Positions 1-64,000 of a stretch of 64,000 nt of DNA are shown piece after piece. The DNA comes from Herbinix sp. (GTDB lineage Bacteria; Bacillota; Clostridia; Lachnospirales; Lachnospiraceae), in the NCBI GenBank assembly GCA_029240245.1, contig JARBTJ010000013.1, positions 62,001 to 126,000 of the forward strand. The letters run 5' to 3'. Every line of letters begins with the position of its first letter. Position 1 is the stretch's first letter. The position numbers and the translations under genes are program-made. The notes below the pieces were generated by a model. That model had not been told where the DNA came from and made no database searches. It was given only the letters and a program-made list of their open reading frames with translations.

Positions 1-1011
1 AATTTCTTTATCGTTGGGGAAGGTGCTCTGTGGGAAAGAATGCACACGATGATATTAAAAAAGCGCAGTGAGGGCGTAAAAATTATGTTCCTTTATGATG
101 ATTTCGGTGCAATCCTGCGTACACCAAAAAACTTCCGAAAAAACCTGGAAAATGAAGGTGTTGAGGTTCGGGTATTTAATCCGATTTACCGATATACCGA
201 TAAATTATATATGAATTATCGTTCTCATCAGAAGATTATTGTGATTGATGGGAATGCAGGTTTTACCGGTGGCATGAACTTAGCAGATGAATATGTTAAT
301 CTGGTATCCCGTTTTGGAGTCTGGAAGGATAATGCGGTTAAGGTAGAAGGTGATGCTGTCTGGGGACTCACCGTTACGTTCTTACAGATGTGGGATGTCT
401 GTTCCGGCGGGGAGCCCCTGGATTATAATCCATATCGACCGACAAAAAGCTTTGAACAAAATGATGTATACTGCCAGGTAATATCGGATGGACCGGCGAA
501 TAATCCCAGAAATCCGATTGAAAATATCTATAAGCAGATGATCTATTATGCAAAGAAAATGTTGTACATTACCACACCTTACCTTATAATTGAAGATGAT
601 ATGAGGGATGCCTTAATTACAGCTGCAAAGAGCGGCATTGATGTAAGGATCATTACCCCTTATATTCCTGATAAAAAGAATGTTAAAATACTGACGAATT
701 ATAATTACGGAAGATTACTGGAAGCGGGTGTCCGAATTTTTGAATATGCTCCAGGTTTCATCCATGCTAAGACAATCATCAGTGAGGATTCCGGCATTGT
801 GGGTACCGTCAATATGGATTTTAGAAGCTTTCATCTTCATTATGAATGCGGCGTATGGATTTGCGACAAAGAAGTCATTGATACGATTAAATCAGATTTA
901 GTAATGACGATGGAGCAAAGCCATGAGGTTACATTTGAGGAATGGAAGAACCGACCATTTTTAATAAAAGGATATCAACTAATATTGAATTTATTCTCAA
1001 CACTCATGTAG
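1..1011 (+). CDS. Phospholipase D / cardiolipin synthase family protein, C-terminal part (5' end outside window)
   Basis: Frame is open from base 1 (NFFIVGEGALWERMH...). Two HKD-type motifs: HQKIIVIDGNAGFTGG and HAKTIISEDSGIVGTVNMD. Confidence 0.9.
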   Translation, partial: NFFIVGEGALWERMHTMILKKRSEGVKIMFLYDDFGAILRTPKNFRKNLENEGVEVRVFNPIYRYTDKLYMNYRSHQKIIVIDGNAGFTGGMNLADEYVNLVSRFGVWKDNAVKVEGDAVWGLTVTFLQMWDVCSGGEPLDYNPYRPTKSFEQNDVYCQVISDGPANNPRNPIENIYKQMIYYAKKMLYITTPYLIIEDDMRDALITAAKSGIDVRIITPYIPDKKNVKILTNYNYGRLLEAGVRIFEYAPGFIHAKTIISEDSGIVGTVNMDFRSFHLHYECGVWICDKEVIDTIKSDLVMTMEQSHEVTFEEWKNRPFLIKGYQLILNLFSTLM

Positions 1012-1025
1012 GAAAGGAGACTCCC

Positions 1026-1277
1026 ATGTATACCAATGTATGTAAACACTGCCATAAGGTTTTTATGTCAAGATTAAAGGCTTATTCCTGTGAAGGCTGT
1101 AAAGAGATTGACAGTGACCATTTTGACGATATTGTTCAATACTTAAAGGATTATCCGAACAGCAATGCACTACAGATATCGGAAGCACTTGGGATTACCG
1201 CATATGAGGTTTTAAATTACTTAAAAGAAGGCAGACTGAACATATCCAGGGGGCGATTTGAACGTTTACCGGATTGA
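1026..1277 (+). CDS. Small zinc-ribbon / flagellar-operon-like protein (YvyF/TIGR03826-like)
   Basis: MYTNVCKHCHKVFMSRLKAYSCEGCKEIDSDHFDDIVQYLKDYPNSNALQISEALGITAYEVL; CxxC...CxxC plus helix-turn-helix-like C-terminus. GGAAAGGAG upstream of ATG 1026. Confidence 0.6.
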   Translation: MYTNVCKHCHKVFMSRLKAYSCEGCKEIDSDHFDDIVQYLKDYPNSNALQISEALGITAYEVLNYLKEGRLNISRGRFERLPD

Positions 1278-1372
1278 TTTAGTGAAACGTAATGATAAAG
1301 TCATAAGCCGGAAAGGAGCAGCCAAGTACTGTTTCGGGCTTATGACAGCATAAAACAGAATGAGGTGTAAGG

Positions 1373-1981
1373 ATGATCGGTTATTTAAAAGGCGAATTAG
1401 CTGAAGTTAAAGAAAACTATGTTATCCTTGAGGTCGGAAATATCGGATACGAGGTCAGTCTTCCGGGGAGTGCTGTCATGGAGCTTCCTCCCAAGGGTAG
1501 TACAATAAAGCTTTTTACATATCTCCATGTCCGTGAGGATGCTATCAGTTTGTTTGGTTTTTTAACTAGGGATGATCTTGAGATGTTTAAATTATTAATC
1601 ACGGTGAATGGAATCGGACCGAAGGGAGCACTCGGAATTCTATCCTCTATTTCTGCAGACGAGATCAGGTTTGCAGTATTGGCGGAGGATACGAAAGCAA
1701 TTGCAAAAGCTCCCGGAATCGGAAGTAAAACTGCCGGGAAAATGATTTTGGAGCTGAAAGATAAATTCAAATTAGAAACCGCCTTTGAACAGCGATTGCA
1801 TAATCAGGCAGAAAAAAGAGATAGCTCCGGAATTTTCAGCAAGAGAGAAGAAGCTGTCCAAGCTCTTACGGTGCTTGGATATTCGGGTACGGAAGCATTA
1901 AAGATTGTAAATCAGATTGAAATAACCGAGGATATGACCTCCGAGGATATCCTGAAATATTGTCTGAAGAAAATGGGTTAA
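1373..1981 (+). CDS. ruvA: Holliday junction branch migration protein RuvA
   Basis: [31 protein letters not shown]...; HhH motif [17 protein letters not shown]; followed by ruvB. Confidence 0.97.
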
Positions 1982-2112
1982 ACCGCATGTTACGATAGAT
2001 TTATAGCGTTTATGGATAGAATTAAATGTGTATGAATTAGTTGGCGGAGAATAGTGTTTTATCCCAAAATCGCTTAACAGAGCGGTCATGTCATATAGCA
2101 TGAATTTTGTAA

Positions 2113-3126
2113 GTGAAGATAATGGAGAAAATAATGGCAAAGCGAATGATAACGACGGATTTAATCGAAGAGGACAAAAAGCTTGAAAGCACCCTTCGAC
2201 CGCAGATGCTGACGGATTATATCGGGCAGTCAAAGGTGAAGGATAACTTGAAAGTATATATTGAGGCCGCGAAGCAGCGAAAGGAATCCTTGGATCATGT
2301 ATTGTTCTTTGGACCGCCGGGCCTTGGAAAGACAACCCTAGCAGGAATTATTGCCAATGAAATGGGTGTTAATATGAAAGTGACCTCCGGACCGGCAATT
2401 GAGAAGCCGGGTGAGATGGCAGCAATTCTTAACAATCTATCGGAAGGTGATGTATTGTTTGTAGATGAAATTCACCGCCTGAACCGACAGGTGGAGGAGC
2501 TGTTATATCCTGCCATGGAGGACTATGCCATAGATATAGTTATTGGGAAAGGAGCAACTGCGAAATCCATTCGGATAGACTTACCGAAATTTACGTTAGT
2601 TGGAGCAACCACAAGGGCAGGAATGTTGACTCCTCCGCTCAGAGACCGTTTTGGCGTGGTAAACAGGTTGGATTTTTATACGATTGAAGATTTGAAGTTG
2701 ATTATATTGCGTTCCGCAGAAGTATTTCAAGTAGAAATTGATGAAGCAGGAGCAGTAGAATTGGCCCGAAGATCCAGAGGAACCCCTCGTCTTGCGAATC
2801 GCCTATTAAAGAGGGTAAGGGATTTTGCACAGGTAAAGTATGATGGCAGGATTACCAAGGAGGTAGCAGGCTTTGCACTTGATTTACTTGAAGTGGACAG
2901 GCTTGGGCTTGACCATATTGACAGGGAAATACTTGTGACCATGATTGAAAAATTTAACGGTGGACCTGTGGGAATTGAAGCAGTGGCAACCACGATCGGT
3001 GAAGATGTGGGGACCATTGAGGAGGTTTATGAACCTTTCCTGGTACAAAATGGACTGATTCTTCGTACCCCGAGAGGAAGAACTGCGACTGAGCTTGCTT
3101 ATCATCATCTGGGCTTAACACTTTAA
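2113..3126 (+). CDS. ruvB: Holliday junction branch migration helicase RuvB
   Basis: [19 protein letters not shown], Walker [52 protein letters not shown]. Confidence 0.98.
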
Positions 3127-3260
3127 ATCATTTAATTAAATATCATTGAAATATGTAGCTCTTTTGAAATGACAGCTTGTATAACCCTTCCACTTAAGTT
3201 ATAATATGTGTCAGAGTGGGGCATCTTACTGATATTCAAAGAAAAACAGGGGGCGTAGTT

Positions 3261-3677
3261 ATGAATAAGTATCACGACATTGAGGTTATTATTAATAACA
3301 AAAGATATACATTGAGCGGATACGAGGGGGAAGAGTATCTGCAGAAAATCGCTTCCTACATCAACAGTAAGCACAATGAATTTCGTAATCGGGATGCCTA
3401 TAAATTTTTGGATACAGATTTAAAGAATATATTAATACAAATAAATATTGCGGACGATTATTATAAAGCCAGGGATAAAATGAAGGATTTAGAGTCGGAT
3501 ATTGATGCAAAAACAAAGGAAATCTTTGATTTAAAGCATGAATTAATATCTGCACAGACAAAGCTTAATTCAGCTCAAAAGGAAATGGAAGACCTAAAAA
3601 AGGAATTAAACGAATCCCAGAAGAAAATCATCCGGTTGGAAACCGAATTAAACGATACAAAAAAAAGAGATAATTAG
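3261..3677 (+). CDS. zapA: Cell division protein ZapA-like
   Basis: MNKYHDIEVIINNKRYTLSGYEGEEYLQKIASYINSKHNEF followed by a coiled coil; ATG 3261 preferred over the ORF-track start. Confidence 0.8.
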   Translation: MNKYHDIEVIINNKRYTLSGYEGEEYLQKIASYINSKHNEFRNRDAYKFLDTDLKNILIQINIADDYYKARDKMKDLESDIDAKTKEIFDLKHELISAQTKLNSAQKEMEDLKKELNESQKKIIRLETELNDTKKRDN

Positions 3678-3809
3678 TCATATAACAGAGGCTGTCCAAA
3701 GCAAGAAAGTTAGCATACACCGAATAAATCGGCTGATGCAATCTTAATTTTGGGCAGCTGATTTTATAATATAAACAGAAGAAACCAATGCATATGAAAG
3801 GTATGGCGT

Positions 3810-6374
3810 ATGATGAACAGACAGATTGAAATATTAGCACCTGCAGGCTCTTATGAAGGGATGCGGGCAGCCATGAATGCCGGCTGCGATGCGGTTTATA
3901 TCGGTGGAAGCAGCTTTGGAGCTAGGGCTTATGCGGATAATCCGGATACAGAAGGACTTCTTCGGGCTATCGATGAAGCACATATCCGGAATAAACAGCT
4001 TTATTTAACCGTCAATACCTTACTTAAGGAGCAAGAGCTTGAAAGTAAACTGTATTCCTTTTTGGAGCCATTTTATATGCAGGGTCTGGATGCAGTCATT
4101 GTTCAGGATGTCGGGGTTATGAACTCTATCCATAAACATTTTCCGGGTCTTCCGATTCATGCCAGTACTCAGATGACCTTGACCATGGCGGAGGGTGCTA
4201 ACCTATTAAAGAATTACGGAGTGACACGACTGGTAACTTCCAGAGAATTGTCATTGAATGAAATTAAAAACCTCCGTGAGAAGACGGAGCTTGAGATAGA
4301 AACCTTCGTTCACGGAGCATTATGTTATTGTTATTCCGGACAATGTCTCATGAGCAGTGTTATAGGCGGGAGAAGCGGAAACCGTGGCCGTTGTGCACAG
4401 CCCTGTCGTATGCAATATCAGTTTTTTTCAGGAGACAAACAGGTTTCCTCCAACCGAGAAAAATATCTGTTAAGCCCGAAGGATATCAATACCGTAGCCA
4501 TCCTTCCGGAGCTTATCGAAGCCGGAATTAATTCCTTTAAGATCGAGGGCAGAATGAAACGTCCGGAATATGCGGCTGCAGTGGCCAGCCTTTATCGGAA
4601 CTATGTAAATTTATATTATACACTCGGTAAGGAGGAATACCGAAGATATTTACAAAGACCGGAATTTAAGACAGATATGATAAAACTTCAAGACGTCTTC
4701 AACCGGGGAGGCTTTTCGCAAGGCTACGGAGAGACCTACAACGGTAAAAAGATGATGTCCATGGGAAGACCAAACCACAGCGGGGTATCGGTGGGTGAGG
4801 TAACAAAAATAAACGGCAGCCAGGTATCGATCACCTTGAAAGAAAACGTAAATGCACAGGATATTCTTGAAATCAGGGAAACAGAAGAGGATGGCTATGA
4901 ATTTACGGTGAAGGATTCACTGGAGCAGGGGAAAACACTCGCGACAAATGTAGGTAAGCGACCGGATTTACGACGAAATGATTCGGCGAAAGAAGCGATA
5001 ACAAAGCAGAACGTTCGGTTTCAGAAAGGCAAAGAAAGAGACAGGAAAGATAAGTGGTTGGAACAGCCTAAGATTCATATTGGTGATAAGGTATATCGGA
5101 CGAAAAATAATTACCTTTTAGAGCAACTAGCAAATGAATACATGAAAAAAGATGCAAAACTTGGCATGAAAGGCCACCTAAGAGCCAGAAGCGGTGAAAA
5201 GCTGGCACTAAGCATCACCTGCATGGATTTAACAATAACCGCTTATCATAATATCGTAGAGGAAGCTTTAAAACAGCCAATGACCAAGGAAAAGTTATTA
5301 AATCCTCTAATTAAGACAGGTGATACTTTGTTCTTCTTTGAAGAGTTTAATACGGATACAGATGATAACATTTTTGTTCCGGTTGCCTGGTTGAACGAAA
5401 TTCGCAGGGATGCAATCCGGCTTCTTGAAGAAGCAGTTATAGCAAGGTACCGGAGAAATGGCGAATTACTGAGGAAGGATAAACCTGGTTATGAGAATAC
5501 AAAACCATCTTCCGGTGCAGAGGCAGGAGAAGCCTTTGGGGTATGCATATCCGTAAAAACAAAGGAACAATTTGCTGCGGCGATATCCTTCGAAGAAGTA
5601 ACAGCGATCTACGTGGAATACGATACGCTGAGTATGAGTGAGCTTTTAGCCATGGCAGAGGAAGCTATAAGTAAGAAGAAAGCTTATTTTCTGGTTTTGC
5701 CGCATATTTGCAGAAGTAAAGTATATGAAAAAGTAAAAAGGGATATAGTTTCTTTTATAGATAGTAAGAACGTTTCCGGATTTATTGTGAAAAATTTTGA
5801 AGAAATCGCACTGCTTCAATCGTTATATACTAAGGAAGGTCATCCGATTAATATTCGATTAAATCATAATATGTATGTATTTAACAGGGAGGCAAAAAGT
5901 TTTTGGAACAAAATGGGTATTGCACATTTTACTGCTCCCGTGGAATTAAATTATTCGGAATTAAAGGAACTGCAAATTAACGACTGCGATATGATTATCT
6001 ACGGTTATATGCCATTAATGGTATCGGCACAATGCTTGTTTGAGAACTGTGAGGGCTGCCGGAAACGTAACAAAGGAGCGCAAAACAATTCGGGCTTTCT
6101 GCTTGACCGTTTGGGAATGAAATTTTATGTCGAGACAAATTGCAATGGGTGCTATAATATTATCTATAATGGACAATGCTTATCTTTACTGAGGCAAGCC
6201 TCGGAGGTGAAAAGACTGAGACCTGCAAACCTACGGCTGGATTTTACAATGGAAACCAAAGAGGAAACTAAAAAAGTAGTACAGGCATTTTTGGATACGT
6301 ACCTTTATGACAGAGAAAATACTTATGAAATTCCCAATAACACGGCAGTTCATTTTAAACGCGGAGTGGAATAA
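3810..6374 (+). CDS. U32 family peptidase (long form with C-terminal DUF3656-like region)
   Basis: EILAPAGSYEGMRAAMNAGCDAVYIGG; ETFVHGALCYCYSGQCLMSSVIGGRSGNRGRCAQPCR; FKIEGRMKRPEYAA. Confidence 0.93.
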   Translation: MMNRQIEILAPAGSYEGMRAAMNAGCDAVYIGGSSFGARAYADNPDTEGLLRAIDEAHIRNKQLYLTVNTLLKEQELESKLYSFLEPFYMQGLDAVIVQDVGVMNSIHKHFPGLPIHASTQMTLTMAEGANLLKNYGVTRLVTSRELSLNEIKNLREKTELEIETFVHGALCYCYSGQCLMSSVIGGRSGNRGRCAQPCRMQYQFFSGDKQVSSNREKYLLSPKDINTVAILPELIEAGINSFKIEGRMKRPEYAAAVASLYRNYVNLYYTLGKEEYRRYLQRPEFKTDMIKLQDVFNRGGFSQGYGETYNGKKMMSMGRPNHSGVSVGEVTKINGSQVSITLKENVNAQDILEIRETEEDGYEFTVKDSLEQGKTLATNVGKRPDLRRNDSAKEAITKQNVRFQKGKERDRKDKWLEQPKIHIGDKVYRTKNNYLLEQLANEYMKKDAKLGMKGHLRARSGEKLALSITCMDLTITAYHNIVEEALKQPMTKEKLLNPLIKTGDTLFFFEEFNTDTDDNIFVPVAWLNEIRRDAIRLLEEAVIARYRRNGELLRKDKPGYENTKPSSGAEAGEAFGVCISVKTKEQFAAAISFEEVTAIYVEYDTLSMSELLAMAEEAISKKKAYFLVLPHICRSKVYEKVKRDIVSFIDSKNVSGFIVKNFEEIALLQSLYTKEGHPINIRLNHNMYVFNREAKSFWNKMGIAHFTAPVELNYSELKELQINDCDMIIYGYMPLMVSAQCLFENCEGCRKRNKGAQNNSGFLLDRLGMKFYVETNCNGCYNIIYNGQCLSLLRQASEVKRLRPANLRLDFTMETKEETKKVVQAFLDTYLYDRENTYEIPNNTAVHFKRGVE

Positions 6375-6424
6375 GCTTAAATTCAGGAGAGAATGGATCA
6401 ATAACCGAGGGGCAGGTGACACGG

Positions 6425-7771
6425 ATGCAGTTAATTGCGGAAATAACAAAATATATGATGCTGATTCTGCTAGGTAATTATACCTACTTCAGTTTTCGTA
6501 TCCTGCGTTATAGGAATAAGCAAAAGCAGGAGCGCACCTATTCTCTTTTGACCGTCATTATTTTTTCTCTGCATTTCATCGGCTATATGACACTATTGCT
6601 GCAGACAGGGAATTTAAAACTCTTGTTGTTGTACGGAGGAGAGGTCATTGTATTTATCCTGATTCTTTCACTTTATCACAGGTTATATCCCAAGTTATCG
6701 AGGCTTTTATTGCGAAATATGTTAATGCTGCTTTCGATCGGTTTTATTATCCTGGCTAGATTATCCTTTGATAAAGCAATCAAGCAGGTATTGATTGTAG
6801 CTTTATCGTTTATGGTTTGTTTGATCGTTCCTTATATAATAAAGCGGTACTCCTGGTTAAAACGATTTGGTCTGGTGTATGGAGCTTTTGGTATTGCATT
6901 ATTAGCTGTCGTATTAGTGGCTGGTTCGACCTATTACGGGGCGACCAACTGGTTGAATATCGGGGGAATTATTATTCAGCCCTCTGAGTTTGTGAAGCTT
7001 TTGTATGTATTTGGAATTGCAGCAATGTTTCATAAGGCTGCGGATTTTAAACGAATCTGTGCTGTTACCGTCATGGCAGGAGCGAATGTACTTATATTAG
7101 TTCTTCAAAAGGATTTGGGCGGTGCATTGATTTTCTTTGTGACATACGTGTTTATGCTGTATGCAGCAACTGCAAAACCGATCTATTTTTTTGCCGGATT
7201 GGCTGGAGGAAGCGCAGCAGCATATATTGCATATCAATTATTCGGTCATGTCAGAGTCCGGGTTATGGCATGGCAAAATCCCTTTGGGTATATTGATGAT
7301 GAAGGCTATCAGATATCCCAATCCCTATTTGCCATCGGGACCGGAGGATGGTTTGGAATGGGCTTAAACAGAGGTCTTCCGACCAGCATACCGGTGGTGG
7401 ACAGTGATTTCATCTTTTCGGCCATTTCAGAGGAGCTGGGAGGCTTCTTTGCCATATGTATCATCCTTCTCTATATCAATTGTTTTATCTTGTTTATTAA
7501 TATTGCCCTTGAGCAGGAGAGTGCATTTTCCCGGTATGTATCGCTTGGCTTCTCTGTAATGTTCGGTTTTCAGATTGTACTGTCTATTGGCGGCGTCATT
7601 AAATTTATCCCATCCACAGGTGTCACACTGCCTCTAATCAGCTACGGCGGAAGCTCCGCCTTGAGTACGATACTGATGTTTATGGTTCTTCAGGGCATCT
7701 ATATGAAGGGAAAGCATGAGAAGAAGAATTTGCAGACGGAGATAAATGCAGAGGAAAAGGAGGTCATGTGA
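6425..7771 (+). CDS. FtsW/RodA/SpoVE family peptidoglycan glycosyltransferase
   Basis: Polytopic; GINPSEFVKL-like IIIQPSEFVKLLYVFG, AISEELGGFFAICIILLY, GVTLPLISYGGSS. Confidence 0.93.
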   Translation: MQLIAEITKYMMLILLGNYTYFSFRILRYRNKQKQERTYSLLTVIIFSLHFIGYMTLLLQTGNLKLLLLYGGEVIVFILILSLYHRLYPKLSRLLLRNMLMLLSIGFIILARLSFDKAIKQVLIVALSFMVCLIVPYIIKRYSWLKRFGLVYGAFGIALLAVVLVAGSTYYGATNWLNIGGIIIQPSEFVKLLYVFGIAAMFHKAADFKRICAVTVMAGANVLILVLQKDLGGALIFFVTYVFMLYAATAKPIYFFAGLAGGSAAAYIAYQLFGHVRVRVMAWQNPFGYIDDEGYQISQSLFAIGTGGWFGMGLNRGLPTSIPVVDSDFIFSAISEELGGFFAICIILLYINCFILFINIALEQESAFSRYVSLGFSVMFGFQIVLSIGGVIKFIPSTGVTLPLISYGGSSALSTILMFMVLQGIYMKGKHEKKNLQTEINAEEKEVM

Positions 7772-7772
7772 T

Positions 7773-9191
7773 ATGAAGGAGAGACATCATTCGGACAGAA
7801 AATCAATTCTTTCTATTGTATATATATTTCTTGGCCTTTTTTTACTTATGATGGGTTATTATATTTATTTTATGGTGATGCGCAGCGGAGACATCATTAA
7901 CAGTACGTATAACAAAAGGCAGGATATTCTGGCACAGCGCGTAATTCGAGGTGAAATACGGGCTACCGATGGTTCGATTTTAGCCAGAACAGTCGTTGAT
8001 GAGGACGGCGATGAACTGCGGGAATATCCATACAAGGATATGTTTGCCCATGTGGTTGGCAGGTTTTATGAAGGAGCTACGGGTATCGAGGAGACAGAGA
8101 ACATCCATCTTCTTACTTCAAATATTAATACCTTTGAAAAAGCCTATCATGACTTAACCGGTGTAAAAAGCCTTGGAAATAATGTTGTGACTACGCTTAA
8201 CACAAAACTACAGCAGGTAGCGTATGATGCACTGGGAGATCACCGTGGAGCGGTGGTAGTCATGGAACCGGCAACCGGCAAAATTCTCGCCATGGTATCA
8301 AAGCCTTCCTATGACCCCAATCATATCAAAGACAATTGGGAAGAATTACTTGAGGATAAAGAGAAAGAGTCGCCTTTCTTAAATCGAGCCACACAGGGAC
8401 TTTATCCGCCCGGTTCTACTTTTAAGGTATTAACAACCCTTGCTTATATCCGTGAATATCCGGATTATGAAGATTATGAATATGAATGCGACGGAAGCAT
8501 CAAGCAGGATAAAATGGTGGTCCACTGCTATAATAATAAGGCTCATGGAAAGGTTGATCTTACTTTATCATTGGTAAAATCCTGTAATACCTCGTTTGCG
8601 AATATAGGCAAAATGTTGGACCTGGACCGTTTCCATAGCTTATGTGAGGATTTTTTATTTAACTCCTATCTTCCCATTCATATGGCAAGCAGTCAGAGCA
8701 GTTTTACCTTGCAGAAGGCACAATCCAGTGTGAAGGAGGCCATGCAGACGGCCTTCGGTCAGGGAAATACCTTAATAACTCCGATGTTGAATGCTATGAT
8801 TGCGGCAGCTGTGGCAAATGACGGTGTTATAATGAAGCCGTATGTTATTGATTATATCGAAAATGCATACGGTAATCCGATTAAAAATTATTCCCCGCAG
8901 GAGCATTCAAAGCCGATGACAGCAGAGGAATCGGAATTACTTGCAAAGATGATGCGTGAGGTAGTGAAAAAAGGTACAGCGGATGATTTAAATGATATGA
9001 AGGTAAAGGCAGCAGGGAAGACCGGTTCCGCTGACCATGGGGAGGGAAAGCCGGCACATTCGTGGTTTATCGGCTATGCACCATATGAGAACCCGGAAAT
9101 TGCAATCAGCATTATAGTAGAAAGTTCGGGAACCGGAAGTGAATATGCTGTTCCTATCGCAAGAAAGGTGTTTGATGCATATTTTAATTAG
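7773..9191 (+). CDS. Penicillin-binding protein 2-type transpeptidase, paired with FtsW/RodA
   Basis: Single N-terminal TM; active site STFK (YPPGSTFKVLT), SCN (VKSCNTSFANIG), KTG (AAGKTGSADH). Confidence 0.95.
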   Translation: MKERHHSDRKSILSIVYIFLGLFLLMMGYYIYFMVMRSGDIINSTYNKRQDILAQRVIRGEIRATDGSILARTVVDEDGDELREYPYKDMFAHVVGRFYEGATGIEETENIHLLTSNINTFEKAYHDLTGVKSLGNNVVTTLNTKLQQVAYDALGDHRGAVVVMEPATGKILAMVSKPSYDPNHIKDNWEELLEDKEKESPFLNRATQGLYPPGSTFKVLTTLAYIREYPDYEDYEYECDGSIKQDKMVVHCYNNKAHGKVDLTLSLVKSCNTSFANIGKMLDLDRFHSLCEDFLFNSYLPIHMASSQSSFTLQKAQSSVKEAMQTAFGQGNTLITPMLNAMIAAAVANDGVIMKPYVIDYIENAYGNPIKNYSPQEHSKPMTAEESELLAKMMREVVKKGTADDLNDMKVKAAGKTGSADHGEGKPAHSWFIGYAPYENPEIAISIIVESSGTGSEYAVPIARKVFDAYFN

Positions 9192-9352
9192 TAAGAAATG
9201 AATTCGGACTGTTTTTGGTAGCAGAAGTGACTATTTAAGTATTCTTATTATATCAGCTTGTATATCTGTTGTGAAAAATAGGTTGATAACTGTTGCATAT
9301 TGATGTATACTTTTAGATAGTTAAGACACACCAAAAAGCAGGAGGAATTGCG

Positions 9353-9805
9353 ATGGTAGAAGCAACGAGCTGTGGTGGTGTAGTTATTTTCAGAGGAAAG
9401 ATTTTATTACTGTATAAAAATTATAAGAACAAATATGAAGGGTGGGTGCTACCGAAAGGGACAGTGGAAGAAGGAGAAGAATATAAAGAGACAGCAATCC
9501 GTGAGGTTAAGGAAGAAGCAGGGACGAACGCTTCTATAATAAAATATATCGGGAAAAGTCAATATTCTTTCAGCACACCGCAGAATACAGTATTAAAGGA
9601 TGTTCATTGGTATTTAATGATGTCTGATAGCTATTACAGCAAACCACAAAGAGAAGAATTTTTCATGGACTCCGGTTACTACAAATTTCATGAGGCCTAT
9701 CATATGCTGAAATTTGCCAATGAGAAGCAAATTTTAGAGCGGGCATATAATGAGTACATTGACCTAAAAAAGAGTAATCTGTGGGGAAATAAAAAGTATT
9801 TTTAA
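9353..9805 (+). CDS. NUDIX hydrolase
   Basis: Nudix box GTVEEGEEYKETAIREVKEEAG. Confidence 0.93.
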   Translation: MVEATSCGGVVIFRGKILLLYKNYKNKYEGWVLPKGTVEEGEEYKETAIREVKEEAGTNASIIKYIGKSQYSFSTPQNTVLKDVHWYLMMSDSYYSKPQREEFFMDSGYYKFHEAYHMLKFANEKQILERAYNEYIDLKKSNLWGNKKYF

Positions 9806-9822
9806 CATGAAATGAAAACAGT

Positions 9823-9856
9823 GGGACTGCTTCGAATGAGCAGTCCCTATTTTTTT
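9823..9856 (+). terminator. Rho-independent terminator of NUDIX gene
   Basis: GGGACTGCT-tcgaatg-AGCAGTCCC followed by TATTTTTTT. Confidence 0.9.
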
Positions 9857-9871
9857 ACGGAGGATAAGATA

Positions 9872-10411
9872 ATGCAAAGAAAAGATAACGCATGCGAGAT
9901 TACATTACGTTTCGCGGCACCGGAAGAGAAGTTGATTATACATAACCTATATAGTCTGTATCTTCATGACTTGTCAGAGTTTACGGATGATATTGAACCT
10001 GATGAACAGGGACTTTTATTATGGGATAGTGAAGATCTGTACTGGGAGAAACCAAGTTTACATCCATTTTTGATATTCGCTCAGGAAAAACCAATTGGTT
10101 TTATTCTGCTATCCGAACCGCCTTATGTAAAGGAAGGCTGTAATTATTGCATTCAGGAGTTTTTTATACTCAGAAAATACCGTAATAAAGGTGTGGGCAA
10201 GAAAGCTGTCAATCAACTGCTGCAGAATTATAAGGGTATTTATTGTATCATAATTCTGGAAAGAAATACGAATGCATTAAGCTTCTGGCGTAAGCTGCAT
10301 GATTATAATAACACCAAATACGAAGAGAGCATCAACAATATGGGGCAGGAGAATTGCTATTATCAGGTTTTTGGTAGCATCAATCTTTCAGTATATGAAG
10401 ATTATAAATGA
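9872..10411 (+). CDS. GNAT family N-acetyltransferase
   Basis: ITLRFAAPEEKLIIHNLYSLYLHDLSEF...EFFILRKYRNKGVGKKAVNQLL. Start moved to ATG 9872 (ACGGAGG upstream) because the ORF-track start overlaps the upstream terminator. Confidence 0.85.
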   Translation: MQRKDNACEITLRFAAPEEKLIIHNLYSLYLHDLSEFTDDIEPDEQGLLLWDSEDLYWEKPSLHPFLIFAQEKPIGFILLSEPPYVKEGCNYCIQEFFILRKYRNKGVGKKAVNQLLQNYKGIYCIIILERNTNALSFWRKLHDYNNTKYEESINNMGQENCYYQVFGSINLSVYEDYK

Positions 10412-10460
10412 AGTGAATCATTTGAAATGGCCTTGTGGTATTATTACGGCTAAAAAAACA

Positions 10461-10490
10461 GGAGTAGTTTAAAAACTACTCCCTTTCCAT
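10461..10490 (+). terminator. Hairpin, probable terminator downstream of GNAT gene
   Basis: GGAGTAGTTT-AA-AAACTACTCC then CTTTCC. Confidence 0.6.
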
Positions 10491-11265
10491 GAAGATCATT
10501 ATAATCGAATTATCTATTATGTAAACTAATATTATATAGCTGATGAACCACCTCTTTACTATTGAATTTACTTATGGTCGTAGGAAGTGCTCTATATATC
10601 ATTCGGTATCCTTAAAATGTTTGCTACCAAAAATATAAAATATGTTAATATTTGTGCTTAAGTAGTTTTCATTAAATTAATATAGTACCAATAAGTAACC
10701 GTTAGGATAATCCGTTGAATTATAATTGGTAGCGTATCGTCTTTCGTAAGTGTTGGATTTTCGATTAACCTTTCTAACTTCTTAATATCAGTATATGACT
10801 TTTTAGAGTATTTGACACAGGTCAGAGATAAATATTGGGGTATATTCAATTATTTTTTAGTTAATACCAAGATGCTTGTTTTTGATTTACTCTGGTGGCT
10901 GAAAGGTCAAATAGAGTAATATTGGAACTGTGAGTATTTTCTGTTAGGATCAGTTGCCTTGGATGTAAAAGCCAATTTATTTGACTTAACTATAAAAATA
11001 TATTTTTTAAGCAAGTGACTAAGTTGAAATTGATTTATTGCCTTGTGATATATTCGGTGATAATGATATAATCATTTGGAGACATAGGATGGTTGATCAC
11101 AAAATACTGGAAGAAAAGGATATCGATTTGCGTATACATTAGGGACTTACAATAAATGCGAACGAAAGAATAACTTATTATTAGCCTGGGGGTTGTGGAG
11201 TATATCCCAATAAAAAAGTTCCTGAACCCCTTGTTTCCCAAGAGTTTCAAGAACTTTACCATTAC

Positions 11266-11348
11266 TGCGGATGGAGGGACTCGAACCCTCACACACTCAC
11301 ATGTGGCAGATTTTGAGTCTGCTGCGTCTGCCATTCCGCCACATCCGC
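11266..11348 (-). tRNA. tRNA-Leu (anticodon CAA)
   Basis: Minus strand: GCGGATGTGGCGGAATGGCAGACGCAGCAGACTCAAAATCTGCC...GAGGGTTCGAGTCCCTCCATCCGCA. 7-bp acceptor stem, GCAGA-CTCAAAA-TCTGC anticodon arm, TTCGA T-loop, long variable arm. Confidence 0.95.
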
Positions 11349-11515
11349 ATCAGTGACGAGCTTTATTCTAACACAAATATTTTTATAATTCAAGTATGAA
11401 AATAAAAAACTAGAAGAAAATAACTTCATCTTATGAGGTATCCTATAAATGGTTCACAAAATTCCTAAAAAACAGTATAATTAGGTTAACAGAGTAGAAA
11501 GGTCTGGTGTAAAGT

Positions 11516-11998
11516 ATGACATGCATGAAGGCTCAAAGTATGATAACACCGTTCATCAATGATAAACTGAATATCAAAGAAACTGAGGAATTTATCGACC
11601 ATATTCATTCCTGCCATGAATGCAGGGAGGAGTTAGAGGTATATTATGCCCTTTTAACAGCGATGAAGCAACTGGATGAGGATAAAAATTTATCCGATGA
11701 TTTTAGTATGGAATTAACAGCGAAGTTGGACCGGGAACAGGAAAAAATCATACATATAAAGTATACATACTATCGGAAAAAGGGAGTACTAATCCTTATC
11801 ATTCTAGTGATTGCATTTTTCTTTGGATTACGTTATGACAATAACGGTGCAAATGAAAATATAGTGGTGGAAAGCACCTATCGGCTGAGGATTTCCTTTC
11901 ATGAGGAGCAAAATAGCATTTACAAGCAATTGTTAGAATTAAAATTAGAAGAATTAAAACAAGAAGCTTTAAATAAAGAGGAATTAAAACAAGAATAG
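11516..11998 (+). CDS. Putative anti-sigma factor with zinc-finger (zf-HC2-like) and single TM
   Basis: HIHSCHECREEL zinc-binding motif; TM VLILIILVIAFFFGL. Confidence 0.7.
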   Translation: MTCMKAQSMITPFINDKLNIKETEEFIDHIHSCHECREELEVYYALLTAMKQLDEDKNLSDDFSMELTAKLDREQEKIIHIKYTYYRKKGVLILIILVIAFFFGLRYDNNGANENIVVESTYRLRISFHEEQNSIYKQLLELKLEELKQEALNKEELKQE

Positions 11999-12078
11999 GA
12001 AAATTGTGCTATAATAAATCTTCGATAGGAACGAAAGGAGGATTTCGTGAGACGATTATTCGTATTGCGAAAAAACTA

Positions 12079-14727
12079 ATGGAGAAAAAGATAGTTTTAA
12101 TTGATGGACACAGCATTTTGAATAGGGCTTTTTACGGACTGCCGGATTTAACCACCGCAAAGGGAGAGCATACCAATGCGGTTTTAGGGTTTATCAATAT
12201 TATGTTTAAGATATTAGAGGAAGAGAAACCGGATTATCTTGCGGTTGCTTTTGATACCAGCCATCCGACCTTCCGGCATGAGATGTTTACCGAATACAAG
12301 GGAACTAGAAAGGGAATGCCGGAGGAATTACGAGAGCAGGTGCCGGTAATGAAAGAGGTACTAAAGGCGATGAACATAACTGTCCTTGAAAAGCCCGGTT
12401 TTGAAGCGGATGATGTTCTTGGTACCCTGGCAACACAGGCTGAGAAATCCGGGAACAGGGTTTGTCTGGTTTCCGGTGACAGGGACATGCTGCAGCTTGC
12501 CAGCGATAAGATTATGATCCGTATCCCGAAGACGAAGCGCACAGGAACGGAGATCGAGGATTATCTGGCGAAGGATGTAATCGAGCGTTACCATGTTACT
12601 CCGAAGCAATTTATAGACTTAAAGGGTCTGATGGGAGATGCCTCCGATAACATTCCGGGGGTTCCTGGAATTGGAGAAAAGACCGCCGGTAAACTGATTG
12701 AAAGCTACCAATCCATTGAGAATATCTATGAGCATTTGGACGAAATGACACCCGGTAAAGCCACGAACGCTCTTAAAGAAAATCATGAGCTTGCTGTATT
12801 ATCAAAGAAGCTTGCGACTATCTGTACGGAATGTGAACTGGAATTTCGTATCGAGGAGGCAACCCTGGATCATATTTATAATGAAGATGTTTATCTTCTG
12901 TTTAAAAGGCTGGAATTTAAAAATCTATTAGCTAAATTTCAGACCAAGGAGGTCAGCCACTCAACAGGTATTGAGGATAATTTTAAAACGGTCGAAGATC
13001 TATCCGAAGCAGACCGTGTTTTTGATATTATGAGCGAGAAAGGTGCTCATTCCGTAGGCATTCAGATGATCACAGAAGGTGATGCATTTTTCGGTGTATC
13101 CTTATGCAATGGTGATAAAAATATCTTCTTCATCCGTTGCAGCGGTATGATTACGAAGGATTATTTGTGCTATAAGTCAAGTGTGCTGGCAAAAGACGGC
13201 TACCTGATTTCTGTGATAGGATTGCGGGAACAGCTTCCCTATTTAAAGGTTACGGAAAAGAATAATGTATTTGATGCAGCCATAGCTGCCTATCTATTAA
13301 ACCCACTGACCGACACCTATCATTACGATGATATTGCCAGGGACTATCTGGGAATGACAATTCCATCAAAAGAGGACCTGTTGGGTAAGGTATCCCTTAA
13401 TCAGGCATCACAGGCAAATGAGAAAGGCTTTGCGTCTTATGCCTGTTATGGCGCTTATGTTGCATACCGGTCAGCGGAAAAGCTGCGGGATCTATTATAT
13501 CGGGCAGGTATGCTTAACCTGTTTGAGACCATGGAATCACCTCTGATTTACACCCTATATGATATGGAGATCAGGGGCATCCGGGTAAACAAAGAAGCAC
13601 TAAAGGAATACGGGGATAAACTGCAGGTTGGTATTGAATCCCTGGAGAAAAAGATATTTGAGCTGGTGGGCGAGACCTTTAACATTAATTCGCCAAAGCA
13701 GCTCGGTGTCATCCTGTTTGAGAAGCTTATGCTGCCCTTTGGTAAGAAAACAAAGACAGGATATTCAACCTCTGCTGATATTCTGGAGAAGCTGCAGGGA
13801 GAACATCCGGTGGTTGCAATGATTTTAGAATACCGGCAGTTAACTAAATTAAAATCTACCTATGCGGACGGACTTGCCGGATATATCAGAGAGGATGGTA
13901 GAATTCACGGACATTTCCTCCAGACGATTACAGCAACCGGACGGATCAGCAGCACCGATCCGAACCTTCAGAATATTCCGATCCGTATGGAGCTGGGCAG
14001 ACAGATCAGAAAGGTATTTATCCCTGAGGAGGAATATGTGTTTCTTGATGCGGATTATTCGCAGATTGAACTTCGTGTTCTTGCCCATATGTCAGGGGAT
14101 GAACGTTTAATTCAAGCTTATAAGGAAGCAAAGGATATTCACCGGATTACAGCTTCAGAAGTGTTTCATACACCGTTTGAAGAGGTAACAGCCGCACAGC
14201 GAAGCAGTGCTAAGGCAGTAAACTTTGGGATTGTTTACGGTATCAGCTCCTTTGGATTGGGACAGGACTTAAATATCACCAGAAAAGAAGCAGAACGTTA
14301 TATCGATAAATATTTCCAGACCTATCCTAAGGTAAAAACCTATCTGGACAAGCTGGTCGCCGATGCTAAGGAGGAAGGATATTCAGCAACCCTCTTCGGA
14401 CGTAGACGACCGATTCCGGAGCTGGCCTCCAGTAATTTTATGCAACGCTCCTTTGGGGAACGAGTGGCCATGAATGCTCCAATTCAAGGTACAGCAGCTG
14501 ATATTATAAAGATTGCGATGGTAAAGGTAAATAAACGTTTGAAAGAGCTTAATATGCGTTCCAGACTAATTTTACAGATCCATGATGAGCTTTTAATTGA
14601 GGCACATAAGGACGAGGTAACTGAAGTATCCAAGATCATGCTGGAGGAGATGCAGAATGCCGCCGAGCTATCCATCCCTTTGGAGGTAGAAGTGAAGGAA
14701 GGAAAGAACTGGTTTGAGGCAAAATAA
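12079..14727 (+). CDS. polA: DNA polymerase I
   Basis: 5'-3' exo domain MEKKIVLIDGHSILNRAFYGLP; palm motifs DADYSQIELRVLAHMSGD, RSSAKAVNFGIVYGISSFGL, LQIHDELLIEA. Confidence 0.97.
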   Translation: MEKKIVLIDGHSILNRAFYGLPDLTTAKGEHTNAVLGFINIMFKILEEEKPDYLAVAFDTSHPTFRHEMFTEYKGTRKGMPEELREQVPVMKEVLKAMNITVLEKPGFEADDVLGTLATQAEKSGNRVCLVSGDRDMLQLASDKIMIRIPKTKRTGTEIEDYLAKDVIERYHVTPKQFIDLKGLMGDASDNIPGVPGIGEKTAGKLIESYQSIENIYEHLDEMTPGKATNALKENHELAVLSKKLATICTECELEFRIEEATLDHIYNEDVYLLFKRLEFKNLLAKFQTKEVSHSTGIEDNFKTVEDLSEADRVFDIMSEKGAHSVGIQMITEGDAFFGVSLCNGDKNIFFIRCSGMITKDYLCYKSSVLAKDGYLISVIGLREQLPYLKVTEKNNVFDAAIAAYLLNPLTDTYHYDDIARDYLGMTIPSKEDLLGKVSLNQASQANEKGFASYACYGAYVAYRSAEKLRDLLYRAGMLNLFETMESPLIYTLYDMEIRGIRVNKEALKEYGDKLQVGIESLEKKIFELVGETFNINSPKQLGVILFEKLMLPFGKKTKTGYSTSADILEKLQGEHPVVAMILEYRQLTKLKSTYADGLAGYIREDGRIHGHFLQTITATGRISSTDPNLQNIPIRMELGRQIRKVFIPEEEYVFLDADYSQIELRVLAHMSGDERLIQAYKEAKDIHRITASEVFHTPFEEVTAAQRSSAKAVNFGIVYGISSFGLGQDLNITRKEAERYIDKYFQTYPKVKTYLDKLVADAKEEGYSATLFGRRRPIPELASSNFMQRSFGERVAMNAPIQGTAADIIKIAMVKVNKRLKELNMRSRLILQIHDELLIEAHKDEVTEVSKIMLEEMQNAAELSIPLEVEVKEGKNWFEAK

Positions 14728-14765
14728 CTAAGGATAGCCGCCTTGGCGGAGGAACGGAGACAGTA

Positions 14766-15356
14766 ATGAAGGTGATCGGAATTACAGGAGGAATTGGCAG
14801 CGGTAAATCACTGGTAGCAAGGCTATTGCAGGAATACCATGGAGCCTATATCGTAAACACCGACTGTATCGCAAGAGAACAGATGGAGATAGGCGGAGTC
14901 AGCTATCAGCCAATTGTGGATTTCTTTGGAAACGAAATCTTGTGCATGGATAGTACTATCAACCGAACGAAACTTGCGGAGATTGTATTTAAAGATAAGG
15001 AAAAGCTCCTTAAAATAAATGAAATAACCCATCCTTTGGTTTTAGAGGAGGTAAAGGAGGTTATACGGACACTCAAAGAAGCAGGTGAGGTACCGTATCT
15101 GGTGATTGAAACAGCCCTTATGATAGAATCCGGTTACGATGTCACCTGTGATGAGGTCTGGTATGTTTTTGCACCGGAAGAGGAAAGAAGGCGAAGACTG
15201 AAGGAAGAAAGGAATTATTCCGATCAGAAGATTGATTCCATCTTCGAAAGTCAGAGTAAGGAGGAAGCCTTCCGAAGAAAATTTCATAAAATCATAGAAA
15301 ATACGGGGGACATCGAAGATATAAAGAAGCAGGTTGCTATCCTCTTAATGAATTAA
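14766..15356 (+). CDS. coaE: Dephospho-CoA kinase
   Basis: MKVIGITGGIGSGKSLVARLL, directly after polA. Confidence 0.96.
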   Translation: MKVIGITGGIGSGKSLVARLLQEYHGAYIVNTDCIAREQMEIGGVSYQPIVDFFGNEILCMDSTINRTKLAEIVFKDKEKLLKINEITHPLVLEEVKEVIRTLKEAGEVPYLVIETALMIESGYDVTCDEVWYVFAPEEERRRRLKEERNYSDQKIDSIFESQSKEEAFRRKFHKIIENTGDIEDIKKQVAILLMN

Positions 15357-15368
15357 TCGATTATTCAA

Positions 15369-15431
15369 ATGCGAAACTCATAATTTGAAATATTGTATAC
15401 ACAACATATACTACTCAGGAGCAAAAGTTAA
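15369..15431 (+). repeat. Dispersed intergenic repeat, copy A
   Basis: atgcgaaactcataatttgaaatattgtatacacaacatatactactcaggagcaaaagttaa, diverged match to copy B over the same length. Confidence 0.75.
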
Positions 15432-15564
15432 CCCTTTGGAAACGCTTTAGCGAAGGAAACGCATAACGGCAACGTTTCCTTACCCCTCTGATCATGATTA
15501 ATTTTCTTGACAAAACCCATGAAATGAGGGATACTCATGTAGAATAAAAAGTGAGGAAAAAAGT

Positions 15565-16356
15565 ATGAAATTATGTAGTATAGCAAGCGGCAGCAGCGGG
15601 AACTGTGTCTATGTAGGAAGCAGCACAACGAATCTGCTGGTAGATGCCGGAATCAGTGCGAAACGAATAGAAAACGGACTTAACGGCATTGACATTACAC
15701 CGGATACAATACAGGGTATCTTAATTACCCATGAACATTCGGATCATATCTCGGGTCTCGGTATTCTGGTACGTAAATATCATATACCGGTTTATGCTAC
15801 TTATGAGACTGCAATAGCGATCCGTCAGATTAAGAGCATGGGCGAAATGCCGGAGGATGCCTTTCATTATATAAAACCCAACGAAGCTTTTCAGATAAAT
15901 GATATTTGCGTGGAGCCATTTTCAACCTCCCATGATGCCGTAAATCCGGTATGTTACACCATGCACTCTGAGGGACAGAAGGTTGGAATCGCCACTGATT
16001 TAGGTAAATATGATGATTACATTGTAGGAAAGCTTAAGGATGCCGAGCTTCTTTTTATTGAAGCAAATCATGACGTAAATATGCTGATGGTGGGAAGATA
16101 TCCTTATTACTTAAAACAGAGAATCTTAGGTGATCGTGGACATTTATCCAACGACACCTCGGCAGACTTAATCAGTAAATTAATAAACCGGAAGTTACGA
16201 CATATTTTACTCGCCCACTTAAGTAAGGAAAATAATTACGAAGAGCTGGCCTATGAGACTGTATACAGCGAACTTAATTTAAGAGGAGTAAGTATTGCCG
16301 GAATCGATTTAAGTGTTGCACATAGGGAACAACCCTCGAATATGGTTTTGATCTGA
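15565..16356 (+). CDS. MBL-fold metallohydrolase (WalJ/YycJ-like)
   Basis: MKLCSIASGSSGNCVYVGSSTTNLLVDAGIS, ITHEHSDHISGL, HLSNDTSADLI. Confidence 0.9.
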   Translation: MKLCSIASGSSGNCVYVGSSTTNLLVDAGISAKRIENGLNGIDITPDTIQGILITHEHSDHISGLGILVRKYHIPVYATYETAIAIRQIKSMGEMPEDAFHYIKPNEAFQINDICVEPFSTSHDAVNPVCYTMHSEGQKVGIATDLGKYDDYIVGKLKDAELLFIEANHDVNMLMVGRYPYYLKQRILGDRGHLSNDTSADLISKLINRKLRHILLAHLSKENNYEELAYETVYSELNLRGVSIAGIDLSVAHREQPSNMVLI

Positions 16357-16494
16357 TTTACTTATTGATCGTAAATTTACTATAAAACAAATAGGGTAGC
16401 ACCTTTTGACACTTAAATCCGAAATAGTCAATTGCGAAATGTATTTTCTAAATTAATTGCCAATTATTAAAACTAGAAAGGAACTTAACACATT

Positions 16495-16767
16495 ATGAAA
16501 AGGACAGTCATTACGGTTGTAGGTAAGGATAGTGTTGGTATTATAGCAAAGGTCTGTACGTATCTGGCCAATAACAGAATCAATATACTGGATATATCCC
16601 AGACGATCGTGCAGGGATTTTTTAATATGATGATGATTGTGGATGCATCTGAGGCACCGAAGGACTTTGATGAAATTTCAGAGGAGCTTGAGCAGATCGG
16701 TTCAGAGATTGGTGTAATTATAAAGGCGCAGCATGAGGATATTTTTGATAAAATGCACAGAATATAG
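16495..16767 (+). CDS. ACT domain-containing protein (UPF0237-like)
   Basis: [38 protein letters not shown]; adjacent DUF711 partner. Confidence 0.92.
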
Positions 16768-16781
16768 ATAGGAGACAAAAC

Positions 16782-18146
16782 ATGATTAATATACATGAAG
16801 TCATCGAAACCAATAAGATGATCGAACAGGAAAATCTGGATGTCAGGACAATTACCTTAGGCATCAGTCTCTTGGACTGCGCAGGTCCTAATCTTTCTGA
16901 GGTGAACCGTAAAATCTACGAGAAGATTACAACTACAGCTAAAAATCTGGTATCTGTAGGCAATAAAATTCAACGGGAATTCGGTATTCCGATTGTCAAT
17001 AAAAGAATTTCCGTTACTCCGATTGCCCTGGTGGGTGCAGCAGCCTGCAAGACAACCGAGGATTTTGTCACGATAGCTAAGACACTTGATCAGGCTGCAA
17101 AACAGGTAGGCGTTAATTTTATCGGAGGTTATTCCGCTTTGGTATCCAAAGCCATGACAACCGCTGATCAGTTGTTGATTCGATCAATTCCGATGGCTTT
17201 AAGCCAGACGGAGCGGGTATGCAGCTCCATCAATGTCGGTTCTACAAAGACCGGTATTGATATGAATGCAGTAAAGCTTCTTGGGGAAATAATATTAGAG
17301 ACAGCTGAACAAACAAAGCAGAAGGATTCCATCGGCTGCGCTAAGCTTGTAATATTTTGTAATGCTCCGGATGATAATCCATTTATGGCAGGAGCTTTCC
17401 ACGGTATTACGGAAGGTGATGCCGTGATTAATGTTGGCGTCAGCGGCCCGGGTGTAGTAAAAAAAGCTTTGGAAAATGTTCGAGGTGCAGATTTTGAGAC
17501 TCTTTGTGAGACGATAAAGAAGACAGCCTTTAAGATAACGCGAGTGGGTCAGCTGGTGGCACAGGAGGCCTCCAAGCATTTAAATATACCGTTTGGAATT
17601 GTTGACTTGTCCCTTGCTCCAACGCCGGCTGTCGGAGACAGCGTAGCAGAAATTTTAGAGGAAATCGGTCTGGAATATGCCGGTGCTCCGGGAACAACAG
17701 CTGCACTTGCTCTCCTAAATGATCAGGTGAAAAAGGGTGGTGTTATGGCTTCCTCCTACGTAGGTGGCTTAAGTGGGGCCTTTATTCCGGTCAGCGAAGA
17801 TCAGGGTATGATCAATGCGGTGGAAGCAGGTGCTTTAACCCTGGAAAAATTAGAGGCTATGACCTGTGTATGCTCCGTCGGTCTTGACATGATAGCAATC
17901 CCTGGAAATACGAAAGCTACAACCATTTCCGGTATTATCGCTGATGAGATGGCAATCGGTATGATCAACCAGAAGACAACTGCGGTCCGGATTATTCCGG
18001 TAATAGGGAAAAATGTAGGGGATCGTGTGGAATTCGGAGGATTACTCGGATATGCCCCTGTAATGCCGGTGAATAAATTCAGCTGTGATAATTTTATTAA
18101 CCGAGGCGGTAGAATTCCTGCACCAATTCACAGTTTTAAGAATTAA
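16782..18146 (+). CDS. PFL family protein (DUF711/UPF0210)
   Basis: [35 protein letters not shown]...; conserved ACT-DUF711 pair. Confidence 0.93.
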
Positions 18147-18383
18147 ATAATAGAAAAGAACCAATGATTATAATATGTAAATAATTTACATGAACCATAA
18201 CAGAAGCAATATCGTCTAACCAGCATAAGAATAACCATGGATCAAAAAGTGGGAGTGGTGGATAAACTTACTCCATTTTGGAATCGTTGTGGATATTCTC
18301 CGGTGATCGATATGCAATTATGGTTCCTGTTCTTTTGAGGGTAAATTTGAACCGAAAATTAATAAGGAAAGGCATGTGCTATT

Positions 18384-19859
18384 ATGAACAAGAGCTTTGA
18401 TCAATTGGACAATAAGGGAATTTTTAAGTATTTTAGTGAAATATCAAAAATACCGAGAGGCTCAGGGAATGAACAGGAAATCAGTGATTACCTGGTTTCC
18501 TTTGCAAAGGAGCATAACTTGGAATATTCGCAGGATGCAGCGAAAAATGTAATTATGATCAAGAATGCTACACCTGGTTATGAAGAGGAGCCTGCCATTA
18601 TCCTGCAGGGTCATATGGATATGGTTTGTGAAAAGCTTAAGGATCACACACATGATTTTCTAAAGGATGAGATTAAGCTTGCAGTTGACGGTGATTATCT
18701 TCATGCAGAAGGTACAACGTTAGGAGCGGACAACGGTATTGCTATTGCCTATATTCTTGCATTATTTTCGGATACGACTTTAAAGGCACCCAGACTGGAA
18801 GCAATCATTACCACCGATGAGGAAGTAGGAATGCATGGGGCTAAAGCGTTAGATACCTCAATGCTTCAGGGGAAATATATGATTAATTTAGACTCTGAGG
18901 AGGAAGGCTACCTTCTATGCAGCTGTGCCGGAGGTTTAACGGGAACCAGTACCTTACCATTAATTCGGGTATCAGAATTCGGTAAGAAGTTAAAGTTGAG
19001 CATCGGAGGCTTAAAGGGCGGACATTCCGGTATGGATATCGGAAATAACCGGTCCAATGCAACAAAGCTTTTGGGAAGATTGTTGTTTGATCTGCGTGAG
19101 ACGGAATCCTATGGACTTATTCATATGCAGGGTGGATTTAAGGATAACGTGATACCACGGGAAGCCTATGCAGAGTTATTACTCGTTGGAACCGAAGAAG
19201 AGGAATTAAAGAAGGCATATGAGAAGATGAAGGCAAGCATTACTGAGGTCATGACAACCTATCAGAAAGAGCTTTCCGTAAGTGAACCGGAGCTCAAATT
19301 TACGGTTGAGGATCTTGACAATGATTATTTTGATACGCTACATCCGTTATCGTTTGAAAAAATGCTCTTTATGCTAATGAATATGCCATATGGAGTTCAG
19401 GTAATGAGCTCGGATATCACCGGTTTAGTGGAAAGCTCTTTAAATCTGGGTATCTTTCAGTTAGAGCATGATAAAGCCATTTTCTGTAATTCTGTTCGCA
19501 GCTCGAAAAGTAGCTATAAGCATCATTTAAGTAACCGACTGAATTATCTGGTGAATTTTTTGGGTGGAGAATATGTAATGCGCTCGGAATATCCTTCTTG
19601 GGAGTACAAAAAGGATTCCCGGTTAAGAGACCATTGTCAGAGAATTTATAAGAGCATACATGGAAAAGAGATGAAGGTGGAAGCAATTCATGCCGGATTG
19701 GAATGTGGATTAATTTATGAGAAAATGTCGGATCTGGATATTGTATCCATTGGTCCCGATGTTACCGGAGTTCATACAATTGAAGAAAAAATCAGCATTT
19801 CTTCGACAATTCGGGTTTATGAATTCCTTGAGAAGTTAATTAGTGAGAAAATAGGATAG
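18384..19859 (+). CDS. pepD: Aminoacyl-histidine dipeptidase (M20 family)
   Basis: IPRGSGNEQEISDYL, ILQGHMDMVCEK, TTLGADNGIAIAYILAL, TTDEEVGMHGAKAL, HAGLECGLI. Confidence 0.93.
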   Translation: MNKSFDQLDNKGIFKYFSEISKIPRGSGNEQEISDYLVSFAKEHNLEYSQDAAKNVIMIKNATPGYEEEPAIILQGHMDMVCEKLKDHTHDFLKDEIKLAVDGDYLHAEGTTLGADNGIAIAYILALFSDTTLKAPRLEAIITTDEEVGMHGAKALDTSMLQGKYMINLDSEEEGYLLCSCAGGLTGTSTLPLIRVSEFGKKLKLSIGGLKGGHSGMDIGNNRSNATKLLGRLLFDLRETESYGLIHMQGGFKDNVIPREAYAELLLVGTEEEELKKAYEKMKASITEVMTTYQKELSVSEPELKFTVEDLDNDYFDTLHPLSFEKMLFMLMNMPYGVQVMSSDITGLVESSLNLGIFQLEHDKAIFCNSVRSSKSSYKHHLSNRLNYLVNFLGGEYVMRSEYPSWEYKKDSRLRDHCQRIYKSIHGKEMKVEAIHAGLECGLIYEKMSDLDIVSIGPDVTGVHTIEEKISISSTIRVYEFLEKLISEKIG

Positions 19860-19930
19860 GATAAACATATACGCATTTATACGCACATGGATAGTTTCGT
19901 ATCAGGCGATTGTTATTAGGAGATGAAGAA

Positions 19931-21430
19931 ATGGGCAAGGATAAGGATGAAGAGGCATTTGATTTAGACAGTGATTCGCAGTTCAATGATAATTTTTTAA
20001 AGAATATCGACAAGGTGTTAAATGATACCGATGTGATCGATCATGAACCAGCGAACCTGGCAGATAGAAATCAGGATGATGCAACGAAAGATAGCAGCAA
20101 TTATGCAGAAAATAATATGAGTACCAGCGAGGAAAGTGAAGTTCTCCAAAGGTATCCGGAAGGGGATAACGAAGAATCTGGTTTTGAAGATGAACTTACT
20201 AATATTAGTGCTTCGCTTGCGAAACAGATTTGTGAGGAACTTAATATGAATACAGAAGATATTTCAAAAACAAAGCGTAAAAAGATGCCCCGTTGGCAGA
20301 AAATTGTTAATATTGTCAGTGTGGTTTTGCTGATACTTGTTGCAAGTGGATTATTCTTGGGTATGACAAAGCCCGGACATAAGCTGCTGCTTAAAGTTGG
20401 TGTTAATCTGGGTGGTAAGATCTGGGCTACCTGGACCAAGGATTTTGATGATGACAAGGATCTGGTGGAGGATACCGACTTTTTAGAAGAAGATGATTAT
20501 GAATCGGATCATCCAGAAGCAGATTTAAGTCAGGTTATCTGGCCGGATCATCCTGGTGACGGAAGACATGAGGATGGTGTATACAATATTCTATTACTGG
20601 GAGAGGAATCGATCGGATCAGAATCCTCCAGAGGAAGAACGGATGTAATTATCATTGCTACCCTTAATGTTAATCAAAAAGCCGTAAGGCTGACTTCTCT
20701 GCTCAGGGATACTTTGGTACAAATTCCCGGATATAAAGAGAATAAATTAAATTCTGCATATGAAAAAGGTGGTCTGGAGTTATTGTATCAGACAATTTCC
20801 ATGAATTTTGACATTCGTCTGGACGGTGCAGTCATGGTTAACTTTAAGAATTTTGAAAAGATCGTTGACCGTCTTGGTGGCCTGGAATTAACCTTAACTT
20901 CAGGAGAAGCCAAATATTTAAATAAAACCAATTATATCTCTGATAAGAAAAACAGAACCGTAGTAGAAGGCACACAGCATATGAATGGTAATCAGGTACT
21001 TGGTTATGCCCGTATTCGTAAAAGAGCTACTATTACCGGTAATAATAATGACTACGGAAGAACGGACCGTCACCGTATTGTATTAAATGCAATCTTTGAG
21101 AAATATAAAACAAAGAGTAAGGTGGAACTTGCAGGCTTAATGCTCGGCATTCTGCCTATGATTACTACTGATATTGACCAGAAGAATTTCGAATCTATGC
21201 TGAATACCTTTATCCAGATGGGCACTATGGAGATTGAGCAGTTACGATTACCCGCCAACGGGACCTTTACTGATAATATTGAAGTGCGCGGCATGGACGT
21301 ACTGATACCGGACTATGAAGAAAATGTAGATATTCTACATAATTTTGTCTTTGGTGAAGACAAAGTGGATACAGCAGAAAACACAGAGAGCTCAGAAAAT
21401 ACTAATAATGTAGAAATCAAGGATAACTAA
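19931..21430 (+). CDS. LCP (LytR-CpsA-Psr) family cell-wall ligase
   Basis: YNILLLGEESIGSESSRGRTDVIIIATLN, LTSLLRDTLVQIPGYKENKLNSAY, GYARIRKRA. Start ATG 19931 with AGGAG upstream. Confidence 0.93.
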   Translation: MGKDKDEEAFDLDSDSQFNDNFLKNIDKVLNDTDVIDHEPANLADRNQDDATKDSSNYAENNMSTSEESEVLQRYPEGDNEESGFEDELTNISASLAKQICEELNMNTEDISKTKRKKMPRWQKIVNIVSVVLLILVASGLFLGMTKPGHKLLLKVGVNLGGKIWATWTKDFDDDKDLVEDTDFLEEDDYESDHPEADLSQVIWPDHPGDGRHEDGVYNILLLGEESIGSESSRGRTDVIIIATLNVNQKAVRLTSLLRDTLVQIPGYKENKLNSAYEKGGLELLYQTISMNFDIRLDGAVMVNFKNFEKIVDRLGGLELTLTSGEAKYLNKTNYISDKKNRTVVEGTQHMNGNQVLGYARIRKRATITGNNNDYGRTDRHRIVLNAIFEKYKTKSKVELAGLMLGILPMITTDIDQKNFESMLNTFIQMGTMEIEQLRLPANGTFTDNIEVRGMDVLIPDYEENVDILHNFVFGEDKVDTAENTESSENTNNVEIKDN

Positions 21431-21840
21431 GAAAAACCAAGGAAAACCAAGGAAAACCAAGACAACTAGGACAGTAAGAAAAAATAGAAAGCAAAGAGAC
21501 TAAGAGAGTTCAGAAAAAGTAGAAACCATGTAAATTCAAAATAGTCGAAAACAAAGATAACTATAAAAAACCAAGAAAAACTAAGAAAAACTAAGAAAAT
21601 TCGTAAAAGCGGTGCAGATAGTGCACCGGCTAATGAATCAGTGACAAAATTATACCCAGTGAATATGAACGCATCAGGAAGTGGCTTCGTACAGAAGAAC
21701 GTATCAGCTCCTGATGCGTTTATCCTGCCTTAGGAATACCTTAAGGTGATTTGTTATAATACCGTATCAAAACTCATATAATTAGGTGTCCCGGTAAGTG
21801 GAAAAGCTTATCCGGAGTCATAAAGAAATGTGGTGCTGAT

Positions 21841-22791
21841 ATGGTGAGGTATAAAAAAAGAAGATATGTCCGGATGGCTAGGTATTCCTCCGGAGGCTTG
21901 AGTTCCGGTATGAAAATAACAGCCTTGATTTATGCTTTATCGTTGTTTATAGTTTTATATATAACGGGTCATGGATTAAAGTTGTTAAATACAGAGCTAT
22001 TAATTAGGAGTGTTAAGCAGAACGGCATCAATTACGATGCCTTTCGAAGCTTTGAAGTGACGGAGCAAATGCTTAAAACTTCAAAGCAGCGGATGGATCA
22101 TGTTTTAAAACAAAATTCTGTATTAGATCGTAAAATGTATATGGATTCCATCGGATATTTGACCTTTTGTATCATGGCCTCCGATTATCGGTCAGAGGAC
22201 TTTGGTAAATTTGATGAAGCAATCTTTTTACGAGGAATACCAAAGATAGCGGGAACACCCGGCTTTCAGGAGCTGTATAAGTATTATCTGGCAATACTTA
22301 CGGATATTACCTATTTTCCGGTACCCCGTGTTGAAGCGGATTATAAGGATATTACCTATACGGATACCTGGTATGGATTGCGAAAATACGGTGGAAACCG
22401 CAGGCATGAGGGAACGGATTTGATGGATCCCAATAATATTCGGGGCTTTTTTCCCATTATCAGTATGACGGATGGTGTGGTTGAAAATATGGGCTGGCTT
22501 GATAAGGGAGGCTATCGAATCGGTATTCGGGGCAAATCTGGCGCTTATTTTTATTATGCCCATTTAAATTCCTATGCACCCGGACTTAAGGCCGGTGATG
22601 AAGTAATTGCAGGGCAGCTCCTTGGTTTTATGGGGGATAGCGGTTATGGTCCGGAGGGGACCGTCGGCATGTTTGATGTTCATTTACATATGGGAATTTA
22701 TGTGTCTACCGATTCCGGTGAGATGAGTGTAAATCCGTATTGGGTTTTAAAAATGCTGGAGGATAACCGGACCAGCTATACATTTGAATAA
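21841..22791 (+). CDS. M23 family metallopeptidase
   Basis: RRHEGTDLMDPN, YYAHLNSYAPGLKAGDEVIAGQLLGFMGDSGYG, DVHLHMGIYV. Confidence 0.9.
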   Translation: MVRYKKRRYVRMARYSSGGLSSGMKITALIYALSLFIVLYITGHGLKLLNTELLIRSVKQNGINYDAFRSFEVTEQMLKTSKQRMDHVLKQNSVLDRKMYMDSIGYLTFCIMASDYRSEDFGKFDEAIFLRGIPKIAGTPGFQELYKYYLAILTDITYFPVPRVEADYKDITYTDTWYGLRKYGGNRRHEGTDLMDPNNIRGFFPIISMTDGVVENMGWLDKGGYRIGIRGKSGAYFYYAHLNSYAPGLKAGDEVIAGQLLGFMGDSGYGPEGTVGMFDVHLHMGIYVSTDSGEMSVNPYWVLKMLEDNRTSYTFE

Positions 22792-22881
22792 AATACTTTA
22801 TATCTTACAAGAATCTATGGTATAATTAATGGCACTTATGTGACAAGATAAGATAAAAGCTACTGAGAAACAGGTGATTAG

Positions 22882-24069
22882 ATGGAAGTATATTTGGACA
22901 ATTCAGCAACAACAAAAATTACAGACAGTGTTAGGGACCGTATGATTAAGGTGTTATATGAAGACTACGGAAACCCTTCCTCCATGCACCGGATGGGTGT
23001 TAAGGCCGAGCAATACATGAAGGAAGCAGCTGCAAGCATTGCTAAATGTATGAAGGTGGAGCCCAAGGAACTTATTTTTACTTCCGGAGGCACCGAAGCC
23101 AACAATCTGGCTGTCATTGGGGCAGCCCTGGCTAATAAGCGAAGGGGAAATCATATCATTACCACAAGAGTTGAACACCCTTCCGTTCATCAGCCTTTAT
23201 TATTCCTTGAAGAAAACGGTTTTGAGGTCAGCTTTGCGCCTGTGGATGAGACAGGAAAGTTGATCCGGGAAAAACTGTATGATCTGATAAAAGAGAATAC
23301 GATTTTGGTATCTGTTATGTATGTCAATAATGAAATCGGGGCAGTACAGGATATTGATGAACTTTCCTTAGAACTCAAGAAACGGAAAAAGGACATTATT
23401 TTTCATGTAGACGGTGTACAAGCCTTCGGTAAATATCGTATCTATCCAAAGCGAGAGGGCATTGATTTATTTACCTTCAGCGGTCATAAGATACACGGAC
23501 CGAAAGGAATTGGCTGCTTATATGTCAATGATAAGATAAGAATAAACCCGTTGATTTTCGGCGGTGGACATCAAAGAGGACTTCGTTCCGGTACAGAAAA
23601 TGTGCCTGCAATCGCCGGTTTGGGACAGGCAGTTGAAGAATTATATATGGATTTTGATACCAAGATAGCAAGGATGTACGAGTTAAAGCGTTATTTCCTG
23701 AAGGAAGTCAGCACCATCGAAGGTGTAAGTATCAATGGTTTACCGAAGGAATGTACCGGAGAATTTGAAACGGAGCAATTAAAAAAGACGGCCCCTCACA
23801 TCATGAATGTTAGTTTTCAGGGGGTACGCAGCGAGGTACTTCTTCATTCACTGGAGGAGAAAGGAGTCTATGTATCCGCCGGTTCTGCCTGCAGCTCCCA
23901 TCATCCGACACCAAGTGTAACATTGTCGGCCATCGGTCTGGATAAGAATTTAATGGACTCCACACTTCGCTTTTCCATGTCAGAGCTTACAACCAGGGAA
24001 GAGATTGAATATACGTTAGTACAAATTAAGGAAATAATACCAAAGCTGCGCCGTTATACAAGAAAATAA
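22882..24069 (+). CDS. Cysteine desulfurase (NifS/IscS family)
   Basis: MEVYLDNSATTKITDSVRD, FTSGGTEANNLAV, TFSGHKIHGPKGIG, SAGSACSS. Confidence 0.95.
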   Translation: MEVYLDNSATTKITDSVRDRMIKVLYEDYGNPSSMHRMGVKAEQYMKEAAASIAKCMKVEPKELIFTSGGTEANNLAVIGAALANKRRGNHIITTRVEHPSVHQPLLFLEENGFEVSFAPVDETGKLIREKLYDLIKENTILVSVMYVNNEIGAVQDIDELSLELKKRKKDIIFHVDGVQAFGKYRIYPKREGIDLFTFSGHKIHGPKGIGCLYVNDKIRINPLIFGGGHQRGLRSGTENVPAIAGLGQAVEELYMDFDTKIARMYELKRYFLKEVSTIEGVSINGLPKECTGEFETEQLKKTAPHIMNVSFQGVRSEVLLHSLEEKGVYVSAGSACSSHHPTPSVTLSAIGLDKNLMDSTLRFSMSELTTREEIEYTLVQIKEIIPKLRRYTRK

Positions 24070-24147
24070 ACGTTAGGAGCAAAATGAGTTCAGATTCTAT
24101 AACAAAAGCAATAGAATTGTCGGCTCTTTAGAATCGGAGGATAAAAA

Positions 24148-25323
24148 ATGTTTAAAGCCTTTTTATTAAAATACGCAGAGATCGGCTTGAAGGGCAATAA
24201 CCGCTATCTGTTTGAAAATGCGCTACGCGACCGCGTGAGGGAAGCCTTAGCGCCTTTGGGTGAATTTGTTGTAAGCAAAGAGCAGGGACGAATCTTTATA
24301 GAATGTCCTGAGGTGTATGATTACGAGGAATCGGTATCAGCTCTTAAGAAAGTGTTTGGTATTTGGTCTATCTGCCCCGTCGTCGTGATTGAAAGCTCGG
24401 AATGGGACTCGTTAACCAAGGGTGTGGGCGATTATGTTGAAGCCATGTATCCGGAGCGTCATTTTACCTTTAAGGTAGAGGCTAAGCGTGCAGATAAGAA
24501 TTATCCTCGTACTTCCCCCGAAATATGCATCGAAATGGGAGCTTACCTACTAAAGCGTTTTCCCGAAATGAAGGTGGATGTTCATAATCCTTCGGTACGT
24601 ATTACGGTTGAGGTTCGTACCAAATCCTATGTGTACTCTATTGTCATCCCGGGCCTTGGCGGAATGCCGGTGGGAACCAACGGGAAGGCCATGCTTTTAC
24701 TATCCGGCGGTATTGACAGTCCGGTAGCCGGTTATATGATATCCAAAAGAGGCGTTTCCATGGCAGCTACTTATTTTCATGCACCGCCGTATACCAGTGA
24801 CCGTGCAAAGCAGAAGGTCGTGGATCTAGCCGATAAGATATCTAAGTATACCGGAAAGCTTAATTTGTATGTGGTGAATTTCACCGATATCCAGCTTTAT
24901 ATTTATGAACAGTGTCCTCATGAAGAGCTTACCATCATCATGAGAAGATATATGATGAAGATTGCAGAGAAGTTGGCTGAAAAAGAAAACTGCCTCGGTC
25001 TTGTTACAGGGGAAAGTATTGGACAGGTTGCCAGTCAGACAATGCATAGTCTTGCAGCAACCAATGAAGTGTGTACCCTGCCGGTTTACCGTCCTCTGAT
25101 TGCTTTGGATAAACAGGAAATTGTAGAAATTGCACAACGAATTGATACTTTCGAGATTTCGATACAGCCGTTCGAGGACTGCTGTACTATTTTTGTGGCA
25201 AAGCATCCGGTGACGAAGCCAAATTTAAAGACTATTCGTCATTCCGAGATGAAGCTGCAGGATAAAATTGACGAGTTGGTGGAAACTGCCCTGAATACGG
25301 TAGAAATCATACCAATCGGCTAA
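24148..25323 (+). CDS. thiI: tRNA 4-thiouridine synthase ThiI
   Basis: LKYAEIGLKGNNRYLFENAL, LLLSGGIDSPVAGYMISKRG; follows cysteine desulfurase. Confidence 0.97.
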   Translation: MFKAFLLKYAEIGLKGNNRYLFENALRDRVREALAPLGEFVVSKEQGRIFIECPEVYDYEESVSALKKVFGIWSICPVVVIESSEWDSLTKGVGDYVEAMYPERHFTFKVEAKRADKNYPRTSPEICIEMGAYLLKRFPEMKVDVHNPSVRITVEVRTKSYVYSIVIPGLGGMPVGTNGKAMLLLSGGIDSPVAGYMISKRGVSMAATYFHAPPYTSDRAKQKVVDLADKISKYTGKLNLYVVNFTDIQLYIYEQCPHEELTIIMRRYMMKIAEKLAEKENCLGLVTGESIGQVASQTMHSLAATNEVCTLPVYRPLIALDKQEIVEIAQRIDTFEISIQPFEDCCTIFVAKHPVTKPNLKTIRHSEMKLQDKIDELVETALNTVEIIPIG

Positions 25324-25600
25324 AGTGGTAAATTAAGATTGGTTCGGGTGTCATATTTCTATATTAGGCAAAGTTATGAATATGGGAGCCTATATATCCA
25401 TATTTATTAATTGATTTGATATATGATATCTGAACCAATTATAAACCATCGTAGGATATACCCGAATAATCTTTGAGTGCTTATATTTTGCACAGAGGCA
25501 GAGCGAATTCTGAGTTTTCCATAAATCGGATTTTCGAATAGGTTTGGACAAAAAAAGAGCTGCCACTATGGACAACCCCCTTAATAAGTAACCTTTTCAA

Positions 25601-25834
25601 TTATTCAACAATGTAAGGCTTTAATACGGCTAGAATTTGATCCATTGTCTCATCGCTGTGGACGTTTAAATCAATATTCTTTGATAAATCAAGACTAAAG
25701 ATACCCATGATGGATTTTGCATCTATAACGTATCTGCCGGAAACCAAATCAAAATCGGAATCAAATTTAGTAACGTCATTAACAAAAGCTTTTACCTTGT
25801 CAATTGAATTTAATGATATTTTAACTGTTTTCAT
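25601..25834 (-). CDS. HPr-family protein lacking the phospho-histidine (Crh-like)
   Basis: MKTVKISLNSIDKVKAFVNDV...YVIDAKSIMGIFSLDLSKNIDL; KSIMGxxSL seryl-site motif present, no His at the His15 position. Confidence 0.85.
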   Translation of the reverse strand: MKTVKISLNSIDKVKAFVNDVTKFDSDFDLVSGRYVIDAKSIMGIFSLDLSKNIDLNVHSDETMDQILAVLKPYIVE

Positions 25835-25978
25835 GATACAACTCCTCCTTTATTCAGTATAGTTATATACTATATTTTAACATATTAAAAGTCAATATAC
25901 AAAGTTCATAAAAAGTTTGAGGAAAAGTTGTATAGGTAATAGATTTATTTAAGTATAAAAGAAAGGATAAGTAATTGA

Positions 25979-27316
25979 ATGAAGAAGACAGCAGCATTTT
26001 TAAGTCTTGGATGCAAAGTAAATTCCTACGAGACTGAGGCAATGCGCACAATGTTTGAAACTGCCGGCTATGATATCGTTGATTTCAAGGAGCAGGCAGA
26101 TGTATATGTGGTTAATACCTGTACGGTTACCAATATCGCTGACCGTAAATCACGTCAGATGCTTCACCAGGCGAAAAAAAGAAATCCGGAAGCAGTTATC
26201 GCTGCAGTCGGTTGTTATGTACAAGCAGCTGAGGAAGCACTGATGGAGGATAGCTCCGTTGATATCGTACTGGGAAATAATAAAAAATCGGATATTGTTG
26301 CTCTGGTTGAACGTTATATGGAAAGCAGAGAAAAAGAGGAACTGATCACTGATATCGGTGAAGAGCAGGAATATGAAGCTCTAAGCGTAAGCACTACCAC
26401 GGAGAAGACAAGAGCCTTTGTCAAAATACAGGATGGCTGTAACCGGTTCTGCTCCTATTGCATAATACCCTATGTCAGGGGAAGGGTCAGAAGCAGAAAA
26501 GAAGAGGATATACTGTCTGAAATAAAACAGCTTGCAGAGAAAGGATATAAAGAAATTGTTTTCACCGGAATTCATATTTCCTCCTACGGTACGGACTGGA
26601 ACCTGGAGGTTGTAAAAAATCCGGATAGAATGCCGCTGGCTGATTTGATTGTTAAGGTTGCACAGATTGAAGAGATTGAACGAATACGCTTAGGTTCACT
26701 GGAACCCGGAATTATAACTGAGAAATTTGTGCAGGTGATAGCCGGAGTAAAGCAATTCTGCCCCCATTTCCATCTTTCCCTACAAAGCGGTAGCGATACC
26801 GTCTTACACCGTATGAATCGTAAATACACGTCGGATGAATTTTTTCAAAAGGTTCTTCTTATAAAAGAATATTTCGACCTGCCCAGCTTTACGACAGACG
26901 TAATCGTCGGTTTTCCGGGGGAAACCGATAAAGAATTTGAGGAGACCAAGCATTTTGTGCAAAAAATTGGATTTTCCCACATTCATGTATTTAAATATTC
27001 GAAGAGAGCAGGGACGCGAGCAGCCGATATGCCGGACCAGATACCTGAAGATATCAAGAATAACCGAAGCGATGAGTTGATCGCAGTGTCAGAAACTATG
27101 TCTCAAGAATATAAAACTTTATTTATGGGTAGAATAGAGAAAATTCTTGTGGAAGAGGAAACTGAAGTTAAGGGTAAAATTTATCAGATTGGGCATAATG
27201 AAAGATATTTAAGGTTGGCTGTCGAAGACAGCCGGGACCTAACCAATTCCGTAGTCAAGGCCAGGGTATGTAAAAGATTAACGGATGAAATTCTGCTTTG
27301 TGAAATAACTAATTGA
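25979..27316 (+). CDS. mtaB: tRNA t6A37 methylthiotransferase MtaB (radical SAM)
   Basis: LGCKVNSYETEAM, VNTCTVTNIADRKSRQ, DGCNRFCSYCIIPYVRGRVRSR. Confidence 0.94.
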   Translation: MKKTAAFLSLGCKVNSYETEAMRTMFETAGYDIVDFKEQADVYVVNTCTVTNIADRKSRQMLHQAKKRNPEAVIAAVGCYVQAAEEALMEDSSVDIVLGNNKKSDIVALVERYMESREKEELITDIGEEQEYEALSVSTTTEKTRAFVKIQDGCNRFCSYCIIPYVRGRVRSRKEEDILSEIKQLAEKGYKEIVFTGIHISSYGTDWNLEVVKNPDRMPLADLIVKVAQIEEIERIRLGSLEPGIITEKFVQVIAGVKQFCPHFHLSLQSGSDTVLHRMNRKYTSDEFFQKVLLIKEYFDLPSFTTDVIVGFPGETDKEFEETKHFVQKIGFSHIHVFKYSKRAGTRAADMPDQIPEDIKNNRSDELIAVSETMSQEYKTLFMGRIEKILVEEETEVKGKIYQIGHNERYLRLAVEDSRDLTNSVVKARVCKRLTDEILLCEITN

Positions 27317-27436
27317 ATTTTTCTGCCAAATATATTAATATATAAATTAATAGTACATTATTACTGGTAAATTTATGTGTTATGGGTAAATATTTGAAAT
27401 AGATTTTTATATTACAATGAATAAGGAAGTGATTCA

Positions 27437-27712
27437 ATGCAGAAATTTAACAATACGCAGTATTTTAGAGTACAAAAGGAAACTGAAGTAGTAGTCCGGG
27501 ATGTAATACATTCCGTTTATGAAGCTCTCACCGAGAAGGGTTATAATCCTGTTAACCAGATCGTAGGATATGTAATGTCGGGCGATCCGACCTACATAAC
27601 GAGCCATAAAGGTGCTCGCAGTTTGATTATGAAGGTGGAACGTGATGAAATTATTGAAGAATTGTTGCGTTTCTACATTGATAAAAATATCAATCAGAAA
27701 AGCACCGGCTAA
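27437..27712 (+). CDS. IreB family regulatory phosphoprotein (DUF965/YrzL)
   Basis: [46 protein letters not shown]; adjacent to ruvX. Confidence 0.95.
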
Positions 27713-27733
27713 AACAAGGGAGAAATACAAAAT

Positions 27734-28174
27734 ATGAGAATAATGGGGCTGGATTACGGCTCTGTGACCGTAGGTGTAGCAATCAGTGATGCACTTTTAT
27801 TAACGGCGCAGGGTATTGAGGTCATTCGCAGAAAACAGGAAAACAAACTTCGTCAGACCTTAGCTCGGATTGAGGCATTGATTTCGGAATATGAGGTAGA
27901 TAAAATTGTAGTGGGATATCCCAAACATTTGAACAATACCATAGGAGAAAGAGCTGTAAAATCGGAGGAGTTCGCTGAAAAACTAAGACAGAGAACTAAT
28001 CTTGAGGTTATTTTGTGGGATGAACGCTTAACAACGGTTGCAGCCCATCAAGTGCTTTCCCAAAGCAAACTGAATGACAGGGATAAAGCCATGGTCGTGG
28101 ATAAGCTTGCTGCGGTTTTAATACTACAGGGATATCTGGATAATTTAAACCTAAAGAAAAACGGAGAAATATAA
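27734..28174 (+). CDS. ruvX: Putative Holliday junction resolvase RuvX/YqgF
   Basis: [45 protein letters not shown]. Confidence 0.95.
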
Positions 28175-28209
28175 GAAAGTTAGTGATTCGGAAAGGTCTG
28201 GTACTATTT

Positions 28210-28482
28210 ATGGATAAGAAGCCTGATGAAATAATTTTTACAACGGAAAACGGTGAACAAGAGGTTTTTCGTGTATTGGAACAGACAAGACTGGGCGGAA
28301 CAGATTATCTGCTGGTCAGTACAACAAATGAAAACGAAGATGAGGAGGAAGCCCTCATTTTAAAAGATATTTCCAAGGATACCGACGAGGATGCAATTTA
28401 TGATATTGTCGAGGATGAAAAAGAACTTAGTCTGGTAGCGGAAATATTTCAAGAATTATTGGATGATATAGAATTATATTAA
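28210..28482 (+). CDS. DUF1292 domain protein (YrzB-like)
   Basis: MDKKPDEIIFTTENGEQEVFRVLEQTRLGGTDYLLV; conserved position after ruvX. Confidence 0.88.
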   Translation: MDKKPDEIIFTTENGEQEVFRVLEQTRLGGTDYLLVSTTNENEDEEEALILKDISKDTDEDAIYDIVEDEKELSLVAEIFQELLDDIELY

Positions 28483-28520
28483 ATGCATGGATATATGAAA
28501 AGATGAAAATAGGTGATGAT

Positions 28521-28985
28521 ATGCCTGAAAATCAGGATCAATTCAAGAATTTATTAAAACAGAACGGACTTAAGGTGACTACCCAGCGCATAGCAATTCT
28601 GGAAGTGCTAAGTAACATGCCGGGCAAACATTTGACTGCGGAAGAAATCTACGATTATGTTAAAAAAAAGTATCCTGAAATAGGTCTAGCCACTGTTTAC
28701 CGAACAATTCAACTGTTATCGGAACTAAATGTAATAGATAAATTGAATTTGGATGATGGATATGTTCGCTATGAAATTGGTATGAAAAACCATAAGGAAG
28801 CGAGCCACCATCACCATCATTTAATATGTCTTGATTGCGGTGATATTTACGCATTTCAGGATGATTTGTTGGAAACTTTGGAGGAACGGATTAAAGATAC
28901 CTTGGGCTTTCAAGTAGTTGACCACGAGGTAAAACTATACGGTCACTGTAAAAAATGCTTGGGCAATTCAAACCATAGAATCTAA
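28521..28985 (+). CDS. Fur family transcriptional regulator
   Basis: LKQNGLKVTTQRIAILEVL, IGLATVYRTIQLLSEL, HHHHHLICLDCGDI, CKKC. Confidence 0.93.
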   Translation: MPENQDQFKNLLKQNGLKVTTQRIAILEVLSNMPGKHLTAEEIYDYVKKKYPEIGLATVYRTIQLLSELNVIDKLNLDDGYVRYEIGMKNHKEASHHHHHLICLDCGDIYAFQDDLLETLEERIKDTLGFQVVDHEVKLYGHCKKCLGNSNHRI

Positions 28986-29052
28986 ATTCATAGCATGCAC
29001 TTAGTTAATGGATAGAAAATGTACATAATAAACCATTGGAGGTGCAAATTTT

Positions 29053-30771
29053 TTGAAGGAAAAAGAAATAAAGAATAACAGAAGAGGAAATGAAAAAGAA
29101 ATTAACAAAGCAAGTATAGATTTAAAAGGTGTTAAGATTATACCGCTGGGTGGACTCGAACAAATCGGAATGAATATAACAGCAATTGAGTATGAGGACA
29201 GCATCATTGTTATTGATTGTGGTTTATCCTTTCCGGAGGATGAAATGCTGGGAATTGACTTGGTAATACCCGATGTCTCTTACCTAAAGGATAACATTGA
29301 TAAGGTGAAGGGCTTTGTAATAACCCATGGTCATGAAGATCATATCGGGGCTCTGCCTTATATTTTGAAGGAAGTAAATGTGCCCGTTTACGCCACAAAG
29401 CTTACGATCGGAATTATAGATAATAAACTGAAGGAACACAATTTATTAAAGAACACTAAGAGAAAAGTAATTAAATATGGACAGTCTATTAACCTTGGGT
29501 GTTTTCGCATCGAATTTATCCGCACCAATCACAGTATGGCCGATGCAGCGGCATTGGCTATCTTTACACCAGTAGGAATATTGTTCCATACCGGAGATTT
29601 TAAGGTTGATTTCACGCCGGTATTCGGTGAACCCATAGATCTACAGCGAATAGGTGAAATAGGTAAGAAGGGTGTTTTAGCACTAATGTGCGATAGCACG
29701 AATGTGGAACGTCCTGGATACACTATGTCCGAGCGTACGGTTGGAAAAACCTTTGACAGCATATTTGCTGACAATTCGAAGAATAGAATCATTGTTGCTA
29801 CCTTTGCATCAAATGTTGACCGAGTACAGCAAATTATCAATTCTGCTGTGAAGTATGGCAGGAAGGTTGTCATTGAAGGCAGAAGCATGGTAAATGTCAT
29901 CACGACAGCCACAGAGCTTGGGTATATTAAAATGCCGGATAATATGCTGATTGACATCGAACAGATGAAAAATTATACGGACGACCAGCTGGTTCTGATT
30001 ACAACCGGTAGTCAGGGAGAATCCATGGCAGCATTATCGCGTATGGCAGCCTCAATTCATAGAAAGGTTACCATCCAGCCGGGTGATGTGGTAATATTAA
30101 GTTCAACACCAATCCCCGGTAATGAAAAGGCAGTCTCAAAGGTAATCAATGAATTATCTATGAAGGGTGCTAAGGTGATTTATCAAGATACCCATGTATC
30201 CGGACACGCCTGCCAGGAGGAAATCAAATTGATTTATTCCCTGACAAAACCGAAATATGCTATACCGGTACACGGCGAATACCGTCACTTAATCCGCCAT
30301 GCTGAGCTGGCACAGGTAATGGGAATACCAAAGGAAAATATATTCATTCTATCTTCCGGTGATGTTCTGACAATGTCGGAGGAAAAGGCAGCGATTACCG
30401 GAGAGGTACAGGCTCAGGGTATTTTAGTGGATGGCCTTGGTGTCGGAGATGTAGGTAATATCGTACTCCGTGACAGACAGCTGCTATCCGAAAACGGATT
30501 AATCATTGTCGTGGTATCCTTAGAAAAATTCAGTAATCAGGTAATGTCCGGACCCGATATCGTTTCCCGAGGCTTTGTATACGTGAGAGAGTCAGAAAAT
30601 CTAATGGATGAAGCCAAGGACGTAGTAGATAAAGCGCTTAATAAATATTTGAGTAAGAATAATGCCGACTGGGGCAAGATGAAGACTGAAATAAAGGATT
30701 CCTTAAGTGATTTCATCTGGAAGAAGACAAAGAGAAATCCGATGATTCTTCCGATCATTATGGAAGTATAA
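29053..30771 (+). CDS. rnj: Ribonuclease J (chromosomal copy)
   Basis: TTG start with GGAGGTG upstream; IKIIPLGGLEQIGMN, THGHEDHIGALPYI, FHTGDFKVDFTP, DTHVSGHACQEEI, PVHGEYRHL. Confidence 0.96.
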   Translation: MKEKEIKNNRRGNEKEINKASIDLKGVKIIPLGGLEQIGMNITAIEYEDSIIVIDCGLSFPEDEMLGIDLVIPDVSYLKDNIDKVKGFVITHGHEDHIGALPYILKEVNVPVYATKLTIGIIDNKLKEHNLLKNTKRKVIKYGQSINLGCFRIEFIRTNHSMADAAALAIFTPVGILFHTGDFKVDFTPVFGEPIDLQRIGEIGKKGVLALMCDSTNVERPGYTMSERTVGKTFDSIFADNSKNRIIVATFASNVDRVQQIINSAVKYGRKVVIEGRSMVNVITTATELGYIKMPDNMLIDIEQMKNYTDDQLVLITTGSQGESMAALSRMAASIHRKVTIQPGDVVILSSTPIPGNEKAVSKVINELSMKGAKVIYQDTHVSGHACQEEIKLIYSLTKPKYAIPVHGEYRHLIRHAELAQVMGIPKENIFILSSGDVLTMSEEKAAITGEVQAQGILVDGLGVGDVGNIVLRDRQLLSENGLIIVVVSLEKFSNQVMSGPDIVSRGFVYVRESENLMDEAKDVVDKALNKYLSKNNADWGKMKTEIKDSLSDFIWKKTKRNPMILPIIMEV

Positions 30772-30881
30772 CAACCGGTTTCTATAATAATTACCGGTAT
30801 TATCCAATACAAATCAAGCAGAATAAGTTTTATAATAATAATAGAGCTTTACATGAAGGAAAAGGTAAAGAGAGGTAAGAA

Positions 30882-31367
30882 ATGGCGACAAAGTCTACAT
30901 CAGTAAAGGTAACATTAAAAATAACGAGCTTTATCCTACGCATGCTCATGAATATCATATTCTATATATTGGTGATCATTCTGATTGTCAATGTCAGTAG
31001 GACAGCTTTTGAATTTACCTACCAGCTTTATGGGCCGCGTACTGTTGATGAGGCACCCGGAAGGGAAATTTATTTCCAGATAAAAAAGGGTGAGTCTACA
31101 ATGGACATTGCAAATAAGCTGGATCTTCAGAATGCCATTGTCAATAAATATTCTTTTTATGTAAAGACAAAGCTGCAGAATGAAACTATCATGCCGGGAA
31201 CCTATATCATTGATTCCTCTATGACGTATGATGAGATTCTGGCAATCATCACGGATTATTCTGCTTCTATTATTCAAGATGAACCGATAATGGAAGAAGA
31301 TTCGGAAGACGGTACACAGTCCCAAACGGACCAGAATCAACAAACAGAATCCGAAACGAATCCGTAA
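30882..31367 (+). CDS. Short membrane protein resembling only the N-terminal (TM + LysM-like) part of MltG/YceG
   Basis: One TM then IYFQIKKGESTMDIANKLDLQNAIVNKYSFYVKTKLQNETIMPGTYIIDSSMTYDEILAII; no catalytic domain. Sits at the yrrL-like position upstream of the O-methyltransferase. Confidence 0.75.
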   Translation: MATKSTSVKVTLKITSFILRMLMNIIFYILVIILIVNVSRTAFEFTYQLYGPRTVDEAPGREIYFQIKKGESTMDIANKLDLQNAIVNKYSFYVKTKLQNETIMPGTYIIDSSMTYDEILAIITDYSASIIQDEPIMEEDSEDGTQSQTDQNQQTESETNP

Positions 31368-31453
31368 TATGCTGCCAGTAATAGAAATGATTGAAAAAAG
31401 CAGGAGGAACAGGCAGTTCTAAGTGATTTTAATCACCGGAGGCCTGACAGATT

Positions 31454-32110
31454 ATGATTATCGACGAACGAATAACAGCCTATATCAATTCCCTGGAAAA
31501 AGAACTGACATCGGAACTTCTTTCCCTGGAAAAAGTGGCTCTAGAGAACCATGTGCCGATTATTAAGAAAGAAACACAGGGTGTCCTTCGTTTCTTACTC
31601 CGCTTACAACAACCAAAAAATATTCTAGAGGTCGGAACAGCCATTGGCTTTTCCGCCCTCTTTATGAGTGAATATACTGCGGAGAATTGCAGGATTACAA
31701 CCATTGAAAAAGTTCCGATGCGTCTTGTGGAGGCAGTTAAGAATTTCTCCGATGAGACATTTCCACGTAGAGATAAGATCACCCTACGGGAGGGAGAAGC
31801 ACTGGACGTCTTAAAGGAGCTGGTAAAGGAAGAAAAGCAATATGAATTTATTTTCCTGGATGCTGCAAAGGCACAATATATGAACTTTCTGCCTGAATTG
31901 ATGAAGCTTTTATTACCGGGCGGAATGCTGGTTACTGATAATGTGCTTCAAGACGGGACCGTGATTAACTCTCGGTATTCCATAACCAGGCGTGACAGAA
32001 CCATCCATACCAGAATGAGAGAATATCTTTATACCATTACCCATAGTGAAGAATTAGAGACGGTAATATTACCGGTAGGGGATGGTATTGCGATCAGCCA
32101 TCGAAGATAA
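31454..32110 (+). CDS. O-methyltransferase (TrmR/YrrM-like)
   Basis: ILEVGTAIGFSALFMSEY, FIFLDAAKAQYMNFLPELMKLLLPGGMLVTDNVL; followed by U32 peptidase. Confidence 0.9.
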   Translation: MIIDERITAYINSLEKELTSELLSLEKVALENHVPIIKKETQGVLRFLLRLQQPKNILEVGTAIGFSALFMSEYTAENCRITTIEKVPMRLVEAVKNFSDETFPRRDKITLREGEALDVLKELVKEEKQYEFIFLDAAKAQYMNFLPELMKLLLPGGMLVTDNVLQDGTVINSRYSITRRDRTIHTRMREYLYTITHSEELETVILPVGDGIAISHRR

Positions 32111-32307
32111 TGAGAGAATGCATAGATCAGCTCTTTTTGAAAGGCTGATTTTAGATTTAGCTAAAGTGAATTATTGAAAGGAATCAATCAATTCATACCG
32201 GATTAGCGAAGATAAAATGAAACTTAATAATGATAAGAGATAATAGCATATTCCAATCCGGAGTACCTATGACGACTCGTATCTATGAAATAGAAAGTGT
32301 GATTTAT

Positions 32308-33549
32308 ATGTTAACGGAGATCAAAAAACCGGAGCTTTTAATACCCGCCGGTAATTTGGAAGTACTAAAGACAGCAGTTATCTATGGTGCCGATGCAGTT
32401 TATATCGGCGGTGATTTATACGGATTACGTGCAAAGGCAAAGAACTTTTCCATGGAGGACATGAAAGAGGGGATTGCATTCGCCCATCAATACGGTAAAA
32501 AGGTTTATGTTACTGCGAATATAACGGCTCATAATCAGGATCTTGCAGGGATAAGGACTTATTTTAAAGAGTTGAAGGCTTTCGGCAATGATCGGCCGGA
32601 TGCTCTGATTATCTCTGACCCCGGAGTGTTTAGCATAGCGCTAGAAGAGGTACCGGAGATCGAACTGCACATCAGTACCCAGGCGAATAATACGAATTAT
32701 GAAACCTATCGCTTCTGGCATAAGCTGGGGGCCACCAGAGTGGTTACCGCGAGAGAATTATCACTGGAGGAAATTATAGAATTGCGGGCTAAGATACCGA
32801 CAGAAATGGAAATAGAGAGCTTTGTTCATGGAGCTATGTGCATCGCTTATTCCGGACGCTGTCTGCTCAGCAATTATTTTACCGGACGGGATGCCAATAT
32901 GGGAGCCTGTACCCATTCCTGTCGTTGGAGATATCACATCGTGGAAGAGACGAGACCGGGAGAATATCTGCCGATTGAGGAAAATGAACGTGGTACTTAT
33001 ATCTTTAATTCCAAGGATTTGTGTATGATAGAATACATTCCGGAGCTTATAAAAGCCGGAATCAACAGCTTCAAAATTGAGGGAAGAATGAAAACTGCCC
33101 TTTATGTTGCCACTGTGGCAAGAACGTACCGTAAAGCGATTGATGAATTCTTTGAAGATCCTGCTATCTATGAAAGGAACAAAGCAGCTTACATGGAGGA
33201 GATCAGAAAGGGTGTGAACCGCCAGTTCACCACCGGATTTTTCTTTGGGAAACCGACCCATGAGGATCAGATATATGATTCGAATACTTACGAGAAGGAA
33301 TATACGTATCTCGGGACCATTTCCGGGGAAAAGAATGGATTATACGAGCTGGAGCAGAAGAATAAGTTTTCGGTCGGAGAAGTAATTGAAGTAATAAAAC
33401 CGAATGGTGCTACCCATCAAACTTTGGTAAAAAAAATTACGGATGATCAGGGCAATGATATGGAGAGTTGTCCCCATCCCAGCCAGAATATTTATATAGA
33501 TCTGGGAATGGAATTAAATAATTACGATATCTTAAGGCGGAAGGAATAA
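32308..33549 (+). CDS. U32 family peptidase / tRNA hydroxylation protein (TrhP-like)
   Basis: MLTEIKKPELLIPAGNLEVLKTAVIYGADAVYIGG, ESFVHGAMCIAYSGRCLLSNYFTGRDANMGACTHSCRW. Confidence 0.9.
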   Translation: MLTEIKKPELLIPAGNLEVLKTAVIYGADAVYIGGDLYGLRAKAKNFSMEDMKEGIAFAHQYGKKVYVTANITAHNQDLAGIRTYFKELKAFGNDRPDALIISDPGVFSIALEEVPEIELHISTQANNTNYETYRFWHKLGATRVVTARELSLEEIIELRAKIPTEMEIESFVHGAMCIAYSGRCLLSNYFTGRDANMGACTHSCRWRYHIVEETRPGEYLPIEENERGTYIFNSKDLCMIEYIPELIKAGINSFKIEGRMKTALYVATVARTYRKAIDEFFEDPAIYERNKAAYMEEIRKGVNRQFTTGFFFGKPTHEDQIYDSNTYEKEYTYLGTISGEKNGLYELEQKNKFSVGEVIEVIKPNGATHQTLVKKITDDQGNDMESCPHPSQNIYIDLGMELNNYDILRRKE

Positions 33550-33570
33550 TCCTTCCGTTTTTTTTTGTTT
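33538..33570 (+). terminator. Rho-independent terminator after trhP-like gene
   Basis: CGGAAGGA-ATAA-TCCTTCCG followed by TTTTTTTTTG. Confidence 0.9.
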
Positions 33571-33634
33571 TTGTCAAAATTGTAACAAATTCCGTCAAAT
33601 TTAATATAATGGGTTTGGGTAGCCATACTACAGG

Positions 33635-33727
33635 AATTGTCCTTTTTTATATGGGAATTCAACAAAATAAGCAGTCCTACTGTCCTTTTTTTAACAGGAA
33701 AGAGAAAAAGTAAGTCCTTCTGTCCTT
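33635..33727 (-). promoter_or_regulatory. Cluster of three SpoIIID-like boxes upstream of sigK
   Basis: Minus strand AAGGACAATT (33635-33644), AAGGACAGTA (33678-33687), AAGGACAGAA (33718-33727), compared with the consensus WWRRACARNY (recalled): one full match and two with a single mismatch at the last base. Confidence 0.5.
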
Positions 33728-33808
33728 TTTTAAGAGGGATAGGCACTTTATGTCAATAACACACATATGATAATAACGAGACATTAAGCATTGAGGGTGC
33801 TTATCTTC

Positions 33809-34090
33809 GTGAAATCGTTTCCCAAGCCGTTAAACACCAAGGAAGAAGCTGACTATCTGCGACGTTGCAAGGAAGGCGATAAAGAAGCAAGAGATAAACT
33901 AATTGAACATAATTTGAGGTTAGTAGCTCACATTGTAAAGAAATACAATATGGTAGATAAAGAAACAGACGACTTAATATCGATTGGTACTATCGGATTG
34001 ATTAAGGCAATCGATACCTTTGATGATGAGAAAGGGATTCGTCTGGCGACTTATGCCTCCCGCTGTATTGACAATGCAATGCAATCATAA
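33809..34090 (+). CDS. sigK: Sporulation sigma factor SigK, N-terminal half (SpoIVCB-like), interrupted by skin element
   Basis: FPKPLNTKEEADYLRRCKEGDKEARDKLIEHNLRLVAHIVKKYNMVDKETDDLISIGTIGLIKAIDTFDDEKGIRLATYASRCIDN, then ends in AMQS*. GTG 33809 with GAGGGTG upstream; TTG 33791 is an alternative start. Confidence 0.93.
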   Translation: MKSFPKPLNTKEEADYLRRCKEGDKEARDKLIEHNLRLVAHIVKKYNMVDKETDDLISIGTIGLIKAIDTFDDEKGIRLATYASRCIDNAMQS

Positions 34091-34183
34091 CGGCGCATTT
34101 GGACCATTATAATGTAACATCATATGAATGATTCGGTTATTCCTGACAAAGTAATTAACGGTATCATAAGGCCTGTAATGAAG

Positions 34184-34369
34184 TTATGGAGTAACAATTA
34201 GTCTGGCACACTGTTCACAGACGGATTTCATAAGAGCACATTTTTGCTCCACCGGGTAAGGTAAACGATTGATATAATCAAGAATGAAATCCGCGTAGAT
34301 TTTAGCTGCGTTTATTTGAAGTTCCTCCTGCGCATTCTGTGATTTTGGATCATGTACAATGACTTCCAT
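34184..34369 (-). CDS. Small skin-encoded protein, candidate recombination directionality factor
   Basis: MEVIVHDPKSQNAQEELQINAAKIYADFILDYINRLPYPVEQKCALMKSVCEQCARLIVTP; AAAGGAA about 9 nt upstream of this ATG. Role inferred from location only. Confidence 0.6.
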   Translation of the reverse strand: MEVIVHDPKSQNAQEELQINAAKIYADFILDYINRLPYPVEQKCALMKSVCEQCARLIVTP

Positions 34370-34409
34370 AGCATCCATTTCCTTTCTGATTTAAATTTAT
34401 ATTAAAGCT

Positions 34410-34474
34410 ATTGCGAAACTCATATTCTGTATTAATTGCGCACACAACATATACCACTCCGGAGCGGAAGTTAA
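34410..34474 (+). repeat. Dispersed intergenic repeat, copy B (inside skin element)
   Basis: attgcgaaactcatattctgtattaattgcgcacacaacatataccactccggagcggaagttaa. Confidence 0.85.
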
Positions 34475-34687
34475 GTCCGCATTCCCTAAACATATCTATA
34501 GATCAGCATATGCCGACGTGAATGTCCATTATAAGGAAAATTGAAATTATTTCCTTTAATTAGATTTTACATATGCTTTACATATTGTTGTACGTAAATA
34601 GTCAGATAGTTTGATAACATAAAATGGAATAGAAGCAATTGACCCATTGCTTGATTATCATTCTATCTATTTTACGGAGGCTGACTT

Positions 34688-36691
34688 ATGAAGAGCATAA
34701 AAACAAAACTAATATTTTCCTTCTCGATCCTAGTATTATCGGTTACCCTTATCACCGGCATTATTTCAATAGCGGCGGGATACCGGTCACTTAAGCAGGA
34801 AGCGGAATATTCTTTACAACTGCTGGCTATGCAGGGAGCGAAATTGACGGAAAGCAGAATGATATCTTTCCTATCAACATTAAACATCCTTGCACAGAAA
34901 TCAGAGATCATCAATATGGGTTGGGAGGTCGATGTTACTGAGTTGAAGGAGGAGCTTGCAAAGGTAGATTTTATCGATATAGGATTTGTCCAGTCCAGTG
35001 GTTATACCTATTATTCGGACGGTACAGTAAGACTGATGAGCGACCGGCCATATATCAAAAGTGCACTGGAAGGAAACGAAGAAATATCCGATGTGATCAT
35101 CAGTAGGGTGACCAGGAAACCAGAGATTGAGGCTGCTGTTCCTATATTTAATGAAGGTGAGGTTATTGGAGCATTGGTAGGCCGGATGGAGGCAGACTCA
35201 CTAAGCGATATAACTAAGGATATTGGCTTTGGAACAAAGGGATATTCGTTTATGATTAATAAGGAGGGAACGATAATTGCACATCCGGATACGGACATCG
35301 TTTTAAAACGATTTAATCCGATCAAGGAAGCAATCGATCTTCCGGAACTTAAGGATCTTGCGCAGGTATATCAAAATATTATTCAAGAAGAGGCAGGAGT
35401 CACTTATCTTGAAGAAAATGAAAAAGATTTTTATGCAGGTTATGCCTCAATCGAAGGAACAGAATGGAAATTCGTGATAACAGCAGACCAGATGGAGGTT
35501 ATGTCTTCCCTTCCTAAGATGGTTCAAATGATTATCATCATCATGATTGTTGTATTCGTTTGCAGCATAGGGGTTGTATATCTTTTGGATCACACATTTA
35601 CCAGACCGTTAATTGAAATTACAAAGCAGTCTAAAAAGATTGGAGAACTCGATATTCGGGAGAATATAGAGCAAACATTTTTAAAACAAAAGGATGAAAT
35701 CGGAACACTTGCCAAGGCATTTCAAACACTTACCACTAATCTACGGGTAATTATCACCGAAATAACCGATTCAGCAAATCAGGTTTCGAATACGGCACAG
35801 GAACTGTTTACCTCCTCCCAGCAATCCGCTTCAGTCTCGGAGGAAATATCACGAACGGTAGAGGATATCGCGCATAGTGCGATGGAACAGGCAAGTCACA
35901 CCGAAGCCGGCTTATCAAAAGCAGCTTTATTAGACAATAAAATTGAGGCGAATCACGAATATGTGTCCAATTTAAACTCTACTACGACACAGGTCACGAA
36001 CTTGATCAATGATGGTTTAATTGAGATCGAAACATTAACCAGGTTAACAAACGATAACGATCTGGCTACGAAAAAGTCGTGTGATCTAATGCAGAAAATG
36101 AAACAAAGCTCAGTGAAGATTGGTGACGCAAGTAAGATAATATCAGAAATGGCAAGTCAGACGAACCTTTTAGCTTTGAATGCTGCGATCGAGGCTGCAA
36201 GAGCCGGAGAAGCGGGGAAGGGGTTTGCGGTTGTAGCAGAAGAGATTAACAAGATGGCTACCCAGTCCGCCGAGTCCACTCGTCATATCAATGCCATTGT
36301 AAAAGAGCTTCAACAAAACATAGCAAGTGCATTTGACAGTATGAATCAAAGTCTGGTTACTTCACAGGAGCAACAAAAGGGCGTAGCGGATACCATACAA
36401 AAATACAAGGATATTTCGAAAGCGATGAAGTATTCAGAAACAGCCGTGGAACAATTAAATCTTTCGGAAAAGGATATGGGAATTGCTAATAATGAGATCA
36501 AATTAATGTTGCAATCCTTATCAACGATAGCTGAACAGAATGCTGCCGGTTCTCAGCAAGCGGCCTCCTCCATGGAAGAGCAGACAGCCACAGTTTTGGT
36601 GGTGGCAGATATCTGTGACCGATTAACACAATTATCAGAGAATTTAAAAAATACGATAACCAGATTTCAAATATCAGAGGAGAATCAGTAA
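34688..36691 (+). CDS. Methyl-accepting chemotaxis protein with extracytoplasmic Cache-type sensor
   Basis: N-terminal TM, sensor domain, second TM, HAMP-like region, signalling hairpin [42 protein letters not shown]. Confidence 0.95.
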
Positions 36692-36810
36692 TTGATTGAG
36701 CAGAATAATATAGGGTTGTCGCTAAATTGATATAGAGTGGTCTCAAAATTGATTGGTTGGGCTGTCGCAAATTTGCTATAATAATCAACGAAAGTTGGTA
36801 TTAATAATTA

Positions 36811-36860
36811 ACGGGGAAGCAAGGATGATTTATTTGCTTCCCCGTTTGTTATTTTCTATC
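36811..36860 (+). terminator. Terminator-like hairpin downstream of MCP gene
   Basis: ACGGGGAAGCAA ... TTGCTTCCCCGT (perfect 12-bp stem) followed by TTGTTATTTTC. Confidence 0.8.
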
Positions 36861-37269
36861 TTTTCTATCATGCGGCAGTTCTAAGTTATATTTATCGTGT
36901 TATACATTTATAATGTTTCACTCAAGCTCATTTCAGGATTTTAGCAAACCATTGGTAAGATTCTATATAATGTCTGCCTCTTCTTTTTCTGTGAATATAA
37001 TAACTAAAGCCAATGAAAATTGATAATAATATTAATAAAATGATAAACTTTATGATCATAAGCCCCTGCTCCCTTATAAGAACTGAATTATATTGGGTTA
37101 CAATAACATTTTAGCATTTGAATTATCAGAGGACTATCATGGTGCTGTTAAGTATGTGTAAATAAAAGGTAAAATTGTTTTGATGAGGTAGATTTCAATA
37201 TTGATAAAAAGCATAATGAGGTGGTAAATCGTATAAGTTATAAAGAAGTAATCCTCAGGGAGTAAAATT

Positions 37270-38925
37270 TTGAAAAAGTCAGTCGCAATCTATTCACGTA
37301 AATCGAAGTTCACAGGTAAGGGAGAGAGTATAGAAAATCAGATTGAACTATGTAAGCAGTACATAGATAATGCCTATGATAAAGAATCGATTGAGTTGTT
37401 CATTTATGAAGATGAGGGGTTTTCAGCAAAGAATACCTTCCGACCTCAGTTTCAGACAATGCTTCAGGAGGCAAAAAAGAAGAAGTTTTCGGTTCTGGTA
37501 TGCTATCGTCTGGATCGAATTAGTCGTAATGTGAGTGATTTTGCAAATTTAATCGAGGAATTGCATCAGCTTGGAGTTGATTTTGTCTCCATAAAAGAAA
37601 AGTTTGATACCAGCAATCCAATGGGCCGGGCAATGATGTACATATCCTCTGTATTCGCACAGTTAGAGCGGGAAACGATAGCTGAGAGAATCAGGGATAA
37701 TATGTACGAGCTTTCGAAAACAGGCAGGTGGTTGGGTGGAACTACCCCAACCGGCTATACAAGTGAAAGCATTGAGAGGGTATCCGTTGATGGTAAACTT
37801 AAGAAAGCTTGTAAATTAAAAATAATACCGGAAGAAGCCCAGATGATCAGCCTAATATTTAAAACTTACCTAGATACAGGTTCACTGACGAAAACGGATG
37901 CCTATTTAATACAAAAGAAATATAAAACGAAGAATAAGAAATACTTTACCAGATTTGCAATCAGGAGTATCTTATCAAATCCGGTCTATATGATCGCTGA
38001 TCAAGAGGCTTATCGATATGTGATTGACAAAGGTATGAATCTCTTTTCCGAGGAAAAAAGCTTCGATGGGAAACGCGGCCTGATGGTGTACAATCGGACA
38101 CAGCAAAGAGATGGAAGGGCTCATAGGGTAAACTCTATGCAGGAATGGATTGTGTCCGTAGGCAAACATGAGGGCATCATCACGGGGAACGACTGGATAA
38201 AGGTTCAGGAGCTTTTAAGTATCAATCAATCAAAATCCTACCGGAAACCACGGAGCAATACCGCAATATTATCCGGGGTGTTGATTTGTGGTAACTGCGG
38301 GGACTATATGAGGCCGAAAATGTCAAAAGGTTATACCGAAAATGGAAATAGGAGCTTTTATTATTTATGTAACAGGAAGGAAAAGAGCCATGGAGATTGC
38401 TGTAATATGATAAATTTAAATGGTAATAACAGCGATGCCGCTATTTGGGAGGAGTTGTGCAAACTGTTTAAAGTTAATACATATTTTATAAGGCAGATGG
38501 AGAGTCTTTATCAATCCTTTGAAAGGAATAAGAAGGAGCATATATCTGATCTTGTACGTTTGAAAAAGCTTATGAAAGAAAATGAAAAGGAAATTTCTTT
38601 ACTGGTGAATGCATTGGCGTTATCAACGGAAAGTACAGCCAACCAATATATCTTGAAGCAGATAGAAGAATATCACGAAAAGAGAGAACAGCTACAGAAG
38701 CAGCTGGAAGAGGCAGAAGCACAGAATAATAAAAATGAAGCATCCGATACGGAACTGTCTGCAATTGTAAGTTGCATGTTTGATGCGACTACTCTCTTTG
38801 ACAAAGCATCGGTAGAGAGCAGACGCAGGATGATTCGTAAGTTGGTTAAAAAAGCTGTTTGGGATGGGGTGGATGTACACCTTTATTATGATAATGAGGT
38901 ACAGGAAGTGTTTCCATCAAACTAA
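37270..38925 (+). CDS. spoIVCA: Large serine recombinase, SpoIVCA-type skin excisionase/integrase
   Basis: TTG start with CAGGGAG upstream. VAIYSRKSKFTGKGESIENQIELCKQYI catalytic Ser, YRLDRISRNVSDF, SSVFAQLERETIAERIRDNM, recombinase domain, zinc ribbon CGNCGDYM...CNRK, C-terminal coiled coil. Lies between the two sigK halves. Confidence 0.93.
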   Translation: MKKSVAIYSRKSKFTGKGESIENQIELCKQYIDNAYDKESIELFIYEDEGFSAKNTFRPQFQTMLQEAKKKKFSVLVCYRLDRISRNVSDFANLIEELHQLGVDFVSIKEKFDTSNPMGRAMMYISSVFAQLERETIAERIRDNMYELSKTGRWLGGTTPTGYTSESIERVSVDGKLKKACKLKIIPEEAQMISLIFKTYLDTGSLTKTDAYLIQKKYKTKNKKYFTRFAIRSILSNPVYMIADQEAYRYVIDKGMNLFSEEKSFDGKRGLMVYNRTQQRDGRAHRVNSMQEWIVSVGKHEGIITGNDWIKVQELLSINQSKSYRKPRSNTAILSGVLICGNCGDYMRPKMSKGYTENGNRSFYYLCNRKEKSHGDCCNMINLNGNNSDAAIWEELCKLFKVNTYFIRQMESLYQSFERNKKEHISDLVRLKKLMKENEKEISLLVNALALSTESTANQYILKQIEEYHEKREQLQKQLEEAEAQNNKNEASDTELSAIVSCMFDATTLFDKASVESRRRMIRKLVKKAVWDGVDVHLYYDNEVQEVFPSN

Positions 38926-39528
38926 ATGTATCTATGCTTTTATAAGTCCTTTAAATATATTGAGAAAATTTATTGACATCATTCAAACTAAGTAAATTTG
39001 TTTAAAAATTCAAAAAAGAAAATTTATGTTTCAAAATAAAACAAAGTAAATTTATGTTTAAATCATGTCTAAATTTCAGTCTAAATTTCAGTAATAAGAA
39101 AATTATTGACTTTTTAGATTAGTTACTGATATAATGAAGACACTTTTTTGTTCGGATTTTATTAATTGTTATAATATATCGGCCACGGGCAAACTTTTAA
39201 AAGATTGTCTTATCATAAATAGTAATAAGATAAACGGTATTACAATATGATAATTCAATTTTATGAAAAGGAGCAAATACAGTGGATATATTATAGTAAT
39301 TGGTTTTATGTCAAAAGGTGTTGCGTAAATTAACAGCTATATGGATAAACAAGCAAGCTTGCATGCAATCGTAATAAATAATAGCCGGAAAGCACCGAAG
39401 GTATTTTGGCACTTTAATCATTAAATATAATAGCACATAATATTTGTGACATTTGGAAAAATTAATCCATGGTATATTGTTATATTTTTAATATTATTCA
39501 GATCAAAATTAAACATTGGAGGTATCTA

Positions 39529-41205
39529 TTGGATAACAAAACGGAAGATATAAAAGTGAAAAAAATTAAAATTATTCCACTAGGTGGATTAGATAGAATC
39601 GGTATGAATATTACTGCTTTTGAATACGAAGATAGTATTATAGTCGTAGATTGCGGCATATCATTTCCGGATGAGGATATGTTAGGGATTGATTTAGTAA
39701 TCCCGGATATCACATATTTAAAAGAAAATAAAGAGAAGGTAAAAGGCTTTATTATTACACATGGGCATGAAGACCATATTGGAGCTCTGCCATATATTTT
39801 AAAGGAATTAAATGTTCCTGTTTATGCAACGAAATTAACCATTGGTTTAATTGAATATAAACTGAAGGAACATCATCTGTTAAAGAATACAAAAAGAAAA
39901 GTCGTAAAACATGGAAATTCAATTCATTTAGGCGACTTTCGAATTGAATTTATTAAGACAAATCATAGTATTGCTGATGCATCAGCACTTGCAATTTATT
40001 CTCCTGCCGGTATTATTGTGCATACTGGGGACTTTAAGGTAGATTATACTCCTTTATTTGGTGATGCTGTAGACTTACAAAGATTCGGTGAAATCGGTAA
40101 GAAGGGTGTGCTTGCTCTTCTATGTGATAGTACAAATGCACAAAGACCCGGATTTACGATGTCAGAGACTATGGTAGCGAGAACATTTGATAATCTATTT
40201 GCTGAGAATAAAACCAACCGAATTATCGTTGCAACGTTTGCATCAAATGTTGATCGTGTCCAACTAATCATTAATACTGCGCATAAAACCGGAAGGAAGG
40301 TTATACTGCAAGGTAGGAGCATGGTTAATGTAATCGATATTGCATCGGAATTAGGTTATATTAAAATACCGGATAATACCTTAATCGATATCGAACAAAT
40401 GAATAATTACCCGGATGAAAAATTGGTATTTATCACCACGGGAAGTCAAGGGGAAGCCATGGCTGCACTTTCGAGAATGGCGGATTCAACCCATAAGAAG
40501 GTTAGTATAAAGCCGGGTGATCGAATAATCTTTAGTTCTACCCCAATACCAGGTAATGAAAGGGCTGTATCGAAGGTGGTAAATGAATTATCCAGGAAGG
40601 GTGCAAAAGTAATCTTTGAAGATACTCATGTATCGGGACATGCTTGTCAAGAAGAAATTAAATTGATCTATTCCTTGATAAAACCCAAATATGCAATTCC
40701 TGTTCATGGTGAATATAAGCACCGTACGGCTCAGGCTGACTTGGTTAATAATCTAGGAATCAAAAAAGAAAATATATTTATTCTGCAGTCTGGTAATGTT
40801 TTGGAACTTTCCGAGGGAAATGGCAAAATTATAGATCAGGTTCCTGCGAAAGGGATTTTTGTTGACGGGTTAGGAGTAGGAGATGTCGGTAATGCAGTTC
40901 TTCGAGACAGACAGCAACTATCAGCAAATGGTGTGATTATAATTGTACTAAGCTTAAATAAAATCACGAATCAAATTCTGAATAAACCGGATATTATATC
41001 CCGCGGGTTTATCTATGTAAGGGAATCGGATCAATTAATGGCTGAAGTAAAAGAAGTAGTTAATAATTCGGTGGATAGATGCATAAAGCATAATTTAAAG
41101 GACTGGGGAAAAATAAAGATGGAAATCAAAAATGACCTCAGCGAATTTTTGTGGACTAAGATGAAGAGGAGTCCAATGATATTACCAGTCATCATGGAAG
41201 TATGA
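39529..41205 (+). CDS. Second ribonuclease J, encoded in the skin element
   Basis: TTG 39529 with GGAGGT upstream. Near-collinear with the 29053 RNase J; IKIIPLGGLDRIGMN, THGHEDHIGALPYI, HTGDFKVDYTP, DTHVSGHACQEEI, PVHGEYKH retained; same C-terminus ...PMILPVIMEV. Confidence 0.95.
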   Translation: MDNKTEDIKVKKIKIIPLGGLDRIGMNITAFEYEDSIIVVDCGISFPDEDMLGIDLVIPDITYLKENKEKVKGFIITHGHEDHIGALPYILKELNVPVYATKLTIGLIEYKLKEHHLLKNTKRKVVKHGNSIHLGDFRIEFIKTNHSIADASALAIYSPAGIIVHTGDFKVDYTPLFGDAVDLQRFGEIGKKGVLALLCDSTNAQRPGFTMSETMVARTFDNLFAENKTNRIIVATFASNVDRVQLIINTAHKTGRKVILQGRSMVNVIDIASELGYIKIPDNTLIDIEQMNNYPDEKLVFITTGSQGEAMAALSRMADSTHKKVSIKPGDRIIFSSTPIPGNERAVSKVVNELSRKGAKVIFEDTHVSGHACQEEIKLIYSLIKPKYAIPVHGEYKHRTAQADLVNNLGIKKENIFILQSGNVLELSEGNGKIIDQVPAKGIFVDGLGVGDVGNAVLRDRQQLSANGVIIIVLSLNKITNQILNKPDIISRGFIYVRESDQLMAEVKEVVNNSVDRCIKHNLKDWGKIKMEIKNDLSEFLWTKMKRSPMILPVIMEV

Positions 41206-41291
41206 AAAGAATTATGAAAAGACTAGATTTTTGGAAAGAAGTCTAAATTGTATACCATCGGAGATTCATTTAGCCATAATCGAGCCGTCAT

Positions 41292-41663
41292 GTGAGTATA
41301 GCAAATGAGCTTTTAATGATGCTCAGAAGCGGAAAACGTTTAGCGAAAGAAGTATATCTGTATGATCCAATCGGATCTGATCGGGAAGGCAACGAAATTA
41401 ATCTACTGGATATCATTGAAGAAGCAGAAGTTGATATTGTAGAAAATATTGTATTAGAAGATGATATTAAAAAACTTTATTGTATTATCGGAAAAGTATT
41501 AACGGATAGAGAACGCGAAATTATTTGCTTGCGTTATGGCTTAAGTAACCGCAAAGAAGTAACTCAACGGGAAATTGCCAACAAACTCGGTATATCCAGA
41601 AGTTATGTCAGCCGGATCGAGAAAAAAGCCCTAAAGAAGTTGCGAGAATGCTTTGAACAGTAG
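41292..41663 (+). CDS. sigK: Sporulation sigma factor SigK, C-terminal half (SpoIIIC-like)
   Basis: [40 protein letters not shown]...[15 protein letters not shown]...[30 protein letters not shown]: sigma-70 regions 3/4. Confidence 0.95.
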   Translation: [123 protein letters not shown]

Positions 41664-41755
41664 GAAACTGATATGCAACTTCTTTGGAAGGTTGCGAGAA
41701 TGCTTTGAACAACCTCCATAATACATCTGTGTCGCTAACCGAACTTTAAAAGTGT

Positions 41756-41805
41756 GAGCTGTGATCCTTTGTTACAATAACAAGTATCACAGCTCTATTT
41801 ATTTC
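41756..41805 (+). terminator. Terminator-like hairpin downstream of sigK
   Basis: GAGCTGTGAT (41756-41765) / ATCACAGCTC (41786-41795) followed by TATTTATTTCC. Confidence 0.75.
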
Positions 41806-42136
41806 CTCAGAACAAAAGGAGCCTTCAACAGGGTGAGCCTTGATCCGGTTAACCTTCATCAAGCTACTTTGACGAAAACTTGCAGAATATTTGATTATAA
41901 CATTTTTATTGATTCTCTTATTATTTTTATTAAAAATAGCGTAACAACAGGGAAAGATTCATGTTTTCGGATGGCAGTATATGGACAAATGTTTTTCTTC
42001 ATTATAAAATAATAATAGTATGACAGAAACAAATGAAAGTAAATAAAGGAGTGCCAAAGAACGTTTGCATAGGAAGATGAAATAATTAACTTTAGAACTG
42101 GATGAATCGTCGATCGGAAAATACGGAGGTATCTTT

Positions 42137-43912
42137 ATGTTTCACTTATATTTTGATCTTTTGAAGGAATGGTGCGATGCTCTACTTGAATTGCAGGTGA
42201 ATGAAATCAAATCACCGGGGATATATGGTGGAATTATGTGCCCAGCCTGCTCCAGAATTCACGGCAGATGTGCAGATGCAGTATATCCGTTAATGTATAT
42301 GGCACACACCACCGGTGATCAGAGATATCTGGAGGCAGCAGTAAAACTCCAGGAATGGTCTGAACATGTTACTTCACCGGATGGCAGCTGGGTGAACGAA
42401 CCCGAAAAAACCTGGAAGGGAATCACGGTGTTTGGAGCACTTTCTTTGGCAGAAGCCCTTCGTCATCATGGTATGCTTCTTGATAAAACCATCTATGACC
42501 GTTGGCGAAAGAGATTAAGCAGCGCAGCACAATACATATATAACACTTTTACTATGGATTACGGCAATATTAATTATCCGATTACTGCATCCGCTTTGCT
42601 GACTGCAGCAGGTATGGTTCTGGATGACCAGGATTATATAAACAGAGGTCGGGAGTTCGCACACAATTCAATGAATTATTTTACAGAAAACAAATTGATT
42701 TTTGGTGAAGGTCATGGAATATCTGCAAGTGGCAAAAGAGCTGTAGATCTGGGATATAATGTGGAGGAATCGTTGCCGGCACTTGCCTTATACGGAGTGA
42801 TGACCGGGGATGAGGAGGTGCTTCGCGGTGTAACTGCTTCCTTGCGGGAGCATATGGAATTTATGTTACCGGACGGAGCCTGGGATAATAGCTGGGGAAC
42901 TAGAAATTACAAATGGTCCTATTGGGGTAGCAGAACGTCGGATGGCAGCCAGTCTGCATATCTTCTCCTGGCAGACCGTGATGCCAGGTTCGCCGAAGTT
43001 GCTCGGAGGAATACGTTACTGCTAAAAAACTGTACCCACGACGGGATGTTGTATGGGGGACCCCATTATTTTACTAAGGGTGAGCTGCCGTGCATACACC
43101 ATACCTTTTGCAAAGCGAAAGCATTGGCGACTATTTTGGATTATAATCTTAATATGGACTTGAAGACAATACCTACTGCTTTGCCCCGGGAGGTAGCGAA
43201 GGGGGTAAGGGAATATCCCGAAATCGGTACATATTTAGTGGCACAAGGTGATTGGAGGGCTACCATAACTTCCTATGACTGGGAGTATATGAAACTGGGA
43301 CATGCCAGTGGAGGTTCTTTAAGTATGCTATGGCATAAAGAACTGGGGCCGGTGTTGTCAGCCAGTCTGACGGAATACTCTATGCTTGAGAGTACTAATA
43401 TGCAACGGGTGAAGGATGTTATTGATATGTCTTTGACACCTAGACTGGAACTAACTCAGGACGGGGAATTCTACCGAAATATTAATGATAATAACGCCGT
43501 AGTGAAACAGGAAACCCTTATGGATGAAATTCGGTTTCGCTCCATGGGAAGACTCGTAAATGGCGATCAGAAAGATCCATCCCAAGGAGAGGTAGCATAT
43601 AACATAGAATATGTATTTAAGGACAACAGCTTTGAAATCCTTATTCAGGGTGATTATACGCCTTTGACAGGTCAATTAAGATATTATCTACCAATGATAT
43701 CGGATAGAACAGAGGAGTATGTTCAAGAGGATTCTAATAGGCTTCACATAGGTAAAGGGAACAATAAATTAACAGTTACTGCCTCTTTGCCAATTATTTC
43801 GATTGCAGCTGATCATAAAAGAATATTCAATCATGTTCCTGGATTTGAGGCAATACCTTTCTATCTTAGTTTAAAAGATGCAAAGGAGTGTAAAATTATC
43901 ATTGCTTTGTAA
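42137..43912 (+). CDS. Putative carbohydrate-active (alpha/alpha)6-toroid protein, heparinase/GH-like
   Basis: Toroid-like repeats (YPLMYMAHTTGDQRYLEAAVKLQEWSEHV..., SLAEALRHHG...) and a beta-rich C-terminus; no signal peptide evident. Family assignment is uncertain. Confidence 0.45.
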   Translation: MFHLYFDLLKEWCDALLELQVNEIKSPGIYGGIMCPACSRIHGRCADAVYPLMYMAHTTGDQRYLEAAVKLQEWSEHVTSPDGSWVNEPEKTWKGITVFGALSLAEALRHHGMLLDKTIYDRWRKRLSSAAQYIYNTFTMDYGNINYPITASALLTAAGMVLDDQDYINRGREFAHNSMNYFTENKLIFGEGHGISASGKRAVDLGYNVEESLPALALYGVMTGDEEVLRGVTASLREHMEFMLPDGAWDNSWGTRNYKWSYWGSRTSDGSQSAYLLLADRDARFAEVARRNTLLLKNCTHDGMLYGGPHYFTKGELPCIHHTFCKAKALATILDYNLNMDLKTIPTALPREVAKGVREYPEIGTYLVAQGDWRATITSYDWEYMKLGHASGGSLSMLWHKELGPVLSASLTEYSMLESTNMQRVKDVIDMSLTPRLELTQDGEFYRNINDNNAVVKQETLMDEIRFRSMGRLVNGDQKDPSQGEVAYNIEYVFKDNSFEILIQGDYTPLTGQLRYYLPMISDRTEEYVQEDSNRLHIGKGNNKLTVTASLPIISIAADHKRIFNHVPGFEAIPFYLSLKDAKECKIIIAL

Positions 43913-43977
43913 TAGAGAAAGTCTAATAAAAATAGCAATTAGGATATGAATGCATAAATGTGAGGGGGAAAATTAAT

Positions 43978-44841
43978 ATGGGAGCAGCGATCGAAGTTGA
44001 AAATCTAGTGAAAAGCTATGGAAACAATACGGTTTTAAAGGGGTTAAGCTTTCGTGCAGAACAGGGGGAAATATTTGCACTGCTTGGTGCTAACGGTGCC
44101 GGAAAGACAACAACCTTGGAATGTATCGAGGGGATACGCGGATATAATGACGGTAAGATAATAGTAAATGGTAAGATTGGTGTTCAACTGCAATCCTCTT
44201 CACTTCCTGCAAATATAACCGCTTTGGAAGCATTCCGATTATTCGGAAGATGGAATAAGGCGAAGGAAGATCTTACAATACTGGACAATCTTGGGGCCGG
44301 TGAATTTAAGAATAAACAGTATAGAACCTTGTCCACCGGTCAAAAGAGAAGACTTCATCTGGCAATAGCACTACTTCACAATCCGGATATTATTTTCCTG
44401 GATGAACCGACCGCCGGACTGGATGTGGAAGGCAGGATTTCGTTACATAACGAGATACGTAAATTAAAAACTGCAGGAAAAACAATCATCATGGCTAGTC
44501 ATGATATGGCAGAGGTAGAAAGCTTATGTGACCGTATTGCCATTATGAAGGAAGGAAAGCTTGCTTTTTTAGGTTCATCCCATGAACTGACCGGCGAGTA
44601 TTACGGTGAAAGCAAAATCTTAATTAAGACGGAACATCAGGTACCTGAGTTCAAATTAGAGTGCAGTGTACCCTTAAGTATGGAACAAAATTATTATTGT
44701 ATCACAACAAAAAACATCAGCGAGGCCTTGCTCGAAATACTGACAAAATTAAAAGAAGCGGATAATGAAGTTTTAGATATAAAAATAGAACGTGCTACAT
44801 TAGAACAACGATTTATGGAAATAGCTAAGGAGGGCAAATAA
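43978..44841 (+). CDS. ABC transporter ATP-binding protein
   Basis: GANGAGKTTTLECIEG Walker A, LSTGQKRRLHLAIALLHNPDIIFLDEPTAGLD. Confidence 0.95.
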   Translation: MGAAIEVENLVKSYGNNTVLKGLSFRAEQGEIFALLGANGAGKTTTLECIEGIRGYNDGKIIVNGKIGVQLQSSSLPANITALEAFRLFGRWNKAKEDLTILDNLGAGEFKNKQYRTLSTGQKRRLHLAIALLHNPDIIFLDEPTAGLDVEGRISLHNEIRKLKTAGKTIIMASHDMAEVESLCDRIAIMKEGKLAFLGSSHELTGEYYGESKILIKTEHQVPEFKLECSVPLSMEQNYYCITTKNISEALLEILTKLKEADNEVLDIKIERATLEQRFMEIAKEGK

Positions 44842-44842
44842 T

Positions 44843-45559
44843 ATGCGTGCTTTTATTTATGGTATTGGTGTTCAGTGGAAGCTGGATTTAAGAAATAAAG
44901 GTATATTAATTACATATTATCTCGTACCGCTCGTATTCTTTGGCTTTATGGGAATGATATTTACATCAATCAATCCGGAAATGAAGGACACCCTCATTCA
45001 GACAATGACCATCTTTGCATTTTCGATGGGAGCATTTTTGGGTACACCAAGTTCGATTAGTGAAATGTATTCGGGTGATATCAAAAAAGCATTTAAAGTG
45101 GGTGGTATACCGCTTTGGGCCGGTGCGGTAAATCATTTTATTTCGGCATTTATTCATCTGTTGATAACCGGCATCATCATCTATATCATAGCTCCATTTG
45201 CCTTTGATGCGAAGCTTCCCGAAAACCCCGTGTTATATTTTATTTCCACGGCTGTTTTCCTCATGGTAAATATATCAATAGGAACGGTTCTTGGGTTATA
45301 TGTAAAAAGTCCGGCAAAGCTTACCATGTTTGCACAGCTTCTATTTTTACCTTCTCTGATGCTCTCGGGAATTATGTTCCCGACAAATATGCTTCCGAAA
45401 GCGGTTGCGGTTGTCGGCTATGCATTACCAGCCACCTGGGGACTTAAGCTGATGACTGAATCGGAACTCAATATCTTAAATATAGTCATACTGCTTTTGT
45501 TTTTTACAGGAGCTGTTATAATCAGTTCTTATAAGTTGGCTAAAATAGGCATAGATTAA
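44843..45559 (+). CDS. ABC-2 type transporter permease
   Basis: Polytopic membrane protein directly after the ATPase; LLFLPSLMLSGIMFPTNMLPKAV. Confidence 0.88.
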   Translation: MRAFIYGIGVQWKLDLRNKGILITYYLVPLVFFGFMGMIFTSINPEMKDTLIQTMTIFAFSMGAFLGTPSSISEMYSGDIKKAFKVGGIPLWAGAVNHFISAFIHLLITGIIIYIIAPFAFDAKLPENPVLYFISTAVFLMVNISIGTVLGLYVKSPAKLTMFAQLLFLPSLMLSGIMFPTNMLPKAVAVVGYALPATWGLKLMTESELNILNIVILLLFFTGAVIISSYKLAKIGID

Positions 45560-45678
45560 GATAATTGGTAGAAGGTCTGTGAATCCATTATTCTTTAAGG
45601 GTAAATTTCTTATATTAAAACTAAAATCAAAGATTATATACAAATTAATACATAATTTATACGAGAACCAATACGAAA

Positions 45679-45810
45679 GCTTATATTAAAGCTTATATTA
45701 AAGCTTATATAAGAACTTATATTAAAGCTTATATAAGAACTTATATTAGAGTTTATATTAGAGCTAATGTTAGAGCTAAAATTAAAGCTTATATTAAAGC
45801 CAATATAGAA
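45679..45810. repeat. 12-bp tandem repeat array, 11 units (consensus GCTTATATTAAA)
   Basis: Eleven consecutive 12-mers such as gcttatattaaa, gcttatataaga, acttatattaaa, gtttatattaga, exactly in phase. Confidence 0.95.
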
Positions 45811-45853
45811 CATATATAAAACTAATGTGATGCATCATAACAGGAGTAGTTCA

Positions 45854-47266
45854 ATGAAGGATAGAAGAAGTGTAAAGAGAAGCAAATTTTATATTATTGG
45901 GATTATATTTGCATTTATCATAGTGAGCAGTACCTTATTACTAACGACTGCGCAAGCGGTGAATACAGACGTGCAAAAGCAATATGGAATTATAATAGTC
46001 GATAAGAATGGCAGATATACCTTTTATGATTTTAACAGTAGTACAGACGGAGCAGCTTCGATAGAACTAACAAAGACAGGAAATATCATGATCCCTTTGA
46101 AGAAGCTATGCGAGCTGATACCGGAGCTGACCTTTTCCTACAATTCGGGGAAAAAGACCGCAACCGTAGTGAATCACGAGAATGGGAAAAAAATCGTATA
46201 TACGTTAAATAACAGTTCCCTAAACTACTATTCCGGTCCCAAAGCGAAGGCATCGAAGAAAAGCATGACCTATAAAATGTATATATCTAAAAATAGCTCA
46301 GCGGTTATGGTACATATGAGTTCCTTAAAATGGGTGTTGAATTCTCCCACAGGTTATCATTATTATAAAACTGAGGAATTGCAGATGGTGGGCTTTGATA
46401 CTTCACTTTACAGTGGAATAGTGGCATATAATCCATATCAGGTGATGAATGCACTACCGAAGGCAATGAATGTTAAGGGAATATCGAGTACAGTAAAGGT
46501 TACTATTCCGGAGGGCTATGCAGTCGCTCAGATCTATGAACTCCTTATGAGAAAGGGTGTAGTCCCATCAACAGAGGTGCTGTATGATGCCATGGAAAAT
46601 TATGATTTCAGTTATTATCCATTGGTTAGTGAGATTACAGATGAGAATAACCGGTGTTTTCGGCTGGAAGGCTATTTATATCCCGATACTTATGAATTCT
46701 TCCGATTAAGTAAGGGTGAAGATGTCATTGGAAAATTTCTGCGAAATGCGGAAACAAGGATTACGAAAGCGGACCGTCAGAAAGCAGCAGACATGGACTT
46801 AGGTATGTATGAAATACTGACTATTGCTTCCATGATTGAGAAGGAAACAGCTGATCCTAAATTAATGCCTCTGATAGCCTCCGTTATTTTTAATCGCCTA
46901 GAGAATGGAATGAAATTGCAATTTGATTCCTCAATTTTTTATGTGGAACGTTATATAAAGCCGTACATCGAGGGTGATATTAACCGGTACAATTCCTTTT
47001 ATAATACCTACAAATGTGCTGCTCTACCGGTTGGACCAATCTGTAATCCCGGTAAAACTGCAATCCAGGCAGCATTAAATCCAGCTGATACCGATTACTT
47101 CTTCTTTTATAGTGATGAAGCAGGAGAGTATCATTTCTCGGTTGAGTATGTCAATCCGAAAGCACTGACACCGACACCAACGGAAACGCCGGAAACAGAT
47201 TTAACACCGATACCGACCCTAACGCCTGCTCTAGCAGTGGAACCTACACTGACAATAACACAATAA
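45854..47266 (+). CDS. mltG: Endolytic transglycosylase MltG/YceG with N-terminal copper-amine-oxidase-like domain
   Basis: Signal/TM; CuAO_N1-like region (MIPLKKLCELIPELTFSYNSGKKTATVVNHENGKKIVYTLNN); RLEGYLYPDTYEF, IASMIEKETAD, LQFDSSIFY, NPGKTAIQAALNPADTDYFFFYSDEAGEYHFS; P/T-rich tail. Confidence 0.85.
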   Translation: MKDRRSVKRSKFYIIGIIFAFIIVSSTLLLTTAQAVNTDVQKQYGIIIVDKNGRYTFYDFNSSTDGAASIELTKTGNIMIPLKKLCELIPELTFSYNSGKKTATVVNHENGKKIVYTLNNSSLNYYSGPKAKASKKSMTYKMYISKNSSAVMVHMSSLKWVLNSPTGYHYYKTEELQMVGFDTSLYSGIVAYNPYQVMNALPKAMNVKGISSTVKVTIPEGYAVAQIYELLMRKGVVPSTEVLYDAMENYDFSYYPLVSEITDENNRCFRLEGYLYPDTYEFFRLSKGEDVIGKFLRNAETRITKADRQKAADMDLGMYEILTIASMIEKETADPKLMPLIASVIFNRLENGMKLQFDSSIFYVERYIKPYIEGDINRYNSFYNTYKCAALPVGPICNPGKTAIQAALNPADTDYFFFYSDEAGEYHFSVEYVNPKALTPTPTETPETDLTPIPTLTPALAVEPTLTITQ

Positions 47267-47384
47267 GCACATTAGAAGCCGACACCAACGGAAACGCCGG
47301 AAACAGATTTGATACGATGCAGACCGTAACGCCTGCTAAAGTGAGGGTACCTATGCGACAATAACGCAATAAACACATTAGAGG
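47171..47384. repeat. Imperfect tandem duplication (about 107 bp x 2) of the mltG 3' end
   Basis: ccgacaccaacggaaacgccggaaacagattt...aacgcctgct...caataa(a/g)cacattagag present at 47171-47278 and, diverged, at 47279-47384. Confidence 0.9.
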
Positions 47385-47474
47385 CGGCATAAGAAGCAGT
47401 TTGATTATAAAATCAACATACTTACTTCAGTGTTGAACGGAAGAATCTTATTATATCAATATTGACAAAGGAAA

Positions 47475-47570
47475 AGCCCCGCAATGAGTGGTACCTCATC
47501 CTGCAGTGGACTGTTATTTAACAGAACAGTCCACTGCAGAGTAGATAACATCACATTGATGGGGCAATTT
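47475..47570. terminator. Bidirectional terminator between convergent mltG and ABC-F genes
   Basis: Perfect 15-bp stem CTGCAGTGGACTGTT (47501-47515)/AACAGTCCACTGCAG (47525-47539), with outer GCCCCGCAATG / CATTGATGGGGC pairing flanked by A/T tracts. Confidence 0.8.
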
Positions 47571-49123
47571 TATTTCTTCGTAGTCCATTTGGAACAATCC
47601 AAGACCTTAGTTACAAGACCTTCATTAAATTCCGGTTCATGGCAGATAATAAGAATACTCCCTCTGTAGGCCTGCAATGCTCGCTTTAATTCAGCTTTAG
47701 CATCCACATCCAGGTGGTTGGTAGGCTCATCCAAAAGCAGTATGTTGGTTTCGCGGTTGATTAACTTACATAAACGAACCTTTGCCTGCTCGCCACCGCT
47801 TAATACACGCACCTGGCTTTCAATATGTTTTGTGGTCAAACCGCATTTTGCCAGTGCAGAGCGCACCTCATACTGGGTATAACCGGGGAATTCCTTCCAG
47901 ATTTCCTCTAGACAGGTGCTCGTATTTCCCGGTGCCATTTCCTGTTCGAAATATCCGATATTTAAATAATCACCTAAGGTAACAGAACCACTTAAAGGAT
48001 TGATGAGACCAAGAATACTCTTTAATAAGGTGGTCTTACCGATACCGTTTGCTCCGACCAGTGCAATCTTTTCTCCACGCTCCATGGATATAGTAAGCGG
48101 AGACGAAAGCGGGGAGTCATAACCAATCACCAGATCCTCTGTCTGGAAAATATATTTTCCGGCTGCTCTGGCTTCCTTAAAATTAAATTCCGGCTTCGGC
48201 TTCTCTCGGGCAAGTTCGATTACATCCATTTTGTCCAACTTTTTCTGGCGGGACATCGCCATATTACGGGTGGATACTCTGGCTTTATTACGAGCGACGA
48301 AATCCTCCAGCTCTTCAATTTCCTTTTGCTGTCTTTTGTAGGCAGCCTCTAACTGGGATTTTTTCATTTCATGTACTTCCATGAATTTATCATAGTCACC
48401 GACATATCGGTTAAGCTCCTGATTTTCCATGTGGTAAATGATATTTATTACACTGTTTAAGAAAGGAATATCATGGGAGATAAGGATAAATGCATTTTCA
48501 TACTCATTTAAATAACGCTTTAACCACTCGATATGTTCCGTATCCAGATAATTAGTAGGCTCATCCAGAAGCAGGATGTCGGGCTTTTCCAGTAATAGCT
48601 TTGCAAGCAGCAATTTCGTTCTTTGACCACCGCTCAAATCAGATACATCTCTGTCCAGACCGATATCATCCAGCCCAAGTGCATGGGCGATTTCCTCTAC
48701 CTTAGAATCAATAATATAGAAATCATGCATTGTGAGTAATTCCTGAATAACGCCCAGCTCCTCAATCATTTCCTCCAGAGCCTGACCTTCAGCGTCACCC
48801 ATGGTATCACAGATTAGATTTAATTTCTGCTCCAATTCAAACAAATGTGCAAAGGCAGATTGTAATACACTGCGGAGTGTCATTCCTTTTTCCAGTACGG
48901 CATGCTGATCCAAATATCCTACCTGGACATGTTTCGCCCAATCAACCTTACCTTCATCGGGCATCAGCTTACCCGTTACAATATTCATAAATGTTGACTT
49001 TCCTTCTCCGTTTGCACCGATCAGGCCAATATGCTCCCCCTTCAGCAGACGGAAGGATACCTCATGAAAAATGGCACGATCTCCAAAACCATGGCTTAAA
49101 TTTACGACATTTAATATACTCAT
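47570..49123 (-). CDS. ABC-F family ATP-binding protein
   Basis: Two ABC domains: GANGEGKSTFMN, LSGGQRTKLLLAKLLLEKPDILLLDEPTNYLD, GANGIGKTTLL, LSGGEQAKVRLCKLINRETNILLLDEPTNHLD; no TMs. Confidence 0.95.
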   Translation of the reverse strand: MSILNVVNLSHGFGDRAIFHEVSFRLLKGEHIGLIGANGEGKSTFMNIVTGKLMPDEGKVDWAKHVQVGYLDQHAVLEKGMTLRSVLQSAFAHLFELEQKLNLICDTMGDAEGQALEEMIEELGVIQELLTMHDFYIIDSKVEEIAHALGLDDIGLDRDVSDLSGGQRTKLLLAKLLLEKPDILLLDEPTNYLDTEHIEWLKRYLNEYENAFILISHDIPFLNSVINIIYHMENQELNRYVGDYDKFMEVHEMKKSQLEAAYKRQQKEIEELEDFVARNKARVSTRNMAMSRQKKLDKMDVIELAREKPKPEFNFKEARAAGKYIFQTEDLVIGYDSPLSSPLTISMERGEKIALVGANGIGKTTLLKSILGLINPLSGSVTLGDYLNIGYFEQEMAPGNTSTCLEEIWKEFPGYTQYEVRSALAKCGLTTKHIESQVRVLSGGEQAKVRLCKLINRETNILLLDEPTNHLDVDAKAELKRALQAYRGSILIICHEPEFNEGLVTKVLDCSKWTTKK

Positions 49124-49609
49124 ATTTTATAAAACTCCTTATTTCGGTTAGTTATCAATTTGTTTTATTACGCAATATACTATAATACATGAAATCTGAC
49201 AATATTTCAATTCCAATATCAAAATGGATAAAGTAACTTGTGACGAAAGGAATAAGAAGCTATCCGGTAGCCGTAAAGATTTATATACAGACATACTTTT
49301 ATGTGTTTGAAATGACTTATTTGACCATATTATTTGAGATTTTATATTTGAATTGAGTATAAATTGTGTAAAATATAAGAAAAATATTTGATAATTGTCA
49401 CAATTTACATAATATTAAAAATTAATGTAGACTAACCCAATATAATGAGGTATAATGTTGTCTATATGGATTTCTTTAAACTAGGTCTATAGTACTATTT
49501 TTATAAGAATTGGTACAAAAATGAATAGTATTTTGTAGCAATTATGGAAAATAATCGGATAAATTGTCGAACAATATCGTATAATAATCTGTAATTACAA
49601 ATAATTTGT

Positions 49610-49637
49610 TGCAATTAAGATTTTTATGGATTATAAT
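49610..49637 (+). promoter_or_regulatory. Candidate sigma-A-type promoter for pil operon
   Basis: TTGCAA - 16 nt - TATAAT, 31 nt before ATG 49669. Confidence 0.4.
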
Positions 49638-49668
49638 TTTTATGTAATAAAGTCAGGGGTGACGTGAA

Positions 49669-51372
49669 ATGGAATTCTTTAATAAAAAGAAGAGACTGGG
49701 CGATTTATTAATCGACGCCGGCGTTATTACAGAAGATCAACTGGCTTCCGCCCTGGCGGAGCAGAAAACAAACGGACAAAAGCTTGGTGAGACCTTAATC
49801 GATTTGGGGTTTACTACCGAGGTCGAAATAGCAAATGCATTACATAGACAATTAGGTTATGATTATGTCATTTTATCAGAACGGCGTATCGAACAGGATA
49901 TTTTAAAGCTGGTGGGTGAGGAAATATTAAGAAAACACTCCGTTATGCCTTTTGAATTTAAGCAGGGATATCCGAATGTTTTGAGACTTGCGATGTCAAA
50001 TCCGCTGGATTTAATAGCTGTAGATGACATAGCGATTATTACCAATTTTCAGATTGAACCGGCAGTTGCTACCACACAGGATATTGCGGCTGCGATTGAT
50101 AGATACTACGGCAACATTGAGGCCTTGAAGGTTGCTCAACGCTATACCCAGGAAAGGGACAGTCTGATTAAGACAGAGCAGGCGCAGGAACTGGGATCGG
50201 ATGAGGTGGAAAATGCACCGATTGTCGTATTGGTACGCTCTATCATTGAACAGGGAATCAGACAACGTGCCAGTGACATCCATATTGAACCGCTGGATGA
50301 GGAGTTCCGTGTCCGTTATCGTATTGATGGCGTGCTATCCAAAGGACGAAGATACAATATGTCCTTAATGCCTGCGATTATTGCAAGAATTAAGATTATA
50401 TCCGGTATGGATATATCTGAAAAGAGAAGACCGCAGGACGGCCGTATCACCATGACGGTCGGCAGAAATGAGTATGATATCCGTTCCTCCGTTCTTCCAA
50501 CCGTATATGGAGAAAAAATTGTATTGCGTATTGCCTCCAAGAATGGTTTTACCATGGATAAAAGGGAATTAGGTTTTACCGAGGATGAACTGGAGAGCTA
50601 CGATAAAATGATTTCCCAACCCCATGGAATAATATTAATTACAGGACCTACCGGAAGCGGCAAATCAACGACGCTTTATTCTATGATTACATCACTAAAT
50701 CGAGAAGGTGTAAATTTAATTACGATAGAGGACCCGGTGGAAGCTCATATCATCGGTGTAAACCAGATTCAGGTGAATGAAAGGATTAATTTGACCTTTG
50801 CAAGTGCCTTACGATCCATTCTGCGACAGGACCCTGATATTATCATGATCGGTGAAATTCGTGATAAGGAAACGGCAGAGATTGCGGTTAAAGCCTCCAT
50901 CACTGGCCATTTGGTTGCCAGCACAATACACACCAATTCAGCGGCCAGTACCGTAACACGTATGATGGATATGGGTGTGGAGCCCTATCTATTTTCAGAG
51001 GCCATAGCCGGAATTATAGCACAACGTCTGGTTCGTAAGCTGTGTCCCCATTGCAAAAGAAAACACGAGGCCACCGATACAGAGAAGCATATTATGGGGT
51101 ATTCCGAAACGAAGCCCCTACAATTATATGAGGCCGTTGGTTGCGTGAAATGTAACGATTCCGGTTACAGTGGACGTATCGGTATTTACGAAATTCTACA
51201 AACCTCCGGTCGTATCCGGGAGGCAATTCGTAAAAAATGGCCGACGGATGCAATTGCTGAAATTGCAGAATCAGAGGGCATGAAGCCGCTTCGATTAAGG
51301 GCAATAGATTTAGTCTTTGACGGAACAACGACAGTGGAAGAATTACTTAGAATATCCATTGACGATGAATAG
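49669..51372 (+). CDS. pilB: Type IV pilus assembly ATPase PilB/GspE
   Basis: GspE N-terminal domain; Walker A GPTGSGKSTTLYSMI; ITIEDPVEAHIIGVNQIQVN; CPHC...CVKC zinc motif. Confidence 0.96.
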   Translation: MEFFNKKKRLGDLLIDAGVITEDQLASALAEQKTNGQKLGETLIDLGFTTEVEIANALHRQLGYDYVILSERRIEQDILKLVGEEILRKHSVMPFEFKQGYPNVLRLAMSNPLDLIAVDDIAIITNFQIEPAVATTQDIAAAIDRYYGNIEALKVAQRYTQERDSLIKTEQAQELGSDEVENAPIVVLVRSIIEQGIRQRASDIHIEPLDEEFRVRYRIDGVLSKGRRYNMSLMPAIIARIKIISGMDISEKRRPQDGRITMTVGRNEYDIRSSVLPTVYGEKIVLRIASKNGFTMDKRELGFTEDELESYDKMISQPHGIILITGPTGSGKSTTLYSMITSLNREGVNLITIEDPVEAHIIGVNQIQVNERINLTFASALRSILRQDPDIIMIGEIRDKETAEIAVKASITGHLVASTIHTNSAASTVTRMMDMGVEPYLFSEAIAGIIAQRLVRKLCPHCKRKHEATDTEKHIMGYSETKPLQLYEAVGCVKCNDSGYSGRIGIYEILQTSGRIREAIRKKWPTDAIAEIAESEGMKPLRLRAIDLVFDGTTTVEELLRISIDDE

Positions 51373-51388
51373 ATGGTAAATGGCAAAA

Positions 51389-51478
51389 GCAAAAGATAAA
51401 AGCAAAAGATACAAGCAAAAATAAAAGCAAAAGATACAAGCAAAAGATAAAAGCAAAGGATAAAAGCAAAACATATAA
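51389..51478. repeat. 13-bp tandem repeat (GCAAAAGATAMAA), about 7 units, pilB-pilT gap
   Basis: gcaaaagataaaa gcaaaagatacaa gcaaaaataaaa gcaaaagatacaa gcaaaagataaaa gcaaaggataaaa gcaaaacatataa. Confidence 0.93.
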
Positions 51479-51508
51479 GAATGTTACAGGCAGATGATGG
51501 AGGCGGGT

Positions 51509-52567
51509 ATGTTACCTACAATCGATGAATTATTATTAGACGCACAGCAAAGAAACGCATCCGACCTGCATCTTACGGTGGGCATTTCACCCAAATGCAG
51601 AATTCACGGTGAACTGGTCGATATGGGATATAGCAATCTGTCACCAGAGGATGCGAAAGAGATTATTATGCCGATTGTACCGGAACGCTTAAAGGAGGTT
51701 CTGGCTGAAAAGGGTGAAATCGACTTTGCTTATTCCATTCCCCAGGTGGGAAGATATCGTGTCAATATATTTAAGCAGCGAGGGGCATTGGCGTTGGTAA
51801 TCAGAATTATCAATACCATCATACCAAAACCGGAGGTGTTAGGTCTTCCACCCGCTGTCATTAAACTTACGAAGAAAAAAAGAGGGCTGGTATTAGTGAC
51901 CGGACCGACCGGAAGCGGCAAATCAACAACTCTGGCTTCCTTATTAGATATCATAAACACTTATCAGAATGGACACATCATTACACTGGAGGACCCGATT
52001 GAATATTTACATAAGCATAACAAGTCCATTGTAAACCAAAGAGAAGTCGGATTAGATACCATGTCTTTTGCCAGTGCACTCCGCGTAGCACTGCGTGAAG
52101 ATCCGGATGTCATTTTGGTAGGTGAAATGAGAGATTTTGAAACAATTGAGATTGCAATCACAGCAGCAGAGACAGGGCATCTGGTATTTTCCACTCTGCA
52201 CACAGTTGGAGCAGTCAGTACAATAGACCGTATCATCGATGTGTTCCCGCCTCATCAGCAGCAACAGATCAGAGTGCAGTTGGCGTCTGTATTAGAAGGA
52301 GTCATATCACAGCAGTTAATTCCTACCGCAAATGGAAGTGGAAGAACAGCAGCCTTTGAGGTGATGCTGCCGAATCCGGCGATTCGTAGCCTGATCAGAG
52401 AGGGTAAGAACCATCAAATCGCCTCCTTTATACAAACGAATAAAAAGTTAGGAATGCAAACAATGGATGATGCCATATTCGAATTATTCTTTAAAGGCAT
52501 CATCGGTAGAGAACATGCGATGGCATTTGCTCAGGATTCACAGATGATGGAACGGAGACTGATGTAA
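51509..52567 (+). CDS. pilT: Type IV pilus twitching ATPase PilT
   Basis: LPTIDELLLDAQQRNASDLHLTVG, GPTGSGKSTTLASLLDIIN, ITLEDPIEYLHKHNKSIVNQREVG. Confidence 0.96.
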   Translation: MLPTIDELLLDAQQRNASDLHLTVGISPKCRIHGELVDMGYSNLSPEDAKEIIMPIVPERLKEVLAEKGEIDFAYSIPQVGRYRVNIFKQRGALALVIRIINTIIPKPEVLGLPPAVIKLTKKKRGLVLVTGPTGSGKSTTLASLLDIINTYQNGHIITLEDPIEYLHKHNKSIVNQREVGLDTMSFASALRVALREDPDVILVGEMRDFETIEIAITAAETGHLVFSTLHTVGAVSTIDRIIDVFPPHQQQQIRVQLASVLEGVISQQLIPTANGSGRTAAFEVMLPNPAIRSLIREGKNHQIASFIQTNKKLGMQTMDDAIFELFFKGIIGREHAMAFAQDSQMMERRLM

Positions 52568-52610
52568 AAGTGCTTATTACTAAAGAAATTGCGATTAGGA
52601 GGATGGTTAC

Positions 52611-53849
52611 TTGGCCGGATATGCTTATATTGCTATAGATGCAAATGGAAAAGAGAAAAAAGGGAAAATGGAAGCGCCGGATCAGGATAGAGTATTCCAT
52701 ACCCTAAAAGCAGAGGGTTATTTTCCGGTATCCATCAAAGAACTTGGCTTTTTAAACCGGGATCTTCAGATAAATCTTACAAATCCTGTGAAACCAAGGG
52801 ATTTAAGTGTATTTACCAGGCAGTTTCATAGCATTCTGGCAGCAGGAGTACCAATCATCAGAGCCTTACAGATGCTGGTGGAACAGACGCAAAATAAAAG
52901 CTTAAAGAAAGCCATCCAAGATACTCAATTGATGGTGGAAAAGGGCGAACGGCTGGCAGACGCCATGCGTAACCAGGGGAAGATATTCCCGCCTATTTTA
53001 ATCAACATGGTGGAAGCCGGTGAGACCTCGGGAAGTCTGGAAATCGCCTTTGAGCGAATGGCAATTCATTTTGAAAAGGAAGCAAAGCTTAAGGCTTTAG
53101 TCAAAAAGGCAATGATTTATCCCATGATGTTAGGCTTCATATCCTTTGCGGTAGTCATCCTGATGCTTGCCTTCGTAATACCTAGCTTTATGGAAATGTT
53201 TAAAGATTTGGACATGGAAATGCCGGCGATTACACTCACAGTTATGTCCATGAGTAACTTTGTTATCACGAAGTGGTATATTCTGGTGGGAATCGTTGCG
53301 GTGATCGGATTTGGCTTTACCGCTTTTAAAAAGACCGTTGCTGGTGAGACCTTTCTTGCCAAATTGGCACTGAAATTACCGATTTTCGGCACGTTGAACA
53401 TAAAAACGGCCAGCGCTAGATTTACAAGAACCTTAAGCACCTTAATCGCTGCCGGTATTCCATTGATGGAGGCCATTGAAATCACCGCAAGGACCATGGA
53501 TAACGTTGTTGTGAAAAAGATTTTAATGGAATCGAAGGAAGAAGTAGCACGAGGAATTCCCTTATCCATTCCCTTAATGGCATCCGGTATCTTTCCTCCG
53601 ATGGTATATCATATGGTGAAAATCGGTGAGGAAACCGGTAATTTGGAAAGTATGCTGACAACCATCGCAAATTATTACGATGAAGAGGTGGAAGTGGCAA
53701 CCCAGTCCCTGGCTGCTGCCATGGACCCGTTAATTATCATCGTCCTGGCGGTCGTAGTCGGAGGCCTTGTTATGGCAATCATGCAGCCCATGTTCTCAAT
53801 GTATGATCAATTAGATACGATGATGATGGACAACAATCTGCCGGAATAA
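52611..53849 (+). CDS. pilC: Type IV pilus inner-membrane platform protein PilC/GspF
   Basis: DLSVFTRQFHSILAAGVPIIRALQMLVEQT, MVEAGETSGSLE, MVKIGEETGNLESML; TTG start. Confidence 0.95.
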   Translation: MAGYAYIAIDANGKEKKGKMEAPDQDRVFHTLKAEGYFPVSIKELGFLNRDLQINLTNPVKPRDLSVFTRQFHSILAAGVPIIRALQMLVEQTQNKSLKKAIQDTQLMVEKGERLADAMRNQGKIFPPILINMVEAGETSGSLEIAFERMAIHFEKEAKLKALVKKAMIYPMMLGFISFAVVILMLAFVIPSFMEMFKDLDMEMPAITLTVMSMSNFVITKWYILVGIVAVIGFGFTAFKKTVAGETFLAKLALKLPIFGTLNIKTASARFTRTLSTLIAAGIPLMEAIEITARTMDNVVVKKILMESKEEVARGIPLSIPLMASGIFPPMVYHMVKIGEETGNLESMLTTIANYYDEEVEVATQSLAAAMDPLIIIVLAVVVGGLVMAIMQPMFSMYDQLDTMMMDNNLPE

Positions 53850-53968
53850 TAAAAGGTCAGATAATATTTATTGTTAAAGGAAAGCGAAACGGTAAAAATA
53901 CGTCCCCAAGACATAATGCAAGCCCGTTTTGACTATAAAATTAAAACAAATGAATAGGAGAGAAAGAA

Positions 53969-54505
53969 ATGATGAAAAAAGGTAAGAACAACAAAGGTTT
54001 TTCACTTGTTGAGTTAATCGTAGTTATGGCTATTATGGCTATACTTGCGGTTACCTTGGCACCAAGATTAAGTGAGTATGTAGAAAAGGCAAAAGTGGCA
54101 AGTGATAGGGAGGTTATCAATTCCATTTATACAGCTGTAAAATATGGCATATTGGATGAGACAACATTGTCAGATGCACAAACATTAACTGGTACAGAAG
54201 GATATGAACTTAATGATAAAGAAACTGACGATACAGATGGTGATGAATCACATGAGAGTTTATATGAAGTTAATGGAAGAGCATGGACTATTGATACTAA
54301 TTGCGATTATATATCTAACAAATTGATTAATGAAATCAATAAGGTGGTTGGTAATTTTAAATTAAAATCAAATAAAGCTGTAAGTGCTACGCAAATTATA
54401 ATTACTATAACTGGTACTGATCATATCGTATCAGTAACATTAGATTATGATGGGAATTATTTAAATGGTACAGATTATACATTAAGTGATGATACTGTGA
54501 GATAA
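53969..54505 (+). CDS. pilA: Type IV pilin (major prepilin candidate)
   Basis: KGFSLVELIVVMAIMAILAVTLAPRLSEYVEKAK: class III prepilin signal with E5. Confidence 0.93.
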   Translation: MMKKGKNNKGFSLVELIVVMAIMAILAVTLAPRLSEYVEKAKVASDREVINSIYTAVKYGILDETTLSDAQTLTGTEGYELNDKETDDTDGDESHESLYEVNGRAWTIDTNCDYISNKLINEINKVVGNFKLKSNKAVSATQIIITITGTDHIVSVTLDYDGNYLNGTDYTLSDDTVR

Positions 54506-54520
54506 AAAAGTTATTCCTCT

Positions 54521-54552
54521 CCGTCAGCCTCAGGACTCTCTGCGGCTGACGG
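54521..54552 (+). terminator. Stem-loop downstream of pilA (attenuator or mRNA-stabilising hairpin; no U-tract)
   Basis: CCGTCAGCC ... GGCTGACGG. Confidence 0.6.
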
Positions 54553-54581
54553 ATTAACCAAACTGAAAGCAGGAAAGATAT

Positions 54582-55367
54582 ATGATTGATGCTATGATAT
54601 ATGCCATTATATTAATATACGGTCTTCTAATCGGTAGCTTTCTGAATGTATGTATCTATCGCATCCCGGAGGAATCCAGCATTGTTGTTGGACGCTCCCA
54701 TTGTATGAATTGTAATTCACAGCTTCGATGGTATGATTTAATACCGGTATTTAGCTATATCTTCCTATTGGGCCGATGCAGGAAATGTAAAACGAAGATA
54801 TCCATCCAATATCCTATTATTGAAGCACTGAACGGGTTGTTATATGTGCTTGTTTTTTATTTATATGGATGGAATTCCATCCCGAGTATTTTCATCAGTA
54901 TTACTTATTGCCTTTTAATATCGGCACTAATTGTACTAAGTGTAATTGATTTTCGAACGAATATTATACCGATTGGTATTAACATATTTATTTTAATTTT
55001 GGGACTTATAACGGTGGCTGTGAAATATATAGGGAACGGTCACTCGTTAGAGCTTGTAATGAATCACGGGATTGGCTTTTTCGCTGTGAGTGCATTTCTA
55101 CTAATCATATTTTGTGCAACTCACGGAAAAGGAATCGGCGGAGGAGATATCAAACTGATGGCAGTGGCAGGACTGCTTTTGGGCTGGGAACTAATTATAC
55201 TTTCCTTCTTTATCGGGTGCGTCCTGGCAGCGATCATACATCCGATCCGTATGAAAATAAATCATTTAAACAGGATTTTAGCTTTTGGACCCTACCTATC
55301 GGTGGGGATCACCGTCGCATTATTATTTGGCAACGAAATGATCACATGGTATCTGAAGCAATTATAA
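54582..55367 (+). CDS. pilD: Prepilin peptidase (A24 family)
   Basis: GSFLNVCIYRIPEE, CMNCNSQLRWYDLIPVFSYIFLLGRCRKCKTKIS, GKGIGGGDIKLMAVAGLLLGW. Confidence 0.96.
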   Translation: MIDAMIYAIILIYGLLIGSFLNVCIYRIPEESSIVVGRSHCMNCNSQLRWYDLIPVFSYIFLLGRCRKCKTKISIQYPIIEALNGLLYVLVFYLYGWNSIPSIFISITYCLLISALIVLSVIDFRTNIIPIGINIFILILGLITVAVKYIGNGHSLELVMNHGIGFFAVSAFLLIIFCATHGKGIGGGDIKLMAVAGLLLGWELIILSFFIGCVLAAIIHPIRMKINHLNRILAFGPYLSVGITVALLFGNEMITWYLKQL

Positions 55368-55413
55368 ACAGATAATGTTACGATAAATTTATTACCGCTA
55401 ATGGGGGAATTGT

Positions 55414-57309
55414 ATGGCGAAAAAAGTACTTAGTATTGTAATCGGAACAGAATATACCAAGGTATGTGAAGTTTCCTACAAAAGAAATTATAAAAACAAG
55501 GGTATTAAGGTTTATCGGAGTATTTCCTTCCCCACTCCGCCGAATTCCATAGAAGACGGCTATATTAAGGATAAGAATGCCTTTGGAGAAGAGCTACATA
55601 TTCAGTTGAAGGCTGCAAAAATCAAATCCGATAAAGTAATCTTTTCCGTGGCCTCCAGTAAAATAGCCAATCGTGAGGTTATGATTCCACCGGTCAATGA
55701 AAGAAGAATAATGGATATCATTAAAACCGGTGCGTCTGAATACTTTCCCATCGATTTAAAGGAGTATATCCTATCCTATTTGGTATTGGAGAAAAAGACT
55801 TCACTTCATAAGGAAAAGGCGATTCAGAAGAAGTTATTAAAGCGGGAAGCAAAACAGGCAAAAAAGCTGGCTAAGAAAAATAAGAAGGCCTTTCATAAGA
55901 GAAGTAAGACGGATATCATCTCTGACAGCTTGGAATTGATGGATAACAACAATCAGGAGTCTAACGACCAAAATGCGAATGCAACAAATGCAGCCAATAA
56001 AAGCCTTGGAAAAAGGCATATGCGTTTATCGGTATTTGCAGTACCCTCCACTCTGGTCAAAAATTATTACAACTTTGCCAGTGCTATGCATTTCGATATA
56101 GTATCCATTGACTATTCCGGCAACAGCAGCTATCAAATGATTAAGCGTCAGGCAAACCGGGGTACCAATGTATTTATACAATTGAATGAACAGGATACCC
56201 TAATCAGCATCGTGCGGGATGATGTATTAATACTTCAGAGAACCGTCGGATACGGTATTTCAACTTTATTGGATACCGTAATGGAACAAAGGATTTTTGA
56301 GGTAAACCAGCCGGGAGAGGCAATTAAACTGTTATATATGAAAAATCTACTTACCTTTGAGCCGGATTATAAGGAAAAGCTTCAGCTTGATTCCTCATGG
56401 ACAAAGGGTGAGGCAGCCGCTGCCAGTGAAATTGTCAATGCGATGAATGCCACAAAGAGTAGCCCGCCGCAGGAGGAACTTGAGGCAAGAAGAAATGTCA
56501 GGGAGTCACTTCATTTTTTAACCAGCAGTATCGCTCGAATGCTTGATTATTACAAGTCAAATCATAAAGAAACTAATTTTGATATGGTATATTTAAGCGG
56601 TGCCGGTACCAAAATTCAGGGTATTGAGGATTTCTTCTTATCAGAAATTGGTATTAACCATAAGAAGATGGACAGGCTCTGGACCGTAAGTGCAAAGAAA
56701 AAAGCTGCGGCTTATCGTACTAACCCGAGTGAATTCATCACCTGCATCGGCGCGGTTATTAAGCCGATTGATTTTGTACCCATTGAATTTATAGAGAGAA
56801 AGCAAAAAAGAAGCGCTTTGATTGCTACGATTTTTTTTGCTCTGACATGTATTGCCGGTTCCGCCGGGACGATTTATGTAGCTTATACCGACTATCAAAT
56901 TGCTCAGGAAGAGCTGGACAAAATACTGATAGAGAAGGAAGCGGTACCTCCCTTAAGCGGTGCGCATGACGAATACAACCGTGCACTTGCAGAGCGCGAT
57001 AACCTATATGAAATGGTAGAGGAAACACAGAGCAATAATGATAATATACATGATGTGATCAATGAGTTGGAACGAAAGCTTCCCGCTGGAGCGAGTATTA
57101 ATTCCATGCAATTCTCGGATAATGGCGTGACTATGAATGTTACTGCAAATGTAATCGGAACGGATTCCTACTCTATCATAACTATATTAATTAAGCAGTT
57201 AAAAACGATAGAATTTTTCGGTAATGTGAATCCACCCTCCGATGTTTTGGAAGCTACGGATGAAGGAGTACCAAGCGTAACCTTTACCATTACCTGTTCT
57301 TACAATTAA
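55414..57309 (+). CDS. PilM-PilN fusion protein (type IV pilus assembly)
   Basis: Actin-like PilM region (KVLSIVIGTEYTKVCEVSY...VYLSGAGTKIQGIEDFFLSEIG) followed by FVPIEFIERKQKRSALIATIFFALTCIAGSAGTIYVAYTDY and a PilN-like domain. Confidence 0.85.
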   Translation: MAKKVLSIVIGTEYTKVCEVSYKRNYKNKGIKVYRSISFPTPPNSIEDGYIKDKNAFGEELHIQLKAAKIKSDKVIFSVASSKIANREVMIPPVNERRIMDIIKTGASEYFPIDLKEYILSYLVLEKKTSLHKEKAIQKKLLKREAKQAKKLAKKNKKAFHKRSKTDIISDSLELMDNNNQESNDQNANATNAANKSLGKRHMRLSVFAVPSTLVKNYYNFASAMHFDIVSIDYSGNSSYQMIKRQANRGTNVFIQLNEQDTLISIVRDDVLILQRTVGYGISTLLDTVMEQRIFEVNQPGEAIKLLYMKNLLTFEPDYKEKLQLDSSWTKGEAAAASEIVNAMNATKSSPPQEELEARRNVRESLHFLTSSIARMLDYYKSNHKETNFDMVYLSGAGTKIQGIEDFFLSEIGINHKKMDRLWTVSAKKKAAAYRTNPSEFITCIGAVIKPIDFVPIEFIERKQKRSALIATIFFALTCIAGSAGTIYVAYTDYQIAQEELDKILIEKEAVPPLSGAHDEYNRALAERDNLYEMVEETQSNNDNIHDVINELERKLPAGASINSMQFSDNGVTMNVTANVIGTDSYSIITILIKQLKTIEFFGNVNPPSDVLEATDEGVPSVTFTITCSYN

Positions 57310-57442
57310 ATGAATGAAACCGCTTTTGCTCCGGTTATTTCATGGTAAAGCGGCATACACCTTGCATCAATGCCTGATCATATCATCGTTGTGTAATAGG
57401 ATGAAATTGTCCCTGCCAGAATCGGGCGGATAGGAGTTAGGA

Positions 57443-58297
57443 ATGAAAAAGAAGAAAAGTTTAACAGGACAGCAGATAAAGTTAATCGTTAATTTATTCA
57501 GTCTGGCGATATTTGCTTTTTCCTATCTGTATGTATATAGCGGTTTTGTTGGAAAGACAGAAGCCGCCTATGATGAGGTGAAAGCTACTAAGAATTTTAT
57601 CGAAGAGCAGAAGCTGAAACTCAGTGAGGAAGATACTGTACGCAAGGATACGGAGGAAGTGAAGGCTGAAATTCAGGAAATCATTGACAGTTATCCGGTA
57701 AATATTGCGAAAGAGGATAATTTTATATTTATTGAGGAGATGCAGTCAGCCTTAAATATTAAATTTACTGATATCAACATTTCGGATAGTGCAGAATTTT
57801 TCAAAACTATCTTGCCCGTGCGTAACCAAGAGGGTACAACGCTAGAGGAGGAGTCATCCGTTGATGTTCAGAATACAGTGAATTCCAATGCATCCGACGA
57901 TTTAAATCAGACGGAAGATGCTTCTTCTGAGGAAGATCCGACGGAGGATTCTGACATGAAAACCATGTTGGGTATGGAAACTACCATTAGTATGAATTTT
58001 ACCACCTCTTATCAGGGGTTTAAGGAACTGATGGATTATATTACGAATTATCCCAAACAGACCATTGTAGATAGTGTAGCAGTCAGCTATGATAATGCAA
58101 CCCATAATCTGACCGGAAGTTTGGTGCTGAAGCGTTTTGCCCTAAATGGTACCGGTAAAGTATATGAAAATCCGGATATTGAGGATATCGATATTGGGAC
58201 AGATAATATATTTGGTTCAGGTACGGTAGATACTACAGAGCCGGATCAATCCACAGAGAGTGGACTGTTAAATGAACCGGAGCAACCGGAAGAATAA
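57443..58297 (+). CDS. PilO-like type IV pilus protein
   Basis: TM near N-terminus, coiled coil, then a compact C-terminal domain; located after PilM-PilN. Confidence 0.6.
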   Translation: MKKKKSLTGQQIKLIVNLFSLAIFAFSYLYVYSGFVGKTEAAYDEVKATKNFIEEQKLKLSEEDTVRKDTEEVKAEIQEIIDSYPVNIAKEDNFIFIEEMQSALNIKFTDINISDSAEFFKTILPVRNQEGTTLEEESSVDVQNTVNSNASDDLNQTEDASSEEDPTEDSDMKTMLGMETTISMNFTTSYQGFKELMDYITNYPKQTIVDSVAVSYDNATHNLTGSLVLKRFALNGTGKVYENPDIEDIDIGTDNIFGSGTVDTTEPDQSTESGLLNEPEQPEE

Positions 58298-58348
58298 AAC
58301 CGCGTTCACTAATCATAATAATGTACCCAGATAGGAAGAGGTAACCCT

Positions 58349-59686
58349 ATGACAAAGTCACCAAGGAAATTAAATAACAGCGGATTTTCCTTAGTGGAGC
58401 TGATTATCAGTATAGCTATTCTCGCCATCATTATGATTCCGCTGATGAGTAATTTCATTCGTTCCAAACAGTTAAATCATAAGGCGGAGGAAATACAAAT
58501 TCAAAGTAATATAGCTGCAAATGTAATGGAAGGCTTAAAGACCTTATCGGTGAAGGAGATAGTGCAGCAGTTTCATGGACCGGAGGGTAATTTTGATATT
58601 ATTGAACAGTCGTTTGAGGAGATAACGCGTCTCAATAAGATATCCGGTGGGTATGAAGCGATTACCTCCACAGCAGAGCAGGCAACTTACTATTTTGCCA
58701 TTCATGGCATGATAGAAGGGGGTACTGCTTATGATGCGTTAATCACCTTGGATTCGGTTCCGTATCGGAAAACTGCTCCCGGTGATCCGTTAAAGGATAT
58801 TTTGAATGATTTTGCGATGCCGGATATTGCCAATTTGGATGTTACCGCGAATGCAATTCTATTATCCACAGGAAAGACGTCTACGGATGCGATGGACGAG
58901 GAGGCATATGAAACCTTTATAAACAGAGGAGAGGCCTATGCGATAGAAGTTTATGAACAGTCTACAGAATATCAAGACTATCTGGAGCGACACGACCGCT
59001 GGGAGGATGAATGCGAGGAATATGCCATGGGAGGACCGGAACCCTCCGAAGAACCGGCAGAACCACCCTTTGAAGCTTCCGATGCAAGGTACTGGCAGTA
59101 TTTGGATACGGAGCGAATTAAAGAACTGACAACCAAGACATTACTGATAACTGTTAAGGATGATACCATCGTTTATCAAATCAATTATGAATGTGCATGG
59201 ACCTCGGACGTGATCAATAATAGGTTTGATAACAAGATATCCAAAGTCCAATATTCAAAAAATATGGAAAATATATATCTGCTGTATGTACCATCCAAGT
59301 TTAGTAGTTTATCAAATCCGGATATCCTTCAGATAGATAATCTGGAGTCGGAACATCCGGTTAATCTATTTATTGCAGAACAGGTGAGTACGACTACTCA
59401 ACAGCCCTATATAACGGTCAGAAGGGATTCTGCAGAGGATAATATTAAGGTATATACAAAATTATCCGAGGACATCGCTCCCACGGATTACGAGGATTAT
59501 ATCGACTGTGTATTCCGGATATCACCCGATTCCATGCCCGGTATCATATCGGATATTGTAAAATTGGAAAAAAAGGACAGGATTTATGAGGTTACCATTC
59601 AAATATGTGAATATGTAAACAGTGGTAATCTGCTCGATAAATATAAGAATGTTCTTTATACGCTTAACTCAACAAAGGAAGAGTAA
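58349..59686 (+). CDS. Prepilin-type minor pilin (PilV-like)
   Basis: NNSGFSLVELIISIAILAIIMIPLMSNFIRS prepilin signal. Confidence 0.8.
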   Translation: MTKSPRKLNNSGFSLVELIISIAILAIIMIPLMSNFIRSKQLNHKAEEIQIQSNIAANVMEGLKTLSVKEIVQQFHGPEGNFDIIEQSFEEITRLNKISGGYEAITSTAEQATYYFAIHGMIEGGTAYDALITLDSVPYRKTAPGDPLKDILNDFAMPDIANLDVTANAILLSTGKTSTDAMDEEAYETFINRGEAYAIEVYEQSTEYQDYLERHDRWEDECEEYAMGGPEPSEEPAEPPFEASDARYWQYLDTERIKELTTKTLLITVKDDTIVYQINYECAWTSDVINNRFDNKISKVQYSKNMENIYLLYVPSKFSSLSNPDILQIDNLESEHPVNLFIAEQVSTTTQQPYITVRRDSAEDNIKVYTKLSEDIAPTDYEDYIDCVFRISPDSMPGIISDIVKLEKKDRIYEVTIQICEYVNSGNLLDKYKNVLYTLNSTKEE

Positions 59687-59735
59687 CGAGGGGTAAGATC
59701 AATCTGGAGTAACGATGGAAGTTGACAAAGGACTA

Positions 59736-60038
59736 AGTAAGGATAACCAAGACAGGATAACCAAATCAGGATAACCAAATAAAGACTACATAATCAGGAT
59801 AAGTAAAAAAGATAACAAAGTAAGGATAAGCAAATAAAGATAAGCAAAAAAAGATAACGAGGTAAGGATAAGCAGGTAAAGATAGGCAAATAAAGATGTG
59901 CAAAAAAGATAAGCAAAGATAACAAAGTAAGGATATAAGCAGGTAAAGATAAGCAAAAAAAGATAACAAAGTAAGGATAAGCAAGAAAGGCTAGGCAAAT
60001 AAGCATAACCAAATAAGGATAAGCAAATAACAAAAACT
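59736..60038. repeat. Degenerate 14-bp tandem repeat region (AATAARGATAAGCA-like)
   Basis: Many variants of aataaagataagca / ggataaccaaatca, including a recurring longer unit aaaaaagataacaaagtaaggataagca. Confidence 0.9.
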
Positions 60039-60067
60039 AAGGAATATAACAAAAGGAGGCTGGCAGT

Positions 60068-62533
60068 ATGGGTAAAGGATTTAAAAAACTAAATAATCAA
60101 GGCTCCACACTGCTAACCATAATCATTTGTATCGCTTTAATCGGTATCCTGGGTTCGATGATGCTTTCAGCCACTATGACGAATCTTCAGATGAAGATTG
60201 TAGAGAGCAATTCGAAAAAGAATTTCTATACCTGTGAGATGGCCATGGAGGAAATCCGCACCGGAATTCAAGAGCTAACCGCACAGGTGATGAAAAAGGT
60301 TTATGAAGAAGAGGTTTTGCCCGAGTATGCCTCTTATTTAATCTTATCCGAGGGACAGAAAAACTTAAAAATTCATAATCTGGTCGCGCAGGAGTTGGGT
60401 CGGGTACTTGGTACTGGGATTGTTGCTCCGGATGAAATATTTACCAGGTCGGATATCGTGGTGAATCATGAGGTTTTAAACACGTATCTGTCAAAGCCGA
60501 ACCATCCTGATCCGGACCATCCGGAACGAGGTTATACCGATTTGTATCCATCCTACCTATCAGCTGTAAAATCAACCTATATCGACAATGATGGTGATGG
60601 AAACCCTGATTTTTCAGGAGCATCGATTGTGTTGACGGAACTAAAGGTGGAATATACAGAGGGAGATTATCAGACCTCCATTACCTCTGATATCAGGGTG
60701 ACATTACCAAAATTTACTTTTACAAGTGCGTCGGAGTCCGTACATTTCAACATGGTTCAACCGTTTCAGGATTATGTTCTGGTGGCGGATAACAGTATCA
60801 GCGCGAATAACACCTATGGCAAAGATACCATTTCCGGTAATGTATATGCCGGAGAAAACGGTATTGATATAAAAAACAATCTTAAAAATGGTAATTATGA
60901 AGTTAATATGAGTGGTGATCACATTGTTACTAGAGGAAATATCAAAGTTTCCGATACGGCCAAGCTGATCATCGGTAATCTCGATGGGAGTATTGATTCG
61001 CACAATAAACCCATGGTTTGGGCGAATAACCTGGTGACGCAAACCACCGGAAATTCCTATCCCAGCCACCCGACCATCTTGCAAATCAGTGGAATCAGCA
61101 TCATAAAGGATGACCTTGTATTAGATGGAATTAACAGCCAGGTTACGATGAACGGGGCTTATATCGGATATACCGGACTGCATTCGGAAAAAGGAAGTGC
61201 AGTTATGATTAACGGTACCGGCTCCAGTTTGCTGCTATCCGGCCTTTCACCACTTGTTTTAGCCGGACGTGCCCACATAAACGTAGAGGACGGGGAGTTA
61301 AACAAGGATTCGGATATCCTGACCGGCGAATCGGTTGCATTGAAAAGTAACCAGAGAGCCTACTTAATCCCGGGTAAATTTATCGAGGGAATTGAGCATA
61401 ATCCGGTAACGGAAGCCGATATCATGTCTTCTGGTGTTTTAGTAAATCCGGTGGTTACCATAGAAAATGATACTGATATCAACTATCTTGATTTTGTTGC
61501 AGGAGCTGTTTCTCCATTTCAAATTGCGGTAAAGCAGTCAAGAACCTCCTCCGGCAGCAGCCTTCTGCGTTATTATTATCTTAATTTTGGCAGTGGCAAA
61601 CAGGCAGATGATTATATGATGCATTTTTATGGTCGGTTCCCGGAGCTACTGGATCAAATGGCTCCGTTTACCCTGGGAAATGTAACAGTTCCAACGGCAG
61701 AGAATTATAGTGTCGGGAATGTCATGTCATATCCGGATACTACGGATGGTTCGGATAAGACCGTTGTTCTGGCATCCGGACTTAGTGAAACCTTAAAGGC
61801 TTCCTACCCGGATGACGCTTCTCTGGATGCTTACATTGCAAATATTAGCTTAAATGCACCAATTTTTGAAGGAACACTATTAGACGGGAATTCGGTACGT
61901 CAGCTGGGCGGATTATATAAAAGAATGAGCAATCTGTTAACCTTAGGAGAGACTGCTACCGCATATCAAGAGGATCATAAAGTAGTAGCGTCCGGAATGG
62001 TACGTGGCGGTATCCGGTATTTTATTGATCATGTTGATACCCTAGAGGATGATAATTTTGATTATATTAAGAAAGATATGGATTACACCTTCTATACCAC
62101 CGGTTCACCAAAACAGACTTTTGCAGTCGTGGACGGTGATGTCATTATTGATGAAAATGCCTTCTTATACGGTATTTTAATCGCCTCCGGAAATATAACC
62201 ATTGAAGATGGTGCAACCATCCACGGAATGGTGATTTCGACCGGTGAGACTAATGTTGGAAATATTATTGCAGGCAATCACATTACAGTGAAGGGCCGCC
62301 TGGCTGCCACGAACCAAATCATACTCGGTACGGAAAGCAGCTTTGAAATCAATGAGACCATTGAGAATAATTATATCGCTCCTATATTTCAAAGCAAGGG
62401 AGATTTACTCAGCAATCTTTTTCATAATGCGGATACGACTGTTAATTTTACAGCCCTAGAACCGGTGTCGAGTCTGGTGGATATTTCGATGTCCGGTCTA
62501 ATATCCTATGAAAATTGGAGAAAAAATGAGTAA
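60068..62533 (+). CDS. Large pilus-associated protein with PilX-like N-terminus and bactofilin/beta-helix-like C-terminal repeats
   Basis: LNNQGSTLLTIIICIALIGILGSMMLSATMTNLQMK N-terminus; VVDGDVIIDENAFLYGILIASGNITIEDGATIHGMVISTGETNVGNIIAGNHITVKGRLAATNQIILG. Confidence 0.7.
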   Translation: MGKGFKKLNNQGSTLLTIIICIALIGILGSMMLSATMTNLQMKIVESNSKKNFYTCEMAMEEIRTGIQELTAQVMKKVYEEEVLPEYASYLILSEGQKNLKIHNLVAQELGRVLGTGIVAPDEIFTRSDIVVNHEVLNTYLSKPNHPDPDHPERGYTDLYPSYLSAVKSTYIDNDGDGNPDFSGASIVLTELKVEYTEGDYQTSITSDIRVTLPKFTFTSASESVHFNMVQPFQDYVLVADNSISANNTYGKDTISGNVYAGENGIDIKNNLKNGNYEVNMSGDHIVTRGNIKVSDTAKLIIGNLDGSIDSHNKPMVWANNLVTQTTGNSYPSHPTILQISGISIIKDDLVLDGINSQVTMNGAYIGYTGLHSEKGSAVMINGTGSSLLLSGLSPLVLAGRAHINVEDGELNKDSDILTGESVALKSNQRAYLIPGKFIEGIEHNPVTEADIMSSGVLVNPVVTIENDTDINYLDFVAGAVSPFQIAVKQSRTSSGSSLLRYYYLNFGSGKQADDYMMHFYGRFPELLDQMAPFTLGNVTVPTAENYSVGNVMSYPDTTDGSDKTVVLASGLSETLKASYPDDASLDAYIANISLNAPIFEGTLLDGNSVRQLGGLYKRMSNLLTLGETATAYQEDHKVVASGMVRGGIRYFIDHVDTLEDDNFDYIKKDMDYTFYTTGSPKQTFAVVDGDVIIDENAFLYGILIASGNITIEDGATIHGMVISTGETNVGNIIAGNHITVKGRLAATNQIILGTESSFEINETIENNYIAPIFQSKGDLLSNLFHNADTTVNFTALEPVSSLVDISMSGLISYENWRKNE

Positions 62534-62543
62534 AAAGTGAACG

Positions 62544-62589
62544 AATATGTTGTGTGCGCAATTATTACAGAATATGAGTTGCGCAATTG
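62544..62589 (-). repeat. Dispersed intergenic repeat, copy C
   Basis: Minus strand ggcaattgcgcaactcatattctgtaataattgcgcacacaacatattcg, near-identical to copy B. Confidence 0.85.
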
Positions 62590-62621
62590 CCTTGTTATAT
62601 TTATGGGATGGAAGGAGACAG

Positions 62622-63158
62622 ATGAAGGATAACCGTGGATTTACTTTAATTGAATTAATCATTATTATGGTTATTATGGGTATAGTTGCGGTAGGGTCAG
62701 TCGTCGGCTATAATATATTAAACACGGGCAGTGCCAAGAGTACAACAGTTCGAATTAGTACCATGCTTGATTATATCCAGCTACAAAATATGACGAAGAG
62801 TAAAACCTATTATCTGGTCATTTACCCGGATAGTACAGGGAAATATTTTATGAGAGTGGATTCAGTAACGGCCGGAGGTGTAACTGAGACCGAACTGCAG
62901 GAGGAGCCACTTGAACTGCGCATCGGTGGAGAGATTACGACTGAGTACAGTGGAGATGTGACGGATTATCTTCTGCATGATGGGTTAGTACCCGGGAGAA
63001 ATGTAAAGGACAAGCTGGAGATCTGTTTTTATAAAGAAACCGGAGCGTTCAAGCCAAACAGGGAGGGGCAGCTGGTAACCAAAATAGGAATTTCGGCGTC
63101 CGGAAGATCCTACACCCTGCGATTGGTAGAGTTAACCGGAAAGCATTATATGGATTGA
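62622..63158 (+). CDS. Prepilin-type protein (GspH/FimT-like minor pilin)
   Basis: MKDNRGFTLIELIIIMVIMGIVAVGSVVGYNIL; GAAGGAG upstream of ATG 62622. Confidence 0.85.
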   Translation: MKDNRGFTLIELIIIMVIMGIVAVGSVVGYNILNTGSAKSTTVRISTMLDYIQLQNMTKSKTYYLVIYPDSTGKYFMRVDSVTAGGVTETELQEEPLELRIGGEITTEYSGDVTDYLLHDGLVPGRNVKDKLEICFYKETGAFKPNREGQLVTKIGISASGRSYTLRLVELTGKHYMD

Positions 63159-63173
63159 TGAGGTGAACTGAGT

Positions 63174-63695
63174 TTGTGCTTACGAAGGAATGAAAAAGGG
63201 ATGTCCTTGATTGAGTTGATAATCTCCATGGCGATTTCGGGGATTGTATTATCCATGATCATTATAATTATCAGCAATGCCTCCCATGGCTTTCGCCGAA
63301 CGAATGATGAGGTAAATCTTCAACTGGAAGCTCAGACAGCCACCAACCAATTAACTAATCTGATCATGGAGGCAAGCCAAATTGATCCATCCTCAAATCT
63401 TTTATCATCACCGTTGGATAAAAAATATGTTGTAACCTACAACGCATCAAAAAATTATGCCATTCTTTTTGTTAAGGATAAAAACAGTTTATTCTTAATT
63501 GATACGACAGGCAACGCAGATGCTGTTCCATATTCCGAAGAAATATTTAAAAAGCAGTACCTGATGGCAGAATTTGTTGAGGATTTTACTATCAGCGGAT
63601 ATTCAACGAACAAGGTAACCATCGATATCTCCTTTGCGTTGGGGGAGGATACCTATTCGGTTAGTAAATCAATTAAACTCCGTAATGCAAAATAG
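63174..63695 (+). CDS. Prepilin-type minor pilin (PilW-like)
   Basis: NEKGMSLIELIISMAISGIVLSMIIIIISNASHGFRRTNDEVNLQLEAQTA. Confidence 0.8.
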   Translation: MCLRRNEKGMSLIELIISMAISGIVLSMIIIIISNASHGFRRTNDEVNLQLEAQTATNQLTNLIMEASQIDPSSNLLSSPLDKKYVVTYNASKNYAILFVKDKNSLFLIDTTGNADAVPYSEEIFKKQYLMAEFVEDFTISGYSTNKVTIDISFALGEDTYSVSKSIKLRNAK

Positions 63696-63715
63696 ATTAG
63701 TAAGGAGGTGTTGTC

Positions 63716-64000
63716 ATGATAAAGCTATTTAAGGGAAGCTTGTTAATCGGTCTTATTGTAGCGATTTCCTTTTTAATGCCCGGACTCATAGACAACATGC
63801 GTCATACGGTTGAAGCCAATGATGCTGGTTGGTCGGAGGATGGTGAAGATCCCAGTCAGGTGTATGATTTTACCATTGTTGAAATAGTTCCTCATAAGGC
63901 ACTCGGAGAAATCAATTACCTGGTTGACGGTGAGGAGCACCTTGACCGGGATCTGCATAATGAGTTGAATTATAACTCGGCAGAAGGAAGCCTAAACATC
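63716..64000 (+). CDS. Secreted protein, N-terminal fragment (runs off window), last gene seen in pil cluster
   Basis: TAAGGAGGTGTTGTC then ATG 63716: MIKLFKGSLLIGLIVAISFLMPGLIDNMRHTVEANDAGWSEDGEDPSQVYDFTIVEIVPHKALGEINYLVDGEEHL...; signal-peptide-like start, frame open to base 64000. Confidence 0.75.
   Translation, partial: MIKLFKGSLLIGLIVAISFLMPGLIDNMRHTVEANDAGWSEDGEDPSQVYDFTIVEIVPHKALGEINYLVDGEEHLDRDLHNELNYNSAEGSLNI

Follow-up and report, generated by a model that had tools for sequence, protein, structure and literature searches.

A 7.2-kb element between the two halves of sigK in a Herbinix genome, probably excised in the mother cell

Introduction

According to a 2017 paper, elements that interrupt sigK occur among spore-forming members of the Bacilli and Clostridia (PMC5595907). 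For excision of the C. difficile element in E. coli, the recombinase and a 72-aa recombination directionality factor (RDF) under sigma-E/SpoIIID control are both required and together suffice (PMC5025042); the skin element of B. subtilis requires the 64-aa protein Skr (PMC6957869). The elements of these two species were reported to occupy different sites in sigK (PMC5025042).

Here we analyzed a 64,000-nucleotide stretch of a Herbinix sp. contig (hereafter, the window) in which sigK is divided by a 7.2-kb element. We consider it very likely that this is a sigK-intervening (skin) element from which sigK would be rebuilt in the mother cell by a recombinase acting with a small factor. This kind of system is known; set against the open-access literature searched, the member in the window, the breadth of its family, the shared partner protein, and the cargo are new, although the breadth may have been published elsewhere.

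Results

The two halves of sigK form one reading frame when joined at AATG

The two sigK halves lie on the same strand (Table 1), and their AATG cores are 7,231 bp apart, a distance equal to the size of the element. The split, its coordinates, the shared AATG, and the 7.23-kb length claimed in a preliminary description of this DNA were all present. The frame of the 5′ half runs into a stop at 34090, within the element, and joining the halves at AATG yielded an in-frame gene of 89 + 118 = 207 codons from GTG 33809. The preliminary description had counted 95 + 118 codons from TTG 33791, which is the same frame; this TTG overlaps a putative ribosome-binding site, TTGAGGGTG, and the ribosome-binding–like GAGGGTG at this position is retained in most relatives. 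Thus, TTG 33791 is probably not the start of sigK, and GTG 33809 is its most likely start. Farther upstream, nearly all of the Herbinix sequences aligned ahead of sigK retain CATANNNTA and vary at the three inner bases; this region is the putative sigK promoter of the sigma-E/K type. At the other end of the gene, its last ~20 bp (TTGCGAGAATGCTTTGAACA) are duplicated directly after the stop codon (window 41640-41715).

The joined 207-aa protein passed the SigK equivalog model TIGR02846 (310.6 bits; cut-off, 298.65), bearing out its proposed identity, and scored far under the cut-offs of the SigE, SigF, and SigG models. It has no pro-sequence. Its identity to one-piece SigK was 85-96% in 23 same-genus genomes and 74% in one further genome, and this closeness argues that the split is not a chance arrangement. 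The preliminary description held that an intact second sigK elsewhere would speak against its reading; none was found in the searched assembly (147 contigs, 77% complete), where a sigma-factor search returned the two sigK halves, a SigE-like gene on contig C131, and more distant sigma factors.

Table 1. Coordinates of features at the sigK locus (positions in the window) and of two related elements in Herbinix
Feature	Coordinates	Strand	Remarks
Chromosomal RNase J, outside the element	29053..30771	+	Upstream neighbor of sigK, as in relatives
Putative mother-cell (sigma-E/K type) sigK promoter	33745..33772	+	AC ... CATATGATA; consensus match only
5′ half of sigK	33809..34076	+	Codons 1-89 plus base 1 of codon 90; starts at GTG
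Left crossover core AATG (attL)	34073..34076	+	
attL inner arm (CAATGCAATCATAACGGCGCATTT)	34077..34100	+	Imperfect inverted repeat with attR arm
64-aa small protein, candidate RDF	34184..34378	-	Homologues in related loci
Cargo methyl-accepting chemotaxis protein	34688..36691	+	dCache, HAMP, MCP signal
Large serine recombinase, 551 aa	37270..38925	+	Resolvase, Recombinase, Zn ribbon
Cargo second RNase J	39469..41205	+	Full domain set; 72% identical to chromosomal copy
attR inner arm (TCGAGCCGTCATGTGAGTATAGCA)	41280..41303	+	
Right crossover core AATG (attR)	41304..41307	+	
3′ half of sigK	41304..41663	+	118 codons once joined
Second gene-intervening element	L086 1229-5135 (G000:C46:94000-101000)		3,778 bp; interrupts an ABC-transporter ATPase gene within its Walker A motif
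Same ATPase gene, split at same Walker A position	L217 2969-8581 (G015:C27:250000-263000)		Second Herbinix species

Most Herbinix relatives carry an uninterrupted sigK at the same locus

The search for an uninterrupted sigK in relatives, which had been proposed as a check, covered 34 Herbinix genomes: sigK was in one piece in 24, split in 3, partial in 2, and without a match at the threshold used in 5, and several of the seven genomes lacking a full match are fragmented assemblies. In the one-piece relatives, sigK occupies the same locus and represents the empty site, with AATG or AACG uninterrupted. The split copies belong to the window's genome and to two others, G002 and G029, and the three elements carry three different cargos: a GGDEF/EAL-type protein in G002 and a Na/phosphate-symporter–like and a cupin-like protein in G029 (all named from sequence by reading). 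In a quick tree, the three recombinases clustered (SH-aLRT 91), with those of the window and G002 grouped at SH-aLRT 100.

In G002, a sister species, the recombinase frame continues into the 3′ half of sigK, the inner arm of attR gave no match, and a stretch of ~100 bp next to the core is absent from the 5′ half. Because of this missing stretch, excision at AATG in G002 would not restore the SigK frame; the loss may reflect decay or an assembly fault. G002, with its truncated 5′ half, mismatched attR arm, and unrestorable frame, thus resembles what would be expected if a mobile element had inactivated sigK, excision had been lost, and the strain no longer completed sporulation, and the extra DNA between the recombinase and attR of the window element could be read in the same way. 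For the window we judge such inactivation improbable, since its sigK halves, cores, arms, recombinase, and small ORF are all intact and the halves remain near the one-piece SigK of relatives.

The recombinase and attachment sites define a clostridial family

The large serine recombinase that the preliminary description placed between the halves was found there, with matches to PF00239, PF07508, and PF13408 and to PHROG 95 integrase, and its motifs were invariant across four aligned sequences. The nearest phage integrase, from a Terrisporobacter phage, showed 47.6% identity over 72% of the query. We scanned named genomes with the recombinase alignment and took the 80 nearest loci across Clostridia. 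In 72/80 of them (73/81 including the window), the recombinase was directly followed by a sigK 3′ half of the same orientation. Under even sampling of the class, a recombinase scored above the chosen threshold in 23/393 genomes, and most of the loci from these 23 again adjoined sigK-like sequence. Family elements with both ends visible measured 2,654 to 11,508 bp; contrary to the earlier suggestion, the window element is not unusually short.

Pairing between the attL and attR inner arms extended over 13/24 positions (shuffle p=0.006), and the same geometry occurred in nearly all bounded elements of the family: an AATG core with arms close to GAGCCGTTAGGTGAGGATAGCA and CTATCCTATCATAACGGCTT, which pair as an imperfect palindrome at a constant offset. 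The attL inner arm of the window diverges more than the family consensus, which we counted against the skin-element explanation. In 54/72 related elements, the TGA of the right core (AATGA) is the stop codon of the recombinase, so that the circle released by excision would encode an extended recombinase (by 0 to 132 residues among bounded elements). The position and orientation of the recombinase, the core, and the palindromic site are common to the family, many members of which also encode the small protein described below, and on these grounds the window element is a typical sigK-intervening element.

Near-identical recombinases were found in different bacterial families, for example in Holdemania and a Lachnospiraceae MAG and in Faecalibacterium, Oscillibacter, and Anaeromassilibacillus, which implies transfer between them. 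Faecalibacterium prausnitzii is generally regarded as non-sporulating; in one of its genomes (L126), a recombinase close to those of sporeformers lies beside a sigK-like 3′ half that is only 35% identical to that of the window.

A conserved small protein is a likely excision partner

Homologues of the small protein encoded near the 5′ half of sigK, 55-75 aa long, were present in ~28 related loci, usually on the opposite strand and likewise near the 5′ half, and shared the pattern MxIIVHxP...ELxxxxAxxHA...YIxKLxCPxEQK. AlphaFold modeled the window copy confidently as a two-helix hairpin (pLDDT 88.7). The protein had no match in NCBIfam or PHROGs, a Foldseek search with the model gave no structural match, and comparison of the small ORF with phage records returned nothing useful. 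A PDB search with the alignment of the small proteins returned a single match, the designed solenoid protein 9HNH, which we judged spurious.

We searched 200 bp upstream of the small genes for sigma-E–like sites. The best sigma-E–like -10 element lay 15-50 bp from the start codon in 21/25 non-redundant genes (shuffle expectation, 4.8; maximum, 11 in 200 shuffles), although, the loci being related, the 25 cases are not independent tests. The window copy is one of the four genes without such a site at the fixed place; its best-scoring match lies elsewhere, and we counted this against the skin-element explanation. The pattern used for SpoIIID-like motifs had no match ahead of the small genes. Judging from position, size, conservation, and the expression signal in the family, the small protein is likely the excision partner, or directionality factor, of the recombinase.

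The cargo consists of host-type genes, including a second RNase J

The window element carries a chemotaxis receptor and an RNase J rather than a defective prophage of the B. subtilis skin type, and no phage structural or replication genes and no conjugation genes were found among its cargo ORFs. The cargo RNase J is full length, with metallo-beta-lactamase, beta-CASP, RMMBL, and C-terminal domains; it passed TIGR00649 (627 bits; cut-off, 400) and fell under the stricter RNase J1 cut-off (710.7 vs 820 needed). The window's genome thereby has two RNase J copies, and no same-genus relative shows more than one. The recombinase and attR are separated by 2,379 bp in the window vs at most 212 bp in the other elements, and among 73 elements the cargo RNase J is the only gene in this interval, a further point that we counted against the skin-element explanation. 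None of the other sigK elements examined contained an RNase J.

In a quick tree, the cargo RNase J had a long branch and grouped with other Lachnospiraceae (SH-aLRT 97), and its grouping with Herbinix was not rejected (p-AU 0.305). It may be an import from outside the genus or a fast-evolving duplicate, the tree supporting neither decisively. Our best guess is that it would serve vegetative cells and be dropped by the mother cell upon excision. With cargo of this host type, one may ask what advantage there is in keeping genes on DNA that the mother cell would discard.

Inspection by eye of other loci revealed further genes of this sort. Six elements in Lacrimispora and related bacteria (L105, L115, L119, L128, L132, and L148) have [NiFe]-hydrogenase–like subunits between the sigK halves, L105 with Hyp-type maturation genes as well; an alpha-galactosidase–like gene occurs in several of these hydrogenase-bearing elements and also in L122 and L135; and the [Clostridium] viride element (L153 986-11685) has genes resembling panB and panC. 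At another locus in the same order (L084 7659-10088, G037:C33), an apparently frameshifted RNase J is convergent to sigK, and this sigK appears broken into two frames.

These observations bear on whether the element merely uses sigK as its attB and excises for its own transfer, free of developmental control. The transfer implied by the near-identical recombinases is consistent with such a life, which we nevertheless regard as still less probable than inactivation, given cargo ORFs devoid of conjugation or phage structural genes and a sigma-E–like site that precedes the small partner genes in the family. Least credible of all is an assembly artefact that joined an unrelated piece within sigK, since, for all the fragmentation of the assembly (147 contigs, 77% complete), a single 145-kb contig spans both junctions, which coincide exactly with attachment sites typical of the family, and two other Herbinix genomes have elements in sigK.

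A related element splits an ABC-transporter ATPase gene

Contig C46 of the same genome encodes a recombinase 40% identical to that of the sigK element, in a second gene-intervening element (Table 1) with a related 61-aa small ORF and a glycoside-hydrolase–like cargo gene. When the ATPase halves were joined at GGTAA, the motif GPSGCGKST was restored in an in-frame 258-aa protein. In the second species, the element at the same position encodes a recombinase with 72% identity and a similar small ORF of 63 aa, and its cargo is a chemotaxis receptor. Most other Herbinix genomes have an uninterrupted ATPase gene. We tentatively raise the idea, which is at present rather doubtful, that one recombinase/small-protein family serves two gene-restoring excisions in Herbinix, in sigK and in the ABC-transporter ATPase gene. 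If sigma-E did run both, irreversible switching-on of the transporter would be confined to the mother cell and would lie outside the classical sporulation genes.

Discussion

The sigK gene of the window is split, its frame is restored upon joining, and its halves are bounded by paired cores with inverted arms. A large serine recombinase lies between them, one-piece relatives supply the empty sites, the arrangement is conserved across a family, and no other sigK was found in the assembly. From this anatomy we infer how a skin element at this locus would work, including that it is excised, in which cells and when, and what the small protein does. The recombinase alone would insert the element, attP x attB, at the AATG in the sigK codons ...RCIDN and E. 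This may be the same place, at the codons for RCIEN and E, as that of the B. subtilis skin insertion. Vegetative cells and the forespore would retain the element, so that SigK, which has no pro-sequence, could not be made. In the mother cell, where excision probably occurs, sigma-E–dependent synthesis of the small directionality factor (the candidate at 34184-34378, minus strand) would let the recombinase join attL and attR, releasing a 7.2-kb circle and rebuilding the 207-codon sigK, which would be expressed from the mother-cell promoter of the sigma-E/K type. The element itself would be passed on to the spore.

Seen more widely, sigK elements of one family, with the attachment site and a group of candidate RDFs in common, are widespread in Clostridia. 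This breadth opens mother-cell excision to testing in many anaerobes and supplies new integrase/partner pairs.

Among described systems, the C. difficile skin element (CD1231, CD1234) likewise splits sigK and combines a large serine recombinase with a small partner protein. SigK of C. difficile also has no pro-sequence, and excision is probably the main control (PMC5025042). Compared by description, that element is larger, at 14.2 kb (PMC3789829), and has other cargo. The small protein of the window can be likened in position, size, conservation, and expression signal to CD1234 (PMC5025042) and to Skr of B. subtilis (PMC6957869). The B. subtilis system (SpoIVCA, Skr) has an RDF of 64 aa (PMC6957869), the same length as the window protein. 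There, the genes for the RDF and the recombinase overlap, whereas the small gene of the window is on the opposite strand, at the other end of the element; the window element also differs in that the B. subtilis skin is a defective prophage and that pro-SigK processing there adds further control. In Bacillus cereus ATCC10987, the gin element is likewise gene-intervening and has no phage genes, and a serine recombinase together with a small factor excises it during sporulation (PMC5595907); unlike the window element, it spans 28.6 kb, lies in gerE, and has three recombinases. The sigK elements of Lacrimispora, Flavonifractor, Oscillibacter, Sporomusa ovata, Herbinix, and other clostridia have recombinases of the same family (50-66% identity), the core, arms, and orientation seen in the window, and often the small protein too, with cargo unlike that of the window.
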